NCBI RefSeq assembly: GCF_000337195.1 | Contig: NZ_AOID01000029.1 | Coordinates: 1-64,000, forward strand | Length of the DNA: 64,000 bases | Direction: 5' to 3' | DNA from: Natrinema versiforme JCM 10478 | GTDB taxonomy: Archaea; Halobacteriota; Halobacteria; Halobacteriales; Natrialbaceae | In this document: piece after piece, positions 1 to 64,000 of the stretch | Layout: every line of letters begins with the position of its first letter | Position numbering within the stretch: position 1 is the first letter of the stretch | Made by a program: the position numbers and the translations under genes | The notes under the pieces: generated by a model | Database searches by the model: none | What the model was told of the DNA's origin: nothing | What the model saw: the letters and a program-made list of their open reading frames with translations, nothing else

Positions 1-2
1 AG

Positions 3-518
3 CCGTACTCGCCGCAGACGTGGTCGGTCGAAAGCGCCGTCGAGACCGGTGCCGACGCGATCGGCTACACCGTCTACCCGGGGACGAACCGCGAGCCGGA
101 GATGGTCGAGGAGTTCCGCGCGGTCCAGGAACGAGCGCGCGATTACGATCTCCCCGTCGCCATGTGGTCGTATCCGCGCGGCCAAGCGATCAAGGAACAC
201 CGCAGCCCCGAGGTCATCGCCTACGCGGCCCGGATCGGGCTCGAGTTGGGTGCCGACATCGCGAAGGTGAAATACCCGCGCAGTCCGGAAGCGCTCTCGC
301 ACGCGGTCGACGCGGCCGGCGATGTCCGGGTCGTCCTGAGCGGCGGGTCGAAGACGAGCGATTACGAGTTCCTCTCGACGGTCGAAGCCGCCATGGACGC
401 CGGGGCGGGCGGGCTCGCCGTCGGTCGCAACGTCTGGCAGCGAGAGAACCCCGAACGGATCCTCGACGCCCTCGAGCGAGTGATATTCGAGGGCGCGTCG
501 GCCGACGGTGCGCTATGA
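3..518 (+). CDS. class I fructose-bisphosphate aldolase (DhnA/FbaB type), C-terminal part
   Basis: The 5' end lies outside the window, so only the last 171 codons are seen. The product is the C-terminal half of an archaeal-type class I aldolase, a TIM-barrel enzyme that interconverts fructose-1,6-bisphosphate (or a related ketose phosphate) with triose phosphates through a Schiff-base lysine. The segment DIAKVKYPR carries the expected lysine. SGGSKTSDYEF and GAGGLAVGRNVWQ are the phosphate-binding loops typical of the DhnA family. The stop overlaps the ATG of the next gene as ATGA, so the two are co-translated. The FBPase beside it fits a gluconeogenic role. A 2-amino-3,7-dideoxy-heptulosonate synthase (AroA') is a close homologue and cannot be fully excluded without the N-terminus. 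Confidence 0.82.
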   Translation, partial: PYSPQTWSVESAVETGADAIGYTVYPGTNREPEMVEEFRAVQERARDYDLPVAMWSYPRGQAIKEHRSPEVIAYAARIGLELGADIAKVKYPRSPEALSHAVDAAGDVRVVLSGGSKTSDYEFLSTVEAAMDAGAGGLAVGRNVWQRENPERILDALERVIFEGASADGAL

Positions 519-1489
519 CCGTGGCCGATTCGGACGCCGACCACGAACCGATCTTGGACGCGGTCGCGGCGGTCGCCGCCGACGTGCCCGCCGAACTCCC
601 GCGTCTGCGCGGTCACCTGGACGGCGCTACGGCCGCCACTGGCGGTGACGACGACCGGGCGACCGACGACCGCAACCCGACCGGCGACGATCAGTCGGTA
701 GCCGATCGATGGCTCGACGACCGCTTTCGCGAGGCGATCGCGTCGCTCGAGGTGGTCGGTGCTTACGCGAGCGAGGAGCGCGCCGACGCGCTCGACTGCG
801 GCGACGGGTACGGCGTCGCCATCGACCCGCTCGACGGCTCGGACAACCTCGCCGCGAACGCCCCGATCGGGACGGTCCTGGGGATCTACGACGCGCCGCT
901 GCCGGCCCGCGGCACCGATCTAGTCGCGAGCGCAATCGTGATCTTCGGGCCGACTGTCACGATGACCGTCGCGGCCGACGGCGACGTGGTTCGGTATCGG
1001 GTCGACGAGGACGGTGAGCGGATCGATCCCCATCGGATCTCTCTCGCGAGCGAGCGTGCCGTGGACGGTGCTGGCGACGGGCTCGACGGCGTCTGTGGAT
1101 ACTCCGGCCGCCGTGACGACCTGTCGCCGACCCTGCTGGATCTCTTCGATTCGTTCCGCGCCGAACGACGGTTGCGGTACTGCGGCGCGGCAGTCGCCGA
1201 CGTGGTGACGCTCCTCGACCACGGCGGGGTGCTCTGCTATCCGGGCACCGATCGCCGACCGGACGGCGTCTTGCGCCTGCAGTACGAGGCGAATCCGATC
1301 GCACACGTCGTCGAGACCGCCGGCGGCCGGGCGATCGATGGTTCCACGGCCGAGGATGACGCCGACACGGAGACGACACCGAACCGGCTCCGACAGCGAG
1401 ATCCGAACGGTCTGCACGAACGCGTGCCGGTCTTCGTCGGCTCCCCGGAGCCGATCGGTCGGATAGAATCCGTCCTCGGGACCGAGTGA
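515..1489 (+). CDS. fbp: fructose-1,6-bisphosphatase (FBPase class I fold)
   Basis: This 324-residue protein hydrolyses fructose-1,6-bisphosphate to fructose-6-phosphate in gluconeogenesis. The metal-binding signature DPLDGSDN is at residues 104-111, preceded by the paired glutamates of ASEERAD near 87-88. GVCGYSGRRDD and YCGAAVADVV match the substrate-binding half of the family. A 25-residue Asp/Gly-rich insert near residues 38-62 is typical haloarchaeal padding. The ATG at 515 was chosen because it overlaps the aldolase stop as ATGA; the longer open frame upstream only shadows the aldolase. An inositol monophosphatase is the main alternative, but the length and motif spacing favour FBPase. 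Confidence 0.88.
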   Translation: MTVADSDADHEPILDAVAAVAADVPAELPRLRGHLDGATAATGGDDDRATDDRNPTGDDQSVADRWLDDRFREAIASLEVVGAYASEERADALDCGDGYGVAIDPLDGSDNLAANAPIGTVLGIYDAPLPARGTDLVASAIVIFGPTVTMTVAADGDVVRYRVDEDGERIDPHRISLASERAVDGAGDGLDGVCGYSGRRDDLSPTLLDLFDSFRAERRLRYCGAAVADVVTLLDHGGVLCYPGTDRRPDGVLRLQYEANPIAHVVETAGGRAIDGSTAEDDADTETTPNRLRQRDPNGLHERVPVFVGSPEPIGRIESVLGTE

Positions 1490-1607
1490 CGAGTGCGGCT
1501 TCGATCGCTGAACCGAGTGTCGATACCGGGCCGACGTACGTGTGTCCGGAGAAATCGAGCGAACGATGCGAGCGGGGAACAGAGCGAACGCATCGAAACG
1601 ATCGGCG

Positions 1608-2069
1608 TTAGGAAAGCAGCCGCTTGAGCCGAGCGAACAGCCCTTTCGAGGGATCGCCGCCGCGTTTCACGGATTCGCTCGAGTCCTCGATGTCGTCGTC
1701 GGTGCCGGCGGCGACGTCGGTCTCCACTCCCGGCTCGCTCGGGGTTGTCGCCGTCGCGGTCGCACCGTCGGCCGCCTTGACTGCGCGTTCGAGAAGCCCG
1801 TCGGCGTCGTTGACGGCCTCTTTCACCGGCGCGTCGACGACCGGCATGTCCGCGAAGCGGTCCCGGGTTACGGACGTGTCTGCGGCGATGATGATCGCCT
1901 CGGCCGCCTCGATGGCCTCGCTCGAGAGTTCGTTCTCCTGGCCCATGGCACCCTGGACCTCGACGTCGATCTCGTGGCCGTTCGCTTGGGCCGTCTGCTC
2001 TAAGTTCTCTGCCGCCATCTGGCTGTGTGCGATACCGGTCGGACAGGACGTGACTGCGACGAATTTCAT
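1608..2069 (-). CDS. ptfB: PTS fructose-specific enzyme IIB
   Basis: This is the cytosolic IIB component of a fructose phosphotransferase system. It takes the phosphate from IIA and passes it to fructose bound in IIC. The N-terminus has the phosphocysteine loop SCPTGIAHS with Cys9, diagnostic for fructose IIB. The IIB domain fills about residues 1-100, and an Asp/Thr-rich tail with a Lys/Arg end (about 50 residues) follows. It is the last gene of the operon, and its start overlaps the ptsI stop by 4 nt. A 118-bp convergent gap separates it from fbp. Haloferax volcanii has an equivalent fructose-induced operon (known from the literature). Confidence 0.93.
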   Translation of the reverse strand: MKFVAVTSCPTGIAHSQMAAENLEQTAQANGHEIDVEVQGAMGQENELSSEAIEAAEAIIIAADTSVTRDRFADMPVVDAPVKEAVNDADGLLERAVKAADGATATATTPSEPGVETDVAAGTDDDIEDSSESVKRGGDPSKGLFARLKRLLS

Positions 2070-3820
2070 GGTGTTTCGGAGTCGGAATCTGAATCGCGAT
2101 TGTGGTCGTGGTCGCGGTTTGCTACGCGGTCCCGGACGGCGGCGCTCGTGGCCGCGTCCGTCGCGCTCTCGGCGAGCGTCTCGGCGTCCGCGGTATCGAC
2201 CGCCGCGATATTCGCCTTTACGTCGGGGATCGTTACGGCACTCATACTAAGCTCGTCGAGCCCGAGCCCCACGAGTAGTTCGGTCAGGTCGGGATCGCCG
2301 GCCATCTCGCCGCACATGCCGACCCACGCGTCGCCCGCGTGACCGGCCGCGACGGTGCGCTCGATCGCCCGGAGCACGGCCGGCTCACAGGGATCGTGCA
2401 ACTCGGCGACGCGGTCGTTCTCCCGGGCCGCGGCCATCACGTACTGCGTGAGGTCGTTCGTCCCGATACTCAGGAAGTCGACGCGTTCGGCGAGCGCCTC
2501 GGCCGTCAGCGCCGCGCTCGGCGTTTCGATCATCACGCCCAGCTCCGGCACCTCGCGGTCGAGTCCTTCGGACGCGAGGTCGTCGGCGACCGACGCCGCG
2601 GTCTCCAGGGCGGCCTCGAGCTCCGACACCGTTGCGACCATCGGGAACATCACCGAGAGCGTGCCCGGTTCGGCCGCGTTCGCCCGGAGCAGCGCGCGCA
2701 ACTGCGTCTCGAAGAGGTCGGCGTCGGGACCGAGCGACCGCCGGATCCCGCGTTCGCCGAGGAACGGGTTCTCCGGGTCCGGCATGTCGAGATACGGGAT
2801 CGGCTTGTCGCCGCCGACGTCGAGCGTCCGCACGACGACCCGTCCGTCGGGAAACGCCGCGAGCGCCTCGCGGTAGACCTCGACCTGTTCGTCCTCGTCG
2901 GGCGGCGCCTCCCGGTCGAGAAAGAGGAACTCGGTCCGGAAGAGACCGATCCCGTCCGCGCCCTGCGCGACGGCACCCTCGAGTTCCGCGAGGGTACCGA
3001 CGTTGGCCGCGACCTCGACGGCGCGTCCGTCGGCCGTCTCGACCGATTCCTCGCGAATCTCGACGTCGCGGCCGCCGGCCGCGCGCTCGCGCTGGTCGGG
3101 CGTCGGGTCGGCGATCACCGCGCCGTCCTCGCCGTCGACCAGTACGTCGGTCCCGTCGTCGATCGACTCGAGGCCGTCGCCGACGCCGACGACGGCGGGG
3201 ATCCCCAGCGAGCGGGCGAAGATCGCGGCGTGGGAGGTCCGACCGCCCTCGATCGTCGCGAATCCGGCGACGCGCTCGGAGTCGAGCTGTGCGGTATCGC
3301 TCGGCGTCAAGCGTTCGGCGAGGAGAACCGAACCCGTCGACAGCGAAGCGAGGTCGACGCGATCCGCGTCGGTGAGCAGCCGCAACAGTCGGTCCCGCAC
3401 GTCGCGGAGGTCGTCAGCGCGCTCGGCCATCCGCCCGTCCATCCCCTCGAACCGCGCGATGGGGTCCTCGAAGGCGTCCTCGACCGCGTGCTCGGCTGGC
3501 AGGCCGTCGTCGACACCCGCTTCGACGCCGTCGATGATCTGCGGATCGTCGACGAACTGTTTATGCGCGTCGAACACCGCAGCCTCGTCCTCGCCGACGC
3601 GCTCGGCGGTTCGGTCGCGCTCGCGCTCGAGTTCCGCGCGAGCGCGCTCTCGCGCGTCCTCGAACCGCTCGCGTTCGGCGTCGGGATCGACCGTCTCGGC
3701 CGCGGGCGGCTCGTCGAGTTCGAGGTCGGCGTTCGGATCGTACCAGACGACGCTGCCGACATCAGATAGCGGCGTGACGCCGGTTCCTTCGTGCGCTCGC
3801 GGTGCGGACTCCGGAGTCAT
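2066..3820 (-). CDS. ptsI: PTS enzyme I (phosphoenolpyruvate-protein phosphotransferase)
   Basis: This 584-residue enzyme autophosphorylates from phosphoenolpyruvate and passes the phosphate to HPr. The active-site motif GGRTSHAAIFARS places the phosphohistidine at His197. The C-terminal PEP-binding TIM barrel shows GLFRTEFLF, the arginine-rich RTLDVGGDK, the metal ligands of GVMIETPSA, the signature GTNDLTQY, and a catalytic Cys in GMCGEMAG. Length is normal for enzyme I. It lies between ptsH and ptfB in the order usual for haloarchaeal fructose operons. The start was taken at the ATG 4 nt from ptsH. PtsI is rare in archaea and is generally thought to have come from bacteria. Confidence 0.95.
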   Translation of the reverse strand: MTPESAPRAHEGTGVTPLSDVGSVVWYDPNADLELDEPPAAETVDPDAERERFEDARERARAELERERDRTAERVGEDEAAVFDAHKQFVDDPQIIDGVEAGVDDGLPAEHAVEDAFEDPIARFEGMDGRMAERADDLRDVRDRLLRLLTDADRVDLASLSTGSVLLAERLTPSDTAQLDSERVAGFATIEGGRTSHAAIFARSLGIPAVVGVGDGLESIDDGTDVLVDGEDGAVIADPTPDQRERAAGGRDVEIREESVETADGRAVEVAANVGTLAELEGAVAQGADGIGLFRTEFLFLDREAPPDEDEQVEVYREALAAFPDGRVVVRTLDVGGDKPIPYLDMPDPENPFLGERGIRRSLGPDADLFETQLRALLRANAAEPGTLSVMFPMVATVSELEAALETAASVADDLASEGLDREVPELGVMIETPSAALTAEALAERVDFLSIGTNDLTQYVMAAARENDRVAELHDPCEPAVLRAIERTVAAGHAGDAWVGMCGEMAGDPDLTELLVGLGLDELSMSAVTIPDVKANIAAVDTADAETLAESATDAATSAAVRDRVANRDHDHNRDSDSDSETP

Positions 3821-3824
3821 GGAT

Positions 3825-4121
3825 TCAGGTCCCCGAACTCGATTCGGCCGCGGACTCGGTCTCAGGCGTCGTGAGCAGTTCCTCGAGGTCGTCGAGCGCC
3901 GCTTCGGCGTCGTCGCCCTCGGCGATCAGCCGGACGTCCTCGCCGCTGGCGACACCGAGGCTGGTCACCGCGAGCATGCTCGCTGCGTCGACCGGCTCGT
4001 CCCCATCGGCCGGGGCGACCCGTACGTCGGCGTCGAATTCGGTCGCCGTCTCGACGAACGTCGCGGCCGGCCGCGCGTGGAGTCCGTCCTCGGGGACTAC
4101 GGTGACGGTGCGCTCCATCAC
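3825..4121 (-). CDS. ptsH: PTS phosphocarrier protein HPr
   Basis: HPr of 98 residues carries phosphate from enzyme I to IIA(Fru). The active site GLHARPAA puts the phosphohistidine at His15 (His14 if the second Met is the start). SMLAVTSLGV near residues 48-57 matches the helix that holds regulatory Ser46 in Gram-positive HPr, but no HPr kinase is seen here, so regulation at this serine is unproven. The last 12 residues are a Ser/Glu-rich extension beyond the usual 85-88 residues. Its start overlaps the end of the IIA gene by 4 nt, indicating coupled translation. Confidence 0.94.
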   Translation of the reverse strand: MMERTVTVVPEDGLHARPAATFVETATEFDADVRVAPADGDEPVDAASMLAVTSLGVASGEDVRLIAEGDDAEAALDDLEELLTTPETESAAESSSGT

Positions 4122-4588
4122 GCGACCGCCTCCGTGATCGTCTCCTCGATCGCCGCCTTCGAGTCGGCCTCGTGGAGGCGCTCGCGAACGTCATCGTGCA
4201 TCAGGGCCCGCGAGAGCGAACTCAGGAGCTCGAGGTGGTCTTCCCCGCCCTCGGCGGGGACGAGCAGCATGAACAGCAGCGTTGCCGGCTCGCCGTCCAT
4301 CGCGTCGAAGTCGATGCCGGCCGAGGAGCGCGCGAAGACGATGGTCGGCTCGGCGACCGCGTCGGTCTTCGCATGCGGGATACCGATCCCCATGCCGACG
4401 CCTGTCGTCGTCTCCTCCTCGCGGGCGAGCAGCGCCTCGAGGGCTGCCTCGCGGTCGGTGACGCGGCCGGCGTCGACCGCGCGGTCGAGCAGGAATTCGA
4501 TCGCGGCTGCCTTCTCTTCGGGCGGTTCCTCGAGCGTGATCAGTTCGGGGATCAGTACGGCGTCGATTTCGGGTTCGGTTTGAGTCAT
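4118..4588 (-). CDS. ptfA: PTS fructose-specific enzyme IIA
   Basis: This 156-residue protein of the fructose/mannitol IIA family receives phosphate from HPr and gives it to IIB. The signature GMGIGIPHAKT contains the phosphohistidine at His72, and PATLLFMLLVPAEGG is the conserved strand and loop that follows. Length is typical of a stand-alone IIA domain. In many bacteria IIA, HPr and IIB-IIC are fused; here every component is a separate gene, as in Haloferax. It follows ptfC after a 36-nt gap and precedes ptsH with a 4-nt overlap. Confidence 0.94.
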   Translation of the reverse strand: MTQTEPEIDAVLIPELITLEEPPEEKAAAIEFLLDRAVDAGRVTDREAALEALLAREEETTTGVGMGIGIPHAKTDAVAEPTIVFARSSAGIDFDAMDGEPATLLFMLLVPAEGGEDHLELLSSLSRALMHDDVRERLHEADSKAAIEETITEAVA

Positions 4589-4624
4589 TGTCTGATCGCT
4601 GTGGTAGTATCGGCCATCGTGGCG

Positions 4625-5830
4625 TTAGTCGTTCGTTTGTCCTGCGTTCGTCTGTCCGGAGTCGGTTACGGACTTCGCTGGTTTGGCACCGGCGACTCGC
4701 TCGTGGTAGTCCGGCTTGATCAGCGTGGCGACCGTGGCTGTGACCGCTGTCCCGAGTGCAATACAGGCGAGGAACAGCAGCGCGCTGTTCGAGAGGATCA
4801 CGACGAAGATGCCGCCGTGGGGGGCCGGCATCGTCACGCCGAGCCAGAGCGCTGCCGCGCCGGCCGTCGCGCTGCCGAGGACTGCCGACGGGATGACCCG
4901 GAGCGGATCGGCGGCGGCGTAGGGGATCGCCCCCTCCGTGATGAAGGCAAAGCCGAGCGGGACAGCCGCCTTCGCGTTCTCGTACATCTCCGCGGCGTAC
5001 TTCTGGGGCGCGATGAAATTCGAGAGCGCGAGGCCGAGCGGCGGGACCATCCCGCCGATCATCACGGCGGCCATCGGCGCGAAGATCTGGTCCGCGACGA
5101 GGACGGTCCCGAACACGTACGCGACCTTGTTGATCGGGCCGCCCATGTCGACCGCCATCATTCCCCCGAGGATCGCCCCGAGCAGGAGGGCGTTCGATCC
5201 CTGCATGCCCTCGAGTGCGGACGTCAGCGCGTCGTCGAGGATGGCGATCGGGACCCCGAGACCGAGGATGACGATCGGGGCGAGCAGCAGCGTCGTGAAC
5301 ACGGGGATGATAAGGATCGGCATCATCTGCGAGACGACCGATGGCACCGACCACCCTTTCATCCAGCGGGCGACGTAGCCCGCGAGGAGGCCAACGACGA
5401 TCGCCCCGAGGAAGCCGGCGACCGCTCCGTCGGCCTCGAAGCCGATGACTAGCCCGGCGGCCTCGATGATCGCCTCCTGCTGGATCACCCACGAGAGGGT
5501 GAACCCGGGCGCGAGTCCGGGTTTGTCCGCGATCGCGTACGCGATATACCCACCTAGAACGGGGATCATGAGCGTTAGTCCGAGGTCGCCGATCTGGGCT
5601 AGGTACCACGGGATCGTTCCCGTATCCTCGAAGACGGTCTCGGTGGTCGTTTCCGCGCCGGGCATCGGAAGTCCCAGAATCGTCTCCGGCAGCTCCGCGA
5701 CCATGAACGCGAGCGCGAGGCAGATCCCGCCGATCGTCACGAACGGGATCATAAATGACACGCCCGTCATCAGGTCCTCTTTCACCGACGTGAGGTGCGT
5801 GCGAAGTCTGTTTGCTACCCTATCGTTCAT
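4625..5830 (-). CDS. ptfC: PTS fructose-specific enzyme IIC, membrane permease
   Basis: This 401-residue integral membrane protein binds external fructose and moves it inward while IIB phosphorylates it to fructose-1-phosphate. About nine to ten hydrophobic segments are visible. The family motif GGPINKVAY sits near the middle, and AFITEGAIPYAAADP is the conserved GITEGAIPF-type substrate loop. LMTGVSFMIPFV near the N-terminus matches the start of fructose IIC domains. It is the first gene of the ptfC-ptfA-ptsH-ptsI-ptfB run and has its own AT-rich promoter region upstream. Confidence 0.95.
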   Translation of the reverse strand: MNDRVANRLRTHLTSVKEDLMTGVSFMIPFVTIGGICLALAFMVAELPETILGLPMPGAETTTETVFEDTGTIPWYLAQIGDLGLTLMIPVLGGYIAYAIADKPGLAPGFTLSWVIQQEAIIEAAGLVIGFEADGAVAGFLGAIVVGLLAGYVARWMKGWSVPSVVSQMMPILIIPVFTTLLLAPIVILGLGVPIAILDDALTSALEGMQGSNALLLGAILGGMMAVDMGGPINKVAYVFGTVLVADQIFAPMAAVMIGGMVPPLGLALSNFIAPQKYAAEMYENAKAAVPLGFAFITEGAIPYAAADPLRVIPSAVLGSATAGAAALWLGVTMPAPHGGIFVVILSNSALLFLACIALGTAVTATVATLIKPDYHERVAGAKPAKSVTDSGQTNAGQTND

Positions 5831-6033
5831 AATTATCTAACACGCTATAGCGAAACGTTCGTATCTCTGTGGCAAAATAGTTTCGAGTATGTTTGTTTCT
5901 TATTGTATTATATAGTATTAAGTTTCGGACGGAGACGGACAGGGTGCATTGAGAAGGGCCATACCGGTGGGTACGATCGGTTGCGTCACCGCCGATCACA
6001 TCGATCAGTTCGACCGGACGCGACCGCGCTCGG
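5831..6033 (-). promoter_or_regulatory. promoter and leader region of the ptfC operon
   Basis: The 203-bp gap between pfkB and ptfC is sharply AT-rich at 5826-5930. Read on the minus strand it contains a TATA-like stretch (ACTATATAATAC, about 5905-5916) roughly 75-85 nt upstream of the ptfC ATG, which implies a leader of about 50 nt. A perfect 10-bp palindrome CGCTATAGCG lies at 5843-5852 just before the start codon. The palindrome could be an operator or a hairpin; which one is not known. Confidence 0.5.
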
Positions 6034-6942
6034 TCAATACGTCGACACCGCGATCGCGTCCCGCTCGTTGCTGACGTCGGTCAGCGGCGGGACCTGTGTC
6101 CCCGAGACGGAGACGACGTGCGACGAGACGGCGACACCGGAGCGGAGTGCCTGGGCGGCCGACTCGCCGCGCGCGTGGGCGGCGAGGACACCGGCCAACA
6201 GGGAGTCGCCGGCTCCGACGGTATCGACCACGGTAACGTCCCTCGCGGGCGCGTGGAGGTGCCGCTCCGGGGTCGCCATCACGGCACCCTCGTCACCGAG
6301 GGAGGCGACGACGCGCTCGAAGCCGTCCGCCCGAAGCGCGTCGGCGGCCGCGAGCGCGTCCCGAACGCCGTCGATCCGGGTGTCCGTCGCTGCCGCGAGT
6401 TCCTCGAGGTTCGGTTTGCAGAGCGCGTACTCTCCCTCGAGTGCCGAGAGCGTCGCGCCGTCCACGTCGACGACCGTCTCCCAGGGCCCGGCGTCGGCGA
6501 GTCGATCGATCGCGTCGGGGCCGACGCCCTTCGGGCGACTGCCGGCGATAACCACCGTCTCAGGGTCGTACTCGCGCAATCGCTCGCCGATCGTCTCGAT
6601 CGCGACCCCCGAGACTCGCGGACCGTTCTGGTTGATCTTGTACTCGCCATCGGCCGTGAGGACGGTCGTGTTCAGTCGGGTCTCGCCCTCGATTTCGACG
6701 AAATCGGTCGCGATCCCGTCCGTCGACAGTTCGTCCCGGAGGAATCGCCCGAGCCGGCCGCCAGCCAGACCGGTCGCGACGGTGTCGACGCCGAGTGCTG
6801 CCAGGTACTTCGAGACGTTGATCCCCTTCCCGCCCGCGTCGTAGCGGTACTCGTCGGTACGCGCGATCGCGCCGTCGGCGAGTGGGTCGGGCAACTCGAC
6901 CGTGTAGTCGACTGCCGGGTTGAGCGTGACGCTCGCGATCAT
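6034..6942 (-). CDS. pfkB: 1-phosphofructokinase (PfkB/ribokinase family)
   Basis: This 302-residue ribokinase-fold enzyme phosphorylates fructose-1-phosphate, the PTS product, to fructose-1,6-bisphosphate. Visible motifs are the N-terminal TLNPAVDYT, GGKGINVSKYLAALG for substrate binding, VIAGSRPKGV, and the catalytic DTVGAGDS near residues 240-247 with the base Asp246. The ATG at 6942 was preferred over a start 13 codons upstream because it overlaps the glpR stop as ATGA and gives the usual MIxSVTLNPAxD beginning. Position between glpR and the PTS genes supports 1-phosphofructokinase over other sugar kinases. Confidence 0.93.
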   Translation of the reverse strand: MIASVTLNPAVDYTVELPDPLADGAIARTDEYRYDAGGKGINVSKYLAALGVDTVATGLAGGRLGRFLRDELSTDGIATDFVEIEGETRLNTTVLTADGEYKINQNGPRVSGVAIETIGERLREYDPETVVIAGSRPKGVGPDAIDRLADAGPWETVVDVDGATLSALEGEYALCKPNLEELAAATDTRIDGVRDALAAADALRADGFERVVASLGDEGAVMATPERHLHAPARDVTVVDTVGAGDSLLAGVLAAHARGESAAQALRSGVAVSSHVVSVSGTQVPPLTDVSNERDAIAVSTY

Positions 6943-7703
6943 CCGGCCTCCACCCCCACGATCACGTCGGCCGCCGTACACGTCTCGGCGAGTTCGCCGG
7001 TCGGTTCGGCGTCGGTCACCAGCACATCGACATCCTCGAGGGTGGCGAACTGGGCGAAACTTCGCTCTCCGAACTTGGTCTCGTCGGCGACGAGCACGAC
7101 GCGCTCGGCGCTCTCGACCATGAGCTGTTTCATGCGGGCTTCGTCCTCGTTAGGGGTCGTCAGGCTCCCGTCGTCGGAGAGAGCGTTCGTTCCGAGAAAG
7201 AGGAGATCGAAGTTCGTTCGCTCCATGAACGCCTCCGCGCTCGGGCCGACGAGCGCCCGCGTCCGGTGACGGAGCGTTCCGCCGGTGAGCTTCACGTCGG
7301 TCGCCTCTTTCCCGAGTTCGAGCGCGAGCAGCGGGGAATTGGTCACCGGAATGAAGGAGATGTCCGTCGGCACCTGCATCGCGACCTGCATCGTGGTCGT
7401 TCCCGAGTCGAAGAACACGACCTGACCGTCGTGGATCTCCGTCACCGCCCGCGAACCGATCGCGGCCTTCGCCTCCAGGTTCTGGACCTCCTTTTGCCCG
7501 TAGGTCTGTTCGCGGCCGACTGCGGTCATCGGTACCGCCCCGCCGTGGGACCGCTCGATCAGTCGCTCGTCCTCTAGTTCGTCGAGGTCACGCCGGATCG
7601 TCGCCTTCGACACACCGAGCTCGTCGGCCAGCGCGTCGACCGAGCAGCCGTCCCGATCCGAGACGAGTTCGACGATCTTTCGCTTCCGCTGTTCGGGTAA
7701 CAT
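6939..7703 (-). CDS. glpR: GlpR, DeoR-family transcriptional regulator of sugar metabolism
   Basis: This 254-residue repressor has an N-terminal DeoR helix-turn-helix (residues about 1-58, with VDALADELGVSKATIRRDL as the recognition unit) and a sugar-phosphate-sensing domain. VVFFDSGTTTMQVAMQ and LVADETKFG are hallmarks of the DeoR sensor. In Haloferax volcanii GlpR represses pfkB and kdgK when glycerol is the carbon source (literature). Co-transcription with pfkB and proximity to the PTS operon argue for the same job here. The glycerol genes at 45-52 kb may share this control; that is inference. Confidence 0.92.
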   Translation of the reverse strand: MLPEQRKRKIVELVSDRDGCSVDALADELGVSKATIRRDLDELEDERLIERSHGGAVPMTAVGREQTYGQKEVQNLEAKAAIGSRAVTEIHDGQVVFFDSGTTTMQVAMQVPTDISFIPVTNSPLLALELGKEATDVKLTGGTLRHRTRALVGPSAEAFMERTNFDLLFLGTNALSDDGSLTTPNEDEARMKQLMVESAERVVLVADETKFGERSFAQFATLEDVDVLVTDAEPTGELAETCTAADVIVGVEAG

Positions 7704-7949
7704 GGGGAACGTCTTCGATACTGTCTCAGGTCTGCACGGTTTTATTTGTTTATGCCGATCTATGCGATTGTTTCTGTTTGCATAGAACGGCCACGGGACG
7801 AATCGCGTTCGCTCGTCGGCTGCAGGCAGCGCAAAACGATAGTGGATGAAAACGAAACGCGAACCCGGACCGGTGCCGAAATCGAAAGCCGAACTCGGAA
7901 CCGGATCGAGAGTCGGTACCGAAACCGAACGGAACTCGTACTGGGGAGG
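7704..7949 (-). promoter_or_regulatory. promoter region of glpR-pfkB
   Basis: In this 246-bp gap, minus-strand reading shows an AT-rich TATA-like element (ATAAACAAATAAAA, about 7741-7754) some 38-50 nt upstream of the glpR ATG, within a sequence otherwise rich in GC. The rest of the gap, toward the leuB stop, has imperfect CGGAACC-type repeats around 7855-7930 but no recognisable gene. Confidence 0.45.
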
Positions 7950-8930
7950 TTACAGCCGGTCGATGATCGCGTCGGTCACGTCCCCGGTCGAGGCGTCGCC
8001 GCCCAGATCCGGCGTGCGTGGCCCGTCCTCGAGCGTCGCCTCGACGGCCGCGTGAACGCGGTCGCTCTCCTCGTCGTAGCCGAGGTACTCGAGGAGCATG
8101 GCGGCGGAGATGATCGTCGCGGCCGGGTTCGCGACCCCCTCGCCGGCGATGTCGGGCGCGGTGCCGTGGACGGGCTCGAACAGGGCGCGGTCGGGGCCGA
8201 TGTTGGCCGAGGGCAGGAGACCGAGGCCGCCCACGAGCCCGGCCGCAAGATCCGAGAGCACGTCGCCCGCGAGGTTCGGACAGACGACCACGTCGAACTG
8301 CTCGGGGTCGAGACAGACCCGGGTCGCGAAGGCGTCCATCAGCACTTGGTCGGTCTCGACGCCGTTCTCGTCCGCGACGCCTTTGACCGTATCGCGGAAG
8401 AGCCCGTCCGTCTCGCGCATGACGTTCGCCTTGTGGACGATCGAGAACCCGTCGTGGTCGTCACCGGAAACGTACTCGCAGGCGAACTCGGCGAGTCGTT
8501 CCGACGCGGATTCCGTGACGACGCGGGTCAGCGTCGAGACGTCTTGGGTCAGTCGATCCTCGAGCCCCGAGTAGACGCCCTCGGTGTTCTCACGGAGGAA
8601 GACGAGATCCGTCTCGGGGCGGACGGCGTCGACGCCGGGATACGCCTTCGCCGGGCGGACGTTGACGAAGGAGTCGACTGCCTCTCGGAGCGGGAGGATG
8701 ACGTCCGCGGCCGTGTCGCCGGCCGCGCCGAACAGCGTCGCGTCGGCCGACGCCGCGAGGTCGTAGGTCTCCTGGGGCAGCGCCTCGCCGGTCTCTTCTT
8801 TCACGGCGTCGCCAGCGTCAGCTTCGACGAACTCGAAGTCGATCTCGAGGGCCTCGAGGACCGCGACCGCGGCGGGTGTTACTTCCTGTCCGATCCCGTC
8901 GCCCGGAATGACGGCGATTTCGTGAGTCAT
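7950..8930 (-). CDS. leuB: 3-isopropylmalate dehydrogenase
   Basis: The 326-residue product belongs to the isocitrate/isopropylmalate dehydrogenase family and would oxidise and decarboxylate 3-isopropylmalate with NAD in leucine synthesis. Motifs are the N-terminal [12 protein letters not shown], the substrate arginines and [13 protein letters not shown], and near the C-terminus [13 protein letters not shown] with ANPAATI for the cofactor. The ATG at 8930 was chosen over a GTG two codons upstream because [14 protein letters not shown] is the usual start. It is separated from leuD by a transporter gene, which is unusual for an otherwise compact pathway operon. Homoisocitrate or tartrate dehydrogenase are less likely given the neighbours. 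Confidence 0.92.
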
Positions 8931-8991
8931 ACACACTCATCGACGTGGCGCTGAAAAGAGGGTATCGATACTGTCATCGCTCGCGTTCGAT

Positions 8992-9906
8992 TCAAGGGCT
9001 GCCGACCCCTGTCGAAAACCCCACCGCATCGGCGATCGCGCGCCGCTTGAGCAGCACAAATCCCACGGCGACCAGGCCGAAGCCGGCGAGCGTCAGCGCG
9101 CCGATTTCCTCGCCGAGCAGGACGACGCTCGCGGCGGTCGCCACGATCGGCACCGCGTAGCCGATCAGCGCCGCCTCGAACGCGCCGTATTTCTCGAGGA
9201 TCGCGAAGTAGATCATGAACGCGATCGCGGTCGCGAAGACGCCGAGGTAGAGCAACGCGCCCGCCGAGACGGGGCTGATGATCTCGAGGGTCGGAACCTC
9301 GCCCGTGCCGAGGCTGACGGTGTGCAAGACGAGGCCGCCGACGAGCATCGACCACCCGACCAGCGGTAGCTGCTCGAGCGTCGGGCCCGCGCGTTGAATC
9401 AGGACGCCGCCGAGCGCGACGCTGCAGACCTGCCCGACGATGAGCAGTCGCGCGGCGGTGTCACCCGCGAGCAGGTTGCCGGGATCGGGCTGGACGATCA
9501 GGCCGACGCCGAGGAAACCGATCGCGGCACCGGCGGCACCGAGCCCCGAGAGGCGCTCGCCCAGTAGGGGAATCGCCCACAGCGCGGTGATGACCGGTAC
9601 CAGTCCTTGCAAGATCGCCGCGACGCCGCTTGGCACCGTCTGCTGGCCGAGGAAAAGCAGGCCGTTGCCGGCAATGAGGAAGACGCCGCCGCCCGCGACT
9701 GCCGCGAGATCGTTCCGCGCGGTCGGCCGCCACTCCTCGACGCGAACGGCCGCGGCGGCGAGCAACAGCAGCGCCGCGATGTCGTACCGAGCGGCCGCAA
9801 ACAGCAGCGGCGGCAGGGTCTCCAGTCCGATCGAAATCGCCGGAAAGGAAAACCCCCAGAGAACAGCGAGCAACACGAAAAGCGACACATCGAGGGACCG
9901 AGACAT
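8992..9906 (-). CDS. EamA/DMT-superfamily transporter
   Basis: This 304-residue membrane protein has ten predicted hydrophobic helices arranged as two EamA repeats (about residues 5-135 and 150-290). Signs of the family include LLAVLWGFSFPAISIGLETLPP at the start, FLGQQTVPSGVAAILQGLVPVITALWAIPLLGER in repeat one and YAVPIVATAASVVLLGEEIG in repeat two. Such proteins export or import small metabolites. Its place between leuD and leuB suggests, but does not show, a link to amino-acid export. The substrate cannot be read from the sequence. Confidence 0.88.
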   Translation of the reverse strand: MSRSLDVSLFVLLAVLWGFSFPAISIGLETLPPLLFAAARYDIAALLLLAAAAVRVEEWRPTARNDLAAVAGGGVFLIAGNGLLFLGQQTVPSGVAAILQGLVPVITALWAIPLLGERLSGLGAAGAAIGFLGVGLIVQPDPGNLLAGDTAARLLIVGQVCSVALGGVLIQRAGPTLEQLPLVGWSMLVGGLVLHTVSLGTGEVPTLEIISPVSAGALLYLGVFATAIAFMIYFAILEKYGAFEAALIGYAVPIVATAASVVLLGEEIGALTLAGFGLVAVGFVLLKRRAIADAVGFSTGVGSP

Positions 9907-10056
9907 AGGAACTGGTAGCGGACAGGTGCCGAAATATCTCGCGATACCAGCAGTCGTTCAGTGCTCTCCGCTCGAGGCTGTAGAAATCCGTCGCCGCAGG
10001 TCGCTCGAGCCTCGAACTGCAATCGGCTGGATTAGCCGAAGAGCCGGCTCGGTTGC

Positions 10057-10785
10057 TTACTCGGCTTCGGGAATCGCCGCGTCGTCGACGTACGGCAGCT
10101 CTCGAGCCTTCTCGCGGACAGCGCCGGCGTTGGACTTCATCAGCGCCGTCGTGTCCCAGACGCCGTCGACGAGCGCCTTGCGTTGGGCGTCGTCGACGGT
10201 GACGTCGATGGTCTTCCCGCCGTAGGTGACCTCCTCGGCCTCGACGTCGATGTCGATCTCGCCGTTGGGGTTCGCGTCGACCCAGTCCTGGAGGGCCTCG
10301 ATCGTCTCGCTGTCGGCGGTCACAGTCGGAATACCGAGGGCGAGACAGTTGCCCGCGAAAATCTCGGCGAAGCTCTCGCCGATGATCGCGTCGATCCCCC
10401 AGCGCATCAGGGCCTGGGGCGCGTGCTCGCGGGAGGAGCCACAGCCGAAGTTGCTGTTGACGACCATCACCGAAGAGTCCTGATAGCGGTCCTCGTTGAA
10501 CGGGTGATCCTTTTGGTTGTCGTCATCGTCGAACCGCAGATCGAAGAACGCGAACTCGCCCAGTCCGTCGAAGGTGACGACCTTCATGAACCGCGCGGGA
10601 ATGATCTGGTCGGTGTCGATGTCGTTGCCCCGGATCGGGACGCCCGAACCGGAGACGTAATTGACCTCGGGAATTTCGACTTCGTCGCCGCCGTCGGTTC
10701 GGATCTCCCGAACCTCGGCGTCGCTCGCGGGCATCCGCCCGCTCGCTCGTTCCGAGGACTCGCTTCGCTCGTCCTCGCGGGTCAC
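10057..10785 (-). CDS. leuD: 3-isopropylmalate dehydratase small subunit
   Basis: The small subunit pairs with LeuC to isomerise 2-isopropylmalate to 3-isopropylmalate. The swivelling-domain signature [16 protein letters not shown] is followed by [16 protein letters not shown] and LALGIPTV, all typical of LeuD. The reported start overlaps leuC by 4 nt (ATGA) and gives 242 residues. An internal ATG 17 codons downstream (MPASDAEV) would give 225 residues, and the first about 30 residues are low-complexity, so the true start is uncertain. Confidence 0.93.
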
Positions 10786-12203
10786 GCCAGATTCACCTCC
10801 TTCAGATCGCGCACGTCAGAGACTTCCCCGGTGATCGCCGCGGCGGCGACCATTCGCGGGTTCATCAGCACTGTACGGCCGTCCTTCGATCCCTGTCGGC
10901 CGACGAAGTTCCGGTTCGAGGAGGAGGCACAGGCCTCGTCGCCCTCGAGTTGGTCCTCGTTCATGCCGAGACACATCGAACAGCCGGCGTTGCGCCACTC
11001 GAAGCCGGCTTCCTCGAAGGTGTCTTTGAGCCCTTCCTCCTCGGCGGCTTTCTGCACGCGCTGGCTGCCGGGAACGACCATCGCGCGGACGTCGTCGGCG
11101 ACCTCGCGGCCCTCGACAATCCGGGCGGCGCGTCGCAGGTCCGGCAGGCGGGCATTCGTACAGGAACCGAGGAAAGCCACGTCGATGTTGTAGCCCTCCA
11201 TCGTGTCGCCGGGCTCGACGCGCATGTGCTCCTGTGCGCGTCGAGCAGTATCCTGTTTCTCCGCGGGCAGCGACTCCGGCTCCGGAATCGGATCGGAGAT
11301 GCCGATCCCCTGTCCGGGCGTGGTCCCCCACGTGACGACCGGCTCAAGTTCGTTCGCGTCGATGTGGACCACGTCGTCGTACTCGGCGTCTGCGTCGGAA
11401 CGGATGGATTCCCAGTACGGCTTGAGTTCCTCGAACTTCTCGGGATTCTCCTGGAAGTAGTCCGTCTGCTCGAGCCACTCGTAGGTGGTCTCGTCGGGGT
11501 TGACATAGCCCGCGCGAGCGCCGCCCTCGATGGACATGTTACAGATCGACATCCGACCCTCCATCCCCAGCGACTCGATGGCCTCGCCGGCGTACTCGTA
11601 GACGTAACCGACGCCGCCCTCGGTGCCGAGTCGGCGGATGATCTCGAGGATGATGTCTTTGGCCTCGACGCCATCGCCGAGTTCGCCGTCGACCTGGATC
11701 TTGCGGACCTTCTGTTTCTCCATGGCGATGGTGCCCGTCGCGAGCACGTCCCGAATCTGGGAGGTCCCGATCCCGAACGCGAGCGCGCCGAAGGCTCCGT
11801 GAGTCGAGGTGTGGGAGTCGCCACAGACGATCGTCTTGCCGGGCTGGGTGATGCCCTGTTCCGGACCGATGACGTGGACGATCCCCTGATCGCCCGTCGT
11901 CGGGTCCGAGAACTCGATGCCCGCGTCGCGGACGTTCTCTTCGAGTTCGGCCATCATTTCCTCGGCCGCGTCCTCCTTGTAGGGGCGGGACTGGTCGGCC
12001 GTCGGGACGATGTGGTCGACCGTCGCGTGGGTCAGTTCAGGATACGCGACCTCGAGGTCGCGTTCGCGGAGCATCCCGAACGCCTGCGGGCTGGTCACCT
12101 CGTGGATGAGGTGGAGCCCGACGAACAGCTGATCCTGTCCGGTCGGCAGCTGGGTTACTTTGTGTCGATCCCAAACCTTGTCGTATAGCGTGCCCTGACT
12201 CAT
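10782..12203 (-). CDS. leuC: 3-isopropylmalate dehydratase large subunit
   Basis: This 473-residue aconitase-fold subunit binds the [4Fe-4S] cluster. Key motifs are [12 protein letters not shown] near the N-terminus, [37 protein letters not shown], the cluster ligand in [14 protein letters not shown], and the paired ligands in GCSMCLGMN. Length and motifs match LeuC. Overlaps of 4 nt with both the upstream small ORF and leuD show tight coupling. A homoaconitase or methylmalate dehydratase function is possible but less likely in this operon. Confidence 0.95.
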
Positions 12204-12487
12204 TGCTCGTCTCCGACGGTGTCGCGCTCGGCGCGTCGACCGTGTTCGGTGCCGCGTTCGAAGACGCGGTTGGCGTCGTCGGCCTGTTTCGGCGGCGTGT
12301 GGTCGACGCTACGCATCGTTCTATCCGTCTCTGTGCGCCCGTTTTCGCTGGCTTCGGCCGCAGCCGACTCCCCGCCGTCGGCGACGACGGTCGGTCCGCG
12401 GCTGAACAGCTGGCCGGCTGTCTCCCCCGTCCGGGGGTTGGTGTGGCTGACGTCGGCCATCGTGTCCGTTGTGTCGTTGTCGCTCAT
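12200..12487 (-). CDS. small hydrophilic protein of unknown function in the ilv-leu operon
   Basis: This is a 95-residue acidic protein with no membrane segment and no motif I recognise. It is rich in Asp, Glu, Thr and Arg, with segments such as [18 protein letters not shown] near residues 14-31 and [19 protein letters not shown] near 61-79. Both segments end in a similar phenylalanine-(S/E)-RG pattern, hinting at an internal repeat of two units. It starts 9 nt after ilvC and overlaps leuC by 4 nt, so it is translated as part of the operon. Its preserved reading frame and overlap argue that it is a real gene. Confidence 0.72.
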
Positions 12488-12496
12488 GTGTTCTCG

Positions 12497-13552
12497 TTAG
12501 TCGTCCGCCTGCACCTGGACGGACTCGTCTTCGCTCTCTGTGCCTTCGTCCTCAGCCCATGCGAACAGATCGCGCAGGCGCTCGCCGACCTCCTCGATGT
12601 CGTGGTTCTGCTCGGCGTTCCGAAGCTGACTGTAGCTCGGCCGGCCGGCCTGGTTCTCGACGATCCACTCGCGCGTGAACTCGCCGTTCTGGACCTCCTC
12701 GAGGACCTCTTCCATGTTCTCTCGAACCGACTCGTCGACGATCCGGTCGCCGCGGGTGAGACCGCCGTACTCGGCGGTGTCGGAGACGGAGTTCCACATC
12801 TCCATGTTCCCGCCTTCGTACATCAGGTCGACGATCAGTTTGAGTTCGTTGAGACACTCGAAGTAGGCGATTTCCGGCGAGTAGCCCGCGTCGACCAGCG
12901 TCTCGTAGCCGTGTTTGACCAGCGAGGTGACGCCGCCACACAGCACTGCCTGCTCGCCGAAGAGGTCGGATTCGACCTCTTCCTGGAACGTCGTCTCGAT
13001 GACGCCGGCGCGGGTACAGCCGATCCCCTTCGCGTACGCGAGGGCGCGCTCTTCGGCGTCGCCGGTCGTGTCCTGATAGACCGCCAGCAGGCCGGGGGTC
13101 CCCTCGTCGTTCTCGTAGTTGCGGCGGACGAGGTGGCCCGGGCTCTTCGGCGCGACCATCGTCACGTCGACGCCCTCCGGGGGCTCGATCTGGTTGTAGT
13201 GGATGTTCAGCCCGTGGGCGAACTGCAGCGTGTCACCCTCCTCGAGGTTCGGCTCGATGGCGTTCTCGTAGACGTCCGCCTGCACGGTGTCGGGCACGAG
13301 CACGGAGACGTAGGAGGCCTGTGCGACCGCGTCGGCGGGCGTCTCGACGGTCAGTCCGTCGGCTTCGGCGGCCGATCGCGAGGACGAACTCTCGCGCAGG
13401 CCGACGACCACGTCGACCCCGCTCTCGTGGAGGTTCAGCGCGTGGGCGTGGCCCTGGCTCCCGTAGCCCAGCACGGCCACGGTCTCGTCGTCGAGGGTCG
13501 ATACGTCTGCGTCGTCGTCGTAGTAAATGTCGGTGGTGAAGTCGTCAGTCAT
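12497..13552 (-). CDS. ilvC: ketol-acid reductoisomerase
   Basis: This 351-residue class I enzyme catalyses the second common step of valine and isoleucine synthesis. It has the Rossmann motif [19 protein letters not shown], the cofactor loop [10 protein letters not shown] whose serines suggest NADPH preference, and [13 protein letters not shown]. The catalytic, metal-binding C-terminal domain contains [12 protein letters not shown] and [15 protein letters not shown]-terminal acidic tail ([11 protein letters not shown]) is a haloarchaeal feature. Its start overlaps the end of ilvN by 8 nt. Confidence 0.96.
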
Positions 13553-14207
13553 CGTCTGCTGGTGTGTATTGGTCGTCGTGGTTCGCCTCGTCGGCGGGCT
13601 GTGCTGTCGATTCGGGCGCGGCCGTTCGGTCCGTGCCGCGGGCCAGCGCCGTCGTCCCCGTCCGGGAGATCTCCCGAATCCCGAACTGGCTGAAGGTGTC
13701 GATCGCAGCCTCGATCTTCCGGCGCGCGCCGGTCACTTCGATCGTCGCCGTCTCCGGACTCGAGTCGACGGTCTTTCCGTCGTACATGTCCGCGACGGCG
13801 GCGACCCGATCGGGGCGCTTGGCGTCGACTTTGATCAGCGCCAGCTCCCGGCGCATCGCGTCGGGCTCGAGTTCCCGGACCGAGATGACCGGCACGAGCT
13901 TGCGCAGTTGTTTCTCGATCTGGTCGATTCCCGGGTCGGGTTCCTCGACGACGATCGTGATCCGCGCGCGATCCTCGTCTTCGGTCGGGCCGACGGTCAG
14001 GCTCTCGATGTTGAACTGCCGCCTCGAGAACAGTCCCGAGACGTCCGAGAGCACGCCGGGTTCGTGTGTGACCAGCGCCGAGATGACGGTCCGGCGGGGT
14101 TTGTGAGTCGCTTCGACCTCGGGGTCGATGCGAATGCCCTGCTTGTTGCGCCGTCCCGCGGGGGACGGTCGCTCGTCGGGCGAGGGGCCCTCGAGTCCGC
14201 GCTTCAT
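13545..14207 (-). CDS. ilvN: acetolactate synthase small (regulatory) subunit
   Basis: This 220-residue subunit activates the catalytic subunit and senses valine. An ACT domain starts near residue 38 with [24 protein letters not shown], followed by [15 protein letters not shown]. The second half carries the ALS_ss_C domain (about residues 115-190) with [13 protein letters not shown]. The C-terminal 35 residues are hydrophilic and low-complexity. The ATG at 14207 was chosen because it overlaps the ilvB stop by 4 nt; the open frame upstream is a shadow of ilvB. Confidence 0.93.
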
Positions 14208-16015
14208 AGCTGGTCCTCCGTGAGTGCGAACTGGCCGTTGTCGCCGCCGCTTGGCACCATCGGATAGACGTTGGCGTCGGGGTCGATGTGGACGTCGATC
14301 ACCGACGGGCCGTCGTAGGCGATCGCGGCGTCGATGGTCTCGGCGACGTCGTCGTAGTCGTCGATCCGGAAGCCGCACGCGCCAAAGGCTTCGGCGAGCT
14401 TGTCGAACTCGGGCATCCAGCCGTAGTCCGACGCGGAGTGACGGCCGTCGAAGAAGGCGTCCTGCCACTGACGGACCATACCGATGTACTCGTTGTTGAG
14501 CACGGCGACGGTGATGTCGAGTTCCTCGCGGACGGCGACCGACAGCCCCTGTAGGGTCATCAGGAACGAGCCGTCGCCGTCGACACAGACGACCTCCTGA
14601 TCGTCGTCGGCCGCGATCCGCGCGCCGATCGCCGAGGGCAGGCCATAGCCCATCGCGCCGAGCCCGTGACTCGAGACCCACGTCCGGGGCTCGGTGTAGG
14701 TCCAGTACTGGCAGGCCCACATCTGGTGTTGGCCGACGCCGGTGGTGACGATCGCGCGGTCGCTCGTGGCCTCGTCTAAGGCCTCGATGACGAACTCCGG
14801 TTGGACCGGCTCGTCCTCGGGGGCGTCGTAGGCCATCGAGTAGTCGGATTTCCACTGCTGGCACTGGGCGCGCCACTTCTTGGCTTCCGGCGACTCGTCG
14901 ACGGCCTCGGACAGCTGCTCGACGACCGTTTCGGCGTCGCCGACCAGCGGGTAGTCCGCGTAGATGTTCTTCGAGATCTCCGCGGGGTCGATGTCGACGT
15001 GGACGAGTTCCGCGTCGGGCGCGAAGGTCTCGATCCCACCGGTCAGCCGGTCGTCGAACCGGGTGCCGATGCCGATCAGCGTGTCGCAGTGGGTGATCGC
15101 CATGTTTGCGTAGCCGGTGCCGTGCATCCCCGCCATCTCGAGGGACAGCTCGTGATCCTCGGGGAACGCGCCGATACCGGGCATCGTAGTGATGACCGGA
15201 ATCTCGTGTTCGATGGCGAACTCTCGGCAGGCTTCGCTGGCCTCACCCTTGATGACGCCGCCGCCGAGCAGCAAGGCGGGTCGGTCGGAGTTCTCGATGC
15301 GCTCGGCCGCGGCTGCGACGATCTCCTCGTCGGCCCGCTCTTGGACCTCATAGGTGTCGGGCACGTTCGGCGCGTCCGGCTCGCGGTCGGTCTCGCCGTT
15401 CGTGATGTCTTTCGGCAGGTCGACCAGCGTCGGCCCAGGTCGACCCTCGCGGGCGAGTGCGAACGCCTCGCTGACGTCACTGCCGACGCGATCCGAGTCG
15501 CTCGAGAAGGTATTTTCCTTCGTGACCGGGGTCGTGACGCCGGTGGTGTCGGTCTCCTGGAACGCGTCGTTGCCGACGAACTCCGTCGGGACCTGCCCGG
15601 TCAGAGCAAGCAGCGGATCCGAGTCCATGTCGGCATCGGCGATGCCGGTGACCAGATTGGTCGCGCCCGGCCCCGACGTGGCCAGACAGACGCCCGGTTC
15701 GCCCGAGACGATGCCGTAGGCGTCGGCCGCGTGGGCCGCGCCCTGCTCGTGGGCCATCGTCACGTGGTAGATGTCCGAGTCATAGAGCGCGTCGTAGACG
15801 GGCATGATCGCCCCGCCTTGCACGCCGAAGGCGTACTCGACGCCCGCGTTCTCGAGCGCCCGAACGACGGATTCGGCACCCGTCGTGACGGGGTCGAGCG
15901 TGGTCTCGGACTCGCTCGTTGTGTCGGTGGCCGCGTCGGGCGCGGCGCTGTCGGTGATTTGGTCGTCGTCCTGTTCGTCCTCGGCTGGCGAAATCTCTGC
16001 TGCGCGTTCGCTCAT
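14204..16015 (-). CDS. ilvB: acetolactate synthase large (catalytic) subunit
   Basis: This 603-residue thiamine-diphosphate enzyme condenses pyruvate with pyruvate or 2-ketobutyrate. The N-terminal domain contains GVQGGAIMPVYDAL and the catalytic glutamate of MAHEQGAAHAADAYG. The central FAD-binding domain and the C-terminal ThDP motif GDGSFLMTLQGLSVA ... LNNEYIGMVRQWQ are present. The first about 45 residues are a low-complexity acidic extension absent from bacterial enzymes. It is headed by a short upstream reading frame that overlaps its ATG. Confidence 0.96.
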   Translation of the reverse strand: MSERAAEISPAEDEQDDDQITDSAAPDAATDTTSESETTLDPVTTGAESVVRALENAGVEYAFGVQGGAIMPVYDALYDSDIYHVTMAHEQGAAHAADAYGIVSGEPGVCLATSGPGATNLVTGIADADMDSDPLLALTGQVPTEFVGNDAFQETDTTGVTTPVTKENTFSSDSDRVGSDVSEAFALAREGRPGPTLVDLPKDITNGETDREPDAPNVPDTYEVQERADEEIVAAAAERIENSDRPALLLGGGVIKGEASEACREFAIEHEIPVITTMPGIGAFPEDHELSLEMAGMHGTGYANMAITHCDTLIGIGTRFDDRLTGGIETFAPDAELVHVDIDPAEISKNIYADYPLVGDAETVVEQLSEAVDESPEAKKWRAQCQQWKSDYSMAYDAPEDEPVQPEFVIEALDEATSDRAIVTTGVGQHQMWACQYWTYTEPRTWVSSHGLGAMGYGLPSAIGARIAADDDQEVVCVDGDGSFLMTLQGLSVAVREELDITVAVLNNEYIGMVRQWQDAFFDGRHSASDYGWMPEFDKLAEAFGACGFRIDDYDDVAETIDAAIAYDGPSVIDVHIDPDANVYPMVPSGGDNGQFALTEDQL

Positions 16016-16068
16016 CGGTTGTCTCCCGCCGTTTGCAGGCGATCGGGTGGTGTACGGTAGTGTGTCAT
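16012..16068 (-). CDS. putative 18-codon upstream ORF coupled to ilvB
   Basis: A short ATG-initiated frame encodes MTHYRTPPDRLQTAGDNR and ends in a TGA that overlaps the ilvB ATG as ATGA, the same 4-nt arrangement used between the other genes of this operon. It contains only one leucine and no valine or isoleucine, so a classical BCAA attenuation leader is not supported. It may serve translational coupling, or the ATGA overlap may be chance. No homologue is known to me. Confidence 0.3.
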   Translation of the reverse strand: MTHYRTPPDRLQTAGDNR

Positions 16069-16341
16069 CTGCTGGGGTCGTGATCGCTCGGAGAACGATA
16101 CCGCGAATTCGGGTCTCACGCTACGAGATACTGAAAATGGGGCTAGAACGCCCCTACAATACGAATCGGAGCGAGCGCGCCGTTGCCGACCGTGCGAACG
16201 CGAGCCGACAGTGGAGCGCGGACCGTCATTACTGTCTACGTAGCTCTCTCGAGGGACATAATCGTTACGGGTCACTCGAGCCCGATCGCTCGAACGCGAT
16301 AGCCGAGGCTCGCGGACGGTGGCAAACGGGGAGGACATCGC
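16016..16341 (-). promoter_or_regulatory. leuA-ilvB intergenic leader region
   Basis: This 326-bp gap contains no full-length gene. It holds the short ORF ending at the ilvB start and a perfect 5-bp stem with a 6-nt loop (GGGGC-TAGAAC-GCCCC, 16139-16154). The hairpin could be a leuA terminator or a leader structure. No strong TATA box is obvious; GTATTGTAGG on the minus strand just upstream of the hairpin is the best candidate. Confidence 0.35.
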
Positions 16342-17578
16342 TCAGGCGCGCACCTCCTCCTCCTCCTCGTGTCGACGCTCGATATCGGCCTCTTCGGCGA
16401 AGCGCTCGAGGTCGTCGACCGTGACGCGGCGCTTTTCAGCCCCGTAGTCTTTGACCCGGCGGGTGACCGCCCGAACCTGCTCGTCGGTGGGATCGAACCC
16501 GGATTCGACGAGCCGTTCGCGGACCGAGTGGGTCCCGGTGTGTTTCCCCATGACCAGTCGGCGCTCGGCACCGACCATCTCGGGGGTCATGACGCCGGGT
16601 TCGAAGGTATCGGAGTTCTCGATGACGCCGGCGGCGTGGATGCCGCTCTCGTGGGAGAAGGCGTTCGAGCCCACGACGGGCTTGTTGCCCGGCGTGTCCA
16701 TCCCGCTTTTCTCCTCGACGACGTTCGAGAGTTCGGTGATGCGCGTCGTGTCGATCCCGGTGTCGCACTGGTAGAGCGACTCGACGGCCATCACGTACTC
16801 CTCGTAGGCGGCGTTGCCGGCTCGCTCGCCGATCGAGTTGACCGATACCTGCGCCTGTGCCGCACCCGCTTCGATGCCGGCCAGCGCGTTGGCGGTGGCC
16901 AGCCCGAAGTCGTCGTGGGTGTGGACGTCGATCCGCGCGTCGGTGTGGGCACAGACCTTCTCGATCATGGCCCGGAACCGGGTCGGCGTGGCGACGCCGC
17001 AGGTGTCGGGAATGTTGATCCAGTCGGTACCCGCATCGGAGACCGCTTCGATGACCTCGATCAGGTACTCCTCGTCGGTTCGGGTCGCATCCATCGGCGA
17101 GAACATGCAGGTCGCGCCCGCCTCTTTGATGCGTTCGACCGACTCGACTGCTTGCTGTACGACTTCCTCCCGGGTGGCGTGCATCGAATCCTCGATCTGG
17201 ACGTCGCTGGTGGACACGAACGTGTGCACCATCTCGACGCCGGAATCGAGCGCCGCTTCGATATCCTTGTCGACGACGCGGGCTAACCCGCAGGTCGTCG
17301 AACTGGTCGCCGAAGCGATATCACGAACGGCCTCGAACTCTGCGTCGGAGTTGACGGGGAACCCGGCCTCGATGACGTGGGTTCCCATCTCGTCCAAGAT
17401 GGACGCGATCTGCCGTTTGTCGTCGTAGGAAAACGATGTGCCGGGTGACTGCTCGCCGTCCCGGAGGGTCGTATCGAAGACACGTGCTGACTCTATTTCG
17501 TCAGTGGAATCTAACGTGCCCTGGAAGAACTCGACCCCCCTGATTGGTATCAGAGGATGGGCTGTCTTGTGAAGACAT
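16342..17578 (-). pseudogene. leuA: 2-isopropylmalate synthase, with an apparent one-base frameshift near the start
   Basis: The body encodes a LeuA/homocitrate-synthase-family TIM barrel that condenses 2-ketoisovalerate with acetyl-CoA. Visible are VFDTTLRDGEQSPG (catalytic Arg, Asp and Gln), VIEAGFPVNSDAEF, DVHTHDDFGLA, NGIGERAGN-like NSIGERAGN, and SHESGIHAAG. The frame that contains RDGEQ has no usable start codon; its first ATG/GTG/TTG is a TTG downstream of RDGEQ, which would remove the active site. An ATG at 17578 begins MSSQDSPSSDTNQG in another frame. The two frames join cleanly, as NQ-GVEFFQGTLD, if one base is removed from the six-C run at 17535-17540, giving 411 residues. A TATA box lies 29 nt upstream of that ATG. 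This is either a real mutation or a sequencing error. The regulatory LeuA-dimer domain typical of full-length enzymes (about 500 residues) is absent, as in other haloarchaeal LeuA proteins. Confidence 0.8.
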
Positions 17579-17600
17579 TGTATCTGAATCCGAGGTGCGA

Positions 17601-17613
17601 CGATATATATAAA
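17601..17613 (-). promoter_or_regulatory. TATA box of leuA
   Basis: The minus-strand sequence TTTATATATATCG is a near-ideal archaeal TATA box. It is centred about 29 nt upstream of the ATG at 17578, the spacing expected for a leaderless transcript starting at that ATG. This supports 17578 as the original leuA start. Confidence 0.7.
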
Positions 17614-18043
17614 GCTACCGCTGTCGACGACGGTGTACGGTACCCTGTAACATTCATGATCGACCAGGTGTATTAGAAAACCGCAAGACGGCGAGGGCCT
17701 ATTATTGACTCGTACATCCTAGTACTGTTTAGTCCCATTCGGCCGAGCGCACGGATTCCGAGCAGTGAACGCGAATTCTGCCTCGTTTGCCGCCGATCTG
17801 CTCGTTCGAGTGCTGGCGCGCGGTCAGTCATGGACGTTCGGTCGCTCTCTCTTGCCAAACTCCGCCCCGAAATACAAATCGTCCAATTGCGATGGGATCC
17901 GGAAACGAGCGGCCAGTTATCGTCGTCGCGACTCGAGAGTCGTGCTCGAGGCTGCAGTATCGACACTGAGACTGTGGTCGAATCGGAAGCCGTCGACCGA
18001 GCCCCGAGTCTGTGACATGAACGACGACGCAAGCGCGCGTATG
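17614..18043. other. intergenic stretch without a recognised gene
   Basis: About 430 bp between the leuA promoter and the promoter of the ferritin-like gene. Both strands have short open frames, but their translations are arginine- and serine-rich with no family signature. I see no RNA gene. Confidence 0.5.
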
Positions 18044-18045
18044 AC

Positions 18046-18053
18046 CATTTTAT
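18046..18053 (+). promoter_or_regulatory. TATA box of the ferritin-like gene
   Basis: CATTTTAT lies about 30 nt before the ATG at 18080, the spacing of a leaderless haloarchaeal transcript. It supports that start over the longer open frame. Confidence 0.5.
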
Positions 18054-18079
18054 GTTCCCTCGTGGTAGGAACCAGCGGC

Positions 18080-18535
18080 ATGACGACCGACGAGATCACC
18101 GATCTACTGACCGGCGCGTATATCGACGAACTCGAGACCGTGATGAACTACCAGACCAACGCGATCGTCCTCGATGGCATCCACGCCGAGGAGGTCAAGA
18201 CGAGCTTGGAGGAGGACATTCAGGAGGAACTCGACCACGCCCGGATGCTCGGCGAGCGGCTGAAGCAACTCGACGAGTCCCCGCCGGGATCGGAGTCATT
18301 CGAGGCCAACCAGCACAGCCTCCAGCCTCCCGAAGACACGACCGACGTTCAGGCGGTCATCGAGGGGGTCCTCGAGGCCGAGGAAGACGCTATCGAGACC
18401 TACCGGTCCCTGATCGAGGCCGCGACGGAGGCGAACGATCCGGTCACGGAGGACGTGGCGGTGACGATCCTCGCCGACGAGGAGGCCCACCGAACGGAGT
18501 TCCGCGGGTTCCAGAAGGAGTTCCCGATGGACTGA
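18080..18535 (+). CDS. ferritin-like domain protein
   Basis: This 151-residue all-helical protein carries four helices with iron-ligand-like positions: ELETVMNYQTNAI, EELDHARMLGER (ExxH), LEAEEDAIETYRSLIE, and ILADEEAHRTEFRGF (ExxH). This E...ExxH...E...ExxH pattern is that of the ferritin/rubrerythrin/Dps-like superfamily, so binding of a di-iron centre and a role in iron storage or oxidative defence are plausible. The start at 18080 follows a TATA box at leaderless distance, and the frame upstream has poor coding character. The exact subfamily is not resolved. Confidence 0.8.
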   Translation: MTTDEITDLLTGAYIDELETVMNYQTNAIVLDGIHAEEVKTSLEEDIQEELDHARMLGERLKQLDESPPGSESFEANQHSLQPPEDTTDVQAVIEGVLEAEEDAIETYRSLIEAATEANDPVTEDVAVTILADEEAHRTEFRGFQKEFPMD

Positions 18536-18637
18536 TCCGTCCGACTCGCCGGCGTTGGCGAGACAGGGATACCGTCGCCGCGAAGGGTCGAGAACCGCGA
18601 GCGAACGTCGTGAGCGAGCGGGCCGAGGAACCCTCGA

Positions 18638-18726
18638 AGCCGCGCCGGGGCGCGGCTGAGGGGGTGACGCGGGCTTTTCATCGAAGTTTTGCCGAGGGCG
18701 CGCCTCCGGCGCGCCCGCAGCGCAAA
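18638..18726. repeat. two consecutive strong palindromes (REP-like)
   Basis: The first palindrome pairs AGCCGCGCC with GGCGCGGCT (18638-18657). The second pairs GGGCGCGCC with GGCGCGCCC around a TCC loop (18696-18716) and is extended outward by TTTTGC and GCAAAA, giving a near-symmetric unit at about 18687-18726. Such units look like dispersed intergenic repeats of haloarchaeal genomes or a terminator for the ferritin-like gene. Which one cannot be settled from one copy. Confidence 0.55.
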
Positions 18727-18772
18727 AGTTCGGAGGCGAACGTTTTTCTCATCCCGGTTCGACCCACCCGGT

Positions 18773-19063
18773 ATGAGCGATTTCGACCTCGACCTTCGAA
18801 CCGTCGAGGAGCACATCGACGACGAACTCGAGATCGAGGGCAGTATCGTCCTCGGCGTTCTCGACGGGGAGACAGCGGCCGACGAGTGGCTCGAGGCGAT
18901 CTCGAAGGGGAACGTCCTGGTTTTGAACGTCGACGGCGACGTCAACGATCTGGCCGCCGGATTCGCACGAGATGTCAAGGAGGCGGGCGGGAACCTCGTC
19001 CACTTCCGGGGCTTTCTGCTCGTGACGCCGCCGGGCGTGGACGTGAGCACCGAGCGGCTCTGA
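18773..19063 (+). CDS. DUF5779-like conserved haloarchaeal protein
   Basis: This 96-residue acidic soluble protein begins MSDFDLDLRTVEEHIDDELE and contains GSIVLGVLDGETAADEWLEAI and GGNLVHFRGFLLVTPPGVD. I recognise it as the type annotated DUF5779 in halophilic archaea; its function is unknown. The alternating hydrophobic strands suggest a small alpha/beta fold. It follows the palindromic repeats after about 47 nt. The ATG at 18773 gives the normal length, and the open frame upstream crosses the repeats and is not credible. Confidence 0.7.
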   Translation: MSDFDLDLRTVEEHIDDELEIEGSIVLGVLDGETAADEWLEAISKGNVLVLNVDGDVNDLAAGFARDVKEAGGNLVHFRGFLLVTPPGVDVSTERL

Positions 19064-19124
19064 GCGTCTTGGAGGCCGGCGACGAACCGGCCTGATTCAT
19101 TTCTGCTGGCGTCGGAGAAGGTGG

Positions 19125-19811
19125 TCACTGCGATGTGAACGTCAGAACGTGGTCGTCCGGATCGCGGACGACGATTTGCTCCTCGGTCTCCCGCTCGAGC
19201 GAGCCGATCCGGTCTCGGACCGCCGCGAGCGCCGCGCTCGGATCGTCCGTCTCGAACCCGAGATCGACGTGGACGCCGCCGCGGGCGTCGGCGATGCCGA
19301 GGTGGGGTTCCCAGAGCTCCAACGCCATCGGCCCGTGCAGTCGCACGCGCTTGCGGTTCTCGCCCGTATCGACGGTCTCGAAACCTAAGTCCTCGTAGAA
19401 CTCCCGTGCGCGCTCGAGGCTCTCGACCTCGAGGACGACCTCGAAGATCCCGTCGATTCCGGGGCCGGCCACGTCCTGCTGGCCGAGTTCGACGCAGTTG
19501 CCGTCGGGATCGTACAGATACAGCGACCGCGCGGGGCCGAACTGTGCCTCCTCGAGATCGTACTCGTCGTCCAGACGGTCCCACGAATCGTCGTACTCGG
19601 TCTCGGGAATCGAGAACGCGAAGTGGGTGTGCAGGCCGCCCCGCGGGAGGTCGTCAGGCCGGCGGAGAACGAAATCGGTCTCGCCGGCCGCGAAGACGAC
19701 CTCGCGCGGGCCGCGCTCGCAGACGGACAGTCCCAGTTCTCCCTCGTAGAACGCTGCCGCCGGCTCGAGGTACTTGGCCTCGAGCGCCAGCCAGGACAGC
19801 CCCGTGAACAT
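19125..19811 (-). CDS. VOC-superfamily protein with two glyoxalase-like domains
   Basis: This 228-residue protein contains two VOC (vicinal oxygen chelate) modules, about residues 3-115 and 121-225. Each begins with a strand such as LSWLALEAKYLEPAAAFYEGELGL and FEVVLEVESLERAREFYEDLGF. Metal-ligand candidates are HTHFAF and CVEL in the first module and HVDLGFE in the second. Conserved DPDGN and DPDDH turns precede the last strands. Members include extradiol dioxygenases, glyoxalase I and fosfomycin/bleomycin resistance proteins, and the substrate here is unknown. It is a single gene facing DUF5779. Confidence 0.82.
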   Translation of the reverse strand: MFTGLSWLALEAKYLEPAAAFYEGELGLSVCERGPREVVFAAGETDFVLRRPDDLPRGGLHTHFAFSIPETEYDDSWDRLDDEYDLEEAQFGPARSLYLYDPDGNCVELGQQDVAGPGIDGIFEVVLEVESLERAREFYEDLGFETVDTGENRKRVRLHGPMALELWEPHLGIADARGGVHVDLGFETDDPSAALAAVRDRIGSLERETEEQIVVRDPDDHVLTFTSQ

Positions 19812-19937
19812 GGGTCGTGGTACTCGCGACTGGGATAAAGTACCGTCGGCGCTACCGGACGATTCGACGGGTGGACGAACATTCGACTGATGGACGCGAA
19901 ACGATAGTTACGGCCGTGGACTACCTGCAGCCGCGCC

Positions 19938-20240
19938 ATGAGACTCCCACTTCCGACGAACAGACTCGTCGCGTTCACGCTCGCCGGCGCGGTGCTGACC
20001 GGCGTCGTCGCGCTCGCGCTGGCCGCCCCCGGGCTCGGATTCGGCCTCGATTCGCCAGCCGACGACGAGAGCCCGACGGTCGCGAGCGATGCACCGACGC
20101 CGAACGAGGACTTCACCCCGGCGGTCGGGACGCAAGGCGGTGAACACGAGGATGATGAGGACGACGAACACGAAGAATATGAGGAATACGAGGAACACGA
20201 GGATGAGGAGTACGAAGAACACGAAGAGGAGGGAGACTAG
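19938..20240 (+). CDS. exported small protein with an extremely acidic His/Tyr/Glu tail
   Basis: This 100-residue protein has an N-terminal hydrophobic segment (residues about 8-35) that would act as a signal or anchor, a short Ser/Thr/Pro linker, and a tail from residue 69 made almost only of Glu, Asp, His and Tyr in units such as EHEDDEDDE and EEYEEYEEH. The tail is encoded by imperfect short tandem repeats. Many carboxylates and several histidines suggest binding of divalent metal ions outside the membrane. The gene ends 2 nt before apbE, so it is the head of the redox operon. I know no named family. Confidence 0.72.
   Translation: MRLPLPTNRLVAFTLAGAVLTGVVALALAAPGLGFGLDSPADDESPTVASDAPTPNEDFTPAVGTQGGEHEDDEDDEHEEYEEYEEHEDEEYEEHEEEGD
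20142..20236 (+). repeat. GAA/GAC/CAC-rich low-complexity tandem repeat within a coding region
   Basis: Purine-rich imperfect repeats built from GAACACGAGGA and GAATATGAGGA-like units encode the acidic tail of the exported protein. Such tracts are prone to expansion and contraction, so tail length may vary between strains. Confidence 0.6.
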
Positions 20241-20242
20241 CG

Positions 20243-21112
20243 ATGAGCTTAGGAGACACCCTCGCTGCCGCCCGCACGCGGCTCGGGGACGCCCGACTCG
20301 AGTTCGCGTGCTGTGACACCGAGTTTACGGTTCGGGTGACGGGGTTCCGGGCCGACATCGCGGCCGAGCGCGCCCGGGAAACCGCGCTGTCGCTCGCGGC
20401 CGACCTCGACGCGTTCGATCCGGAGAGTGTGGTCGCGCGTCTCAACCGGACCGGGCGTGTCGAGAACGAGCACGTCGCCCGGCTGGTTCGACGGGGCCTC
20501 GAGTACGGCGAGCGCACCGACGGCGTCTTCGACGTTCGGCAGGGAGCGGTCGAACACGAGCTGAAGGCGTACCTCCGCGGCGACCGGGAGGCGGTCTCGG
20601 CGACCTTCGAGACGGGATCGGTGCGCGTCGACGGCGATCGGGTCGTCACCGAGACGGCCCTCGACTTGAACGGGCTCGCGAAGGGCTACATCGTCGACCG
20701 CGCGACCGCCGCGGTGTCGGGACCGGGCCGGCGCGGTTTCGTCAGCGGCGGTGGCGACATGTCGCCGCCGACCGGCCCGATCGCCGTCGAGAGCCCCTAC
20801 GGGGATTCGCGTCCGCTCACGGTCCTCGAGACCGACTGGAACGTCGCCACCTCCGGGGGTTACCGTCGGGAGCGCGACGGCATCGACCACGTCTACGATC
20901 CGACGAGCGAGCGACTGGGCGCGCGCCACGAATCGGTTACCGTCGTCGCGAAACGCGACTGCACGGAGGCCGACGCGCTCGCAACGGCGCTCGCCGCACT
21001 GCCGCTGGCGGACGCGCTCGAGCGCGCGACGGCGTGGCCGGCCCTCGAGGCGTTCGTGGTTCACGACGGCGTTTTCCGGACGACGGAGGGGTTCGATGCC
21101 CACGTCGCGTAG
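20243..21112 (+). CDS. apbE: FAD:protein FMN transferase (ApbE family)
   Basis: The 289-residue protein matches ApbE, which attaches FMN covalently to a Thr/Ser of electron-transfer proteins. Motifs are DLNGLAKGYIVDRA (LGGIAKGYxxD type), SGGGDM, TSGGYRR followed by HVYDPTSERLG (the usual SGDYER...HIIDP), and TEADALATALAALPL. No signal peptide or lipobox is present, unlike many bacterial ApbE proteins, suggesting that it acts in the cytoplasm or is exported in another way. The adjacent membrane haem protein suggests a shared electron-transfer role. No FMN_bind target domain is encoded next to it. Confidence 0.85.
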   Translation: MSLGDTLAAARTRLGDARLEFACCDTEFTVRVTGFRADIAAERARETALSLAADLDAFDPESVVARLNRTGRVENEHVARLVRRGLEYGERTDGVFDVRQGAVEHELKAYLRGDREAVSATFETGSVRVDGDRVVTETALDLNGLAKGYIVDRATAAVSGPGRRGFVSGGGDMSPPTGPIAVESPYGDSRPLTVLETDWNVATSGGYRRERDGIDHVYDPTSERLGARHESVTVVAKRDCTEADALATALAALPLADALERATAWPALEAFVVHDGVFRTTEGFDAHVA

Positions 21113-21383
21113 CGGGACGATCACCGTCGTCGCGGTCGTGGTACTCGTGGCTACGGCTCCGGTGCTATGGGGGATCGCCGACGTTCGCGAGGCGCAGGCG
21201 GTCGACCGCAAGCAGTCGGAGCTCGCCGATTCGACGGTCCCGACGAGACAGGCACCGAACGATTACGACGGCGACGGGATTCGGGACACCCCGGATCAGT
21301 GCCCGACGCGGCCGGAGACCACGAACGGCTTTCGGGACGGCGACGGGTGTCCAGACGTCGTCGAAACGACGGGGGCCTCGTGA
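21096..21383 (+). CDS. anchored protein with thrombospondin type-3-like calcium loops
   Basis: This 95-residue protein starts inside the end of apbE (17-nt overlap) with an N-terminal hydrophobic helix (about residues 8-28). The C-terminal half carries NDYDGDGIRDTPDQCP and GFRDGDGCPD, the DxDxDGxxDxxDxCP pattern of thrombospondin type-3 repeats, which bind calcium. It would sit on the outer face of the membrane. It shares a TGATG junction with the next gene, so the four genes form one translational unit. Confidence 0.75.
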   Translation: MPTSRSGTITVVAVVVLVATAPVLWGIADVREAQAVDRKQSELADSTVPTRQAPNDYDGDGIRDTPDQCPTRPETTNGFRDGDGCPDVVETTGAS

Positions 21384-21928
21384 TGGAGGCCGTCTGGTAT
21401 CTCGACCGTGGTGCGGCGCTCGTCGCCTATCCCGCGCTGTATCTCGCGGTCCTGACGGGGATCCTCCACACTGCCCGGTCGTTCGGCCCGCTCTACCGAC
21501 TTGCCCGCAAAATCCACATCGAGGTGTCGGTGTTCGCGATGGTCGTGACGCTCGTTCACGGCGTCCTCGGGGTTCTCGACACGTGGTTCATCGTCTCCGG
21601 ATCGGTGCCCCAGCCCGCGTACTCGACGACCCATCTGCTCGCCGGCGTCGTGGTCGGAGTCGGCGCGCTTCAGTTGCTCATCGTCGCGGTACTCGGCTTT
21701 CTCGACGCACAGCGGTTCGACCGAGAGTGGGGCCCTCGAGCCGTCCACGCGTTCGCCTACGGCGGCTTCGCGTTCGCGACGGTCCACGCCGCCGCCATCG
21801 GAACCGACGTCGCGGGGCTGATCTGCCCGGTCTTCGGCCCGGCGATCGCGTTCCTCGCCGTCGTCCTGCTGGTGCGCCTGCTGGGTGCCGGCGGACGGTC
21901 GTCGACGCCCGCACCGACGGATCAGTAG
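21383..21928 (+). CDS. ferric-reductase-like transmembrane haem b protein
   Basis: This 181-residue protein has about five transmembrane helices. Histidines at 45 and 59 in one helix and at 122 and 135 in another are separated by 13 and 12 residues, the bis-haem ligand spacing of the ferric reductase/NADPH oxidase membrane domain. There is no flavin or NADPH domain, so electrons must come from partners. The preceding ApbE and calcium-loop genes suggest an extracytosolic electron-transfer module. Its end overlaps the convergent regulator gene by 7 nt. Confidence 0.75.
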   Translation: MEAVWYLDRGAALVAYPALYLAVLTGILHTARSFGPLYRLARKIHIEVSVFAMVVTLVHGVLGVLDTWFIVSGSVPQPAYSTTHLLAGVVVGVGALQLLIVAVLGFLDAQRFDREWGPRAVHAFAYGGFAFATVHAAAIGTDVAGLICPVFGPAIAFLAVVLLVRLLGAGGRSSTPAPTDQ

Positions 21929-22461
21929 CTATCCCAGAGGTCGAACAGCCGGTCGACGACGCGGTCCGTGAAGGTCCGTCGGTGGACGGTGTAGAGATAC
22001 TGGACGCGCTCCGGATCACGCAACTCGTATTCGACGCTCCGGCCCCGTCGCTCCTTGGTCACGAGATCCGCGTCGGCCAGTTTCGAGAGGTGCCATGACA
22101 CCGTCGACGGCGATCGATCGAGGCGCTCGCTCAGGTCCGCGGTCGACAGCGCCCCGTCGACGGCGAGGTGGGCGACGATCCGACGGGCGTATTCGCGTCG
22201 CAGCGCGTTCATGACGGCACGATCGACCTCGTCGAACTCCTCCGCGGGGTAGTACCGAGTGTACGTTCCGTCGTCCGACTCCTCGAGTAAGCCGTGGTCG
22301 TCCAGCCAGCGAAGGTGGTACTGCAGCGTCCCCTGGGCGTACTCGAGGGCCTCGAGGAGGGCCCGAAAGTGGATCCCGGGATTGTCGCGGACGTGCTGGT
22401 AGATCGTTCGCCGCGATCGGAGTTCCAGTTCCGGCTCCGAGTCGGGACCAGCATCCACCAT
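21922..22461 (-). CDS. tandem winged-helix transcriptional regulator
   Basis: This 179-residue protein contains two winged-helix domains. The first (about residues 14-70) includes IYQHVRDNPGIHFRALLEALEYAQGTLQYHLRWL; the second (about 95-150) includes LSTADLSERLDRSPSTVSWHLSKLADADLVTKER, a clear ArsR/MarR-type recognition helix. Two-domain regulators of this layout are common in haloarchaea. The ATG at 22461 was chosen over an upstream arginine-rich extension. It follows a small membrane-protein gene after 2 nt, so the two are probably co-expressed. Confidence 0.83.
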   Translation of the reverse strand: MVDAGPDSEPELELRSRRTIYQHVRDNPGIHFRALLEALEYAQGTLQYHLRWLDDHGLLEESDDGTYTRYYPAEEFDEVDRAVMNALRREYARRIVAHLAVDGALSTADLSERLDRSPSTVSWHLSKLADADLVTKERRGRSVEYELRDPERVQYLYTVHRRTFTDRVVDRLFDLWDSY

Positions 22462-22463
22462 GG

Positions 22464-22793
22464 TCAGTCTCGGGTCAACGCGATGAAGAACGCGAGCAGT
22501 CCGACGAGAATGAGCGCCGCCGCGCCGTGTTCGACCAACTCGACGGTCCGAACGGAGAGATACGGCAGGAGGTAGTACTCGAGGAAGACGACGAACCCGT
22601 AGATCGCGAACATGAGGTAGCCGACGGCGACGACGGCCATGCGCCGGTCGCGTTCGCGTCGCCACGCCAGCCCGCTGAGCGTCGCCAGCGCCGCGCCGAG
22701 AACGAAGATACCGAAACTGATCGTCTGCTCGAGTTGCTGGGCGAGCGTCAGCGTCACGGCCGCCGGGACGAGTTCTGCAACGAGTGCTGCCAT
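22464..22793 (-). CDS. small integral membrane protein, partner of the winged-helix regulator
   Basis: This 109-residue protein has three to four hydrophobic helices, starting MAALVAELVPAAVTLTLAQ and including ISFGIFVLGAALATLSGLAW and VAVGYLMFAIYGFVVFLEYYLL. It resembles unannotated haloarchaeal membrane proteins found next to winged-helix regulators. It may pass a membrane signal to the regulator, but this is only inference. The ATG at 22793 was preferred to a TTG ten codons upstream. Confidence 0.7.
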   Translation of the reverse strand: MAALVAELVPAAVTLTLAQQLEQTISFGIFVLGAALATLSGLAWRRERDRRMAVVAVGYLMFAIYGFVVFLEYYLLPYLSVRTVELVEHGAAALILVGLLAFFIALTRD

Positions 22794-22953
22794 TCGATAC
22801 GACTCGACCGAGGTGTCGGGCAAGAAAAAGGATTATCGTCCAACCGTCGAATCCCGTGCCCGGCGTTCAGTATCGCAGCAGGTGTCGATCGTCCCGTCGA
22901 CCGGCTCCGGTATGCGACGGGAGTTTATGGGTACTGCGTTCGTACACTGCGGC

Positions 22954-23637
22954 ATGGCTTTTCGCGCCGACGAACGAGCGACGGATGTCCGCGAGATCGA
23001 CCGCTTCGACGGCGGCGTCGGCTGGATCGCCCACCCCGACGAGCAGATGCAACGCGCCAGCCACGCCCTCGAGATCGACGGTGAGGTCTGGGTGATCGAC
23101 CCGGTCGATGCCGAGGGGATCGACGATCTCCTGGCCGAGTTCGGCAACGTGGCCGGCGTCGTCGTCGGCCTCGACCGGCACAAGCGCGACGCTGCGGCGA
23201 TCGCGGACCGCCACGATGTCCCCGTCTACCTCCCCGAGTTCTTCGAGGGCGTCACCGGCGATATCGACGCCGCGGTCGCCCGGTTCGACGACGAACTCTC
23301 CGATACTGGGCTCCGGGCCATCACGCTCATCGATAACCGCTTCTGGCAGGAGGTCGCCCTCTACAACCCGGCCGACGGGACGCTCGTCGTCCCCGAATCG
23401 GTCGGGACCGTCGATTACTTCCTGGCCGGCGACGAGGAACTCGGCGTCCACCCGGCGCTGCGGCTGAAACCGCCGCGGGCGGCGCTTCGCGGCGTCGCTC
23501 CCGAGCGTGTTCTCGTCGGGCACGGACCCGGCGTGATGGACAATGGTTCGCGCGTCCTCGAGACGGCCCTCGCCGGGTCCCGAAAGCGAGCCCCGCGGCT
23601 GTACGCGTCGACGGCGTGGGACATGCTTCCCGTGTAA
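22954..23637 (+). CDS. uncharacterised protein, possibly a degenerate metallo-beta-lactamase fold
   Basis: This 227-residue soluble protein has no family name I can assign with certainty. The order of strands and the late motif PERVLVGHGPGV resemble the C-terminal part of metallo-beta-lactamase-fold hydrolases, and DGEVWVIDPVDAEGIDDLL resembles their N-terminal strands. However, the HxHxDH zinc motif is replaced by GLDRHKRDAAAIA, so ordinary metal-dependent hydrolysis is unlikely. A TATA-like AGTTTATGG about 28 nt before the ATG at 22954 supports a leaderless start. Confidence 0.65.
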   Translation: MAFRADERATDVREIDRFDGGVGWIAHPDEQMQRASHALEIDGEVWVIDPVDAEGIDDLLAEFGNVAGVVVGLDRHKRDAAAIADRHDVPVYLPEFFEGVTGDIDAAVARFDDELSDTGLRAITLIDNRFWQEVALYNPADGTLVVPESVGTVDYFLAGDEELGVHPALRLKPPRAALRGVAPERVLVGHGPGVMDNGSRVLETALAGSRKRAPRLYASTAWDMLPV

Positions 23638-23708
23638 CGAACGACGATGGGGACCGACGCAATCCCCGCGGGGCATACATCTAACTACCCCGCACGCGAA
23701 GCAGCCCT

Positions 23709-24131
23709 GTGGTCTACGTAACCCGCGGGCTCGTCGACGTCTTGCTGGATCTCGCCAGCGACGCCGACCCCGACGACGTGACGACCGGCGTCTCGGTCAC
23801 CCCGGCGAGCGACCTCGAGGGCGCGGACGGACTCCCGCCCGAGACACCGGTCTTCACCGACTTCTTTCTCCCCGACCCCGGTAATCCCGTCAACGCCGTT
23901 TTCGGCGTCGATCTCTCGACGCCCGCCCGCCAGACGCAGGGCCGATTCGTCTCCCACCCCGTCGGCGAGCTCGAGGTGACCCGGCGGGACGATCTGGCGC
24001 AGGTGATCTTCGTCGCCGTCCCGCCGTGGGGGGTCGACGAGCAGTCGTTCGGCGCGTTCGACCGCAGCGGGACCCGCCAGCCCCTCGAGATCGTCAACGC
24101 CTCGCCGCCGGGGCAATCGCTGACGGACTGA
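23709..24131 (+). CDS. conserved haloarchaeal protein of unknown function
   Basis: This is a 140-residue acidic soluble protein starting at GTG (MVYVTRGLVDVLLDLASDADP). It contains PETPVFTDFFLPDPGNPVNAVFGVDLSTPARQ-type strands, shown here in part, and FVAVPPWGVDEQSFGAFDRSG near the end. The alternating strand pattern and Pro/Gly turns suggest a beta-rich domain. I recall similar uncharacterised proteins in other haloarchaea but no function. It lies 71 nt after the previous gene. Confidence 0.6.
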   Translation: MVYVTRGLVDVLLDLASDADPDDVTTGVSVTPASDLEGADGLPPETPVFTDFFLPDPGNPVNAVFGVDLSTPARQTQGRFVSHPVGELEVTRRDDLAQVIFVAVPPWGVDEQSFGAFDRSGTRQPLEIVNASPPGQSLTD

Positions 24132-24184
24132 GTCGCGCGCGAAACAGATGGGAGGCGATAGCCGGACGAAGAGACGGGTTCGAG

Positions 24185-24394
24185 CTACTCGAGGTAGCCG
24201 AGTCCGCGGAGCTGTTCGGTGATCTCCTCGAATTCGGCTTCGGTGAGTTCGCCTTCCTTCTGGTGTTGGATGACGATGCTGCGAAGCAGGAATCGAACGA
24301 GGTCGCTCGTGCTCTGGAAACTCGTTCCCTCGATGGTGTCTTCGACCCGGTCCGCGAGGTCCTTCGGGATCGACACCGTGGTGTACTCGGTCAT
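24185..24394 (-). CDS. ribbon-helix-helix (CopG-like) DNA-binding protein
   Basis: This 69-residue protein begins MTEYTTVSIPKDLADRVEDTI, the beta strand and first helix of a ribbon-helix-helix dimer, followed by FQSTSDLVRFLLRSIV. The C-terminal 20 residues form an acidic helix with LTEAEFEEITEQLRGLGYL. Such proteins bind operators as dimers of dimers. The gene is divergent from the DUF5789 gene with only 122 bp between starts, so it may control that neighbour and itself. The ATG at 24394 gives the standard N-terminus. Confidence 0.8.
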   Translation of the reverse strand: MTEYTTVSIPKDLADRVEDTIEGTSFQSTSDLVRFLLRSIVIQHQKEGELTEAEFEEITEQLRGLGYLE

Positions 24395-24481
24395 ATCCCA
24401 TACTCCGTCGCGGGGCCCAAAGGAGTGTCGACGGCGGCGACCCGCGGGGTCGGCCGACCGGCTGCCGCCCGTCTCCACAGC

Positions 24482-24492
24482 CATTTTTATAT
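24482..24492 (+). promoter_or_regulatory. TATA box of the DUF5789 gene
   Basis: CATTTTTATAT lies about 30 nt upstream of the ATG at 24517, consistent with a leaderless transcript. It lies between the divergent RHH and DUF5789 starts, where an RHH operator could overlap. Confidence 0.5.
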
Positions 24493-24516
24493 CTGGCTCC
24501 GTAGCGGGAGATAGAT

Positions 24517-24846
24517 ATGGGAGTCCGGCCACCATCGAGCGGAGACGACGAGGAACCCGACAGTATCGAGTTCGGCATCGCCGCCGTCGACGCTCATCTC
24601 AGAGATTCGGAGCTGTCGTTCCCGGCGACGAAAGACGATGTCAAGGCCGAGATCGGCCACGAGCGCATTCCCTACGACGTCCACGGGAACGACGTGCCCC
24701 TCGGCGAGATGCTCGCCGAAGTCCCGGCGGAGACGTTCGATTCCCGACAGGAGCTGTTGAACGCGCTCCACAAACCGTTCGAGGCGTACCGCCGGAACAA
24801 CTCGAACGGCGTCGTCGCACAGTTTCGCTCGCTGTTACCGTTCTGA
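24517..24846 (+). CDS. DUF5789 family protein
   Basis: This 109-residue soluble protein contains ELSFPATKDDVKAEIGHERIPYD and VPLGEMLAEVPAETFDSRQELLNAL, typical of the DUF5789 family of halophilic archaea, which resembles DUF2795-type small domains. The function is unknown. The N-terminal 15 residues are acidic and low-complexity. It is a single gene with its own TATA box. Confidence 0.75.
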   Translation: MGVRPPSSGDDEEPDSIEFGIAAVDAHLRDSELSFPATKDDVKAEIGHERIPYDVHGNDVPLGEMLAEVPAETFDSRQELLNALHKPFEAYRRNNSNGVVAQFRSLLPF

Positions 24847-24918
24847 AATCGGGTCGGCGTCGTCGCCCACCGCTCGTCGTTCCGGTAGGAGAGGAGCCGA
24901 GGGATTTTGCGGTGCTCG

Positions 24919-25926
24919 TTACTCGTCGCGCGAGTCTCGAGCGATCCGCTCGAGGCGGCGTCGCTGCTCGCGGTGGAGGGTCACGAGCATGTCCGAGAGG
25001 ACGCCGAACATGAGCAGTTGCACGCCGAGGAGAACGGCGGCCGCGGAGGCCAGCGCCATGATCTCGTGGCCCTGCTGGTACTGGATCCACTCCCAGAGGA
25101 CGTAGGTCGCGATGAGACCGCCCGAGAGGATGCCGGTCACGCCGAGGCTCCCGAAGTAAAACAGCGGGTTGTTGGTTTTGGCCAGCGAGTACAGCGCCAA
25201 CAGGATCGTACCGCCGTCTTTGACCGGGTGGAGGTTGGTTTCCGACTCATCGGGCCGGGCGCTGTAACTGACCGGGACGACCGTCGTCTCGACGCCGTGT
25301 TTGACACACTCGACAGCGAGTTCGGTCTCGATCGTAAAGCCGTCCGAGTCGAGCGAAAGCCGTTCGAACGAGTCGACGGTAAACGCCCGGTAGCCCGACA
25401 GGATGTCCTCGTAGTTGGCCCCGTGGACGAACCCGAACGCGCGGTTTATCATCCGGTTGCCGAAGCCGTTCAGGGCCCGCATCGCGTCGTCGTCCATGTC
25501 GGCAAAGCGGTTGCCGATCACGTGCTCGTACCCCCGTGAGAGCGGCTCGAGCATCTTGTCGGCGTCGGCCGGGTCGTAGGTCCCGTCGCCGTCGAGCATC
25601 AACACGTACGGGACGGTGATGTACTCGAGGGCTTCGCGGACGGCTTGGCCCTTCCCGTCGCCGGACTGGACCAAGACTTCGGCACCGTGCTCGCGGGCGA
25701 TCTCGCGCGTGTCGTCGCTCGAGTCGCCGTCGACGATGACGACGTTCGTGTAGCCCTGCTCGTAGAAGCCCTCGATCACGTCGGCGATCGTGGCCGCCTC
25801 GTCGAGCGTCGGGATGAGTATGCACACGTCGTCGGACGAGATGTCGTGGGCGTCCTCGGTCACGGCGACCGTCCCCGCGCCGTCCGAGAGGATACTCGAG
25901 CCCGCACGAACCGCGTCATCTTCCAT
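24919..25926 (-). CDS. aglJ: AglJ, dolichyl-phosphate hexosyltransferase of N-glycosylation
   Basis: This 335-residue GT2 enzyme resembles AglJ, which adds the first sugar to dolichol phosphate in the haloarchaeal N-glycosylation pathway. The GT-A fold begins at CILIPTLDEAATI (residues 35-47), with VIVDGDSSDDT and the metal-binding LDGDGTYDPADAD near 111-122. ILSGYRAF and TIETEL follow as in DPM1/AglJ enzymes. Two C-terminal hydrophobic segments anchor it to the membrane. It starts the agl locus together with aglM. A TATA-like TAACCTTTT about 30 nt upstream suits a leaderless start. Confidence 0.9.
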   Translation of the reverse strand: MEDDAVRAGSSILSDGAGTVAVTEDAHDISSDDVCILIPTLDEAATIADVIEGFYEQGYTNVVIVDGDSSDDTREIAREHGAEVLVQSGDGKGQAVREALEYITVPYVLMLDGDGTYDPADADKMLEPLSRGYEHVIGNRFADMDDDAMRALNGFGNRMINRAFGFVHGANYEDILSGYRAFTVDSFERLSLDSDGFTIETELAVECVKHGVETTVVPVSYSARPDESETNLHPVKDGGTILLALYSLAKTNNPLFYFGSLGVTGILSGGLIATYVLWEWIQYQQGHEIMALASAAAVLLGVQLLMFGVLSDMLVTLHREQRRRLERIARDSRDE

Positions 25927-26059
25927 CGGGCACTACTCCCCCACCGAACTGCAAAAGGTTACTGATTGACCAGTGTCGGGCTTTTACGTCGGACGCTGTC
26001 GACGCTCTGCCTCGCGTATTCGCAGTCACCACCTCGTCACGAGATCGCCACTGCCGACG

Positions 26060-27349
26060 TTACCACGTCAGCCCCTCGTAGACCTCGAGGGCGTCTTCGT
26101 CGACCTCGATCCGCCGACCGTCGACCACGACCGATCGGGCCATGCCCTCGAACGAAAGGTCGTCGAACTCGGGCCAGTCGGTCGCGACGACGGCACCGTC
26201 GGCCCCCTCGAGTGCGCCCTCCGCCGAGTCGGCGTACTCGATCTCGGGATACTCGGGTCGGACGTTCTCGATCGCGACCGGATCGTACGCGACGATGTCC
26301 GCGCCGCGGTCCGCGAGGTACTCGATCACGTCTAACGCGCGAGACTTCCGAATGTCGTCGGTGCCGGGTTTGAACGACAGTCCAAGGACCGCGATCCGGG
26401 CCCCCTCGAGGTCGACGTGGTCCGCGAGCAGGCCGACGAGCCGCCGCGGCTGCTCGTCGTTGACCGCGACCGCGGCGTCGAGCAGGTCGGGGTCGTACCC
26501 CTGCTCGCGAGCGCCGGCTCGCAGGGCGTTGACATCTTTGGGGAAACAGGAACCACCCCAGCCGAGCCCCGAGCGCATGAACCGTTCCGAGATCCGATCG
26601 TCGAGCCCGACCGCCTCGAGCACCTCGTAGGCGTCCGCGTCGTACTCCCTGGCGATGTTGCCCAGTTCGTTGACCAGCGAGACTTTCGACGCGAGGAAGG
26701 CGTTGTTCGCGTACTTGATGAGTTCGGCCTCGCGGATGTCCGTCTCCACGAGGTCAGTCTCCTCGCGCTCTATGATCGGCGCGTACAATTCGCGCAGCGT
26801 CGCGTCGGCCCCGTCGCTCGCCGTTCCGAAGACCACCTTGTCCGGCTCGAGGAAGTCACCGACCGCGGTCCCCATCCGAAGGAACTCGGGGTTCATCGCG
26901 ATCTCGAGGCCGTCGCCGAGCTGGGTTCCCGATTCGGACTCGAGGATCGGGCCGACGACGTCTTCGGTGGTGCCCGGCAGGACTGTGCTCTTGACGACCA
27001 CGAGGTGGTCGTCGTCCTTGTCCGCGAGCGCGCGGCCGAGCGACTCCGCGCCGGCCCGCATGATCGCGAGGTCGAGGCTCCCGTCCTCGGATTGGGGCGT
27101 GGGCAGACAGAGGAAGGTCACGTCCGTGTCGCGGGCGTCGCCGTACTCGGTCGTCGCGCGGAGGCTCGTGCCGGCGTGTTCGGCGATTCGCTCGGCGAGG
27201 CCCGACTCGTGGATCGGGGCCTCGCCGGCGTTTATCGCCTCGACGATGTCCTCGTCGATCTCGATGTTGAGTACGTCGTGGCCGAGGTCGGCGAGGCAGG
27301 CGGCGACGGTGGTGCCGACGTAGCCGCTGCCGACGATGGAGACGTTCAT
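26060..27349 (-). CDS. aglM: AglM-type UDP-glucose 6-dehydrogenase
   Basis: This 429-residue enzyme oxidises UDP-glucose to UDP-glucuronic acid, a donor for the N-linked glycan. The N-terminal Rossmann motif is GSGYVGTTVAACLADLGHDV. The catalytic cysteine lies in GWGGSCFPKD (about Cys268), and LGLSFKPGTDDIRKS is the C-terminal UDP-binding motif. Length is standard. In Haloferax volcanii AglM works with AglF and AglG, both of which are in this window. Confidence 0.93.
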   Translation of the reverse strand: MNVSIVGSGYVGTTVAACLADLGHDVLNIEIDEDIVEAINAGEAPIHESGLAERIAEHAGTSLRATTEYGDARDTDVTFLCLPTPQSEDGSLDLAIMRAGAESLGRALADKDDDHLVVVKSTVLPGTTEDVVGPILESESGTQLGDGLEIAMNPEFLRMGTAVGDFLEPDKVVFGTASDGADATLRELYAPIIEREETDLVETDIREAELIKYANNAFLASKVSLVNELGNIAREYDADAYEVLEAVGLDDRISERFMRSGLGWGGSCFPKDVNALRAGAREQGYDPDLLDAAVAVNDEQPRRLVGLLADHVDLEGARIAVLGLSFKPGTDDIRKSRALDVIEYLADRGADIVAYDPVAIENVRPEYPEIEYADSAEGALEGADGAVVATDWPEFDDLSFEGMARSVVVDGRRIEVDEDALEVYEGLTW

Positions 27350-27354
27350 AGGGG

Positions 27355-27374
27355 ACGAGACGTACCCGTCTCGT
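27355..27374. promoter_or_regulatory. perfect palindrome upstream of aglM
   Basis: ACGAGACG and CGTCTCGT are exact inverted copies around a 4-nt centre, located 6-25 nt upstream of the aglM ATG. In a leaderless promoter this would lie at or just upstream of the transcription start, a typical operator position. It could also be chance. Confidence 0.4.
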
Positions 27375-27535
27375 TAGTTCCTTTTGGGTTCGCCGTCGGC
27401 TCGCGGGCCCGTGCTCTTCGACCGACCGCACCGGAAGGAGGCTCCGACCCGCTCTCGAGCGGGCGGCTTGGCCGCGAGCGGGACCCGTCGCGAACACGAA
27501 AGCTATTCTTGCCGTTCGGACGCCTCTAGAGAGGC

Positions 27536-28099
27536 ATGCAGGAACCCTTCGGCCGACGCGGTCGCCTCGTCGCGGGGGTCGCCCTCCTCGCCGTGCTGGC
27601 CGGACTCGTATGCTGGGCCGGCACGATTCCCGGCGACCTCACTGACAGCGACCATCCGACCGAGGTCGACGTAACCCAGAACCGGGAGGCCTACGTCGGC
27701 GAGCGCGTCGCCCTCGGCGGACGGGTCGTCGAGACGGATCCCGTCGTTATCGCCACCCGCGCCAGCGGCTCCGGCAGGTTCACCCTCGTGAACGAGAACG
27801 ACACGCTCCAGAACGGGGACGAGCTGCTCGAGCGGGGCGACAGCGTGACTGCCTTCGGCACGCTCGAGGACGAGTCGACCCTCGCCGTCGAGCGCACGAC
27901 GGTCGGCGATACGGCCGGGACGGCGTACATGCTTCTCATCTCCTTCGTTGCCGGCCTCTGGGTCGCCGGGCGATTCGCCCGCGACTGGCGGTTCGACCGC
28001 GATCGGCTCGCGTTCGTCCGGCGGGACGACCCGCTCTCGCTCTGGGACGTAATTGCGCGCCCTCGCGGGATCGGAAGCGGCGGTGATCGCGGTGCCTGA
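27536..28099 (+). CDS. membrane-anchored protein with an OB-fold-like extracytosolic domain
   Basis: This 187-residue protein has an N-terminal transmembrane helix (residues about 10-30), a soluble domain of about 100 residues with NREAYVGERVALGGRVVETDPVVI and FTLVNENDTLQNGDELLERGDSV that looks like a nucleic-acid-binding-type OB fold (as in CcmE-like or tRNA_anti-like domains), and a second transmembrane helix near residue 130. It ends in a cytoplasmic basic/acidic tail. Function unknown. It overlaps the next gene by 8 nt and is probably co-transcribed with it. Confidence 0.7.
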   Translation: MQEPFGRRGRLVAGVALLAVLAGLVCWAGTIPGDLTDSDHPTEVDVTQNREAYVGERVALGGRVVETDPVVIATRASGSGRFTLVNENDTLQNGDELLERGDSVTAFGTLEDESTLAVERTTVGDTAGTAYMLLISFVAGLWVAGRFARDWRFDRDRLAFVRRDDPLSLWDVIARPRGIGSGGDRGA

Positions 28100-28610
28100 C
28101 GTCTTCACGCACGTGCTCGTGGGCTACGTCATCGGAACGGTCCTGTCGATTCGCTACCGCCGGCTGCGGCGAGGGCACGTTACGCTCGCGATGGTCGGCG
28201 CGCTCTCGCCCGACTTCGTGAAGATCGACCTCGCGATGCCCGACGAGTTCGTCAGCTACCAGCTTGGCGTTCCGTTCGCGTGGGGGCCGTTGCACACCCT
28301 CGGCGGAACGATCGTCGTCGCTCTCCTCGGATCACTCCTGTTCGCCCCCGAGTACCGCCGCGACGCGGTCCTCTTAGTCGCGATCGGTGCGGCGTCACAC
28401 CACCTCCTCGATCTGGGACTCATGACCCCGACGGGCTACTCCTACGCCGCATTCTGGCCGCTGACCGAGTACCGGCCACCCGCGGGCGGACTCTACATGA
28501 GCACCGACTACTGGCCGGCGCTCGTCGCCGGACTCTGTGCGGTTCTCGTCTGGGGATTCAAGCGACGGCTCGATGCGCGACCGGAGGGGAGTTCGGCGTC
28601 CCTCGAGTGA
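28092..28610 (+). CDS. YdjM/DUF457-like membrane-bound metal-dependent hydrolase family protein
   Basis: This 172-residue membrane protein starts MPDVFTHVLVGYVIGT and has about four to five hydrophobic helices with histidines in THVLVGY, GPLHTLGG and SHHLLDLG and acids in LSPDFVKID. The pattern H...D...H...HHxxD is that of the LexA-binding/inner membrane hydrolase family (YdjM). The GTG at 28092 was chosen because it gives the family-typical MPDxxTH; a GTG three codons upstream and a TTG at 28053 are alternatives. Its biological role is unknown. Confidence 0.78.
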   Translation: MPDVFTHVLVGYVIGTVLSIRYRRLRRGHVTLAMVGALSPDFVKIDLAMPDEFVSYQLGVPFAWGPLHTLGGTIVVALLGSLLFAPEYRRDAVLLVAIGAASHHLLDLGLMTPTGYSYAAFWPLTEYRPPAGGLYMSTDYWPALVAGLCAVLVWGFKRRLDARPEGSSASLE

Positions 28611-28678
28611 GGTTATGCGGTCCCCAAAGAAGAGTGCGGAACGCGCTCGAGCGCCGGTTCAGCAGCGAAAGACTGGCG

Positions 28679-29413
28679 TCACTCGGTCGGCATCGCGGCT
28701 TCGGCGTCCGTCAGCCGCTCCTCGGCGCGATCCTTATCGTCCGGGTAGCCGACATCAATGCGCCACCCGTCCATCCGGATCGCGTCGATAGTCCGCCCGG
28801 ACTGGATGAGGAGATCGATCGCGTCCGGCAGTTCGTACTCGCCTCGAGCCGACGGCTGGACGAGGTGGCACGCGTGGAAGATCTCCGGCGTGAACGTGTA
28901 AAAGCCGGTCATGACGAGATTTGACGGCGGATCGTCGGGTTTCTCCGTCACTTCGACGATCTCCCCGTACTCGTTGGTGTCGAGGACGCCGTACCTCGAG
29001 GCCTCCTCGTGGGGGACCTCCTCGACGAGGAACGCGGCGTCGGCCCGTTCCTCCTGCTGGCGGTTGATCACGTCGCCGAGGTTCGCCCGGAAGACGTTGT
29101 CCCCGAGCATGAGCATGAAGTCGTCGTCGATGTGCGGTTCCGCCTGCAAAATCGCGTGGGCGAGTCCGAGCTGCTCGCGCTGGTGGGCGTAGGTGATCGG
29201 GACGCCCTCGTACTCGTCGCCGTAGCGCTCGATAATCTTCTCTTTCATGTAGCCGACGACGAGGACGAACTCGGTCGCACCGACCTCGATGAGGTTGTCC
29301 ATAACGTCCTCGATGAGGGGTTGTCCGTCGACCTCGACGAGGACCTTCGGCTTGTCTTCGGTGAGCGGCCGGAGGCGAGTTCCCTTTCCCGCGGCCAGTA
29401 CGACTGCTTGCAT
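28679..29413 (-). CDS. aglF: AglF, glucose-1-phosphate uridylyltransferase
   Basis: This 244-residue nucleotidyltransferase makes UDP-glucose from UTP and glucose-1-phosphate, feeding AglM. The nucleotide-binding signature LAAGKGTRLRPLTEDKPK is at residues 7-24. GDNVFRANL and VTEKPDDPPSN are the metal-binding and sugar-binding loops of the GlmU/RmlA-type pyrophosphorylase fold. It lacks the C-terminal acetyltransferase repeat of GlmU. A TATA box is placed for a leaderless transcript. A glucose-1-phosphate thymidylyltransferase is the main alternative. Confidence 0.88.
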   Translation of the reverse strand: MQAVVLAAGKGTRLRPLTEDKPKVLVEVDGQPLIEDVMDNLIEVGATEFVLVVGYMKEKIIERYGDEYEGVPITYAHQREQLGLAHAILQAEPHIDDDFMLMLGDNVFRANLGDVINRQQEERADAAFLVEEVPHEEASRYGVLDTNEYGEIVEVTEKPDDPPSNLVMTGFYTFTPEIFHACHLVQPSARGEYELPDAIDLLIQSGRTIDAIRMDGWRIDVGYPDDKDRAEERLTDAEAAMPTE

Positions 29414-29433
29414 ATGCTCACCGATTATACTTG

Positions 29434-29448
29434 AGTGTTATATGTCTT
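29434..29448 (-). promoter_or_regulatory. TATA box of aglF
   Basis: On the minus strand ACATATAACACTCAA is centred about 28 nt before the aglF ATG, as expected for a leaderless haloarchaeal promoter. Confidence 0.55.
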
Positions 29449-29499
29449 CGGGACGATTCGTCTGTCCTCAACGGTGACTTATCGTCGGTATCGAACGTA

Positions 29500-30948
29500 T
29501 TAGCTTCGAACTAGTGGGAGATCAACGGGGAGATTCTGATCGACCGTCGTCCGGAAACGTGCGGAGATGGCGACGAGGGTGATGAAGTATACCGCCGCGC
29601 CGAGGCCAACGAGTATCAACACAACGGCAATGTTACTGGCGATAGCGGATACCGTTTCGAACTGGAGACAAATGTAAATGACCGTGCCCATGATACCCGC
29701 AGCGGCCCATTGTCGTCCGATCTCTCCAACGGGAACGGAGAATTCGACCAGCGACGAGAGCGCGATGTAGGCGACCACGAGACTGATGCCGACTGACGAA
29801 GCAGTCGCCGCTGCCGCACCTACGACGCCGAAAATCGGGATCAGACTGACGTTTAGAAGGACGTTCGCGCCGATGAACACGGCGTTGACTTTGAAGGAGA
29901 CGTCAGGTCTGTCGATCGCGTCGAGTGTCATCGTGAACTGTCGCTGGTATCCCTGAATTAACGTTGCGACGATGAGAACTGAGAGGACAGTCGCTCCTCG
30001 GGTGAATTCTTCGCCGTATATTCGGAGTAAGCGCTCGCCGAGCAGCGTTCCACCGACGAGACCCGGAATGAGGATCAATCCGCCGTACGTAAGCGCAGCC
30101 TCGAATAGTTCCGCGACCGATTCTGAGTCATCGTCTGCCGAGAGCGAACTCATCTCGGGGAACAGTGTTTCACTCAGTGAGCCGCCGAACAGTATCAGAA
30201 ACACCGCGATATTCCAGGCCGCCGTGTAGATCCCGACGAGCGACGACGACACGAAGAACCCGAGGACAGCGACATCGACCCAGTTGAACGCTCGAGAACG
30301 GATTTCGCCGAGCCACGAGTACTCTGCGTAGGAGACGATCCGACGGTAGTGCTCTTCAGTCGGGAGTGAGATCGTGTCAAAATGACGGATCGCTATCCAA
30401 AGCCCGAGTACGGAGACGAGTCCATACCCAGCGGTATATCCAATAAAGAGACCAGTGATCTGGAAACCAGCGAGAATAGCTCCGATTTGCACGATGCTTC
30501 GCGTTCCGGTCCGAATCGGGTTGAAGATACCGGAGATATGGACGAGATGTTGTCCGGTCAGTATCGAGTTCACAGTCGACTGGACGGCAGTAACGAATAG
30601 GAATAGTACCACGATTGCCGCAGCAGGATAGCCGATGTAGTCATTTATCTGTTGGTGGAAGAGCAGGGAGAGAACGGCGACGATCAGGAAGAGGCCGAGG
30701 ACGATGGTCCCGCCAGCGATCGTGTAAGCTGCCCCGTCGTCACCCTCGCTGACGCGTTTATTGATCGCACTCGGAACACCCATCTTCACTGCGATCCCGA
30801 GCCAGGCGACTGTCGAGAGAACGAGATAGTAGATGCCGAGCGTCTCGGAACCGAGAAACCGAGCGATAAATATCGTCGCGACGAACCCTAGCATAGACGC
30901 CAAGAATCGGGAAGTAAAGTGAACGATCGATGTCTGGCCCAGTCGCAT
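29500..30948 (-). CDS. flippase of the MATE/MOP (Wzx) superfamily, N-glycan lipid-carrier exporter
   Basis: This 482-residue protein has about 12-14 hydrophobic helices. It starts SIVHFTSRFLASMLGFVATIFIARFLGSETLGIYYLV, which is the polysaccharide-biosynthesis flippase pattern (given here in part). YAEYSWLGEIRSRAFNWVD and YQRQFTMTLDAIDRPDVSFKVNAVF are further Wzx-like segments. In the agl locus it would move the dolichol-linked glycan across the membrane, the role proposed for AglR in Haloferax. It is clearly AT-richer than the flanking genes, suggesting recent replacement within this variable glycan locus. Confidence 0.87.
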   Translation of the reverse strand: MRLGQTSIVHFTSRFLASMLGFVATIFIARFLGSETLGIYYLVLSTVAWLGIAVKMGVPSAINKRVSEGDDGAAYTIAGGTIVLGLFLIVAVLSLLFHQQINDYIGYPAAAIVVLFLFVTAVQSTVNSILTGQHLVHISGIFNPIRTGTRSIVQIGAILAGFQITGLFIGYTAGYGLVSVLGLWIAIRHFDTISLPTEEHYRRIVSYAEYSWLGEIRSRAFNWVDVAVLGFFVSSSLVGIYTAAWNIAVFLILFGGSLSETLFPEMSSLSADDDSESVAELFEAALTYGGLILIPGLVGGTLLGERLLRIYGEEFTRGATVLSVLIVATLIQGYQRQFTMTLDAIDRPDVSFKVNAVFIGANVLLNVSLIPIFGVVGAAAATASSVGISLVVAYIALSSLVEFSVPVGEIGRQWAAAGIMGTVIYICLQFETVSAIASNIAVVLILVGLGAAVYFITLVAISARFRTTVDQNLPVDLPLVRS

Positions 30949-31476
30949 ACGCCTACCGGTGAGCGGGAAGGCAATAAGGGCTTTTTTTCGATACTAACAG
31001 CGAAGAGACTCGAGACACAATTCACGCGTCTCTCTCGGTTTCGATTGTTGCTTACGTTTTGTATCTGAGTTCGTGTAATCGCTGCTCTACCTCGGGATCG
31101 ATATCTCCGTCGGCTTCCGCCACGTTCGACTCGTTCTAAGGTTTCAACAGATGATTCGACGAACTCGCGGTTCGCGGTGCTCTCGCTGCTCGCTGATCGT
31201 GTATTGGCGATTCGAACCGAACCTGATCTTCACGACGAATGGTGTCCACAACTGTTCTACTACCCTGTTTATGACAGACTGCATGCTATGACCCAAAGTA
31301 CGGTTCCCGCTCGCCCTCTGGCAACAGTACTCTGTTGCTGCCTCCTCGAGTCGGTACAAACTCGTAATGGTATGGTCTTCGTCCGGAACGAAGCAACGCC
31401 GATATCCGTATTATCGTGGAAATCACAGTCAAACCCAAGGAAACAATATGCAGTCACTCAAACTGACTCTCGGATA
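30949..31476. other. 528-bp AT-rich gap with decayed coding fragments
   Basis: No intact gene is visible. On the minus strand at about 31063-31140, the translation VAEADGDIDPEVEQRLHELR ends in a stop and resembles the C-terminal tails of haloarchaeal sulfatase-like proteins, but a stop codon cuts it off upstream. This suggests a degraded gene. The plus-strand frame that runs into the GT61 gene from 31177 has poor coding character. Confidence 0.4.
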
Positions 31477-32685
31477 ATGGATTACACCAACGTTCCCAGA
31501 AGAGCGGTTCGAAAGTACCAGAAAGACGGTACTCGAGCACTCTTGAGTGAGGGAACTGCGCTCTTCCTCGAAGATTTATTGTTCAACCAGATTGTTTACA
31601 AACGGTATCTCCGACCACGAACGAGAGTTATTGGCCGCGAAGCGTTGTTTGATTGTGATCAGCTCTATACCTTCGAAACGTTCGATGGCAAGATACCGAT
31701 TAAAGAAGTCTCGCCGGCAGCTCCGAATTCGATGAAGATGGTCGCTCCTGGAGACCGATTCGTCTGTGAAGTACCCGACGTGACTCTTCTCGGTCCGGTC
31801 GGACTGGGTGTCACAAATGAAAATAAAATCTTAGCTGAGACTGTCGCATCACCGGCATTTGACACTCGTCAGTCGCAGCCAAGACGAGTGGGTGACGCAC
31901 TTGCAAAGTCAATGGCAACTAATGGTGTTCGAAGTACAATAGCTGCCGTTCGACCCAAGAACAATGTCACTCCACAGAAGATCATCGAACGTGGTGCTGT
32001 CATCGCATCCCCCTGGAACAATTATTATCACTGGACTGTTGAATGTCTGATTAGAATCCGGTTACTTGAAAGATACGCAGCTGCCACTGGCGAGGCGCCA
32101 CCGATTTTAGTTCCAGAGACGATGACGCCTTGGATGGTTGAATCGCTGGAATTGATGGACTATGCGGGACCAGTCATTAAATGGGATGGTTCAATTATTG
32201 GAGTCGAGACATTGATCATGCCGACGTATCCGGATCCCATCCCGTCGGAATGTTTTTGGCTCCGTGATCGAATGCGATCGAACATCGGGAGTCCAGATAT
32301 CGCAAACGGCAGTGACCGAATTTATATCTCCCGTGAAGACGCCACAGTTCGGGACGTAAGGAATAAAGATCGATTACAGATGACGCTGGATCGATACGGG
32401 TTTGACACCTATATTCTGTCCGAATTATCAGTGGAAGAACAAGTAGGACTTTTCGCTACTGCAGACGTTATCGTTGGTCCACATGGCGCTGGGTTGACTA
32501 ACTGTATTTACGCTGAAGACGTAACAATCGTCGAACTACTCGGTGAACAGAAACGCGGAGCATTTTTCAGACTTTCACAAATTCTAGAACACGAATATAT
32601 CTCGGTAAACTGCGACCAGGTAGGACTCGATCTCCGCGTAAATTGTAAACAACTTAATGAGGTCCTTGATCAGGTCGTTTCATAG
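31477..32685 (+). CDS. GT61 (DUF563) family glycosyltransferase
   Basis: This 402-residue protein has the GT61 features NYYHWTVECLIRIRLLERY (residues about 182-200), the Arg-rich RIYISREDA, and VGPHGAGLTNCIY near 334-344. The GPHGAGL loop is the nucleotide-sugar-binding hallmark of the family, which includes xylosyl- and N-acetylglucosaminyl-transferases. It lies in the glycan locus, so a role in surface-glycan extension is likely; the sugar is unknown. The ATG at 31477 gives MDYTNVPRRAVRKYQKDG, and I see no good promoter. Base composition is far more AT-rich than the rest of the window, a sign of transfer. The stop codon abuts an IS6 remnant, so the C-terminus may be altered. Confidence 0.82.
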   Translation: MDYTNVPRRAVRKYQKDGTRALLSEGTALFLEDLLFNQIVYKRYLRPRTRVIGREALFDCDQLYTFETFDGKIPIKEVSPAAPNSMKMVAPGDRFVCEVPDVTLLGPVGLGVTNENKILAETVASPAFDTRQSQPRRVGDALAKSMATNGVRSTIAAVRPKNNVTPQKIIERGAVIASPWNNYYHWTVECLIRIRLLERYAAATGEAPPILVPETMTPWMVESLELMDYAGPVIKWDGSIIGVETLIMPTYPDPIPSECFWLRDRMRSNIGSPDIANGSDRIYISREDATVRDVRNKDRLQMTLDRYGFDTYILSELSVEEQVGLFATADVIVGPHGAGLTNCIYAEDVTIVELLGEQKRGAFFRLSQILEHEYISVNCDQVGLDLRVNCKQLNEVLDQVVS

Positions 32686-33306
32686 GGTAGTGTTTAGTTT
32701 GTAGCCCTGTACTAGATCGGAAGGCTTGGAGCTAGAATTCTGCTGTTGGCGATTTTGCATGATTGGAACAATTTGAGAACGAAGGAGCACGATGTTTTGT
32801 CTCACTGAGGACACGTTGAGAAATATTCTGATTTCCACATTTTCCGTAGTGAAATTGGAGTCTTGACCGACGGAGGGTAATCCGGAGACGTTTCTCTCCA
32901 TTGACGAGAAACACAGTATTGTCATGCTCATGTTTTAGTGAGTTCGTACAGAAGTGATTATAAGATATTTAAATTGGATAATAAATGTATAGGGAACTTT
33001 TCTTGTTTCTGGATCAACTACACTGTACAGCCAATAGCGGTGTTCATCGAGTTGCAAGACTGTCTCGTCAAGCGTAACGTAATTCGACTTCTCGTATCTT
33101 CTGACTGTAGATCACACTTGTAAACTCTATTGCGGACTGCCTTGTGACTGCATCCGACACCAAACTTCTCGAGTCCTCAAACAATATTTGAAAGTGAGAG
33201 GCCAGCAAGATAGAATCGGATACCGAGTTCCATCAGCTGATGTGGTGTTCGCTCTCTCACCACAAAATCGTGCCGCCTCATATTTCACGCTTAACGAAAC
33301 AGCATC
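32686..33306 (-). mobile_element. degraded IS6-family insertion sequence
   Basis: The segment carries a broken transposase on the minus strand. Its outer edges show weak inverted similarity, GGTAGTGTTTAGTTTG (from 32686) against GATGCTGTTTCGTTAAG (reverse complement of 33290-33306), like worn terminal repeats. I could not find a clean target duplication. The element seems to have lost internal sequence and is too damaged to move by itself. Confidence 0.65.
32733..33281 (-). pseudogene. IS6-family transposase pseudogene
   Basis: Conceptual translation across frameshifts recovers the order of a haloarchaeal IS6 (ISH-type) transposase: HDFVVRERTPHQLMELGIRF, LAGLSLSNIV, then a stop, LEKFGVGCSHKAVRNRVYK, a frameshift, NYVTLDETVLQLDEHRYWLY with SVVDPETRK (first catalytic Asp in LDETV), then after a damaged stretch CVFLVNGEKRLRITLRR, LQFHYGKCGNQN, and HRAPSFSNCSNHAKSPTAEF (second half of the DDE domain). 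At least one in-frame stop and two or more frameshifts make it non-functional. Confidence 0.8.
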
Positions 33307-33772
33307 GCTGGTATAGTCAAACCATTTTCCTCACTATGTGCTGATGATGGCGAGGTGGTCGGAGAATGAAACACGAGACTCACCAGACCGAAATTCAGGT
33401 ATTCAATCCAGTATTTCAAGAATAGTGAACCATTCGTTGTTCCATGGCTAGAGGTTCACTCTGGCGACCCATGGGAAATCACACTTGAGGATCCAACTGG
33501 GATAAATTGCGGAAGCGATAAAGAGATACAGGAACGCCTTCGTGAATTAGTTATAAATAGGACATAATAGGTCCTGTAGTCGGCGTGTCGATTCGACATT
33601 GAGTATCTTGAGCTTCGGTTCACCGAATTGGAATTAGTTCGGATGCTGGCATCATCGCTGAATTGGGTTGTGTCAATCGGACATAGACGTGGTTCTGGTC
33701 CGTCAGTGTACGCTGAGTGGTGTGAGAACTTTTCAGGAACATCTAAGAACGTCCCGTGAAAGGCCAGACATA
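33307..33772. other. AT-rich gap with a coding-like remnant
   Basis: The plus-strand frame 33370-33567 translates without stops to a sequence including SEPFVVPWLEVHSGDPWEI and GSDKEIQERLRELVINR and ends in TAA TAG, but it has no ATG, GTG or TTG start. It looks like the tail of a lost gene; I cannot name the family. The last 200 bp before the glycosyltransferase show no clear TATA box. Confidence 0.4.
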
Positions 33773-34888
33773 GTGAAGATCAGTATCATCACGCCCCGAT
33801 ATCCGCCGACGAACGCGGGCGGCGGTGAGATCAGCGTCAAGTTACTCGCTGAGCAGTTACACGAATGGGAAGGGGTAGATCAGGTCGATGTGTTCTCGTT
33901 CGACGGTGACCAGACAGAGAGTATCAACGGTGTGCCCGTCAGGCGTCTTAATGATGTTCCCCAGTATCCCTACACCGTTCCGAACGAGATCGCCTATAGG
34001 AAACTCAAGGCAGTGGAACCGGACTGCGATGTGTTTCACGCATACAACATGCACCTACATCCCGCCGTCGGGCGACTCTCTGCGACCCTCGAAATCCCCG
34101 CAGTCGCGACGCTAAACGCGTATCCACTCATCAACTGGGGAGAGGTAAACGTGAACCCCTCGACTAAGCGGCGATTATACGAACGGACCCTGTTACGCCT
34201 CGAACGCCCCCGTCTTCTGAGCCAGATGGCAAATATCGACACCTTCCTGCCGCTCAGCAGTAGCGTCAAGCGCGTCTACCAGAGCCACGGGCTCGAGAGC
34301 GCCGACTACGAGGTAATTCCGAACATGCTTGATCCGTCCTTCGAGACCCCCGACAGTGAGAACGAACGAACGGACGAAGTGGAGTTGCTGTATGTCGGTT
34401 ACCTCCGGGACTCAAAGGGCGTTCGGTATCTGGTCGACGCGATGGAGCACCTCCCGGAACGGTTCGAACTGACGGTCGTCGGTGACGGCCCGAAACGGCC
34501 CGATCTCGCGGATCGCGCCGCGGCCGATAGGATCGACTTCACCGGTTCGGTCCCCTACGAGGAGGTCACCCAAGCATATACGGACGCGGACGTGTTCGTC
34601 CACCCCGGCGTCTGGCCGGAACCGTTCGGTCGGACGATCCTCGAGGCGATGCAGGCCGGACTCCCAGTCGTCGCGACGAATATCGGTGGCCCCGCAGAAA
34701 CCGTCCCGCAGTCGGAATTGCTGGCCACCCCCGGTAATCCGGCGAGCCTGAGCGAGAGTATTGAGTATGCTGCCGCGAATCGCGACCGAATTGGTCGAGA
34801 GAACCAGCAACTCGTCGAAGAGCAGTACCATCCTGATGTCGTTGTGCCGAAATTTCACGAGGCCTACAAAAATGTCCTCGACGACTGA
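33773..34888 (+). CDS. GT4-family glycosyltransferase
   Basis: This 371-residue GT-B enzyme starts at GTG with MKISIITPRYPPTNAGGGE, the glycine-rich loop of the N-terminal Rossmann domain. The C-terminal domain has LLYVGYLRDSKGVRYLVDAM, VVGDGPKRPDL and the EX7E-type signature PEPFGRTILEAMQAGLPVVAT. It transfers a sugar from an activated donor to a growing glycan. The GTG was chosen because the frame upstream lacks family similarity. Its composition is intermediate between the AT-rich centre and the GC-rich flanks. Confidence 0.88.
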   Translation: MKISIITPRYPPTNAGGGEISVKLLAEQLHEWEGVDQVDVFSFDGDQTESINGVPVRRLNDVPQYPYTVPNEIAYRKLKAVEPDCDVFHAYNMHLHPAVGRLSATLEIPAVATLNAYPLINWGEVNVNPSTKRRLYERTLLRLERPRLLSQMANIDTFLPLSSSVKRVYQSHGLESADYEVIPNMLDPSFETPDSENERTDEVELLYVGYLRDSKGVRYLVDAMEHLPERFELTVVGDGPKRPDLADRAAADRIDFTGSVPYEEVTQAYTDADVFVHPGVWPEPFGRTILEAMQAGLPVVATNIGGPAETVPQSELLATPGNPASLSESIEYAAANRDRIGRENQQLVEEQYHPDVVVPKFHEAYKNVLDD

Positions 34889-34963
34889 CCCCAGGCGAAC
34901 GCTCCTCGGCCACCGACGACAGACCCGTGAAGGATATGGTCGCTGATTTATAACGCAGACGTA

Positions 34964-36130
34964 ATGACTGATTTCGGAGCGGTCGATCAACGGCTGGCGG
35001 TCGCCCACTGGGGCGAACACGCCAACGGCGGCGGTGACCGTCTCGCCTGGGAACTCGCCCGTGTCTTCGAGGATGCGCCGTTCTACGTCGGTTGGCGTGA
35101 CGAGTCGATCGAGCCGGCCGATATCGAGGCCGAACAGCTCATCCAAGGGCGGCTGCTGAACCGCGCCCTCGAGCGGGGCGGTCTAGCGCGACAGTTCGCG
35201 CATCTCGTGGGCTGGCAGATCGCCGAACCGCTCCGGGAGTACGATGTCCTCGTCACGAGCGGGAACGAACCGTTGTTTTACGTTGCGCCGACCGAGCAGA
35301 CCTGGGTCGCGTACGTTCATCACACGAACCGCAGACAGTCCGACCAGATCACCGAGGTCGAATCCGGCGGCTTTCCTCGACTCCGGCTGCTCCTATACTA
35401 CGCCATCCGGGTCCTGTTCGATCACAACACCCACAGACCGGATCGCTACGTCGTCAACTCCGAACTCGTCAAACGCCGTCTCGAGCGGTACTGGGGCGTG
35501 CCGAGCGAGAAGATCAGCGTCGTCTATCCGCCCGTCGACACCCACGAGTACGATCCGTCCGATGAAGAGACGGACGAGTACTACGCGACCCTCTCGCGGC
35601 TGGACTGGCACAAAGATGTCGATGGGATCGTCAGGGCGTTTAACGAACTCGAGCAGCGACTGCTCGTCGCCGGTGACGGTCCTGAGCGCGAGCGCCTCGA
35701 GCGGCTGGCTGACGACAACGTCGAGTTCCTTGGGTACGTCGACGAAGCCGAGAAACGACGATTGTTATCGGGCGCGAAGGCGTTCGTGTTCAACGGCCGC
35801 GACGAGGACTTCGGGATCGCGCCTGTCGAGGCGCTGGCCGCGGGGACGCCACTGCTTGGTGTCGAGGAGGGCATGACACAGTTTCAGATAGTTGATGAGA
35901 AGAACGGTTATCGTCACACTCGAGCGGGCGAGACCGGACTGTCGCTACCTGAGACGGTCCGGCGATTCGAGACGGACGGAGTCGATTGGACGGCGTCGGA
36001 GATCGCTTCCTTCGCCGACCGATTCTCCGTGGACGCGTTCCGCGAAGGCATGCAAGAGGCGGTTGCCACAGCTGTTTCGAGCGCCGATATCACGCCCTCG
36101 TGGTACGAAGAGTACGAGTCCCGAGAATGA
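34964..36130 (+). CDS. GT4-family glycosyltransferase
   Basis: This 388-residue GT-B enzyme opens with LAVAHWGEHANGGGDRLAWELARVF and has in its second domain LSRLDWHKDVDGIVRAFNEL, LVAGDGPERERLERLA and the donor-binding NGRDEDFGIAPVEALAAGTPLLG. Length and motifs are typical of group 1 transferases. It follows the previous transferase in the same direction after 75 nt and converges on aglG. Acceptor and donor are unknown. Confidence 0.88.
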   Translation: MTDFGAVDQRLAVAHWGEHANGGGDRLAWELARVFEDAPFYVGWRDESIEPADIEAEQLIQGRLLNRALERGGLARQFAHLVGWQIAEPLREYDVLVTSGNEPLFYVAPTEQTWVAYVHHTNRRQSDQITEVESGGFPRLRLLLYYAIRVLFDHNTHRPDRYVVNSELVKRRLERYWGVPSEKISVVYPPVDTHEYDPSDEETDEYYATLSRLDWHKDVDGIVRAFNELEQRLLVAGDGPERERLERLADDNVEFLGYVDEAEKRRLLSGAKAFVFNGRDEDFGIAPVEALAAGTPLLGVEEGMTQFQIVDEKNGYRHTRAGETGLSLPETVRRFETDGVDWTASEIASFADRFSVDAFREGMQEAVATAVSSADITPSWYEEYESRE

Positions 36131-36145
36131 GTTAGCCGCAGGAGC

Positions 36146-37105
36146 TTACGTGGCGCTCGGGGCATCGCGCTCGGTGGTCAGTTCCGCTTGGTCCACCTCA
36201 AGCAGTCCGTGCAGATATCCGAAACCGACTGCTGCGGTGAAGATGAATATCGTCACGAGTTGTTTGACTTGTGCAGCCGATGGCTCACGAACGATGTCCT
36301 TCAGACGCATCGGGACGAAATTAAGCATGAGCTGCCCCAGGTACTCGTTTTTGTCCCCCGATGCTTCAGGCAGCAACAGGTCCATAATCCGTTTCGAGTA
36401 GCCCTGCCAAAAGGACCGGAAGACGAGCCACTGGAAGTCACCGCGATAGTCGAACAGTTTGTGGTTAACCACTGCGTCAGTGTTGTAGATAACGCCTTTC
36501 CCGTACTTGTTGGCCATCCGGATACAGACCGGGGCCTCGTGGGCCTGGATATGGCGATCGCCTTTGCGACCGGTGTTCTCGTCGTAGCCGCCGACGCTCA
36601 GGAACACGTCGCGTCGGAAGGAGATGTTCGAGCCGTACGTGTTCCGTAGTTCTTCCATGTGCTCGCCCATGCCGCGCTCGTCACAGCCGACGAGCCAGTA
36701 GAACTCCGCCGGGAAGAAATCGGGCTTCTCAGTTACCCAATCCGGTTTTGCGTGACCTCCGACCGCGATTGCATCCGTTTCGTCGTAGACGCGAGCCAGT
36801 TCGGCCACCCACTCGTCCTCGGCGACGGCGTCGTCATCGATAAACGCGACGACGTCTCCGGTCGCGATTTCGGCACCGCGGGTTCGACTGTACGAAATCC
36901 CGTGATTCTCGTCATTACAGTGGAGGACGACATCGTCGAGGCCACCGTAGTCCTCTTGAACGCGTTCGAAGACCGGTTCGTTGCCGTCGACGACGATCAC
37001 GACCTCGAGCGGGTCGTACGTCTGGGCGAGAACGCTCTCGACGCACTCCGAAAAGACGTCGTAGCGATCCATCGCGTAGGTACAGATGACGACGGAGACC
37101 TTCAT
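36146..37105 (-). CDS. aglG: AglG-type GT2 glycosyltransferase (glucuronosyl transfer)
   Basis: This 319-residue enzyme has the GT-A beginning MKVSVVICTYAMDRYDVFSE, the donor motif AFIDDDAVAEDEW at about 88-98, and NTYGSNISFRRDVFLSVGGYDE. A C-terminal hydrophobic segment (LVTIFIFTAAVGFGYLHGLL) anchors it. It resembles AglG, which adds glucuronic acid to the dolichol-linked glycan in Haloferax volcanii, and AglM in the same locus supplies UDP-glucuronate. The ATG at 37105 was preferred over an upstream frame start because it gives the conserved N-terminus. Confidence 0.85.
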   Translation of the reverse strand: MKVSVVICTYAMDRYDVFSECVESVLAQTYDPLEVVIVVDGNEPVFERVQEDYGGLDDVVLHCNDENHGISYSRTRGAEIATGDVVAFIDDDAVAEDEWVAELARVYDETDAIAVGGHAKPDWVTEKPDFFPAEFYWLVGCDERGMGEHMEELRNTYGSNISFRRDVFLSVGGYDENTGRKGDRHIQAHEAPVCIRMANKYGKGVIYNTDAVVNHKLFDYRGDFQWLVFRSFWQGYSKRIMDLLLPEASGDKNEYLGQLMLNFVPMRLKDIVREPSAAQVKQLVTIFIFTAAVGFGYLHGLLEVDQAELTTERDAPSAT

Positions 37106-37277
37106 CGGAAACGGGTTTCGGTGAGGCCTGAATAAGCTTTTTCGTTCACACGAGTTCGCTGGCGCGACGGTCACGGAACGCTGAGAGTCACCGAATCGGC
37201 CCCGTTCGACGACGGGATATCAAACACTGACGAGTATATAACAAGACTTATTCTTGGCTTGGGTCTGGTGCAAGCTA

Positions 37278-40205
37278 ATGAGTACCGACACAGAACACGT
37301 CGAGGACGGGACCGAAACCTCCCTCCTCGAGTCGGTCCGAGACTGGTATCACCTCCCCGTTATCGGGCTCGTGATGCTGTTTATGGTCTGGTTGCGGACC
37401 CAGGCCTACGACCAGTTCGTGACCGAGGACGGAACGCCCGCGCTGGCGGGTATCGACTCGTGGTATCAGTGGCGGACGATCAGCTGGACGGCCGAGAACT
37501 ACCCGCAGACGATGCCCTACGAGGTCTGGACCGGGTTCCCGTCCGGAAATTACGTCGGCCAGTTCGGCACGCTGTTCGACCAGCTCATCGTCACCGCGGC
37601 GATGATCGTCGGACTCGGCGATCCGTCGACCGAGACCCTGTACGCGGTTTCGCTGCTCGCGATTCCGGTCATGGCCGCACTCGTGGCGATTCCGGTCTTC
37701 TACGCCGGTCGCCGACTCGGCGGCACGCTCGGCGGGATCGTCTCCGTGCTCGTCCTCGCGCTCGCGAAGGGACAGTTCCTCTCGCGGTCGACGGTCGGCC
37801 AACTCGACCACCACGTCGGTGAGGTCCTGTTCATGGCCATTGCGGTCCTCTCGATGATGGTCGCGCTCACCGTGGCCGAACGCGAGAAGCCGATCTACGA
37901 ACTAGTCGTCGACAGGGACTGGGAGACGCTCCGATCGCCGGCCCTCTACAGCGGACTCGCCGGGCTTGCACTCACGCTTTACATCTGGGTCTGGCCGTCG
38001 GCCGTCCTGCTGATCGGTATCCTCGGCGTCTTCTTCACCGTTCAACTCTGTCTCGACTACCTGCGAGGTGTCTCGCCGGACCACGTCGCTTTCGTGGGAG
38101 CGGTCAGCCTCGGTGTGACCGCGATTCTGACGGTGCTACTGATGGAGCAACCCGGCAATACAGGTTCGACGAGCTTCGGACTCCTCCAGCCGCTTACCGC
38201 CCTCCTCGTGGCCGTCGGCTGTGTCTTCATGGCGTGGCTCGCTCGCCAGTGGAACAACCGCGGCCTCGAGCGGCGGTATTATCCCCTTGCGATCGGCGGC
38301 CTCATCGGCGCGGTGTTGGTAGTGATGTGGCTCGCCCTCCCCAGTCTGTTCGATACGATCATCGGTAACGCGACGCGGCGTATGTTACCATTTGGCGGGG
38401 CAACCACCGACCTCACCATTCAGGAGGCCCAGCCACCGGAGAACTACTTCGATAGCGTCTTCCGAGAGTTCGGGAGCGCGTTCTACACGATGCTCGCCGG
38501 ACTCGCCTTCCTCACGATCCGGCCGCTACTCGGCCGGAAGCTCCGCGCCGAGCACACGCTCGTCATCGTCTGGTCGCTGTTCCTGATCAGCATGTCGGCG
38601 ACGCAGGTCCGCTTCTCGTACTATCTCATGCTCGCGGTCGCGGTCGTCAACGCCGCGTTCGTCGCGGAACTCGTCGGGCTTTTCGACCTCGATCTCACGG
38701 GGAGCCTCGAGTCGCTCCGATCGGTCGAGACCTATCAGGTCATCGTCGTCGTGCTGGTCGTCCTCCTGCTGTTCGCACCGCTACTGCCGCCGCTGGCGTC
38801 GGCGACCGCTTGGGGGAGTACCGAAGGCGCTCAACCGAGCGGCAGCGCGATCATTTGGGAGGGATCGAACGAATGGCTACAGGACAACACGCCCGCGCCG
38901 GGGAACTACGGCGATGCGAACAACGCCGGCGAACTCGACTATTACGGGACGTACACTCCCGGGGACGGTGATTACGAGTATCCAGACGGCGCATACGGCG
39001 TCATGTCGTGGTGGGACTACGGCCACCTGATAACGACCCAAGGCGAGCGGATCCCACACTCGAATCCGTTCCAGCAGAACGCGCGGTCGTCCTCGGCGTT
39101 CCTGACCGCCGAGTCCGAGCAACGGGGAGAACTGATCCTCGATGCGATCGCTGCGGGCGAATCCGTCTCGGAGCAGTCCAACGATGAACTCCGGACGCTC
39201 GCCGACGGCAACGAGACCGGCGAGGAGATGCGGTACGTGATGATCGACGACCAGATGGCCGGCGGGAAGTTCGGCGCGATCACGCGGTGGACGGGGCCGA
39301 GCTACAACCATTACGTCACCCCCGAAGACTACGAGGCGGGCCAACAGATCTCGCGCGACGAACTCGCCAGCACGTTCAGCGACGTCCCGTACGACGACAC
39401 GATGCTGTCGTCGCTGTACTTCGATGACGCCACAGGGATGGATCACTATCGCCTCGTTCACGAGAACGACATCCGAACGTCAGCGTACGTCAGTTACGCG
39501 ATCGTCAATCCCCAGACTGATCAAGTCCTGCTCGACGAGAACGGACAGCCCCAAGTGGGGATCAACCGAGCCTGGAATCAGCAGACGCAGGCCCAACTTC
39601 AGCGGGTCCAGCAGTCTTCGCAGTACGACGTCGAAATCTTCGACCAGAAGCAGGCCGCCGGGGTCAAGACCTACGAGCGCGTCGACGGCGCGACGATCAC
39701 GGGCTCGGTCGATGAGGGAAGCGTGAACGATATCGACAACGCGACGGTCGCGGCCTCGGTCGAACTCGAGACCGGTACCAGTCGAACGTTCAACTACACC
39801 CAGCGAACTGACGTGGCCGACGACGGGAGCTACGAGCTGACGGTGCCGTACGCGACGAACGACGAACTCAGCGTCGAGGACGGCTACACGAATAGCAGCG
39901 TCGAGGCAACCGGCGACTACAACGTCAGCGTCATCGCGCCCGGCGAACAGGGCTTCCCGGCCGTCCAGTACAGGGGACAGACGGACGTTCCCGAAACGGC
40001 GGTCGTGAACGGTGAGACGGTCGACGATGTCTCCCTCGAGGAAGTCGAGTCCGAGGAACCGGCGGGCAACGAGACCGGCGGCAACGAGTCGACCGGCAAC
40101 GAAAGTGAAACCGCATCCGGCGACTCCGGATCGACCGACGACAGTACGTCAGGCAACGAAACGACCGCGTCGCTTACGCCGGCCGCGGCCGAGCCGACAC
40201 ACTAA
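37278..40205 (+). CDS. aglB: AglB oligosaccharyltransferase (STT3 family)
   Basis: This 975-residue enzyme moves the completed glycan from dolichol (pyro)phosphate to Asn in N-x-S/T sequons outside the cell. About 11-13 transmembrane helices fill residues 25-510. The first external loop carries AGIDSWYQWRT with the catalytic Asp, and WWDYG is at residues 578-582 in the soluble domain. A beta-rich extension near 800-920 resembles a carboxypeptidase-regulatory-like domain, and a Gly/Asn/Glu/Thr-rich tail ends the protein. The protein itself has several sequons. A TATA-like TATATAACA lies about 45 nt upstream. It closes the N-glycosylation locus. Confidence 0.96.
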   Translation: MSTDTEHVEDGTETSLLESVRDWYHLPVIGLVMLFMVWLRTQAYDQFVTEDGTPALAGIDSWYQWRTISWTAENYPQTMPYEVWTGFPSGNYVGQFGTLFDQLIVTAAMIVGLGDPSTETLYAVSLLAIPVMAALVAIPVFYAGRRLGGTLGGIVSVLVLALAKGQFLSRSTVGQLDHHVGEVLFMAIAVLSMMVALTVAEREKPIYELVVDRDWETLRSPALYSGLAGLALTLYIWVWPSAVLLIGILGVFFTVQLCLDYLRGVSPDHVAFVGAVSLGVTAILTVLLMEQPGNTGSTSFGLLQPLTALLVAVGCVFMAWLARQWNNRGLERRYYPLAIGGLIGAVLVVMWLALPSLFDTIIGNATRRMLPFGGATTDLTIQEAQPPENYFDSVFREFGSAFYTMLAGLAFLTIRPLLGRKLRAEHTLVIVWSLFLISMSATQVRFSYYLMLAVAVVNAAFVAELVGLFDLDLTGSLESLRSVETYQVIVVVLVVLLLFAPLLPPLASATAWGSTEGAQPSGSAIIWEGSNEWLQDNTPAPGNYGDANNAGELDYYGTYTPGDGDYEYPDGAYGVMSWWDYGHLITTQGERIPHSNPFQQNARSSSAFLTAESEQRGELILDAIAAGESVSEQSNDELRTLADGNETGEEMRYVMIDDQMAGGKFGAITRWTGPSYNHYVTPEDYEAGQQISRDELASTFSDVPYDDTMLSSLYFDDATGMDHYRLVHENDIRTSAYVSYAIVNPQTDQVLLDENGQPQVGINRAWNQQTQAQLQRVQQSSQYDVEIFDQKQAAGVKTYERVDGATITGSVDEGSVNDIDNATVAASVELETGTSRTFNYTQRTDVADDGSYELTVPYATNDELSVEDGYTNSSVEATGDYNVSVIAPGEQGFPAVQYRGQTDVPETAVVNGETVDDVSLEEVESEEPAGNETGGNESTGNESETASGDSGSTDDSTSGNETTASLTPAAAEPTH

Positions 40206-40311
40206 GTGCCGACCGCACGGAACTGACTCGTCGCCACTCGAGTCACGCGACCGGTTTGCGGACGGACGAAGTGGGAACCCTTTTGACGGGATCCGGAATA
40301 CGTCTCGAGGA

Positions 40312-41238
40312 ATGCGGGAGTTTCTCGTCGTCTATCTCAAGGGGTTCTCGATGGGGTCGGCAGACGTGGTCCCCGGCGTCTCGGGAGCGACGATCGCACT
40401 GATCCTCGGCATCTACGATCGGTTGATCCGAGCGATCACGGCGATCGATCCATGGGCGTTCCGGTCGGCGGTACGGATCTCCCAGCCGGCCGAACGAGCG
40501 GCGTTCCGCGCGGAACTCGAGCGCATCGACGCGACGTTTCTGCTGGCACTCGGATTGGGGATCGGGACGGCGGTCGTCGTCCTGTCGGAGGTGCTCTACA
40601 CCGCGGTGACCGAGTATCCGGTCCCGACTTACGGCTTCTTTTTCGGGCTGATCGCCGCATCGGCACTCGTGCTCTATGGCGAGATCGACCGCTGGACCGG
40701 CCGCCGGGTCGCGGTCTCGGTTGCGGGGGTCGCCCTCGCAGCTGCGGTGACGGGTCTGACACAAGCTGGCGTGTCACACGGACCGGTAATGATCGTGCTG
40801 GCGGGTGCCGTGGCCGTCTGTGCGATGATCCTCCCCGGCGTCTCCGGGTCGCTTTTCTTGCTAATACTCGGCCAGTACGCGTACATTACGGGAACGGTAA
40901 GCACGTTCGTCGACGGACTGGTCGGCCTGTTCAGGGGCGAGGGACTCGCTCCGGTCCTCGAGTCCGGGACGGTGGTCGCGCTCTTCGCGCTCGGGGCGGT
41001 CGTTGGACTGTTTACGATGGCACACGCCGTGCGACGCGCCCTCGAGCGCTATCGAGCGACGACGCTGGCGTTTCTCGTGAGTTTGATGGTCGGCGCGCTT
41101 CGGCTGCCGATCGTCGAAGTGACGACGAATCTCGGCGCGGTGCCTGTCAAAGGCCCTGTGGCTGCCATCGTCGCGGGCGCTCTCGGTGCCGCCGTCGTGG
41201 TGGTCGTCGATCGATACACAGCGGATATCGAATACTAA
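40312..41238 (+). CDS. DUF368 membrane protein (PopT-like polyprenyl-phosphate translocase)
   Basis: This 308-residue membrane protein has about eight to nine helices. It starts MREFLVVYLKGFSMGSADVVPGVSGATIA, whose GxADxVPGVSGGT-like loop is the hallmark of DUF368, repeated later as CAMILPGVSGSLFLLILG. DUF368 proteins of bacteria (PopT) have been shown to return undecaprenyl phosphate to the inner leaflet. Sitting 106 bp after aglB, it could return dolichyl phosphate released by AglB; that role is inference. The ATG at 40312 was chosen for the conserved N-terminus. Confidence 0.85.
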   Translation: MREFLVVYLKGFSMGSADVVPGVSGATIALILGIYDRLIRAITAIDPWAFRSAVRISQPAERAAFRAELERIDATFLLALGLGIGTAVVVLSEVLYTAVTEYPVPTYGFFFGLIAASALVLYGEIDRWTGRRVAVSVAGVALAAAVTGLTQAGVSHGPVMIVLAGAVAVCAMILPGVSGSLFLLILGQYAYITGTVSTFVDGLVGLFRGEGLAPVLESGTVVALFALGAVVGLFTMAHAVRRALERYRATTLAFLVSLMVGALRLPIVEVTTNLGAVPVKGPVAAIVAGALGAAVVVVVDRYTADIEY

Positions 41239-41334
41239 CCACTCGATCGATTACGGCGAGAACGTGGTGCCGCTCGAGAGTGTCGCGCCAGTCCGCATCG
41301 TCGTTCGATTATAAGACATCCTATATGTAACTAT

Positions 41335-41350
41335 TAGATAAATTTATTTC
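41335..41350 (+). promoter_or_regulatory. TATA box of the DUF7503-like peptide gene
   Basis: An AT-rich stretch ending in AAATTTATTTC lies about 30 nt before the ATG at 41376, and the surrounding 40 bp are the most AT-rich of this neighbourhood. It supports expression of the short gene. Confidence 0.5.
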
Positions 41351-41375
41351 CGGTGGCGACAACCAATGGTGTGTA

Positions 41376-41510
41376 ATGTCCGCATCAGACCGCATGAAGG
41401 ACTACCTCGCACAGCACCCACGAATGATCGGCGCTCTGTTCACCCTGTTCGTCCTGCTCAGCCAGGCCGGATCGGTTGTGGCAGGCAGTTCGTCCCAAAT
41501 CGGCCCGTAA
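41376..41510 (+). CDS. 44-residue DUF7503-like single-pass membrane peptide
   Basis: The short gene encodes a peptide beginning MSASDRMKDYLAQHPRM, continuing through a hydrophobic helix IGALFTLFVLLSQAGSVVAG and ending SSSQIGP. I recognise the pattern (charged N-terminus, AxHPRMxGALFT, SQAG, terminal GP) as that of very small haloarchaeal proteins annotated DUF7503; their function is unknown. The helix could be a signal peptide or a membrane anchor. It converges with the CHAT-protease gene, with 77 bp between the stops. Confidence 0.72.
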   Translation: MSASDRMKDYLAQHPRMIGALFTLFVLLSQAGSVVAGSSSQIGP

Positions 41511-41587
41511 TCAGGTTGGTAGTTCCGCAAGAAGGCGTCCACGGAGCGAACTAGGCTAACGGTTTGTTCTTCATCTGTCGCGCTCGC

Positions 41588-43669
41588 TCAATCGAAGATC
41601 GGTGAGCCGATGCCATCGTTCCACTGTAGTTCGCTGTCGACTCGAATCGGAACCTCGTTCCACGTAAGATACTCTTGAACGGCGTCTCTATCGACCCTCG
41701 AGAACGCCGTTCGCCCGGGACTCAAGTGACGGTCCGCGACCGTCGGAAGCGTCGATTCCGTCGCCGTTCCCAGTTTGAATTCCTTGGTCGAATACGATTG
41801 GACGGCGAAATCGAACGGACCGTCGCCGCCATGCTCGAGGTCCACGACCATGGGAGCACCGCCGTCGGACTGTGCGATATCCGCCGAGCCGTCGCCGACG
41901 ATCAGATATTGGTCCCTGAGCGACGAGTTCGTCCGAGCGATTTCGAGTGCGGCCCGAAGCGGAAACCCCCTGTTGAGCAACCGCGCCATGGTCTCGCCGG
42001 CCTCGACGGCGCGGTCGTTGACGACGTCGGTATACGTGCTGACGCCGCCGAACGCGCCGCGTCGGGTGAGCGCCACCCCCTGTTCGTACGAGCGACAGGC
42101 ATTCAGGAAAAAGACGCCCAGGTCGACCGACGAGAGCGAGCGCACGTCGAGGTCGCCGTCGGGACAGCGGATACCGTCCTCGGTCGCGTGACCGATGTAG
42201 TGGAAGAAGTCGTAGCTGCCCTCGGTCAGCAGGTCGGCGAGGCGGTCCGTGGTGACACCGAACTCCGAGTGGATTTCGAACGGCAGGACCTCTCGGTTGC
42301 CGTAGACGTTATCGAGCGCGTCGTGTTCGCGTATCATCCGCGCGTCGTTACAGACGAGCAGGATCTCGATCGATTCGTTTCTGGTATCGCGCTCGAGTTG
42401 GTTTCGGTACGCCTCGAGGGTCGCTTTCGAGGCCTGCTGGGGGATGTCGTCGCCGAACCAGGCGTGCTCGACGGATTCGTCCGTGATGTCGGGGACGACG
42501 AACGACCGGTCGGGCCGCGGCGTCGGCGACGAGTCGCGGGTCCGACTCGCAGAGCGAACCAGCCCCGCCGCGCCGCCGGAGTCGGGGATCGTTTCGGGCG
42601 GTTCGCCGCGCACGTCGCGGACGACGCCGAGTTCGTTGACGATAAAGGGCAACAACTCGACGGTATCGGGGTCCGCTGGCACGTGTGCCGTCAGCGGCCA
42701 CCGGGGCATGTGTGACGCGAGTTGCTCGTAGGGAACGTCGAGATACCGATCGAGCCGTTCCGGAAGGTCGGCCTCGTAGATCTCCGCGAGATCGTAGGGC
42801 AGTTCGTCCTCGAGCAGCCGCCGTTCGTGGAGTTCGTAGCGGTAGATTCCCTCCGTCCGCGTCAGACAGTCGAGGAAGAAAAACCGCTTGAGCAGCCTGG
42901 CGACCGCGTCTTCGAACGGACGCTCGGTCGCCAGCGAGTGTTCGAACCGGGGTGTCTCGAGGGTCGGATCCGATCCCGGTCGAATCGTCGCTCCGAGGAA
43001 GAACCCGAGCGGCGCGGCCTGATAGAGGGCGCTGCGGTCCGGCGGAACGGTGAGGACGACCTCGTCATCGTCGTCCGGTCGGTCGACGGCGTCGGGAATC
43101 CGGAGCCGGTCGCCCAGTTCGATCAGCGGTGGATGGCCGCGCAGTGTCGGCCACGTCCGCTCGGGCGATTTCGTCTTCAGCGCCGAGGGAAGCGCCGACA
43201 CGGCTTCCATCATCGATTCGATGTCGGTGGGCGTCGTGATCGTCGCCGCGGGTCGGTCGTGGGGCGACCGTGCGCCGAGTTCGATGTCGGTGGCCTCCTC
43301 GAACGCGATCCGGATCGACGTGAGCCCGATGTCGATGGTGCCGGCGGCGTCGATCCGACAGTACAGTCTGATCGGTCCGCTCAGCCCGACGAACTGGGGT
43401 CGCTCCTCGAGCCGGACCGTCTCCCCGGCGTCGAGGCTGGCTTCCGTTTGCCCGTCGCTGTCGTGGACGGTGACCGAATACAACTGGTCGAAGACGAGCG
43501 CATCCGTCTCGATCGCACACTTCGTATCGATCGGAAAACAGAATCGATCGGGTTCGAGGACGGCCGGCGAAACCGGCGACGGCGTCCCGATGTGAAGGCG
43601 GCGTTGTTCGATCGAGTCGTATACCTCGAGGCCCGTCCCGTCTGCCGTCTCAATGAACTCGATCGTCAT
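41588..43669 (-). CDS. CHAT-domain caspase-like protease
   Basis: This 693-residue protein ends in a CHAT (clan CD peptidase) domain. The catalytic dyad is seen as FFHYIGHATEDG with His494 and VFFLNACRSYEQG with Cys525, at the spacing usual for caspase-like enzymes. The 470 residues before it have no repeats that I recognise; they begin MTIEFIETADGTGLEVYDS and include a possible beta-rich sensor and a helical middle. CHAT proteases in bacteria act in defence and cell-death systems after activation by partners. The upstream AAA+ gene (same strand, 70 nt away) may be a partner. Its own TATA-like CAATCTATTTTG lies about 36-45 nt upstream. Confidence 0.85.
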   Translation of the reverse strand: MTIEFIETADGTGLEVYDSIEQRRLHIGTPSPVSPAVLEPDRFCFPIDTKCAIETDALVFDQLYSVTVHDSDGQTEASLDAGETVRLEERPQFVGLSGPIRLYCRIDAAGTIDIGLTSIRIAFEEATDIELGARSPHDRPAATITTPTDIESMMEAVSALPSALKTKSPERTWPTLRGHPPLIELGDRLRIPDAVDRPDDDDEVVLTVPPDRSALYQAAPLGFFLGATIRPGSDPTLETPRFEHSLATERPFEDAVARLLKRFFFLDCLTRTEGIYRYELHERRLLEDELPYDLAEIYEADLPERLDRYLDVPYEQLASHMPRWPLTAHVPADPDTVELLPFIVNELGVVRDVRGEPPETIPDSGGAAGLVRSASRTRDSSPTPRPDRSFVVPDITDESVEHAWFGDDIPQQASKATLEAYRNQLERDTRNESIEILLVCNDARMIREHDALDNVYGNREVLPFEIHSEFGVTTDRLADLLTEGSYDFFHYIGHATEDGIRCPDGDLDVRSLSSVDLGVFFLNACRSYEQGVALTRRGAFGGVSTYTDVVNDRAVEAGETMARLLNRGFPLRAALEIARTNSSLRDQYLIVGDGSADIAQSDGGAPMVVDLEHGGDGPFDFAVQSYSTKEFKLGTATESTLPTVADRHLSPGRTAFSRVDRDAVQEYLTWNEVPIRVDSELQWNDGIGSPIFD

Positions 43670-43739
43670 GCCCGGTTACACTCCCGTTAGCGGGGACCGA
43701 CAAAATAGATTGTCCATCCGGGGGCCGGCCCTCGCCCGC

Positions 43740-44906
43740 TCATAGCGACTGCCCCCTGGTCGGAGTTAGCGACCGAAATGCGATCGTCGGAAACCGCGGC
43801 TCGACCGTACTCGGCCGCCGACCGCTGCCGTTCTCGGCGGTCGGCAACGGCACGCGGTCGATGACGCCGCGGTCCGCGAGTTCGTAGAGGAACCGCTTGA
43901 CCGTGCCGTCGGTCAGCGACGACCGATCGGCGATCGCGGTCGCGATCTCGCGGATCGGTCGGTCGGCTGATTCGATCTCGATGAGTTCCAGTAGCACCTG
44001 TTGGCGGGTCTCCGAGAGGGCGAGCGGCCGAGCGACGTGGACGCCGTCGTCCGGAACGGCCGCTCGAGCCGTCTCGAGGTGACGGGGTTCGATCCGCTCG
44101 GCGTCGTCCTCGCTCGCGAGCACGGCGGCACCGAACAGGGCCGCGAGCGCGTCGTGGGCGCTCCCGGCCGCCCAGACCGCGAGGTCGCGGATGGCATCGT
44201 GATCGAGCGCGCCCGCCGCGAGGCCCGTCGAGGCGCGGTCGGTCACCACGTCGACGAGTTCGTGATCGCGGTAGGGCGGGACGGTGATCGCGGGCCCCTC
44301 GTGGCTCTCGGGCTCCCGGTGGCCGACCGCGACGGTGGCGGTGCTATCCGCGACCGGCGCGAGCAGTTCCCGGACCCGCTCGACGCCCAGCGTCTCGGGT
44401 TCGTCGTGGTGGTCGATCGCGACGATCGCGCGCCGGTCGGGCCGGGCGAGCCGCTCGCGGATGCGCTCGCGTAGGTCGTCAGTACCGACGCCGCTCTCGG
44501 GAACCCGTTCGCTCGAGACCCCCGAGAGCACGGCTCGGTAGAACGCAAACGCGCTCTCGACCTGCCGGCCGTCGACGGTGACGAACCACGTGGCCGGATC
44601 GGTGTGTCCGCCCCGCGTCGTCGTGACGATCGCCCGGTTCGAGCCGCCGAACTGGTCGTTCAAGGCGTCGAATAGCGCGGTGACGACGGCCGACGTGCCC
44701 GACCCCGACGGACCGACCACCGCGACCGGCGGCGGCAACTCGCCCTCGAAGACCGGCTCGAGCGCGTCGAGTAACTGCTCTAACACGGGGCCGCGACCGA
44801 CCGGTTCCGGTCGGTGGACGGCCGGGCTGAGTTGGTCGCGGTCGACGACGACGCGCTGGCCCTGTCGTGCCGATCGGCGGCGAGCGATGCGCTCCTGGAG
44901 GTCCAT
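43740..44906 (-). CDS. Cdc6/Orc1-like AAA+ ATPase with winged-helix C-terminus
   Basis: This 388-residue protein has an AAA+ core with P-loop-like GPSGSGTS at residues 65-72, where the usual lysine is replaced by threonine, and Walker B IVAIDHHDEP at 161-170. The C-terminal region (about 290-345) has LSETRQQVLLELIEIES and DRSSLTDGTVKRFLYELADRGVIDRV, a winged helix as in archaeal Orc1/Cdc6. The missing lysine makes a replication initiator role doubtful. The start ATG shares one base with the glpC stop (TAATG), which shows coupled translation with the glycerol operon. The gene also leads toward the CHAT protease. Confidence 0.75.
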   Translation of the reverse strand: MDLQERIARRRSARQGQRVVVDRDQLSPAVHRPEPVGRGPVLEQLLDALEPVFEGELPPPVAVVGPSGSGTSAVVTALFDALNDQFGGSNRAIVTTTRGGHTDPATWFVTVDGRQVESAFAFYRAVLSGVSSERVPESGVGTDDLRERIRERLARPDRRAIVAIDHHDEPETLGVERVRELLAPVADSTATVAVGHREPESHEGPAITVPPYRDHELVDVVTDRASTGLAAGALDHDAIRDLAVWAAGSAHDALAALFGAAVLASEDDAERIEPRHLETARAAVPDDGVHVARPLALSETRQQVLLELIEIESADRPIREIATAIADRSSLTDGTVKRFLYELADRGVIDRVPLPTAENGSGRRPSTVEPRFPTIAFRSLTPTRGQSL

Positions 44907-46252
44907 TACTGTGCGTTCGCCCCCGTCGCGGTCGACTCCGCCGTCCCGACCAGCGCCGCCTCGAGCACCTCGAGAGTGTGTGTGATCTCGTAGCCAGTGC
45001 CGTGTTCCATCTGCATCGAGCAGGTCGGACACTCCGTGAGCCCCGTCTCGGCGTCCGCGTCTTCCATGTGGTCGACCATTTCTTCCCCGATTTTCATGGA
45101 GGTTTCGTAATTCTCCGCCTTCCAGCCGTACGTGCCGGAAATCCCGGAACAGGAGTCGCCGACGTCGTGGGCCTCGACGCCGTCGATGGGTGCTAAGACC
45201 TCCAGCGTCTGCCCGTCCAAACCCTGATTCCGGGCGTGACACGGCGCGTGGTAGGCGAAGTCGTCGAACTCGTCGCCGACCGAGGTCCCCTCGAGCTCGG
45301 CTTCGAGGTCCTCGTGAACCCGGAGGTATTCGACGGCGTCCCACGTGTTCTCGGCGACGTCGTCGGTCCCATCGAAGTCGAACAGTTCGGGGTATTCCTG
45401 CCGGAGCGACATCGAACAGGAACTACAGGAGGCGACGATGTCCGCGCCGTCCTCGAGCGCGGCGGCGAGTTCGCGCACGTTCGTCTCGGCCGAGCGGCGC
45501 GCGTCCTCGAGCATCCCGTTTGCGAACATCGGGGTCCCCGAGCAGTGCTGGTCGGGGACCATAATCTCGTAGCCGAGGTGCTCGTAGACACGCACGAGCG
45601 CCTTCGCGACTTCGGGGGTGTTGTAGTTGGCATAGCAGCCGTGGAAGTAGGCGATGCGCTTGTCCGGGTTCGTCACCTGCGCCCCGCCTCGCTTCGTCCA
45701 CCACTCGCGGAACGTCTCCGTCGCGAACTCGGGGAGTTCCCGCTCGCTCGTGATCCCGAGGACCTTCTCGCCGAGCCACTGGGTCGCCGAGAGCCCCATC
45801 ACGAAGTTCGTCGTCCGGGGGAACATCGACCCCAGCGGGGCGAGCCGCCGGTAGTTCGCGAGGATTCGGTTGCGGACGTACTCCCGCGAGAATTTGTCCA
45901 TCTGCTCCTCGACGTACTCGCCGCGTGCGGTGTTGTGCATCTGTGAGAGCGGCACGTCGGAGGGACAGGCGCTATCACAGCGCATGCAGTTCGAACACTT
46001 CATCACCGAGTCGTCGACGTCCTGATCCTCCTGTCGCTTGAGCCGCCACTGCTCTGGCCCCTGGAACTTCGGCCCGGGGAACTCGTCGTCGACCTCGGCG
46101 ACGGGACAGTTGGTGTCACACGTCGAGCACTTGTAGCAGTCGTCCGCGCCCGGCCGGAGGTCCATCTCCTCGGCCTCCGGAAAGACCTGAATCGGCTCGA
46201 AGTCGTCGTCTCCCGATACCCCGCCGTCGGTCGGCCGTTCTGCGTCACTCAT
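44906..46252 (-). CDS. glpC: anaerobic-type glycerol-3-phosphate dehydrogenase subunit C
   Basis: This 448-residue iron-sulfur subunit links GlpAB to the membrane electron chain. Two ferredoxin-type clusters are encoded by CYKCSTCDTNCP (near residue 39) and CSNCMRCDSACP (near 85). Two CCG (heterodisulfide-reductase-like) modules follow, with GCYANYN, HCSGTPMFANG, SCSSCSMSLRQEYP and CSGISGTYG plus CPTCSMQMEHG. Length matches haloarchaeal GlpC. Despite the name, haloarchaea use this complex aerobically for glycerol (literature). It is the third gene of glpABC. Confidence 0.94.
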   Translation of the reverse strand: MSDAERPTDGGVSGDDDFEPIQVFPEAEEMDLRPGADDCYKCSTCDTNCPVAEVDDEFPGPKFQGPEQWRLKRQEDQDVDDSVMKCSNCMRCDSACPSDVPLSQMHNTARGEYVEEQMDKFSREYVRNRILANYRRLAPLGSMFPRTTNFVMGLSATQWLGEKVLGITSERELPEFATETFREWWTKRGGAQVTNPDKRIAYFHGCYANYNTPEVAKALVRVYEHLGYEIMVPDQHCSGTPMFANGMLEDARRSAETNVRELAAALEDGADIVASCSSCSMSLRQEYPELFDFDGTDDVAENTWDAVEYLRVHEDLEAELEGTSVGDEFDDFAYHAPCHARNQGLDGQTLEVLAPIDGVEAHDVGDSCSGISGTYGWKAENYETSMKIGEEMVDHMEDADAETGLTECPTCSMQMEHGTGYEITHTLEVLEAALVGTAESTATGANAQ

Positions 46253-46373
46253 CGTATCACCTGAATTGATTGTCCGCCGTGTCCGCCGTCGATCGCATCG
46301 CTCGAGCGGATCCGTTCACCCGCCCGTCGTCGTTCGAGTCCGAGACTCGAGTCGCGTGTACTGTCTCTGCTAG

Positions 46374-47678
46374 TCATTGTCGCTCCTCCGCGGCGCGTTG
46401 CCCGGCAACGTAGCCCGTCGCGAGTGAGACCCCGGCACCGGATTTCTCGGCCGCGAAGTCGTAGCCGCCGAGTACCGCGCCCGCCCCGCGCAGGTTCGGG
46501 AACTCGAGGCCGTCGTCGGCGTCGAGCGGGCGGAGATCGCGGTCGACCGGCAGGCCGAACTGTGCGTAGGGCTGGTCGCCGAAGACGTCGTCGACGAACC
46601 AGTCGTAGCGGTCCGCGGCGTGGGGAACGTGGCAGTCGAAGATCGGTTCGAACACCCGTCCGCGCTCCGATTCGACCCCTTTGCCGACCAGTCCGCCGGT
46701 CGCGAGCACGTACTGGTCGGCCCGGTGGGGAATCTCGGTCCCGTTGCGGTCGACGATGACGTGATCGATCGGCGGGGGCGCGTTTCCGTCCGGCCCGTCC
46801 GCAGCGGTCTCGTAGTCGACCACCGGAACGCCCGTCGTGACGCGGACGCCCCGCTCTGCGAGCGCGTCGTAGAGCAGGTCCTCGAGTCGCATCCCGGGCA
46901 GGCTCGGCGGCCCCATCGGGACCTCGAAGACGTCGACGCCGAGTCGGTCCCCGAGGTCGGCCCTGACCGCGTCGGCGTGGTCGTCGCCGAGGACGGCGGG
47001 GAAGCCGACGCGGGGTTCGCCCTCGAGGTGCGGTTCGACGACCGCGGCGAGGGCCTCGCGAGCGGTGGTCTCGCCGCGGTCAGTTCGGACCGTTTCGGGT
47101 TGGTCGAGCAGGTGGGCGTACCGCGTGATCTTCGCGTCGTCCCGGACGATGCCGGGGAACCGCACCGTGACGCCGCGGGCCTCGAAGGGCGCGCCGGCGG
47201 CCTTGAGGTGGGACGCTGCAAGCGGCGCGTCGAAGTCCGGCAGCGTTTCGAAGCCGACGAGCAGCGCGTCGCGGTCGTCGCTCGCGAGGCCGTCGGCGGT
47301 CGAGGCCGGGTATCTCGCGGTCGGCTTGACCGTGCCGCCGTGGGTCGGCACGAGCGCGTTCGCGTCCGTGTGGCCCCCCTCGTAGGCGTCACCGGCGATC
47401 TCGTCGAAAAAGGAAAGCGCCTCGCGGACCGCCTCGCCGCCCACCCTCTCGTAGGGGTGGCCGGCCGGCAGGTCCTCGAGCGCCGCGAACGGGTCCGCGA
47501 GCGGGCCGTCGCCCGCCGGCGCGTATCCCAGCACGTCGATCAGTCCGCTGGCGTGGCGGAGCGTGCTCTGTTTGGCCGAGACGAGTCGCACCTGCGCGCC
47601 CCGGTCCGCGGCGGCCAGCGCGGCGGTCGCGCCGGCGAGGCCGCCGCCGATGACGAGGACATCGTCCTCGATGGCCAT
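46374..47678 (-). CDS. glpB: anaerobic-type glycerol-3-phosphate dehydrogenase subunit B
   Basis: This 434-residue flavoprotein begins with the FAD-binding GGGLAGATAALAAADRGAQVRLVSA (shown in part) and has GMRLEDLLYDALAERGVRV and VLATGGLVGKGVESERGRVFEP in the middle. The C-terminal NLRGAGAVLGGYDFAAEKSGAGVSLATGY is the second FAD contact. It overlaps nothing but is directly abutted by glpA, whose stop ends immediately before its ATG. It acts as part of the GlpABC complex. Confidence 0.93.
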   Translation of the reverse strand: MAIEDDVLVIGGGLAGATAALAAADRGAQVRLVSAKQSTLRHASGLIDVLGYAPAGDGPLADPFAALEDLPAGHPYERVGGEAVREALSFFDEIAGDAYEGGHTDANALVPTHGGTVKPTARYPASTADGLASDDRDALLVGFETLPDFDAPLAASHLKAAGAPFEARGVTVRFPGIVRDDAKITRYAHLLDQPETVRTDRGETTAREALAAVVEPHLEGEPRVGFPAVLGDDHADAVRADLGDRLGVDVFEVPMGPPSLPGMRLEDLLYDALAERGVRVTTGVPVVDYETAADGPDGNAPPPIDHVIVDRNGTEIPHRADQYVLATGGLVGKGVESERGRVFEPIFDCHVPHAADRYDWFVDDVFGDQPYAQFGLPVDRDLRPLDADDGLEFPNLRGAGAVLGGYDFAAEKSGAGVSLATGYVAGQRAAEERQ

Positions 47679-49388
47679 TCAGCGAGCCCCCCGGGGGCCG
47701 TCGACCCGGTCCCCCTCGGGTCGGCCGCCGTCGAAGGCCGCGAAGTCGACATCCTCACCCGCGCTCGCCGGGTCGCGATCACGGTTCATCGTCGCCGCGT
47801 GCAGCGCGTAGTTGAGCATCGCCTGGGAGAGCTGTTCGCCCCACAGGGCGTGGCGCTCGCCCTTCCAGCGCTCCTGAAAGAGTTCGTCCAGCGCCTCGCG
47901 GACGGTCTCTTCGTCGTGTGTCGGATGGAGTTCGCTCGCCATGTTCCCACAGCAAAAGCCGCCCTGACAGTTCCCCATCGAGGCCCGCGTGCGGATGCGG
48001 ACCGCGTTCAGGTCCGACCCGGACTGCGAGACGGCGTCTTGGATCTCCGCCCGAGTCACCCCTTCGCACTGGCAGATCACCGGGTTCGGCTCGTCGGTCT
48101 CGAGCACATCGCACGCTCGACTGCCGAGTCGCTGCTTGCTCCGGCGGGCCACCGGCGAGCGCAGGCCGAAGTCGTCCATCCCGGCCTCGAGCCGTTCGAT
48201 GTTTTCGCTGCCGGGAAGGGGTTCCTCCGCAGTAGCACAGGAGGCGTTCACGCCCAACTGCTCGCAGACGTGATCCGATATCTCCTCGGCCATCGCCCGG
48301 TAGGTGGTGAATTTGCCGCCGACGATGCTCGACATCCCCGAGACGCCGTCGCGGTCGGCGTGATCGAGCAGGAAGAAGTCCCGCGTGATGTCGGTCGGGT
48401 CCTGCGTGCCGGTTCCCGGCGGCTCGTACAGCGGGCGGACGCCCCAGAACGAGCGGATCGTCCGCGCTTCCGAGAGGATCGGCACCAGTTCCGAGAGCGT
48501 GTCGATCATCTGGTCGACTTCCCACCCCGCCTCGGGGTAGTCGTCCGGGTCCGAGACCTCCTCGTCGGTCGTCCCGAGGATGGCCGTCGTCTCGTGGGGG
48601 ACGACGATATCGGCGTCGCCCTTCGGCCGGCAGCGGTTGATCACGGTATCGACCTGCCGGACGTTCATGATCGTCATCACGCCCTTCGATGGTCGAACCT
48701 CGATCTCGAGGTCGGCCATCGCGCCGATCTGACCCGCCCACGCGCCGGTCGCGTTGACGACGTAGTCGGCGGTGATCTCCTCCGTGGTACCGGGGGTGGC
48801 GTGCGTGCGCTTGCCCGGCCCCGAGTCGTGGCGCACTTCGACCCCGTAGATGTCGTCGCCATCGCGCAGCAGATCGATCACTTCGGCGTGGGTCTCGACG
48901 CGCGCCCCGTGGGTCTCGGCGTCGATCGCGTTCGCTACGCAGAGCCGGAACGGATCGACCGCGCCGTCGGGGACCTCGATCGCTCGTTTGACGTCGTCCG
49001 CGAGGTACGGTTCGACCTCGCGGGCTTCCGACCCCGAGAGCACGCGAGCGGGAATCCCGCACTCGCGACAGCCCTCGAGTTTCTCACGGAAGTAGTCGTC
49101 CGAGTCCTCGGGGCGCTGGACGAACAGGCCGCCGGTCTCCTCGACGCAGTGGCCGGCGATCTCCCGGAGGATCTCGTTTTCCTCGATACACTCCGTCGCG
49201 CTGGCCTGGTCGGAGACGGCGTAGCGGCCGCCGCTGTGGAGCAGGCCGTGCATCCGCCCGGTCGTCCCGTCGGTGAGGTTGCCCCGCTCGACGAGCGTGA
49301 CGTCGAGGCCGCGCATCGCCAGATCACGGGCGATGCCACACCCGGTCGACCCACCGCCGAGGACGAGGACCGCAGTATCGCGTGCCAT
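47679..49388 (-). CDS. glpA: glycerol-3-phosphate dehydrogenase subunit A
   Basis: This 569-residue flavoprotein oxidises sn-glycerol-3-phosphate to dihydroxyacetone phosphate. The FAD motif [20 protein letters not shown] starts near residue 7, followed by [20 protein letters not shown], characteristic of GlpA/GlpD. The C-terminal region has a BFD-like [2Fe-2S] site in [15 protein letters not shown] and [10 protein letters not shown], which defines GlpA. The ATG at 49388 was chosen over a start 10 codons upstream for its normal N-terminus ([16 protein letters not shown]). Confidence 0.95.
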
Positions 49389-49684
49389 TCTGTCACTGAC
49401 CTCTACGGCCACCCGCACCTTTATTTTATCGACGGGAAGAAAGCGCCCATAACAATCGGTCGCAGTCGGGAATCTCCCTCAGGTATCGCGACTCGAGGGG
49501 ACTGGTTACCGATCGTTTCTCTCGGGATACTCGTACGTAGCGCGCTTGGAACGCCTGTTATCGTTCTCGAGTTTATGAAACACGTCTTATGGATTCGATA
49601 ACATTTATAATGATCGTCAAAGTTGTTTACCAGTATCACGGTGTCATCGGTAAAGATGGCGCGTGGACGTCTGGGTGACCACCA
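49389..49684. promoter_or_regulatory. divergent glpA/glpK promoter region
   Basis: The 296-bp gap lies between divergent glpABC and glpK. For glpA the minus strand shows GATAAAATAAAGG at about 49417-49430, roughly 30-40 nt upstream of its start. For glpK the plus strand shows ACATTTATAATG near 49600-49611, about 75-85 nt before its ATG, implying a leader. The gap is AT-richer than the genes. Shared regulation by GlpR or a glycerol-3-phosphate sensor is plausible but unproven. Confidence 0.5.
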
Positions 49685-51226
49685 ATGACAGCCAATACCT
49701 ACGTCGGTGCGGTAGACCAGGGAACGACCGGCACCCGCTTCATCGTGTTCGATCACGAGGGGCAGGTCGTCGCGAACGCTTACGAGAAGCACGAACAGAT
49801 CTACCCGGAACCCGGGTGGGTCGAGCACGACCCGATGGAGATCTGGGAGAACACGAAAGACGTCATCCGACAGGCGCTCGGGCAGGCGGGGATCAGCCCC
49901 GACCAACTCGAGGCCATCGGCGTGACCAACCAGCGGGAGACGACGCTCCTGTGGGACGCCGACTCCGGCCGGCCGGTCCACAACGCCATCGTCTGGCAGG
50001 ACCGGCGGACCACCGACCGTGTCGAACAACTCGAGGAAGACAATCTCGTCGAGACGATTCGCGACAAGACCGGGCTCGAGGCCGATGCCTACTTCTCGGC
50101 GACGAAAGCCGAGTGGCTGCTCGACAACGCCGATCCGATCAAACTCGAGCGCTCCCGGCCCGAGGACATCCACGACCGCGCGGCAAAAGGCGAGGTGCTG
50201 TTCGGCACCATCGACTCATGGCTGATCTACAACCTCACGGGCGAGCACATCACCGAGGTCACGAACGCCTCGCGGACGATGCTCTACAACATCCACGACC
50301 TCGCATGGGACGACGACCTCCTCGCGGAGTTCGACATCCCCGAAGCGATGCTCCCCGAGGTCCGTCCCTCGAGCGACGACGAGACCTACGGGACGACCGA
50401 TCCGGACGGCTTCCTCGAGGCCGAGGTGCCCGTTGCAGGCGCGCTGGGCGACCAGCAAGCCGCCCTGTTCGGCCAGACCTGCTTCGACGCCGGCGACGCG
50501 AAGAACACCTACGGGACCGGCTCCTTTTTCCTGATGAACACCGGCAGCGAGGCCGTCGAGTCCGATCACGGCCTCCTGACGACCATCGGCTTCCAGCGCT
50601 CGGGCGAGGAGGTTCAGTACGCGCTGGAGGGCTCGATCTTCATCACCGGCGCGGCGATCGAGTGGCTCGAGGACATGTCGCTGATCGACAACCCCGCCCA
50701 GACGGCGGAACTGGCCCGCAGCGTCGACTCGACTGACGGCGTCTACGTCGTCCCGGCCTTTACCGGGCTCGGCGCGCCCCACTGGGACCAGCGCGCCCGC
50801 GGCACCATCGTCGGGATGACCCGCGGCACGCGGAAGGAACACGTCGTCCGCGCGACCCTCGAGTCGATCGCCTACCAGACTCGGGACGTGGCGGAGGCGA
50901 TGGAGGCCGATTCCGGCATCGAGATGCGCTCGCTGAAAGTCGACGGCGGCGCGGTCAAGAACAACTTCCTCTGTCAGCTCCAGTCGGACATCATCGGCTC
51001 GGAGATCGTCCGCCCGGTCGTCGACGAGACGACGGCGCTGGGGTCGGCCTACGCAGCCGGCCTCGCCGTCGGGTACTGGAGCGACCCCGACGAGTTGCGG
51101 AGCAACTGGCAGGTCGACGCGGAGTTCGAGCCGAAGATGGCCCCCGAGACGGCGGACAAGCGCTACGACCGCTGGAGCGAGGCGGTCGAACGATCGCGCG
51201 ACTGGGCGCGGGACGGTGAGGAGTGA
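49685..51226 (+). CDS. glpK: glycerol kinase
   Basis: This 513-residue FGGY-family kinase phosphorylates glycerol to sn-glycerol-3-phosphate. It opens with the ATP-binding VGAVDQGTTGTRFIVFDHEG. VTNQRETTLLWD, FGTIDSWLIYNLTGEH, GDQQAALFGQTCF and the C-terminal LKVDGGAVKNNFLCQLQSDI are all FGGY/GlpK motifs. Length matches the family. The next gene begins 3 nt after its stop, so kinase and transporter are co-transcribed. In haloarchaea the GlpK route is the main way to use glycerol (literature). Confidence 0.97.
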   Translation: MTANTYVGAVDQGTTGTRFIVFDHEGQVVANAYEKHEQIYPEPGWVEHDPMEIWENTKDVIRQALGQAGISPDQLEAIGVTNQRETTLLWDADSGRPVHNAIVWQDRRTTDRVEQLEEDNLVETIRDKTGLEADAYFSATKAEWLLDNADPIKLERSRPEDIHDRAAKGEVLFGTIDSWLIYNLTGEHITEVTNASRTMLYNIHDLAWDDDLLAEFDIPEAMLPEVRPSSDDETYGTTDPDGFLEAEVPVAGALGDQQAALFGQTCFDAGDAKNTYGTGSFFLMNTGSEAVESDHGLLTTIGFQRSGEEVQYALEGSIFITGAAIEWLEDMSLIDNPAQTAELARSVDSTDGVYVVPAFTGLGAPHWDQRARGTIVGMTRGTRKEHVVRATLESIAYQTRDVAEAMEADSGIEMRSLKVDGGAVKNNFLCQLQSDIIGSEIVRPVVDETTALGSAYAAGLAVGYWSDPDELRSNWQVDAEFEPKMAPETADKRYDRWSEAVERSRDWARDGEE

Positions 51227-51229
51227 CCC

Positions 51230-52270
51230 ATGTACGGAACGCTCCTACAGGTTCCCGTCATCGGGATGGAGTTCGAAGCGTTCGCCGTGCTGTTGATCGC
51301 CGCCCTCGCCGGCGGCGCGTTCGGCGCAGCGCTCGGTGCGCTCCCGTCGTTCGTCTTCACCGGCTTCGTCGTCTTCCTCGGTGAAGGTCTGGGCGTCCTC
51401 GAGGGGGATCTCGCGACCGACATCACCGGCGTGATCGGCTTCGGCGCGGTCACCGGCCCACACATCGCCTTCGCCGGCGGCGTCGCCGCGACGGCCTATG
51501 CCGGGCGAAAGTACCCGGAGATGGCTCCCGACGGCTCGACCTACCACTTCGGGAAGGAGATCGCGTACGCGTTCGGGACGAAACCCGACATCCTCGCGGT
51601 CGGCGCGGTTTTCGGGGCGCTGGGAATGCTCATTACTCAGGTGATGACCGGGCTCGGTTTCCCGACGGATAACATCGCGCTGTCGGTCGTCGCAACAGCC
51701 TTCCTCGCGCGGATCGCGTTCGGCTACCCGCTCGTCGGCAAGGTCGGCGGCTCGAGCGTGCTCGACATGTCGCCGTTCGAGCGCGGCGAGAAACGCATAG
51801 CCGCCGACGGCGGCACCGAGACCGGGCGACTGGCGACCGAGCCGTGGCTGCCACACCAGTACGAGTGGAGCGGCGTGACCGCTATCGGCATCGTGGGGGG
51901 CCTCCTCGGCGGCTTCATCTGGCTCGAGACGGGGAGTATCTTCATGGGCTACGCGATCTCCGCGATGAGCCTCCTCTTTCTCAACCTCGGCGTCGAGAAG
52001 ATCCCGGTCACTCACCACATCACGCTGCTTGGATCGACCGGCGCGGTGATCGCGGCGTCGGCCGTCAGCAGCGACCCGATCGTACTGCTCGTCGCCGGCG
52101 CGTTCGGCGCGATCAGCGCCCTCATCGGCGAACTGTCCCAGCGGGTGTTCTACTCGCACTCCGGGACTCACGTCGACCCGCCCGCGATGGCCATCGCGGC
52201 GTTCATGCTCGTCATCGGGGTCCTGTATCTGGCTGGGCTCTTGCCCAACCCGGGCTACCTCGGACTCTGA
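51230..52270 (+). CDS. putative glycerol uptake membrane protein
   Basis: This 346-residue protein has about nine to ten glycine-rich transmembrane helices, such as AGGAFGAALGALPSFVFTGF and GGLLGGFIWLETGSIFMGYA. It does not look like the aquaporin-type GlpF (no NPA motifs). The equivalent gene after glpK in Haloferax volcanii is named as a putative glycerol facilitator (there called glpX, unrelated to FBPase GlpX), and position alone supports that idea here. Substrate and mechanism are untested from sequence. Confidence 0.72.
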   Translation: MYGTLLQVPVIGMEFEAFAVLLIAALAGGAFGAALGALPSFVFTGFVVFLGEGLGVLEGDLATDITGVIGFGAVTGPHIAFAGGVAATAYAGRKYPEMAPDGSTYHFGKEIAYAFGTKPDILAVGAVFGALGMLITQVMTGLGFPTDNIALSVVATAFLARIAFGYPLVGKVGGSSVLDMSPFERGEKRIAADGGTETGRLATEPWLPHQYEWSGVTAIGIVGGLLGGFIWLETGSIFMGYAISAMSLLFLNLGVEKIPVTHHITLLGSTGAVIAASAVSSDPIVLLVAGAFGAISALIGELSQRVFYSHSGTHVDPPAMAIAAFMLVIGVLYLAGLLPNPGYLGL

Positions 52271-52407
52271 ACGGTTCGACGCCGACTGCGGTCGTCTCTT
52301 CGCTCTCCCGTTGGCGATTCGGTTTCCGACAGTCTCGAGCGTGGTGTGCGTGACGATCGTCGCCTCGAGTGGGGACGGGGGACCCACACGACGGTCGGTG
52401 CCGGTGT

Positions 52408-52416
52408 GAATTTATC
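52408..52416 (+). promoter_or_regulatory. TATA box of the methyltransferase gene
   Basis: GAATTTATC is about 28 nt before the ATG at 52441, the leaderless spacing. It favours that ATG over an in-frame ATG seven codons upstream. Confidence 0.5.
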
Positions 52417-52440
52417 AGTATGCGATCTCAAGTTGCGTTC

Positions 52441-53034
52441 ATGGAACGGTTTGAGAACACCAGACAGCCCGATTGGGACTGGTGGGGGAAACTGTGGCCC
52501 GCACCGGGAGAAACGCTCCGCGAACTCGGCCTCGAATCCGGAGATACGGTCGCCGAAATCGGGAGCGGGAACGGCTATTTCGCGCTCCCGGCCGCTCGAA
52601 TCACCGCGCCTGCGTCGGTCTACGCGTTGGACATTGACGAGTCGCTATTGGAGGCATTATCGCATCTCGCCGACCAGCAAGCCATCGAGAATCTCACTAC
52701 GGTCACGGGCGATGCTCGAGAGCTAGCGCGGCACCTTCCGGAACCCGTCGATGTCGTTCTGATAGCGAACACCTTCCACGGCATCGATGAGCCCGCAACG
52801 GTCGTGCAACAGACGTTCGACTCGCTTCGCCCCGGGGGACGATTCATCGTCATCAACTGGAAGGACCGCCCGCGGGAGTCGACCCGAATCGCCGGTGAGC
52901 CGCGGGGCCCGCCAACTGAGTTGAGAACGGCTCCCGAAGCGACCGAACGGACGGTTCTCGACGCGGCGGGGTTCACGCTCGAAGACACGATCGAGCTCCC
53001 GCCGTATCACTACGCGCTCGTGTTCGAACGATAA
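52441..53034 (+). CDS. class I SAM-dependent methyltransferase
   Basis: This 197-residue Rossmann-fold protein shows the SAM-binding loop VAEIGSGNGYFALPAARI (motif I), VYALDIDESLLEAL (acidic end of strand 2), and DVVLIANTFHGIDEP (post-I/II region), followed by GGRFIVINWKDRP. This is a Methyltransf_25/UbiE-like domain of standard length. The N-terminal MERFENTRQPDWDWWGKLWP is aromatic-rich, which may help substrate recognition. The methyl acceptor is unknown. Confidence 0.85.
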   Translation: MERFENTRQPDWDWWGKLWPAPGETLRELGLESGDTVAEIGSGNGYFALPAARITAPASVYALDIDESLLEALSHLADQQAIENLTTVTGDARELARHLPEPVDVVLIANTFHGIDEPATVVQQTFDSLRPGGRFIVINWKDRPRESTRIAGEPRGPPTELRTAPEATERTVLDAAGFTLEDTIELPPYHYALVFER

Positions 53035-53171
53035 GCGTCCGCAGTGAACGCACGTTCCGCGGGGAGGCGGTTCGAGAAAGCGACGTTCGAGGGGGCGACG
53101 GCGTCGACTTTCGACGGAGTGAGAAAGGGTATCACCGGCTGCGCTGTCAGTCTCGAGCGTCTCCGAACCGA

Positions 53172-53180
53172 CTATTTTAG
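53172..53180 (+). promoter_or_regulatory. TATA box of the phosphoglycolate phosphatase gene
   Basis: CTATTTTAG lies about 30 nt before the ATG at 53206 and supports that start. Confidence 0.5.
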
Positions 53181-53205
53181 GGCACACAGCCCTCGAGTGA
53201 CGGCT

Positions 53206-53886
53206 ATGACCGCCGATCCGCCGCTCGTCCTCGACATCGACGGCACGCTGACCCGGCCCGAAGGCTGGGGCATCGATCCCCGCGTCTTCGACCCGCTGCG
53301 CGAGTGGGACGCCCCAGTCGTGATCGCGACCGGGAAGGCGTTCCCCTACCCCGTCGCTCTCTGTCACTTCGTCGGCATCCCCGAACTCGTCGTCGCCGAG
53401 AACGGCGGCGTCGTCTACACCGGTGACGACGTCTTCTTCACCGCCGACCGCGAGGCCGCCCGCGCCGTCGCCGAAGCGTACGAGGCCGCCGGCTACGACC
53501 TCGGCTGGGGCCGGGAGGACACCGTCAACCGCTGGCGGGAAACCGAAATCGCGGTCAACTTGGAGCAACCCCTCGAGCCGCTGCGCGAAATCGCCGCCGA
53601 CCACGGCCTCGAGGTGATCGACACCGGCTACGCCTACCACGTCAAGGACACCGACCCGACCAAGGGCGAGGGACTCGAGACGATCGCCGATCACGTCGGG
53701 ATCGACCTCGCGGACTGCGTCGCCGTCGGCGACTCGATCAACGACGTGTCGACGTTCGAGGCCGTCGGACGGAGTTTCGCCGTCGCGAACGCCGACGAGC
53801 GGGCGACGGCGGCCGCCGACGAGGTGCTCGAGGAGGTCCACGCGGACGGCACGCTCGCCGTGCTCGAGCGGGTTCGCGGGACGTAA
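53206..53886 (+). CDS. phosphoglycolate phosphatase (archaeal HAD family)
   Basis: This 226-residue HAD hydrolase matches the archaeal phosphoglycolate phosphatase type. Motif I is LDIDGTLTRP near residues 9-18. Motif II lies in PVVIATGKAFPY. The conserved lysine is in DTDPTKGEGLETIADHVGI, and motif IV is VGDSINDVSTFEAVG. A type-II cap with VVAENGGVVYTGDD lies between. It would dephosphorylate 2-phosphoglycolate or a similar small phosphate ester. The family also includes sucrose- and mannosyl-phosphate phosphatases, so the substrate is not certain. Confidence 0.85.
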   Translation: MTADPPLVLDIDGTLTRPEGWGIDPRVFDPLREWDAPVVIATGKAFPYPVALCHFVGIPELVVAENGGVVYTGDDVFFTADREAARAVAEAYEAAGYDLGWGREDTVNRWRETEIAVNLEQPLEPLREIAADHGLEVIDTGYAYHVKDTDPTKGEGLETIADHVGIDLADCVAVGDSINDVSTFEAVGRSFAVANADERATAAADEVLEEVHADGTLAVLERVRGT

Positions 53887-53936
53887 TCGAAGCGGCCAGA
53901 GACGGGTACTCGGCCGCGAAAATACGACCGCGATCG

Positions 53937-54914
53937 TTATTCGCCGCTCTCGAGGGTGTCCTCAAGCCACTGCTCCGGGACGATTCGGAGCTGGTCGTCC
54001 GCCTGCAGGGCGTCGGTCGTGAGGACGGAGAGGTCGGTTCCGGAGGCGACGGCCAGCCCGCCGCCGGCGACCGTGTCCCAGTGGTTCAAGACGGGATCGG
54101 GAATTGTCAGCAGCCGGTTGCCGTCGACCTCGGAACTGGCGACGTATCTGATCCCGTCGCCGTCCTGAATCGGATCGAACTGCCCCGAGACGATGACGGC
54201 GTCGTCGGCCTCGCGGATCCCCCAGAAGACCTCGGACCGCAGCGACAGGATGGTCCGATCGAACGCCGCCTGCGGGATCGGCACCTCGCTGCTGTGCTCG
54301 TCGAACGCCGCCGCGCCGAGCCGTTCGTAGGGCTCGCGGGCGGCGGGCTCGGACGCGTCGGGTTCGTCCGCGGCGGGCGACTCGCTCAAGGCGTCGGCAA
54401 GTCGCTCCCCGTCGATTCCGGGTTCCGCGATGTCAGTCTGGTCGACGTTCGCCGCGTCGACGCCGCCGTCGCGATCGGGGCTCGAGTCCGCGGGCTCCGC
54501 GTCCTCGATGTCGATCCCTGTGCCGGTGTCGACGACCTCGCTGGCTGCATCGCCGCCGTAGTGCTCGCCACCGGCGTCTTCCGTCTCGAGGTCCCCGATA
54601 TCGGGCGTCGTGTCGACCACGTCGGTCGCGTCGATGTCGCGGTCGCCGGCGGCCCGCCGTTGGTCGAGCGCGATCGCGACGAGGAGTCCGCCTGCACCCA
54701 GCCGCAGGTAGCCGGTATCGCGGTCGCCGTGTCGCAGCGCGCGGACGCCGCCGAGGAGGCTCGCGAGCCCAGCGACACCCGCCGGAACGCCAGAGCCGAC
54801 GCCGCGCCGAACGGCCCCCAGCGCCCCGGCGAGGGGTCCGTCGTCGATCTTCGGGATGCGTCGCTCGGCCGCGGAACTGTCGCCGGTCTCGGTGGTGGTA
54901 TCTCGCTGGCTCAT
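53937..54914 (-). CDS. conserved haloarchaeal protein, partly membrane-associated
   Basis: This 325-residue protein has a glycine-rich hydrophobic region (residues about 28-88, with GSGVPAGVAGLASLLGGVRAL and RLGAGGLLVAIALDQRR), a long acidic linker of about 110 residues rich in Asp, and a C-terminal beta-rich domain beginning near residue 205 with YERLGAAAFDEHSSEVPIPQAAF. The C-terminal domain looks independently folded, but I know no function. The ATG at 54914 was chosen over a frame extending 19 codons upstream. It follows a similar small glycine-rich protein gene on the same strand. Confidence 0.7.
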   Translation of the reverse strand: MSQRDTTTETGDSSAAERRIPKIDDGPLAGALGAVRRGVGSGVPAGVAGLASLLGGVRALRHGDRDTGYLRLGAGGLLVAIALDQRRAAGDRDIDATDVVDTTPDIGDLETEDAGGEHYGGDAASEVVDTGTGIDIEDAEPADSSPDRDGGVDAANVDQTDIAEPGIDGERLADALSESPAADEPDASEPAAREPYERLGAAAFDEHSSEVPIPQAAFDRTILSLRSEVFWGIREADDAVIVSGQFDPIQDGDGIRYVASSEVDGNRLLTIPDPVLNHWDTVAGGGLAVASGTDLSVLTTDALQADDQLRIVPEQWLEDTLESGE

Positions 54915-54945
54915 ACTCGTCGTGGTCGACGTCGCGTCGCGTGGC

Positions 54946-55308
54946 TCAACTCTCGGCGCTCGAGCCGTCACCGCCAGTGCTGTCGCCGAACTCGTCGGAT
55001 TCCTCCTCGGCCGACGACTGGACGTCGTCCATGTCGAGGGGTGAACTGACTTCGTCCTCGTTGATCGCTCGGTCGAGCGTCTCCGTGCTCGTCACTGCAC
55101 CGAGCCCTTTCTCTTCGACCGCGGATTGGATTTCGCCCGCGTCGATGGCCGAGTCGACGTTCCCGTCGTTTGTCGACGACTTCAGGGCTCGGCGAATGAT
55201 CAGGTAGCCCGCCAGCGCAGCGCCGCCGGAGGCGACGGCACCCGGAATCCCGTAGCGTTTGTAGCCGAACATGACCGCTTTCTTGCCGATCGTGTACGTG
55301 CCAATCAT
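54946..55308 (-). CDS. small membrane-anchored acidic protein
   Basis: This 120-residue protein begins MIGTYTIGKKAVMFGYKRYGIPGAVASGG, contains one hydrophobic helix (GAVASGGAALAGYLIIRRAL, residues about 22-42), and continues as a strongly acidic Ser/Asp/Glu tail of 75 residues. It sits 31 nt before the gene that encodes the larger protein with the same glycine-rich and acidic build, suggesting a pair. The ATG at 55308 gives a compact protein; the frame upstream is arginine-rich and not convincing. Function unknown. Confidence 0.65.
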   Translation of the reverse strand: MIGTYTIGKKAVMFGYKRYGIPGAVASGGAALAGYLIIRRALKSSTNDGNVDSAIDAGEIQSAVEEKGLGAVTSTETLDRAINEDEVSSPLDMDDVQSSAEEESDEFGDSTGGDGSSAES

Positions 55309-55495
55309 GCCCGAGACTTGGGTCGGAACGGGGAAGAGGGCGAGGCTTTCGTACGGAAGCGGGATCGAGCCATGGTGAGCGCAACGACGGCGAACGGCCT
55401 TGAGAGGCGATTTCGTCTCGGCTTGTCCCATACCGAGAGCGGCTCGCCGCAGCGGGTCTCAGAACGCTTTTCCCCTCGTTGTGGTAAGATGCGGT

Positions 55496-55831
55496 ATGGT
55501 TTCGCTGCAGACGGTCGCCGTCGCCGTCATCGGATTCGCGATCGTCCTCGGCTCCGCCGTCGCCGTCTACCGGGACGCGACCCGCCTCGAGTTCTCGCGG
55601 CCGGCGCTGTGGGCGGGGTTCGTGTTCGCTACCTGCGGGACCGGGCTGGTGATGTATCTCGGACCACCGAGCGTTCCGATTCCCGGCCTGCTCGTGATCG
55701 TCATCGCGGGTCCGGCGCTGTACCTGTTCGAGCGCGACGACGCGAAACACGGCGACGAACCCGCCGACCCGCGCGTGCTGCCGGACCAGTCGGCCGGCGA
55801 TTCCTCGAGCGAGCGCCGCGACGACGAGTAG
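55496..55831 (+). CDS. small three-helix membrane protein
   Basis: This 111-residue protein has three transmembrane helices: MVSLQTVAVAVIGFAIVLGS, ALWAGFVFATCGTGLVMYLG and IPGLLVIVIAGPALYLFERD, then an acidic tail. It is typical of uncharacterised haloarchaeal membrane proteins. The ATG at 55496 was chosen over a longer frame that starts inside the divergent gene. Its role cannot be inferred. Confidence 0.7.
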   Translation: MVSLQTVAVAVIGFAIVLGSAVAVYRDATRLEFSRPALWAGFVFATCGTGLVMYLGPPSVPIPGLLVIVIAGPALYLFERDDAKHGDEPADPRVLPDQSAGDSSSERRDDE

Positions 55832-55925
55832 TCGACCGGGTGAAGAGACCGGCGGCGGGCCGGAAACGCGCCGGCCGGTCCACACACCACACGCCTTTTG
55901 ACCGGGCCGGTCCAACGACGGGCAA

Positions 55926-56963
55926 ATGAGCGATTCCGCAAATCCCGGGGCCGACGGCGCGAGCGCCGACGCGGGCGACGACGCCGAAAGCGACGGCGGC
56001 GGGCCGGCACAGGTCTCGAGCCCGGACTACCACAGCGAGAACCACACGGCCGCCCAGACCTGCGGCTGGACGGCAAACGCCATGCGCGGCGAGGGGAAGT
56101 GCTACAAGAACATCTTCTACGGCATCGAGTCCCACCGCTGCATCCAGATGACGCCGGTCGTCCGGTGTAACGAGCGCTGTGTCTTCTGCTGGCGCGACCA
56201 TCAGGGCCACTCCTACGAGATGGACGACGTCCAGTGGGACGATCCCGAAGCGGTGGTCGACGCCTCGATCAAACTACAGAAGAAGCTGCTCTCGGGCTTC
56301 GGCGGCAACGAGGAGGTCCCCCGCGAGGTCTTCGAGCAGGCGATGGAGCCCCGCCACGTCGCCATCTCGCTGGACGGCGAGCCGACGCTGTATCCCTATC
56401 TGCCCGAACTCATCGAGGCCTTCCACGATCGGGACATTACCACCTTCCTCGTCTCGAACGGCACCCGGCCGGAGATGCTCCGGGACTGTGACCCGACCCA
56501 GCTCTACGTCAGCGTCGACGCCCCCGAGCGCCACACCTTCGATCAGGTCGTCGGCGCGATGGAAGACGACGCCTGGGAGAAGCTCCTCGAGACGATGGAC
56601 GTCCTCGCGGAAAAGGACGAGACCCGAACCGTCCTCCGGACGACGCTCGTCAAAGGCGAGAACATGCGGAATCCCGACTGGTACGCCGGCTTCTACCAGC
56701 AGGCCGATCCCGACTACATCGAGCTGAAGGCGTACATGCACGTCGGCCACTCGCAGGGTCGTCTCGACCGCTCGGCGATGCCGGACCACGAGGAAGTCGT
56801 CGAGTTCGCCGAGGACGTCGGCGAGTACATGCCCGGGTTCGACGAAGTCATGGGCGTCCCTGCCTCTCGCGTCGCACTCCTCTCGAAGACGAAAGACACG
56901 TGGGTCCCGAAACTGCAGAAAGGCAGCGAGTTCTGGGAACGGGACCCCGTCACCGGCGACTAA
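55926..56963 (+). CDS. taw1: Taw1, tRNA 4-demethylwyosine synthase (radical SAM)
   Basis: This 345-residue radical-SAM enzyme forms the tricyclic base imG-14 from N1-methylguanosine and pyruvate at position 37 of tRNA-Phe. The SAM cluster ligands are CNERCVFC (Cys81, 85, 88). Three further cysteines at 46, 59 and 72, spaced 13 residues apart, match the second [4Fe-4S] cluster of archaeal TYW1, and SLDGEPTLYPYLPELI is the conserved radical-SAM GEP strand. A 35-residue acidic N-terminal extension precedes the domain. Spacing of both clusters makes the call strong. Confidence 0.95.
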   Translation: MSDSANPGADGASADAGDDAESDGGGPAQVSSPDYHSENHTAAQTCGWTANAMRGEGKCYKNIFYGIESHRCIQMTPVVRCNERCVFCWRDHQGHSYEMDDVQWDDPEAVVDASIKLQKKLLSGFGGNEEVPREVFEQAMEPRHVAISLDGEPTLYPYLPELIEAFHDRDITTFLVSNGTRPEMLRDCDPTQLYVSVDAPERHTFDQVVGAMEDDAWEKLLETMDVLAEKDETRTVLRTTLVKGENMRNPDWYAGFYQQADPDYIELKAYMHVGHSQGRLDRSAMPDHEEVVEFAEDVGEYMPGFDEVMGVPASRVALLSKTKDTWVPKLQKGSEFWERDPVTGD

Positions 56964-57066
56964 TCGCACGGACCCGGCCGGCACGGCGCGGGACTCCTCG
57001 AGTCGACGGGCGATCGACCCCTGGACGGCGAGAACACTTACATGCTGTACCGAAGAACGTCTGCCA

Positions 57067-57888
57067 GTGACGCTTCGATCGTTCATCGACGACGTCGGTT
57101 CGGTTTCCCGGACGATCGCCGTCGTCGGCGACGACGCGACGAGCCCGCTCGAGGAGCTACTCGCCGAGACGTTCGCAAACCAGTCCGTCGCCATCGAATC
57201 GAGCGCGGAGCACCCGTTCGATTCCGATATCGATCCGGAGATCGCCGACGCGCTCGAGCGGGACGGCGATACGGCGGTTCTGCTCGAGGAAGGGGCCCCG
57301 GTCGCGGCCTCCCCGATGAGCGAACTGTACGATTCCCTTCTCGCGATCAACTCCGATCTGTTCGTCACCGGCGCGCGCGGCGTCGGCGACATCGACCTGC
57401 CGGCCGTGCTCGCGGCCCTCGACGAGACGCGGTTGCGGCTCCAGGGGTATCCCCGCTCGCACAAGGAGAAGCTGCTCTTGATCCTCATCTCCCGATATAT
57501 CGAACAACACGCCTGGGTGGCCGGCAGCGGAACGCTCCGCTCCGGCTTCCAGCAACTCGAGCGCATCGACGACGAAATCGGCACGCGAGACGTCTACGCC
57601 GAACTCGCGGCGACCGACGTCGATGTCCACGTCTACGGACTCGAGAGCGACGCGGCGGTGGCGGTCGACCTCGACGTAACGAGACACACCGGAACGGGGG
57701 CCGAGTACCGGGACGGCTGGTTCGTCGTCTACGAACCCGACGAGGCCGCGGCGCTCGAGACCGACCGCGCGCCCGACTCCGTCGCGCTGGTCTGTCTCGA
57801 GATCGAACCGGGGCTCTGGGACGGCTTCTGGACGTACGATCCCGACCGCGTCGCTGCGATCGGTGCGTACGTCGGACGAGAACTCTAG
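57067..57888 (+). CDS. DICT sensory-domain protein
   Basis: This 273-residue soluble protein starts at GTG with MTLRSFIDDVGSVSRTIAVVG and carries the DICT-type core: AVAASPMSELYDSLLAINSDLFVTG and YPRSHKEKLLLILISRYIEQHAW near residues 78-160. WFVVYEPDEAAAL and GLWDGFWTYDPDRV follow at the C-terminus. DICT domains are found with signalling proteins, and haloarchaea have stand-alone copies; ligands are unknown. It overlaps the convergent flippase gene by 4 nt. Confidence 0.8.
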   Translation: MTLRSFIDDVGSVSRTIAVVGDDATSPLEELLAETFANQSVAIESSAEHPFDSDIDPEIADALERDGDTAVLLEEGAPVAASPMSELYDSLLAINSDLFVTGARGVGDIDLPAVLAALDETRLRLQGYPRSHKEKLLLILISRYIEQHAWVAGSGTLRSGFQQLERIDDEIGTRDVYAELAATDVDVHVYGLESDAAVAVDLDVTRHTGTGAEYRDGWFVVYEPDEAAALETDRAPDSVALVCLEIEPGLWDGFWTYDPDRVAAIGAYVGREL

Positions 57889-59327
57889 AACTCGAGTCGC
57901 GAACTGCTGACGACGCCTTTGATCGTGACGCGGAGCTTTCTGCTGATGGCTGCCAGCGTGACGCCGTAGATCGCCGCGCCCAGTGCGACGACCGCGAGGA
58001 GCTGGTACCAGTGATCGACGGGGGCGGCGTGCTCGACGGGGACGATCACGGCGAACATCACCAGCCCGGCCGCGACTTGTTCCCCGAGCGTCCGCGGGAA
58101 CAGGACGACCGACGAGAGCTCGCGTTTGATAACGATCGCGGAGAGGGCGTAGCGCAGCGTTTCCGCGACGGCCGTCGCGACGACGACGCCGATCGCACCG
58201 TAGGCGAGTGTCAGTGCGACGCCGAGGACGACGTTGAGCGTGAGCGTCACGGCCGAGATTCGGGTGTTGATGTCCGGGCGATCGATCCCGTAGAGCACGC
58301 TCGTGAGGACGCCGGCTTGGGTCTTCGCGACCTGATAGACCGCGAGCCCGACGAGCAGCGCCGCGGCCGCGGCGTACTCGTCCCCGAACAGCGTCACGAC
58401 GAGCAGTTCCGGCATCGCGACGGCACCGAAGAACATCGGAATAGCGATGATGCTCGTAAACGAGAGGGTGTTCGAGATGTCGGTCCCGAGCGATTCGCCC
58501 TCGCTGTGGCGGTGGCTCACCCGGGCCATCAGCCCGCTCGAGGCGGCCATCGTCACGAACGTCGCGGGCACCGTGAGCTTGAGCGCGACCTCGTAGTGGC
58601 CGGCGGCCGCGGGTGCGAGCAGATAGCCGAGCAGGATGATATCGAACCGATCGTAGGCCTGTCCGAGAAACGAGTTCGGAATGCTGTACTTGGCGTACGA
58701 CCAGAGGTTCGCGACGGTCTCCCGGGTCGGCGCGACCGGTCGCGTCCGGACGAAATACCAGAGGACCGGGACCGTCAGGAACGTCGCGACGGCGAGTCCG
58801 TAGGCCATGCCCGCAGCGCCGAACCCGACCAGAATCAGGCCCAACTGGAGCGGGAAGGTGAGCAGCGACCGGAGCGTATCGGTCCACATCGAGGCTCCGA
58901 CACGGCCGCGCGCTTGGACGATCAGGTCCAGCGGCTCGAAGAGCGTGACCGCGAACAGCAAGAGGACGAACAGGATCGGTGCCTCGGGGAGCCCCGTATA
59001 GGAGACGAGCCAACTCGAGATGACGGCGGCGACTGCAACGGCCAGCGCCATCCAGACGAGCGTGAACAGCCCCTGACTGCCGATCAGCTCCCCCGAGGGA
59101 GCGTCGGCCTCCGAATACCGCTTTTTCACCGCCGTTCCCCACCCGTTGACCGCCCGGTCGGCGATCTTCACCAGCGAAAAGAGGAGGTAGTAGCCGCCGA
59201 ACCCGGTCGGCCCGAGCACCCGCGCGAAGACGATCGTGCCGAGGAAGCCGATCGCGGCCATCGTGAACTTCGCGGCCGTCGCCTTGACCGTCTCGCCGCC
59301 GAGGCTGACGGACGTTGCGTCACTCAT
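57885..59327 (-). CDS. second flippase of the MOP (Wzx) superfamily
   Basis: This 480-residue protein has about 12-14 transmembrane helices and begins with a polar MSDATSVSLGGETVKATAAKF, then GFLGTIVFARVLGPTGFGGYYLLF, the start of polysaccharide flippases. IPNSFLGQAYDRFDIILLGY and LYGIDRPDINTRISAVTLTL are matching internal segments. It belongs to a different glycan locus from the flippase at 29.5 kb and is GC-rich like its neighbours. It probably exports a lipid-linked glycan made by the nearby genes. Confidence 0.87.
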   Translation of the reverse strand: MSDATSVSLGGETVKATAAKFTMAAIGFLGTIVFARVLGPTGFGGYYLLFSLVKIADRAVNGWGTAVKKRYSEADAPSGELIGSQGLFTLVWMALAVAVAAVISSWLVSYTGLPEAPILFVLLLFAVTLFEPLDLIVQARGRVGASMWTDTLRSLLTFPLQLGLILVGFGAAGMAYGLAVATFLTVPVLWYFVRTRPVAPTRETVANLWSYAKYSIPNSFLGQAYDRFDIILLGYLLAPAAAGHYEVALKLTVPATFVTMAASSGLMARVSHRHSEGESLGTDISNTLSFTSIIAIPMFFGAVAMPELLVVTLFGDEYAAAAALLVGLAVYQVAKTQAGVLTSVLYGIDRPDINTRISAVTLTLNVVLGVALTLAYGAIGVVVATAVAETLRYALSAIVIKRELSSVVLFPRTLGEQVAAGLVMFAVIVPVEHAAPVDHWYQLLAVVALGAAIYGVTLAAISRKLRVTIKGVVSSSRLEF

Positions 59328-59348
59328 GCGTTCGTCTCGAGATCTCCG

Positions 59349-60743
59349 TCACAGATACCCCAGCTCCTCGAGCTGGGATTCCAGCCCGTCCATGTCCGCC
59401 TCGGAGAGCCCGTCGCGGCGCTCGAGGTCGTCGACCAGTCGATCGAGTTCCGACTCGAGGGCGGCCGGGTCGCAGTCGCCGATCAGCTCGGTCCCGGACA
59501 GCCCCTCGAAGTAGTAACAGTCGCCCGTCGCGACGCCGTGGCGTTCGCGGTCGACGGGGCCGATATCGTAGCCGTCCTCCTCGAGTGCGAGCGCGCGCCG
59601 CTTCGAGATCCCGTGGAACTCGAGCAGCGCGCTCGAGCGCGGCTCGGCGTCAGTGGGCTCGCTCGAGCACAGCGGGCGGACCGACTCGCCGCGGCGGTGG
59701 CCCGACTCGATGCCCGCGAGGTCGAGCACCGTCGCGTAGACGTCCAGCAGGTTCACGAGGGCGTCCCGCGTCGGGCGCTCCGCGCCGTCCGCGTTGGGGG
59801 TTTGGTCGTCGGCGTTCGATCCGGGCGCGGAGACGACGAGCGGAACCTTCGTCACCGGCGGGTGGAGGCCGCCGCCGTGTTGCCACGCGCCGTACTCGCC
59901 GAGCGCCTCGCCGTGGTCGGCGAGGGTTACGACGTAGTCGAACGAGGCGGCGAGTTCCTCGTAGATGTCGCGGTAGATGTCCGACAGGTACCGCACGGCG
60001 TCGTCGTAGGCGGTCCTGATGCGCTCCGGATCGGCCGAGGGCTCTCCGAGCGTGGCTTTCACGCTGTCGAAGTGCGGCGAGTCCTCGTCCGGATGGGTTC
60101 GATACTCGTCGGGCGGGTCGTACGGCAGGTGTGCCTCCATCAGGTTCGCGAAGAGAAACTCGCTGTTGTCGGTCCACGACTGGTCTCGAACGTACTCGAG
60201 AAACTCCGCCGCGCCGTCGTCGGGGTGGCGTCTCTCAACACCCATGTCCCGGAGCTTCATCAGGGCCCCCTGCTTTAGCGACTGTGTCGTATCGCAGTCG
60301 TCGTCGATACACTGCCAGAGCGCCCGGAGGTACCGTTCGGGACCGTCGGCTCGGTGTTCGGCGATGAACTCGTCCCAGTCGAAGACGTCCTCGCCGAGAC
60401 CGCTGAGTCGCCAGCCGCCGTCGAAGTCGTCGAACCCGTGATGCCAGCCCAACTGCTCCGAGATGTTGACGTTACAGCTGAACGCCCGCGTCCGGTAGCC
60501 GCGGTCCTGAAGGCGCTCGGGAAGGCGGGTCGTCTCCCGGTCGAAATCCTGGGACTTGATCGTCACGCCGGCTTCACTCGCGTACCGGCCGGTGAACAGC
60601 GAGGCGTGGGCCGGGGCCGTCCAGTGGCTCGTGCTCCACGCGTTCGCGAACTGCACGCCCGGCAGCCAGTCGAAGTGCTCGTCGAAGGAATCCGCCCGCA
60701 GGGTATCGAGCACCACGAGGGCGATAGATGGCTCGTCTCCCAT
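59349..60743 (-). CDS. sulfatase-fold hydrolase/transferase with Thr nucleophile
   Basis: This 464-residue alkaline-phosphatase-superfamily enzyme shows ALVVLDTLRADSFD (metal ligand Asp13), WTAPAHASLFTGRY at residues 41-54, and the late metal-ligand motif TLADHGEALGEYG. True sulfatases have C/S-x-P-x-R at the nucleophile; here the sequence is T-A-P-A-H, so Thr42 is the likely nucleophile and formylglycine is impossible. This favours a phosphoester- or phospho-group transferase. The neighbours (flippase, pyruvyl transferase) suggest glycan modification. The ATG at 60743 was chosen over one six codons upstream. Confidence 0.82.
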   Translation of the reverse strand: MGDEPSIALVVLDTLRADSFDEHFDWLPGVQFANAWSTSHWTAPAHASLFTGRYASEAGVTIKSQDFDRETTRLPERLQDRGYRTRAFSCNVNISEQLGWHHGFDDFDGGWRLSGLGEDVFDWDEFIAEHRADGPERYLRALWQCIDDDCDTTQSLKQGALMKLRDMGVERRHPDDGAAEFLEYVRDQSWTDNSEFLFANLMEAHLPYDPPDEYRTHPDEDSPHFDSVKATLGEPSADPERIRTAYDDAVRYLSDIYRDIYEELAASFDYVVTLADHGEALGEYGAWQHGGGLHPPVTKVPLVVSAPGSNADDQTPNADGAERPTRDALVNLLDVYATVLDLAGIESGHRRGESVRPLCSSEPTDAEPRSSALLEFHGISKRRALALEEDGYDIGPVDRERHGVATGDCYYFEGLSGTELIGDCDPAALESELDRLVDDLERRDGLSEADMDGLESQLEELGYL

Positions 60744-60825
60744 GGTCGCGGTTCCGCTCACCCTACCACCCCGCTGATAAAGAAGCTGCCCCCGGCAGTA
60801 GAAGCAAACATGGTCACGGTCACGC

Positions 60826-61839
60826 TCACAGGACCGTCGTGACCCCTTCCTCGAGGGCCTCGACCTGCGCGTCTTTCTCGCGCTCGAGTTCGTCCATATC
60901 GAACCGGACTGGTTCGCTCGTGACGTCGCCGTCGATCGGGACCCGATCGAAGAGGTTCGCCCGCGGCGTGTCGAAGGAGAACTGCGCCCGATTGCCGTAG
61001 GTCAGGGCGGGCAGACAGGCGTGGATCCGGTCCGAACGCACCACGTCCGCGTTGGCGTAGAGGAAGAGGTAGTCGGTCACGAGATCGGAGACAAAGACGT
61101 TCTCGTCCTCGAACAGCGGCCGCTCGAGGCCGAGCAGTTCCCGCGCTCGCTCGCCGACCGGGAAGTGGTACGGTTCGTCGAAGGGCGCGTGATCGGGTCG
61201 AATGATCGTCGACGCCGACGCGCCGTCGATGTCGGGCTCTTCCCCCTTGTCGAACGTGTGGACATCGAACTCCCGGTTCGCCTCGGGTGGCTGGTGAGCG
61301 TCGCCCAGGAACAGCGAACAGTCGATGCCGTCGTACAGGTACTCGACGAGGTCGCCGTACTCCTCGTAGGCGGTCCGGTCCCGCGTGAGTAGGACCTCGA
61401 TATCGAGCGCGTCGAAGACGGCCTCGACGTATTTCCGCTCGTCCGCGTCGTACGTTTCACCGCCGCCGCCGACGACGACGATCGGCGTCCCGCGCTCCCT
61501 GAGCTGCCGGAGCGTATCGTAGTACTTCCGGAACGTCGGCCGGGAGAGCACACAGCCCGGGAGAACGGCCAGATCGGCGTCGATCAGCTCGCTGACGTTC
61601 ACCGTGTTCCGCCGAATCGAATGGGTCGGCGACTCGTAGTCCGCCCCGCGGCCCGCCATCCGTTCGAACTTGCGGGTGCCTCGCCACAGCGCCGCGGTAT
61701 CCGACGCGTGGTTCGGATAGCCACCCGTCTCGACGATCTCCGCGTCGGGAAACGCCCGCTCGAGCATCGCCTTTGCCCCGTAGTCGATGAAGCCGTTCCC
61801 GATGTTCGTCGTCCACGTCCGCAAAAGCAGGATTCGCAT
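60826..61839 (-). CDS. polysaccharide pyruvyl transferase-family protein
   Basis: This 337-residue protein starts MRILLLRTWTTNIGNGFIDYGAKAML, with the early Asn/Gly-rich loop of the CsaB/WcaK pyruvyl transferase family. VLPGCVLSRPTF, IVVVGGGGETYD and DVVRSDRIHACLPALTYG (the conserved SxRxHxxxxA region) follow. Such enzymes add pyruvate ketals to sugars from phosphoenolpyruvate. The ATG at 61839 gives the family N-terminus. Confidence 0.83.
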   Translation of the reverse strand: MRILLLRTWTTNIGNGFIDYGAKAMLERAFPDAEIVETGGYPNHASDTAALWRGTRKFERMAGRGADYESPTHSIRRNTVNVSELIDADLAVLPGCVLSRPTFRKYYDTLRQLRERGTPIVVVGGGGETYDADERKYVEAVFDALDIEVLLTRDRTAYEEYGDLVEYLYDGIDCSLFLGDAHQPPEANREFDVHTFDKGEEPDIDGASASTIIRPDHAPFDEPYHFPVGERARELLGLERPLFEDENVFVSDLVTDYLFLYANADVVRSDRIHACLPALTYGNRAQFSFDTPRANLFDRVPIDGDVTSEPVRFDMDELEREKDAQVEALEEGVTTVL

Positions 61840-62108
61840 TGCGCTCGTCTCCACCGGAACGGGCCATAATTATGCGGGGGCTACAGGCCGACAACGCCCT
61901 GCTTCGGTGCTGGAACGGCGTGTCGTGGCTGGCTCTCTCGAGCCGAACTGCCTCGAGCGGGCCATTGAACGGACCAACTCGTGGGTAATCTTCACACAAT
62001 AATCCATTGCTGACAATTCTGTCCCGGCCCACACGACAGCGAATCCCGGTCTTTCTGTGACGGAACTAAATACCAACCCTTAATCACGGCCAGCAGAAAG
62101 AGACAGAC

Positions 62109-62183
62109 AGCGGGATGGGATAGCCAGGAGATTCCGGCGGGCTCATAACCCGCAGACCGGTAGTTCAAATCTACCTCCCGCTA
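62109..62183 (+). tRNA. initiator tRNA-Met (CAU)
   Basis: A complete cloverleaf can be folded: acceptor AGCGGGA/TCCCGCT, D-arm, anticodon arm GCGGG-CTCATAA-CCCGC with anticodon CAT, and T-arm GGTAG-TTCAAAT-CTACC with discriminator A. The run of three G:C pairs next to the anticodon loop and the weak A1:U72 pair are the marks of an initiator tRNA. No intron is present, and CCA is not encoded. Confidence 0.95.
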
Positions 62184-62190
62184 TACTTCT

Positions 62191-62280
62191 GCCGCGAGCA
62201 AATTCGCGAGCGGCAAATATAGCACGGTGGTCGTTTGAACCAGACGGCACCCGAACGGAGTGAGGGTGACGGCGTGGTTC
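62191..62280 (+). other. hairpin-forming segment downstream of tRNA-Met
   Basis: Two dyads follow the tRNA. GCCGC (62191-62195) pairs with GCGGC (62210-62214). Farther on, GAACCA (62237-62242) pairs with TGGTTC (62275-62280) with an inner CACCC/GGGTG stem. The end of the second stem reads GTGGTTCAAATC, close to the tRNA T-arm GTAGTTCAAATC. The structure may be a processing or terminator signal or a remnant of an integration site. Confidence 0.4.
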
Positions 62281-62749
62281 AAATCGTCAAATTGCGTCTA
62301 CTTTCTTCTCAGGGCAGCCACGGACTCCCGTGCCTGGTCGGAAATTCCGGACTCGAGGCAGTAACTGTCTGAAATCGGATAGCGAAGATCTGGATGTGAT
62401 TATCCTGTCCGCAAACGGGCGGCAGTTACGACACAGACACGGACCTGAAACGGTGAAGCGGTACCGTAGAAAGGGCGACGAGGAGCAGCCTGCTATCGTG
62501 GCTGCAGGCAATCGCCACACCCTCCCCAACCGATTCGCTCGCTCCCGGGAGTCGCTCACTCATCCCTCGCGCAGTGGTGTCGACCGCCCTCGATAGCACT
62601 CGGTCGGTCGACAGCGCGCGCCGCCGCGTATCGGTCGGTCAGTCGGAGCGACACGTCGACTACTGATACGAAACATGTAGTTCGAAGAGAATGATCCGGA
62701 GGATCCACGATACGAACTGGCTGCCGGTGTCGACGGTTTAGTGTCGCGG
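62281..62749. other. 470-bp gap without a recognised gene
   Basis: Short open frames occur on both strands (for example 62287-62559), but their translations have no family signature and contradict each other. A direct repeat of CACTCATCC-like type or RNA gene is not apparent. This region lies upstream of nothing on the minus strand and after the tail of the alkaline-phosphatase-fold gene. Confidence 0.4.
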
Positions 62750-63664
62750 TCAGTCGAGATAGCCGAGTTCGCGCAGGCGCTCGGTCGGCATGTCGATGCC
62801 CTCGTCGCTGCCAGATCCGGTGCCGGACTCCGCCGCGCGTTCTTCGACCCATCGGCGCACGTCGAAGACCGATTTCGGGTAGGTATCCGCCGTGGAACTC
62901 GCGTACGCGCGCCAGGAGTGACTCGCCGGTTTCTCGCCGGCGTCGGGCGGGTAGAACTCGGTGCGCATCCCGTGGTCGCTGACGACGAGGAGGTCGTCGT
63001 CTTCGCCGAGGGCGGCGACGATTTCTTGGACGAACTCGCCGACGCGCTCGTAGGCGCGGCCCAGTGCGGCCTCGTCGTCGGCGTAGGCGTGGCCCGCCGC
63101 GTCCAGCGTGTGGACGTGGACGCCGGCGATCGAGACCGGGTGGGCGAGCATCTCACGGGCCCAGCTGAACTGCTGGGCGCAGAGCCCGAAGAGTTCGCGC
63201 TCGAACTCGCTGCGGGGCATCCCCTCGGCGACGGCGTTCATCAGATCCCACGCCCGCTGGAGGGGCTGCCCGTCGTGGACGCCCGGCCAGTTGTGGACGA
63301 CCGCGTCGTCGGCGTCGAACATCGACTCGCGGTCCGTCTCGCCGATGCGCTCGCGCTCGCCGGTCCGAGAGCGAACCAGTTTGCCGAGCGTCCCCCGCGT
63401 CGACTCGTCGAGGTGGCCGGTGACCGTCGAGGCGAGGTCAAGCGCGGGATTTTGCCACTCGCTCGTGCCGCCGCCGGTGATCCCGTGTTCGGCGGGCTCG
63501 AGCCCGGTCGCGACGGTCGCCCAGACCTCCGGCGTGTACGGAACCGCCTGCGTGTTCGCGAACGTCTCGATCTCGCCGCCCGACTCGAGGCGGAACGAGT
63601 CGAGGTCGAAGTGATCGATCAGTCCGGCGTCGAGCGCGTCGAGGGCGAGTACGACGACGGTCAT
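62750..63664 (-). CDS. alkaline-phosphatase-fold phosphodiesterase/hydrolase
   Basis: This 304-residue protein starts MTVVVLALDALDAGLIDHFD (metal-ligand Asp), continues with the probable nucleophile Thr in VPYTPEVWATVATGLEPAEHGITG, and has HVHTLDAAGHAYADD and LLVVSDHGMRTEFYP, the metal-binding histidines and aspartates of the type I phosphodiesterase/nucleotide pyrophosphatase family. It ends ERLRELGYLD, a tail shared with the sulfatase-like proteins. It overlaps the next upstream gene by 4 nt. Substrate unknown. Confidence 0.8.
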   Translation of the reverse strand: MTVVVLALDALDAGLIDHFDLDSFRLESGGEIETFANTQAVPYTPEVWATVATGLEPAEHGITGGGTSEWQNPALDLASTVTGHLDESTRGTLGKLVRSRTGERERIGETDRESMFDADDAVVHNWPGVHDGQPLQRAWDLMNAVAEGMPRSEFERELFGLCAQQFSWAREMLAHPVSIAGVHVHTLDAAGHAYADDEAALGRAYERVGEFVQEIVAALGEDDDLLVVSDHGMRTEFYPPDAGEKPASHSWRAYASSTADTYPKSVFDVRRWVEERAAESGTGSGSDEGIDMPTERLRELGYLD

Positions 63665-64000
63665 GCGTATCCCAAGTCCTCCAGGTCTTCCTGCAGCGCC
63701 GCTTCCTTGACGACGTAGGCGGGATCGAATCGGTCGCGTTCTCGCTCGAGAGCAGGGTCGTCGACCGGTTCGCCGTCGTCGAGTCGATACGTGCCGTCGC
63801 CGGTCGCGATGTGGGCGGCCGTCATGGCGGCTTTCTGGTCCCCGTAGGCGGCGAAGGCGGTTTCGCGCTCGAGCGTGCCGACGCCGTGTTCGGTCCCCGT
63901 CAGGATCGTCGGAACGTCGACCAGCGAGACGACCTCGCCGAGGTCGGAGCCGTTCCGCGTGCCGAACGGGACGTTCAGGAGTTCCGGGCGCATCTCGCCG
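63661..64000 (-). CDS. sulfatase-like protein, C-terminal part
   Basis: The N-terminal part lies beyond the right end of the window; the visible 112 codons end at a stop overlapping the next gene by 4 nt. Recognisable are RPELLNVPFGTRNGSDLGEVVSLVDVPTIL (in part), where the loop before VDVPTIL matches the strand near the end of sulfatase domains, and the tail AALQEDLEDLGYA, the same C-terminal helix as other haloarchaeal sulfatase-like proteins. A catalytic site cannot be judged from this part. Confidence 0.7.
   Translation of the reverse strand, partial: GEMRPELLNVPFGTRNGSDLGEVVSLVDVPTILTGTEHGVGTLERETAFAAYGDQKAAMTAAHIATGDGTYRLDDGEPVDDPALERERDRFDPAYVVKEAALQEDLEDLGYA

Follow-up and report, generated by a model that had tools for sequence, protein, structure and literature searches.

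A haloarchaeal gene pair encoding a CHAT protease and a 44-residue membrane peptide of the DUF7503 family was identified in a 64,000-nucleotide stretch of the Natrinema versiforme JCM 10478 genome (the window), and the two genes almost certainly form a functional unit. The reading that we put forward, a two-gene haloarchaeal module in which the protease is joined to a dedicated single-span membrane micropeptide that is its membrane target or effector, is in our judgement close to an even call, slightly on the doubtful side. The initial annotation had grouped the peptide, a CHAT protease with a His494/Cys525 dyad and an ATPase with a lysine-less P-loop in one three-gene module. All three open reading frames are present where it had placed them (Table 1), and the coupling of peptide and protease was borne out by the comparison of loci described below, but the ATPase belongs to the adjacent glycerol (glp) operon.

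Table 1. Features of the DUF7503-CHAT locus, in window coordinates
Feature	Position	Strand	Basis or description
TATA-like promoter element AGATAAATTTATTT	41336..41349	+	about 26-40 nt ahead of the peptide ATG
DUF7503 membrane peptide, 44 aa	41376..41510	+	PF24335 match; variable N-tip, YLAQHPRMIG juxtamembrane motif, hydrophobic core, SQAG..VA, short GP-ended tail
Intergenic gap, 77 bp	41511..41587	no strand	separates the convergent stops of DUF7503 and CHAT
Type-A CHAT protease, 693 aa	41588..43669	-	fold match and invariant H494/C525
Caspase-like region, residues 323-600 (pseudo-caspase half and catalytic half)	41870..42703	-	structural alignment
Catalytic Cys525 codon (predicted)	42095..42097	-	invariant column
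Catalytic His494 codon (predicted)	42188..42190	-	invariant column
CHAT N-terminal domain, residues 1-322	42704..43669	-	beta-sandwich (residues 1-136; model beta-rich over residues 1-146), then alpha/beta part; pLDDT 93
Orc1/Cdc6-like ATPase with K-less P-loop, outside the module	43740..44906	-	final gene of the glpABC cluster

The CHAT protease and the DUF7503 peptide

The 693-residue protein gave no relevant sequence match in Pfam, NCBIfam or the PDB, and no CHAT model of Pfam or NCBIfam reached it at E<1; its identity was therefore argued from the alignment and the predicted fold. Across an alignment of 46 relatives, which are 33-71% identical to the window protein, neither H494 nor C525 varied, nor did H490 and N523, and the two dyad motifs, ..HYIGH.. 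for the histidine and ..LNAC.. for the cysteine, lie on adjacent strands. The closest solved CHAT domain to the AlphaFold (AF2) model (pLDDT 85.9) was that of SAVED-CHAT of type III CRISPR (8tl0; Z 19.0, 2.2 A over 170 residues, 16% identity), with only the CHAT part, residues 429-600, aligned; separase and gingipain (Z 14-18) and TPR-CHAT of Craspase (Z 12-14) were also matched. By fold and dyad the protein is assigned to a diverged CHAT subfamily, and on the model it is a CHAT-fold cysteine protease with an intact dyad and predicted proteolytic activity. Taken by itself, the N-terminal domain matched beta-sandwich folds weakly (Z 7-9). Some copies of the protein in other genomes are already annotated as "caspase family" or "CHAT domain-containing."

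Profile searches separated these proteins into type A (full length, above ~720 bits), type B (full length, lower scores) and type C (matching mainly over residues 1-360). Type C paralogues share the N-terminal domain and align across the CHAT region with the dyad lost, and they may be pseudoproteases. In a tree of 105 proteins, the DUF7503-linked CHATs grouped with one type-B clade, and a second type-B clade and type C fell outside this group. Most dyad-bearing type-B proteins are without a peptide; a partner was found at only two type-B loci (L159 and L160), where a diverged convergent peptide is built alike, from HPR, a hydrophobic segment, TQGT and a terminal STGP.

The window peptide matched Pfam DUF7503 (PF24335) over residues 5-44 (E 2.5e-21, 75.4 bits, cut-off 27). 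Its 103 unique relatives are 41-48 residues long, all start with ATG, and 97 end in GP; they share the pattern YL..HP[RK]M.G.LFT..LL[ST]QAG..AA, which is followed by a short variable tail and the GP. The peptide is under purifying selection, with a median pN/pS of 0.30 versus 1.47 for the same DNA in the +1 frame. Constraint was strongest in the juxtamembrane motif and the transmembrane core (0.25-0.28), the tail gave 0.41, and the terminal GP had zero amino-acid changes in the compared set. An AT-rich, TATA-like block recurs ~30 nt 5' of the ATG in other genomes, which suggests that the DUF7503 gene probably has its own promoter and a leaderless or nearly leaderless transcript.

Arrangement and co-inheritance of the pair

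The gene order aglB-(popT)-DUF7503-CHAT-ATPase-glpCBA is widespread in Natrialbaceae, and because this order alone could be plain synteny, the peptide and the ATPase were tested separately. We compared 60 distinct DUF7503 loci, 56 of them outside Natrialbaceae; the set was non-random, was spread over many genera and included three loci chosen as seemingly unpaired by coordinates. Far from occurring mostly without a CHAT protein nearby, DUF7503 was adjoined tail to tail by CHAT at 58 of the 60 loci, from nine haloarchaeal families. The remaining two, L107 and L208, look like local rearrangements, each still having both genes on one contig; of the seemingly unpaired trio, L209 and L210 were in fact paired, and L208 has its CHAT gene elsewhere on its contig.

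The convergent gaps were mostly -23 to +28 nt, with stop codons overlapping by 4 nt at 16 loci and by 17 nt at 7 and abutting at 9; the wider gap in the window compares with gaps of about zero or below in most other families. In a control 49-kb stretch, convergent gaps were mostly 5-150 nt, so short gaps alone are not unique to the pair. The notable feature is the conservation of the convergent arrangement, not the gap size, and the adjacency of peptide and CHAT is far beyond chance. The geometry is kept at unrelated genome positions, and loci of the same genus can be empty of the pair.

DUF7503 was present in 164 of the 194 haloarchaeal genomes searched. In a CHAT profile run over 103 non-Natrialbaceae genomes, type-A CHAT was found in all 79 DUF7503-positive genomes and was missing from 22 of the 24 DUF7503-negative ones, the exceptions (G186 and G226) belonging to one genus (g60); these counts are not phylogenetically independent. 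None of the 103 genomes held DUF7503 without CHAT. Copy numbers of the two genes were equal in nearly all positive genomes (for example, 3/3 in G145, G194 and G201), with G216 differing (7 versus 5). In one genome (G144), a frameshifted CHAT gene lies beside a weakly matching DUF7503, from which the pair appears to decay together. The pair is distributed over the class Halobacteria, on chromosomes and on 25 megaplasmid records; four genomes sampled from a single further family in the phylum had distant CHAT relatives, with no DUF7503 above the cut-off there.

Neighboring genes

The ATPase matched AAA_16 (6.6e-15) and Cdc6_lid (1.7e-6, 28.3 bits, cut-off 27), and its match to TIGR02928 (6e-21, 74.7 bits) was below the cut-off of 181. 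These matches class it as Cdc6-like, not as a confirmed initiator; the initial annotation described it as an AAA+ winged-helix protein, and for the winged helix the only matches were HTH hits below threshold. Its P-loop reads GPSGSGTS, with Thr replacing Lys, and the same change was common to 22 of 23 P-loops from the best-matching glp-linked homologues.

An ATPase that activates the CHAT protease in a three-part system would be in accord with the position of its gene in many Natrialbaceae, immediately ahead of CHAT and co-oriented with it, a place that DUF7504 occupies in other families. However, glpC adjoins the ATPase gene in all 30 best loci, CHAT-less ones included, and in many genomes the ATPase and CHAT are separated or one of them is missing: the ATPase is present without CHAT in, for example, G136, G153, G174 and G176, and it is missing though the pair is present in G141, G144 and G145. 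The adjacency of the ATPase to the pair is thus unspecific; we rejected it as a third component on these grounds and consider the three-part system highly improbable. In the window, the ATG of the ATPase gene overlaps the stop codon of glpC. No CHAT gene was found in the stretches at, for example, L181, L183, L186-L188, L191 and L201-L203, where popT/aglB is often directly next. Filled and empty sites occur within one genus, L181 and L183 being the empty same-genus loci. Together with the glpC overlap, these two loci indicate an insertion of the CHAT/DUF7503 pair next to the ATPase, between it and popT/aglB. The ATPase itself is a gene of the glp cluster.

In an all-against-all comparison of non-overlapping open reading frames, DUF7504 (PF24336) was the only partner gene shared beside CHAT. 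At 16 of the 60 loci (about a quarter) it is the gene immediately 5' of CHAT, in the same orientation; it is fused once (L206) to the haloarchaeal output domain HalOD1, and was not found upstream of CHAT at the window locus. The initial annotation had also looked toward nearby defense genes. No defense family matched: the only PADLOC models hit, DruK (0.028) and mad8 (0.016), were both non-significant, the pair was found neither in the phage collection nor in viral contigs, and the CHAT neighbors compared shared no CRISPR genes. A defense-island reading is unsupported by the PADLOC, phage and viral searches.

Role of the peptide and relation to known systems

We tentatively favor a substrate/effector mechanism, in which the protease acts on the peptide. 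A cytoplasmic CHAT protease would be paired with DUF7503, which would sit in the membrane with its N-terminus in and its C-terminus out; the positive-inside rule puts the N-terminal end of DUF7503 in the cytoplasm. The protease would recognize the conserved cytosolic HP[RK]M motif of the peptide. Its activation would come via its N-terminal domain and, at roughly one locus in four, probably via DUF7504/HalOD1. Active CHAT would cleave or otherwise switch DUF7503, and the switched peptide would then act at the membrane as an effector in a stress or cell-death response. Counting against this mechanism are the near-universal presence of the module, often on chromosomes beside housekeeping genes, unlike typical defense systems, and the small size of the peptide. 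We rank membrane substrate/effector first among the possible roles of the peptide, followed by anchor or regulator, toxin-antidote and secreted signal.

Since CHAT can occur alone and the peptide was never seen without it among the 103 genomes, a role of the peptide that requires the protease, as substrate/effector or as neutralized toxin, is favored over mere restraint. This bears on the possibility, which we regard as unlikely, that DUF7503 stays uncleaved and serves as a membrane anchor, sensor or inhibitor, keeping CHAT at the membrane and controlling its activity. The cytosolic YL..HP[RK]M.G segment is as constrained as the transmembrane core, as a docking motif would be, and the gene counts of DUF7503 and CHAT are near 1:1. 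Yet type-A CHAT in G186 and G226, like most type-B CHAT, has no peptide, which argues that the peptide is unneeded to keep the protease tolerable, and an anchor would not account for the constraint on the outward-facing C-terminal GP.

If DUF7503 were instead a small hydrophobic toxin and CHAT, perhaps aided by the 3' end of its mRNA acting as antisense, the antidote, the absence of the peptide from CHAT-less genomes among the 103 and the occurrence of CHAT alone would both be accounted for. Where the stops abut or overlap, the transcripts of the two genes very likely have overlapping 3' ends, and a scan for T-runs downstream of CHAT found few of them up to the distal end of the peptide gene, a mild signal in the same direction. 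We nevertheless hold this toxin-antidote arrangement to be improbable: the presence of the pair is core-like, not patchy, the overlap is not universal (gaps at the Natrialbaceae glp-linked loci are mostly 45-200 nt), and the conservation of the DUF7503 core is above what is usual for type I toxins.

A somewhat more doubtful role is that of a secreted signal, with a signal-peptide-like body and cleavage after a conserved A-x-A-like site freeing a GP-ended peptide of 6-9 residues that would be sensed via the CHAT system. Small residues at -3/-1 (A at column 41, 94%), the short variable tail and the near-invariant GP are as such a signal would have them, but the tail is not diversifying at its pN/pS of 0.41, conservation of the n-region far exceeds that of a plain signal peptide, and the neighbor comparison gave no shared exporter or receptor gene nearby.

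In the logic of the substrate/effector mechanism, the CHAT/DUF7503 pair is closest to caspase-gasdermin pairs. In bacterial gasdermin systems, caspase-like proteases activate neighboring membrane effectors (Johnson et al., discussed in PMC9079055), and in both cases a caspase-fold His/Cys protease is encoded beside a dedicated membrane-acting partner (PMC9079055). The pair is not a member of these systems, its partner being no gasdermin: DUF7503 is a single-span peptide of only 44 residues, far smaller than any gasdermin and with no autoinhibited domain, the genes are convergent and near-universal in one archaeal class, and no defense link was found. Craspase (gRAMP, TPR-CHAT/Csx29 and the substrate Csx30; 8eex, 7y85 and 8d9f) likewise has the CHAT catalytic fold and a pseudo-caspase half, but the haloarchaeal N-terminal part is beta-sandwich-like, not TPR, and no partner gene besides DUF7504 is shared by the haloarchaeal loci. 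SAVED-CHAT differs in that no CRISPR neighbor is shared.

DUF7503 and DUF7504 are catalogued Pfam families of unknown function. No paper naming either family or a haloarchaeal CHAT was found in the open literature, outside of which most subscription papers lie; the parts are thus catalogued, and their pairing seems undescribed. In Haloferax volcanii, a caspase-like activity that cleaves after Asp has been reported with no gene assigned, and archaeal genomes were said to be without clear homologues (PMC3615174). The control rows of our profile searches show that H. volcanii carries DUF7503 and DUF7504. The link to CHAT is a candidate one, and naming CHAT/DUF7503 as the gene source of the Haloferax activity is a guess. 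The widest reading, a class-wide caspase-type switch in which CHAT acts via the 44-residue peptide as sole effector and supplies the missing genetic source of the caspase-like activity reported in Haloferax and its relatives, strikes us as improbable.

Taken together, most haloarchaea apparently have, within their normal gene complement, a caspase-fold protease and its dedicated micropeptide partner, and the pair may be a stress or cell-death switch. H. volcanii is genetically tractable, and the pair offers a concrete, testable candidate for its orphan caspase-like activity. Should the peptide prove to be the effector, a caspase-type protease would have a very small target, which would bear on the origin of such switches.

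CHAT-family copies and type C proteins

Some haloarchaeal genomes carry as many as a dozen CHAT-family matches (12 each in G217 and G030). Those of G217 were either type B (full length, below about 720 bits) or partial, and a DUF7503 search of this genome found no member of that peptide family. The type C proteins at loci L164-L172 have the N-terminal domain (residues 1-360) in common with CHAT; their C-terminal region is alignable to CHAT with the His/Cys dyad missing, and by sequence they are likely pseudoproteases.

Genes beside CHAT

Two type-B paralogues (loci L159 and L160) face a convergent membrane peptide that scores under the Pfam DUF7503 cut-off; judged by their sequences, these peptides may form a second family. 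DUF7504 directly precedes CHAT at L086, L089, L091, L093-L095, L120, L123, L204, L206 and L207, once as a DUF7504-HalOD1 fusion, and is a candidate regulator of the protease. None of the four DUF7504 genes in the window genome adjoins the window CHAT.

Other window features

The Cdc6-like ATPase with its K-to-T P-loop is kept beside glpC across many haloarchaea, adjoining anaerobic glycerol-3-phosphate dehydrogenase. The low-GC stretch adjoins an aglB/STT3-like gene and is probably a glycosylation cluster gained horizontally.

Coordinates of the features
Feature	Location	Strand	Remarks
Low-GC stretch	window 29500-37200		GC down to 46%; flippase-like and glycosyltransferase-like ORFs
Cdc6-like ATPase, P-loop K-to-T	window 43740-44906		beside glpC, conserved
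Diverged convergent membrane peptide of type-B CHAT paralogue	L159:8671-8913	-	pattern HPR..TQGT..STGP
Diverged convergent membrane peptide of type-B CHAT paralogue	L160:6081-6353	+	pattern HPR..TQGT..STGP
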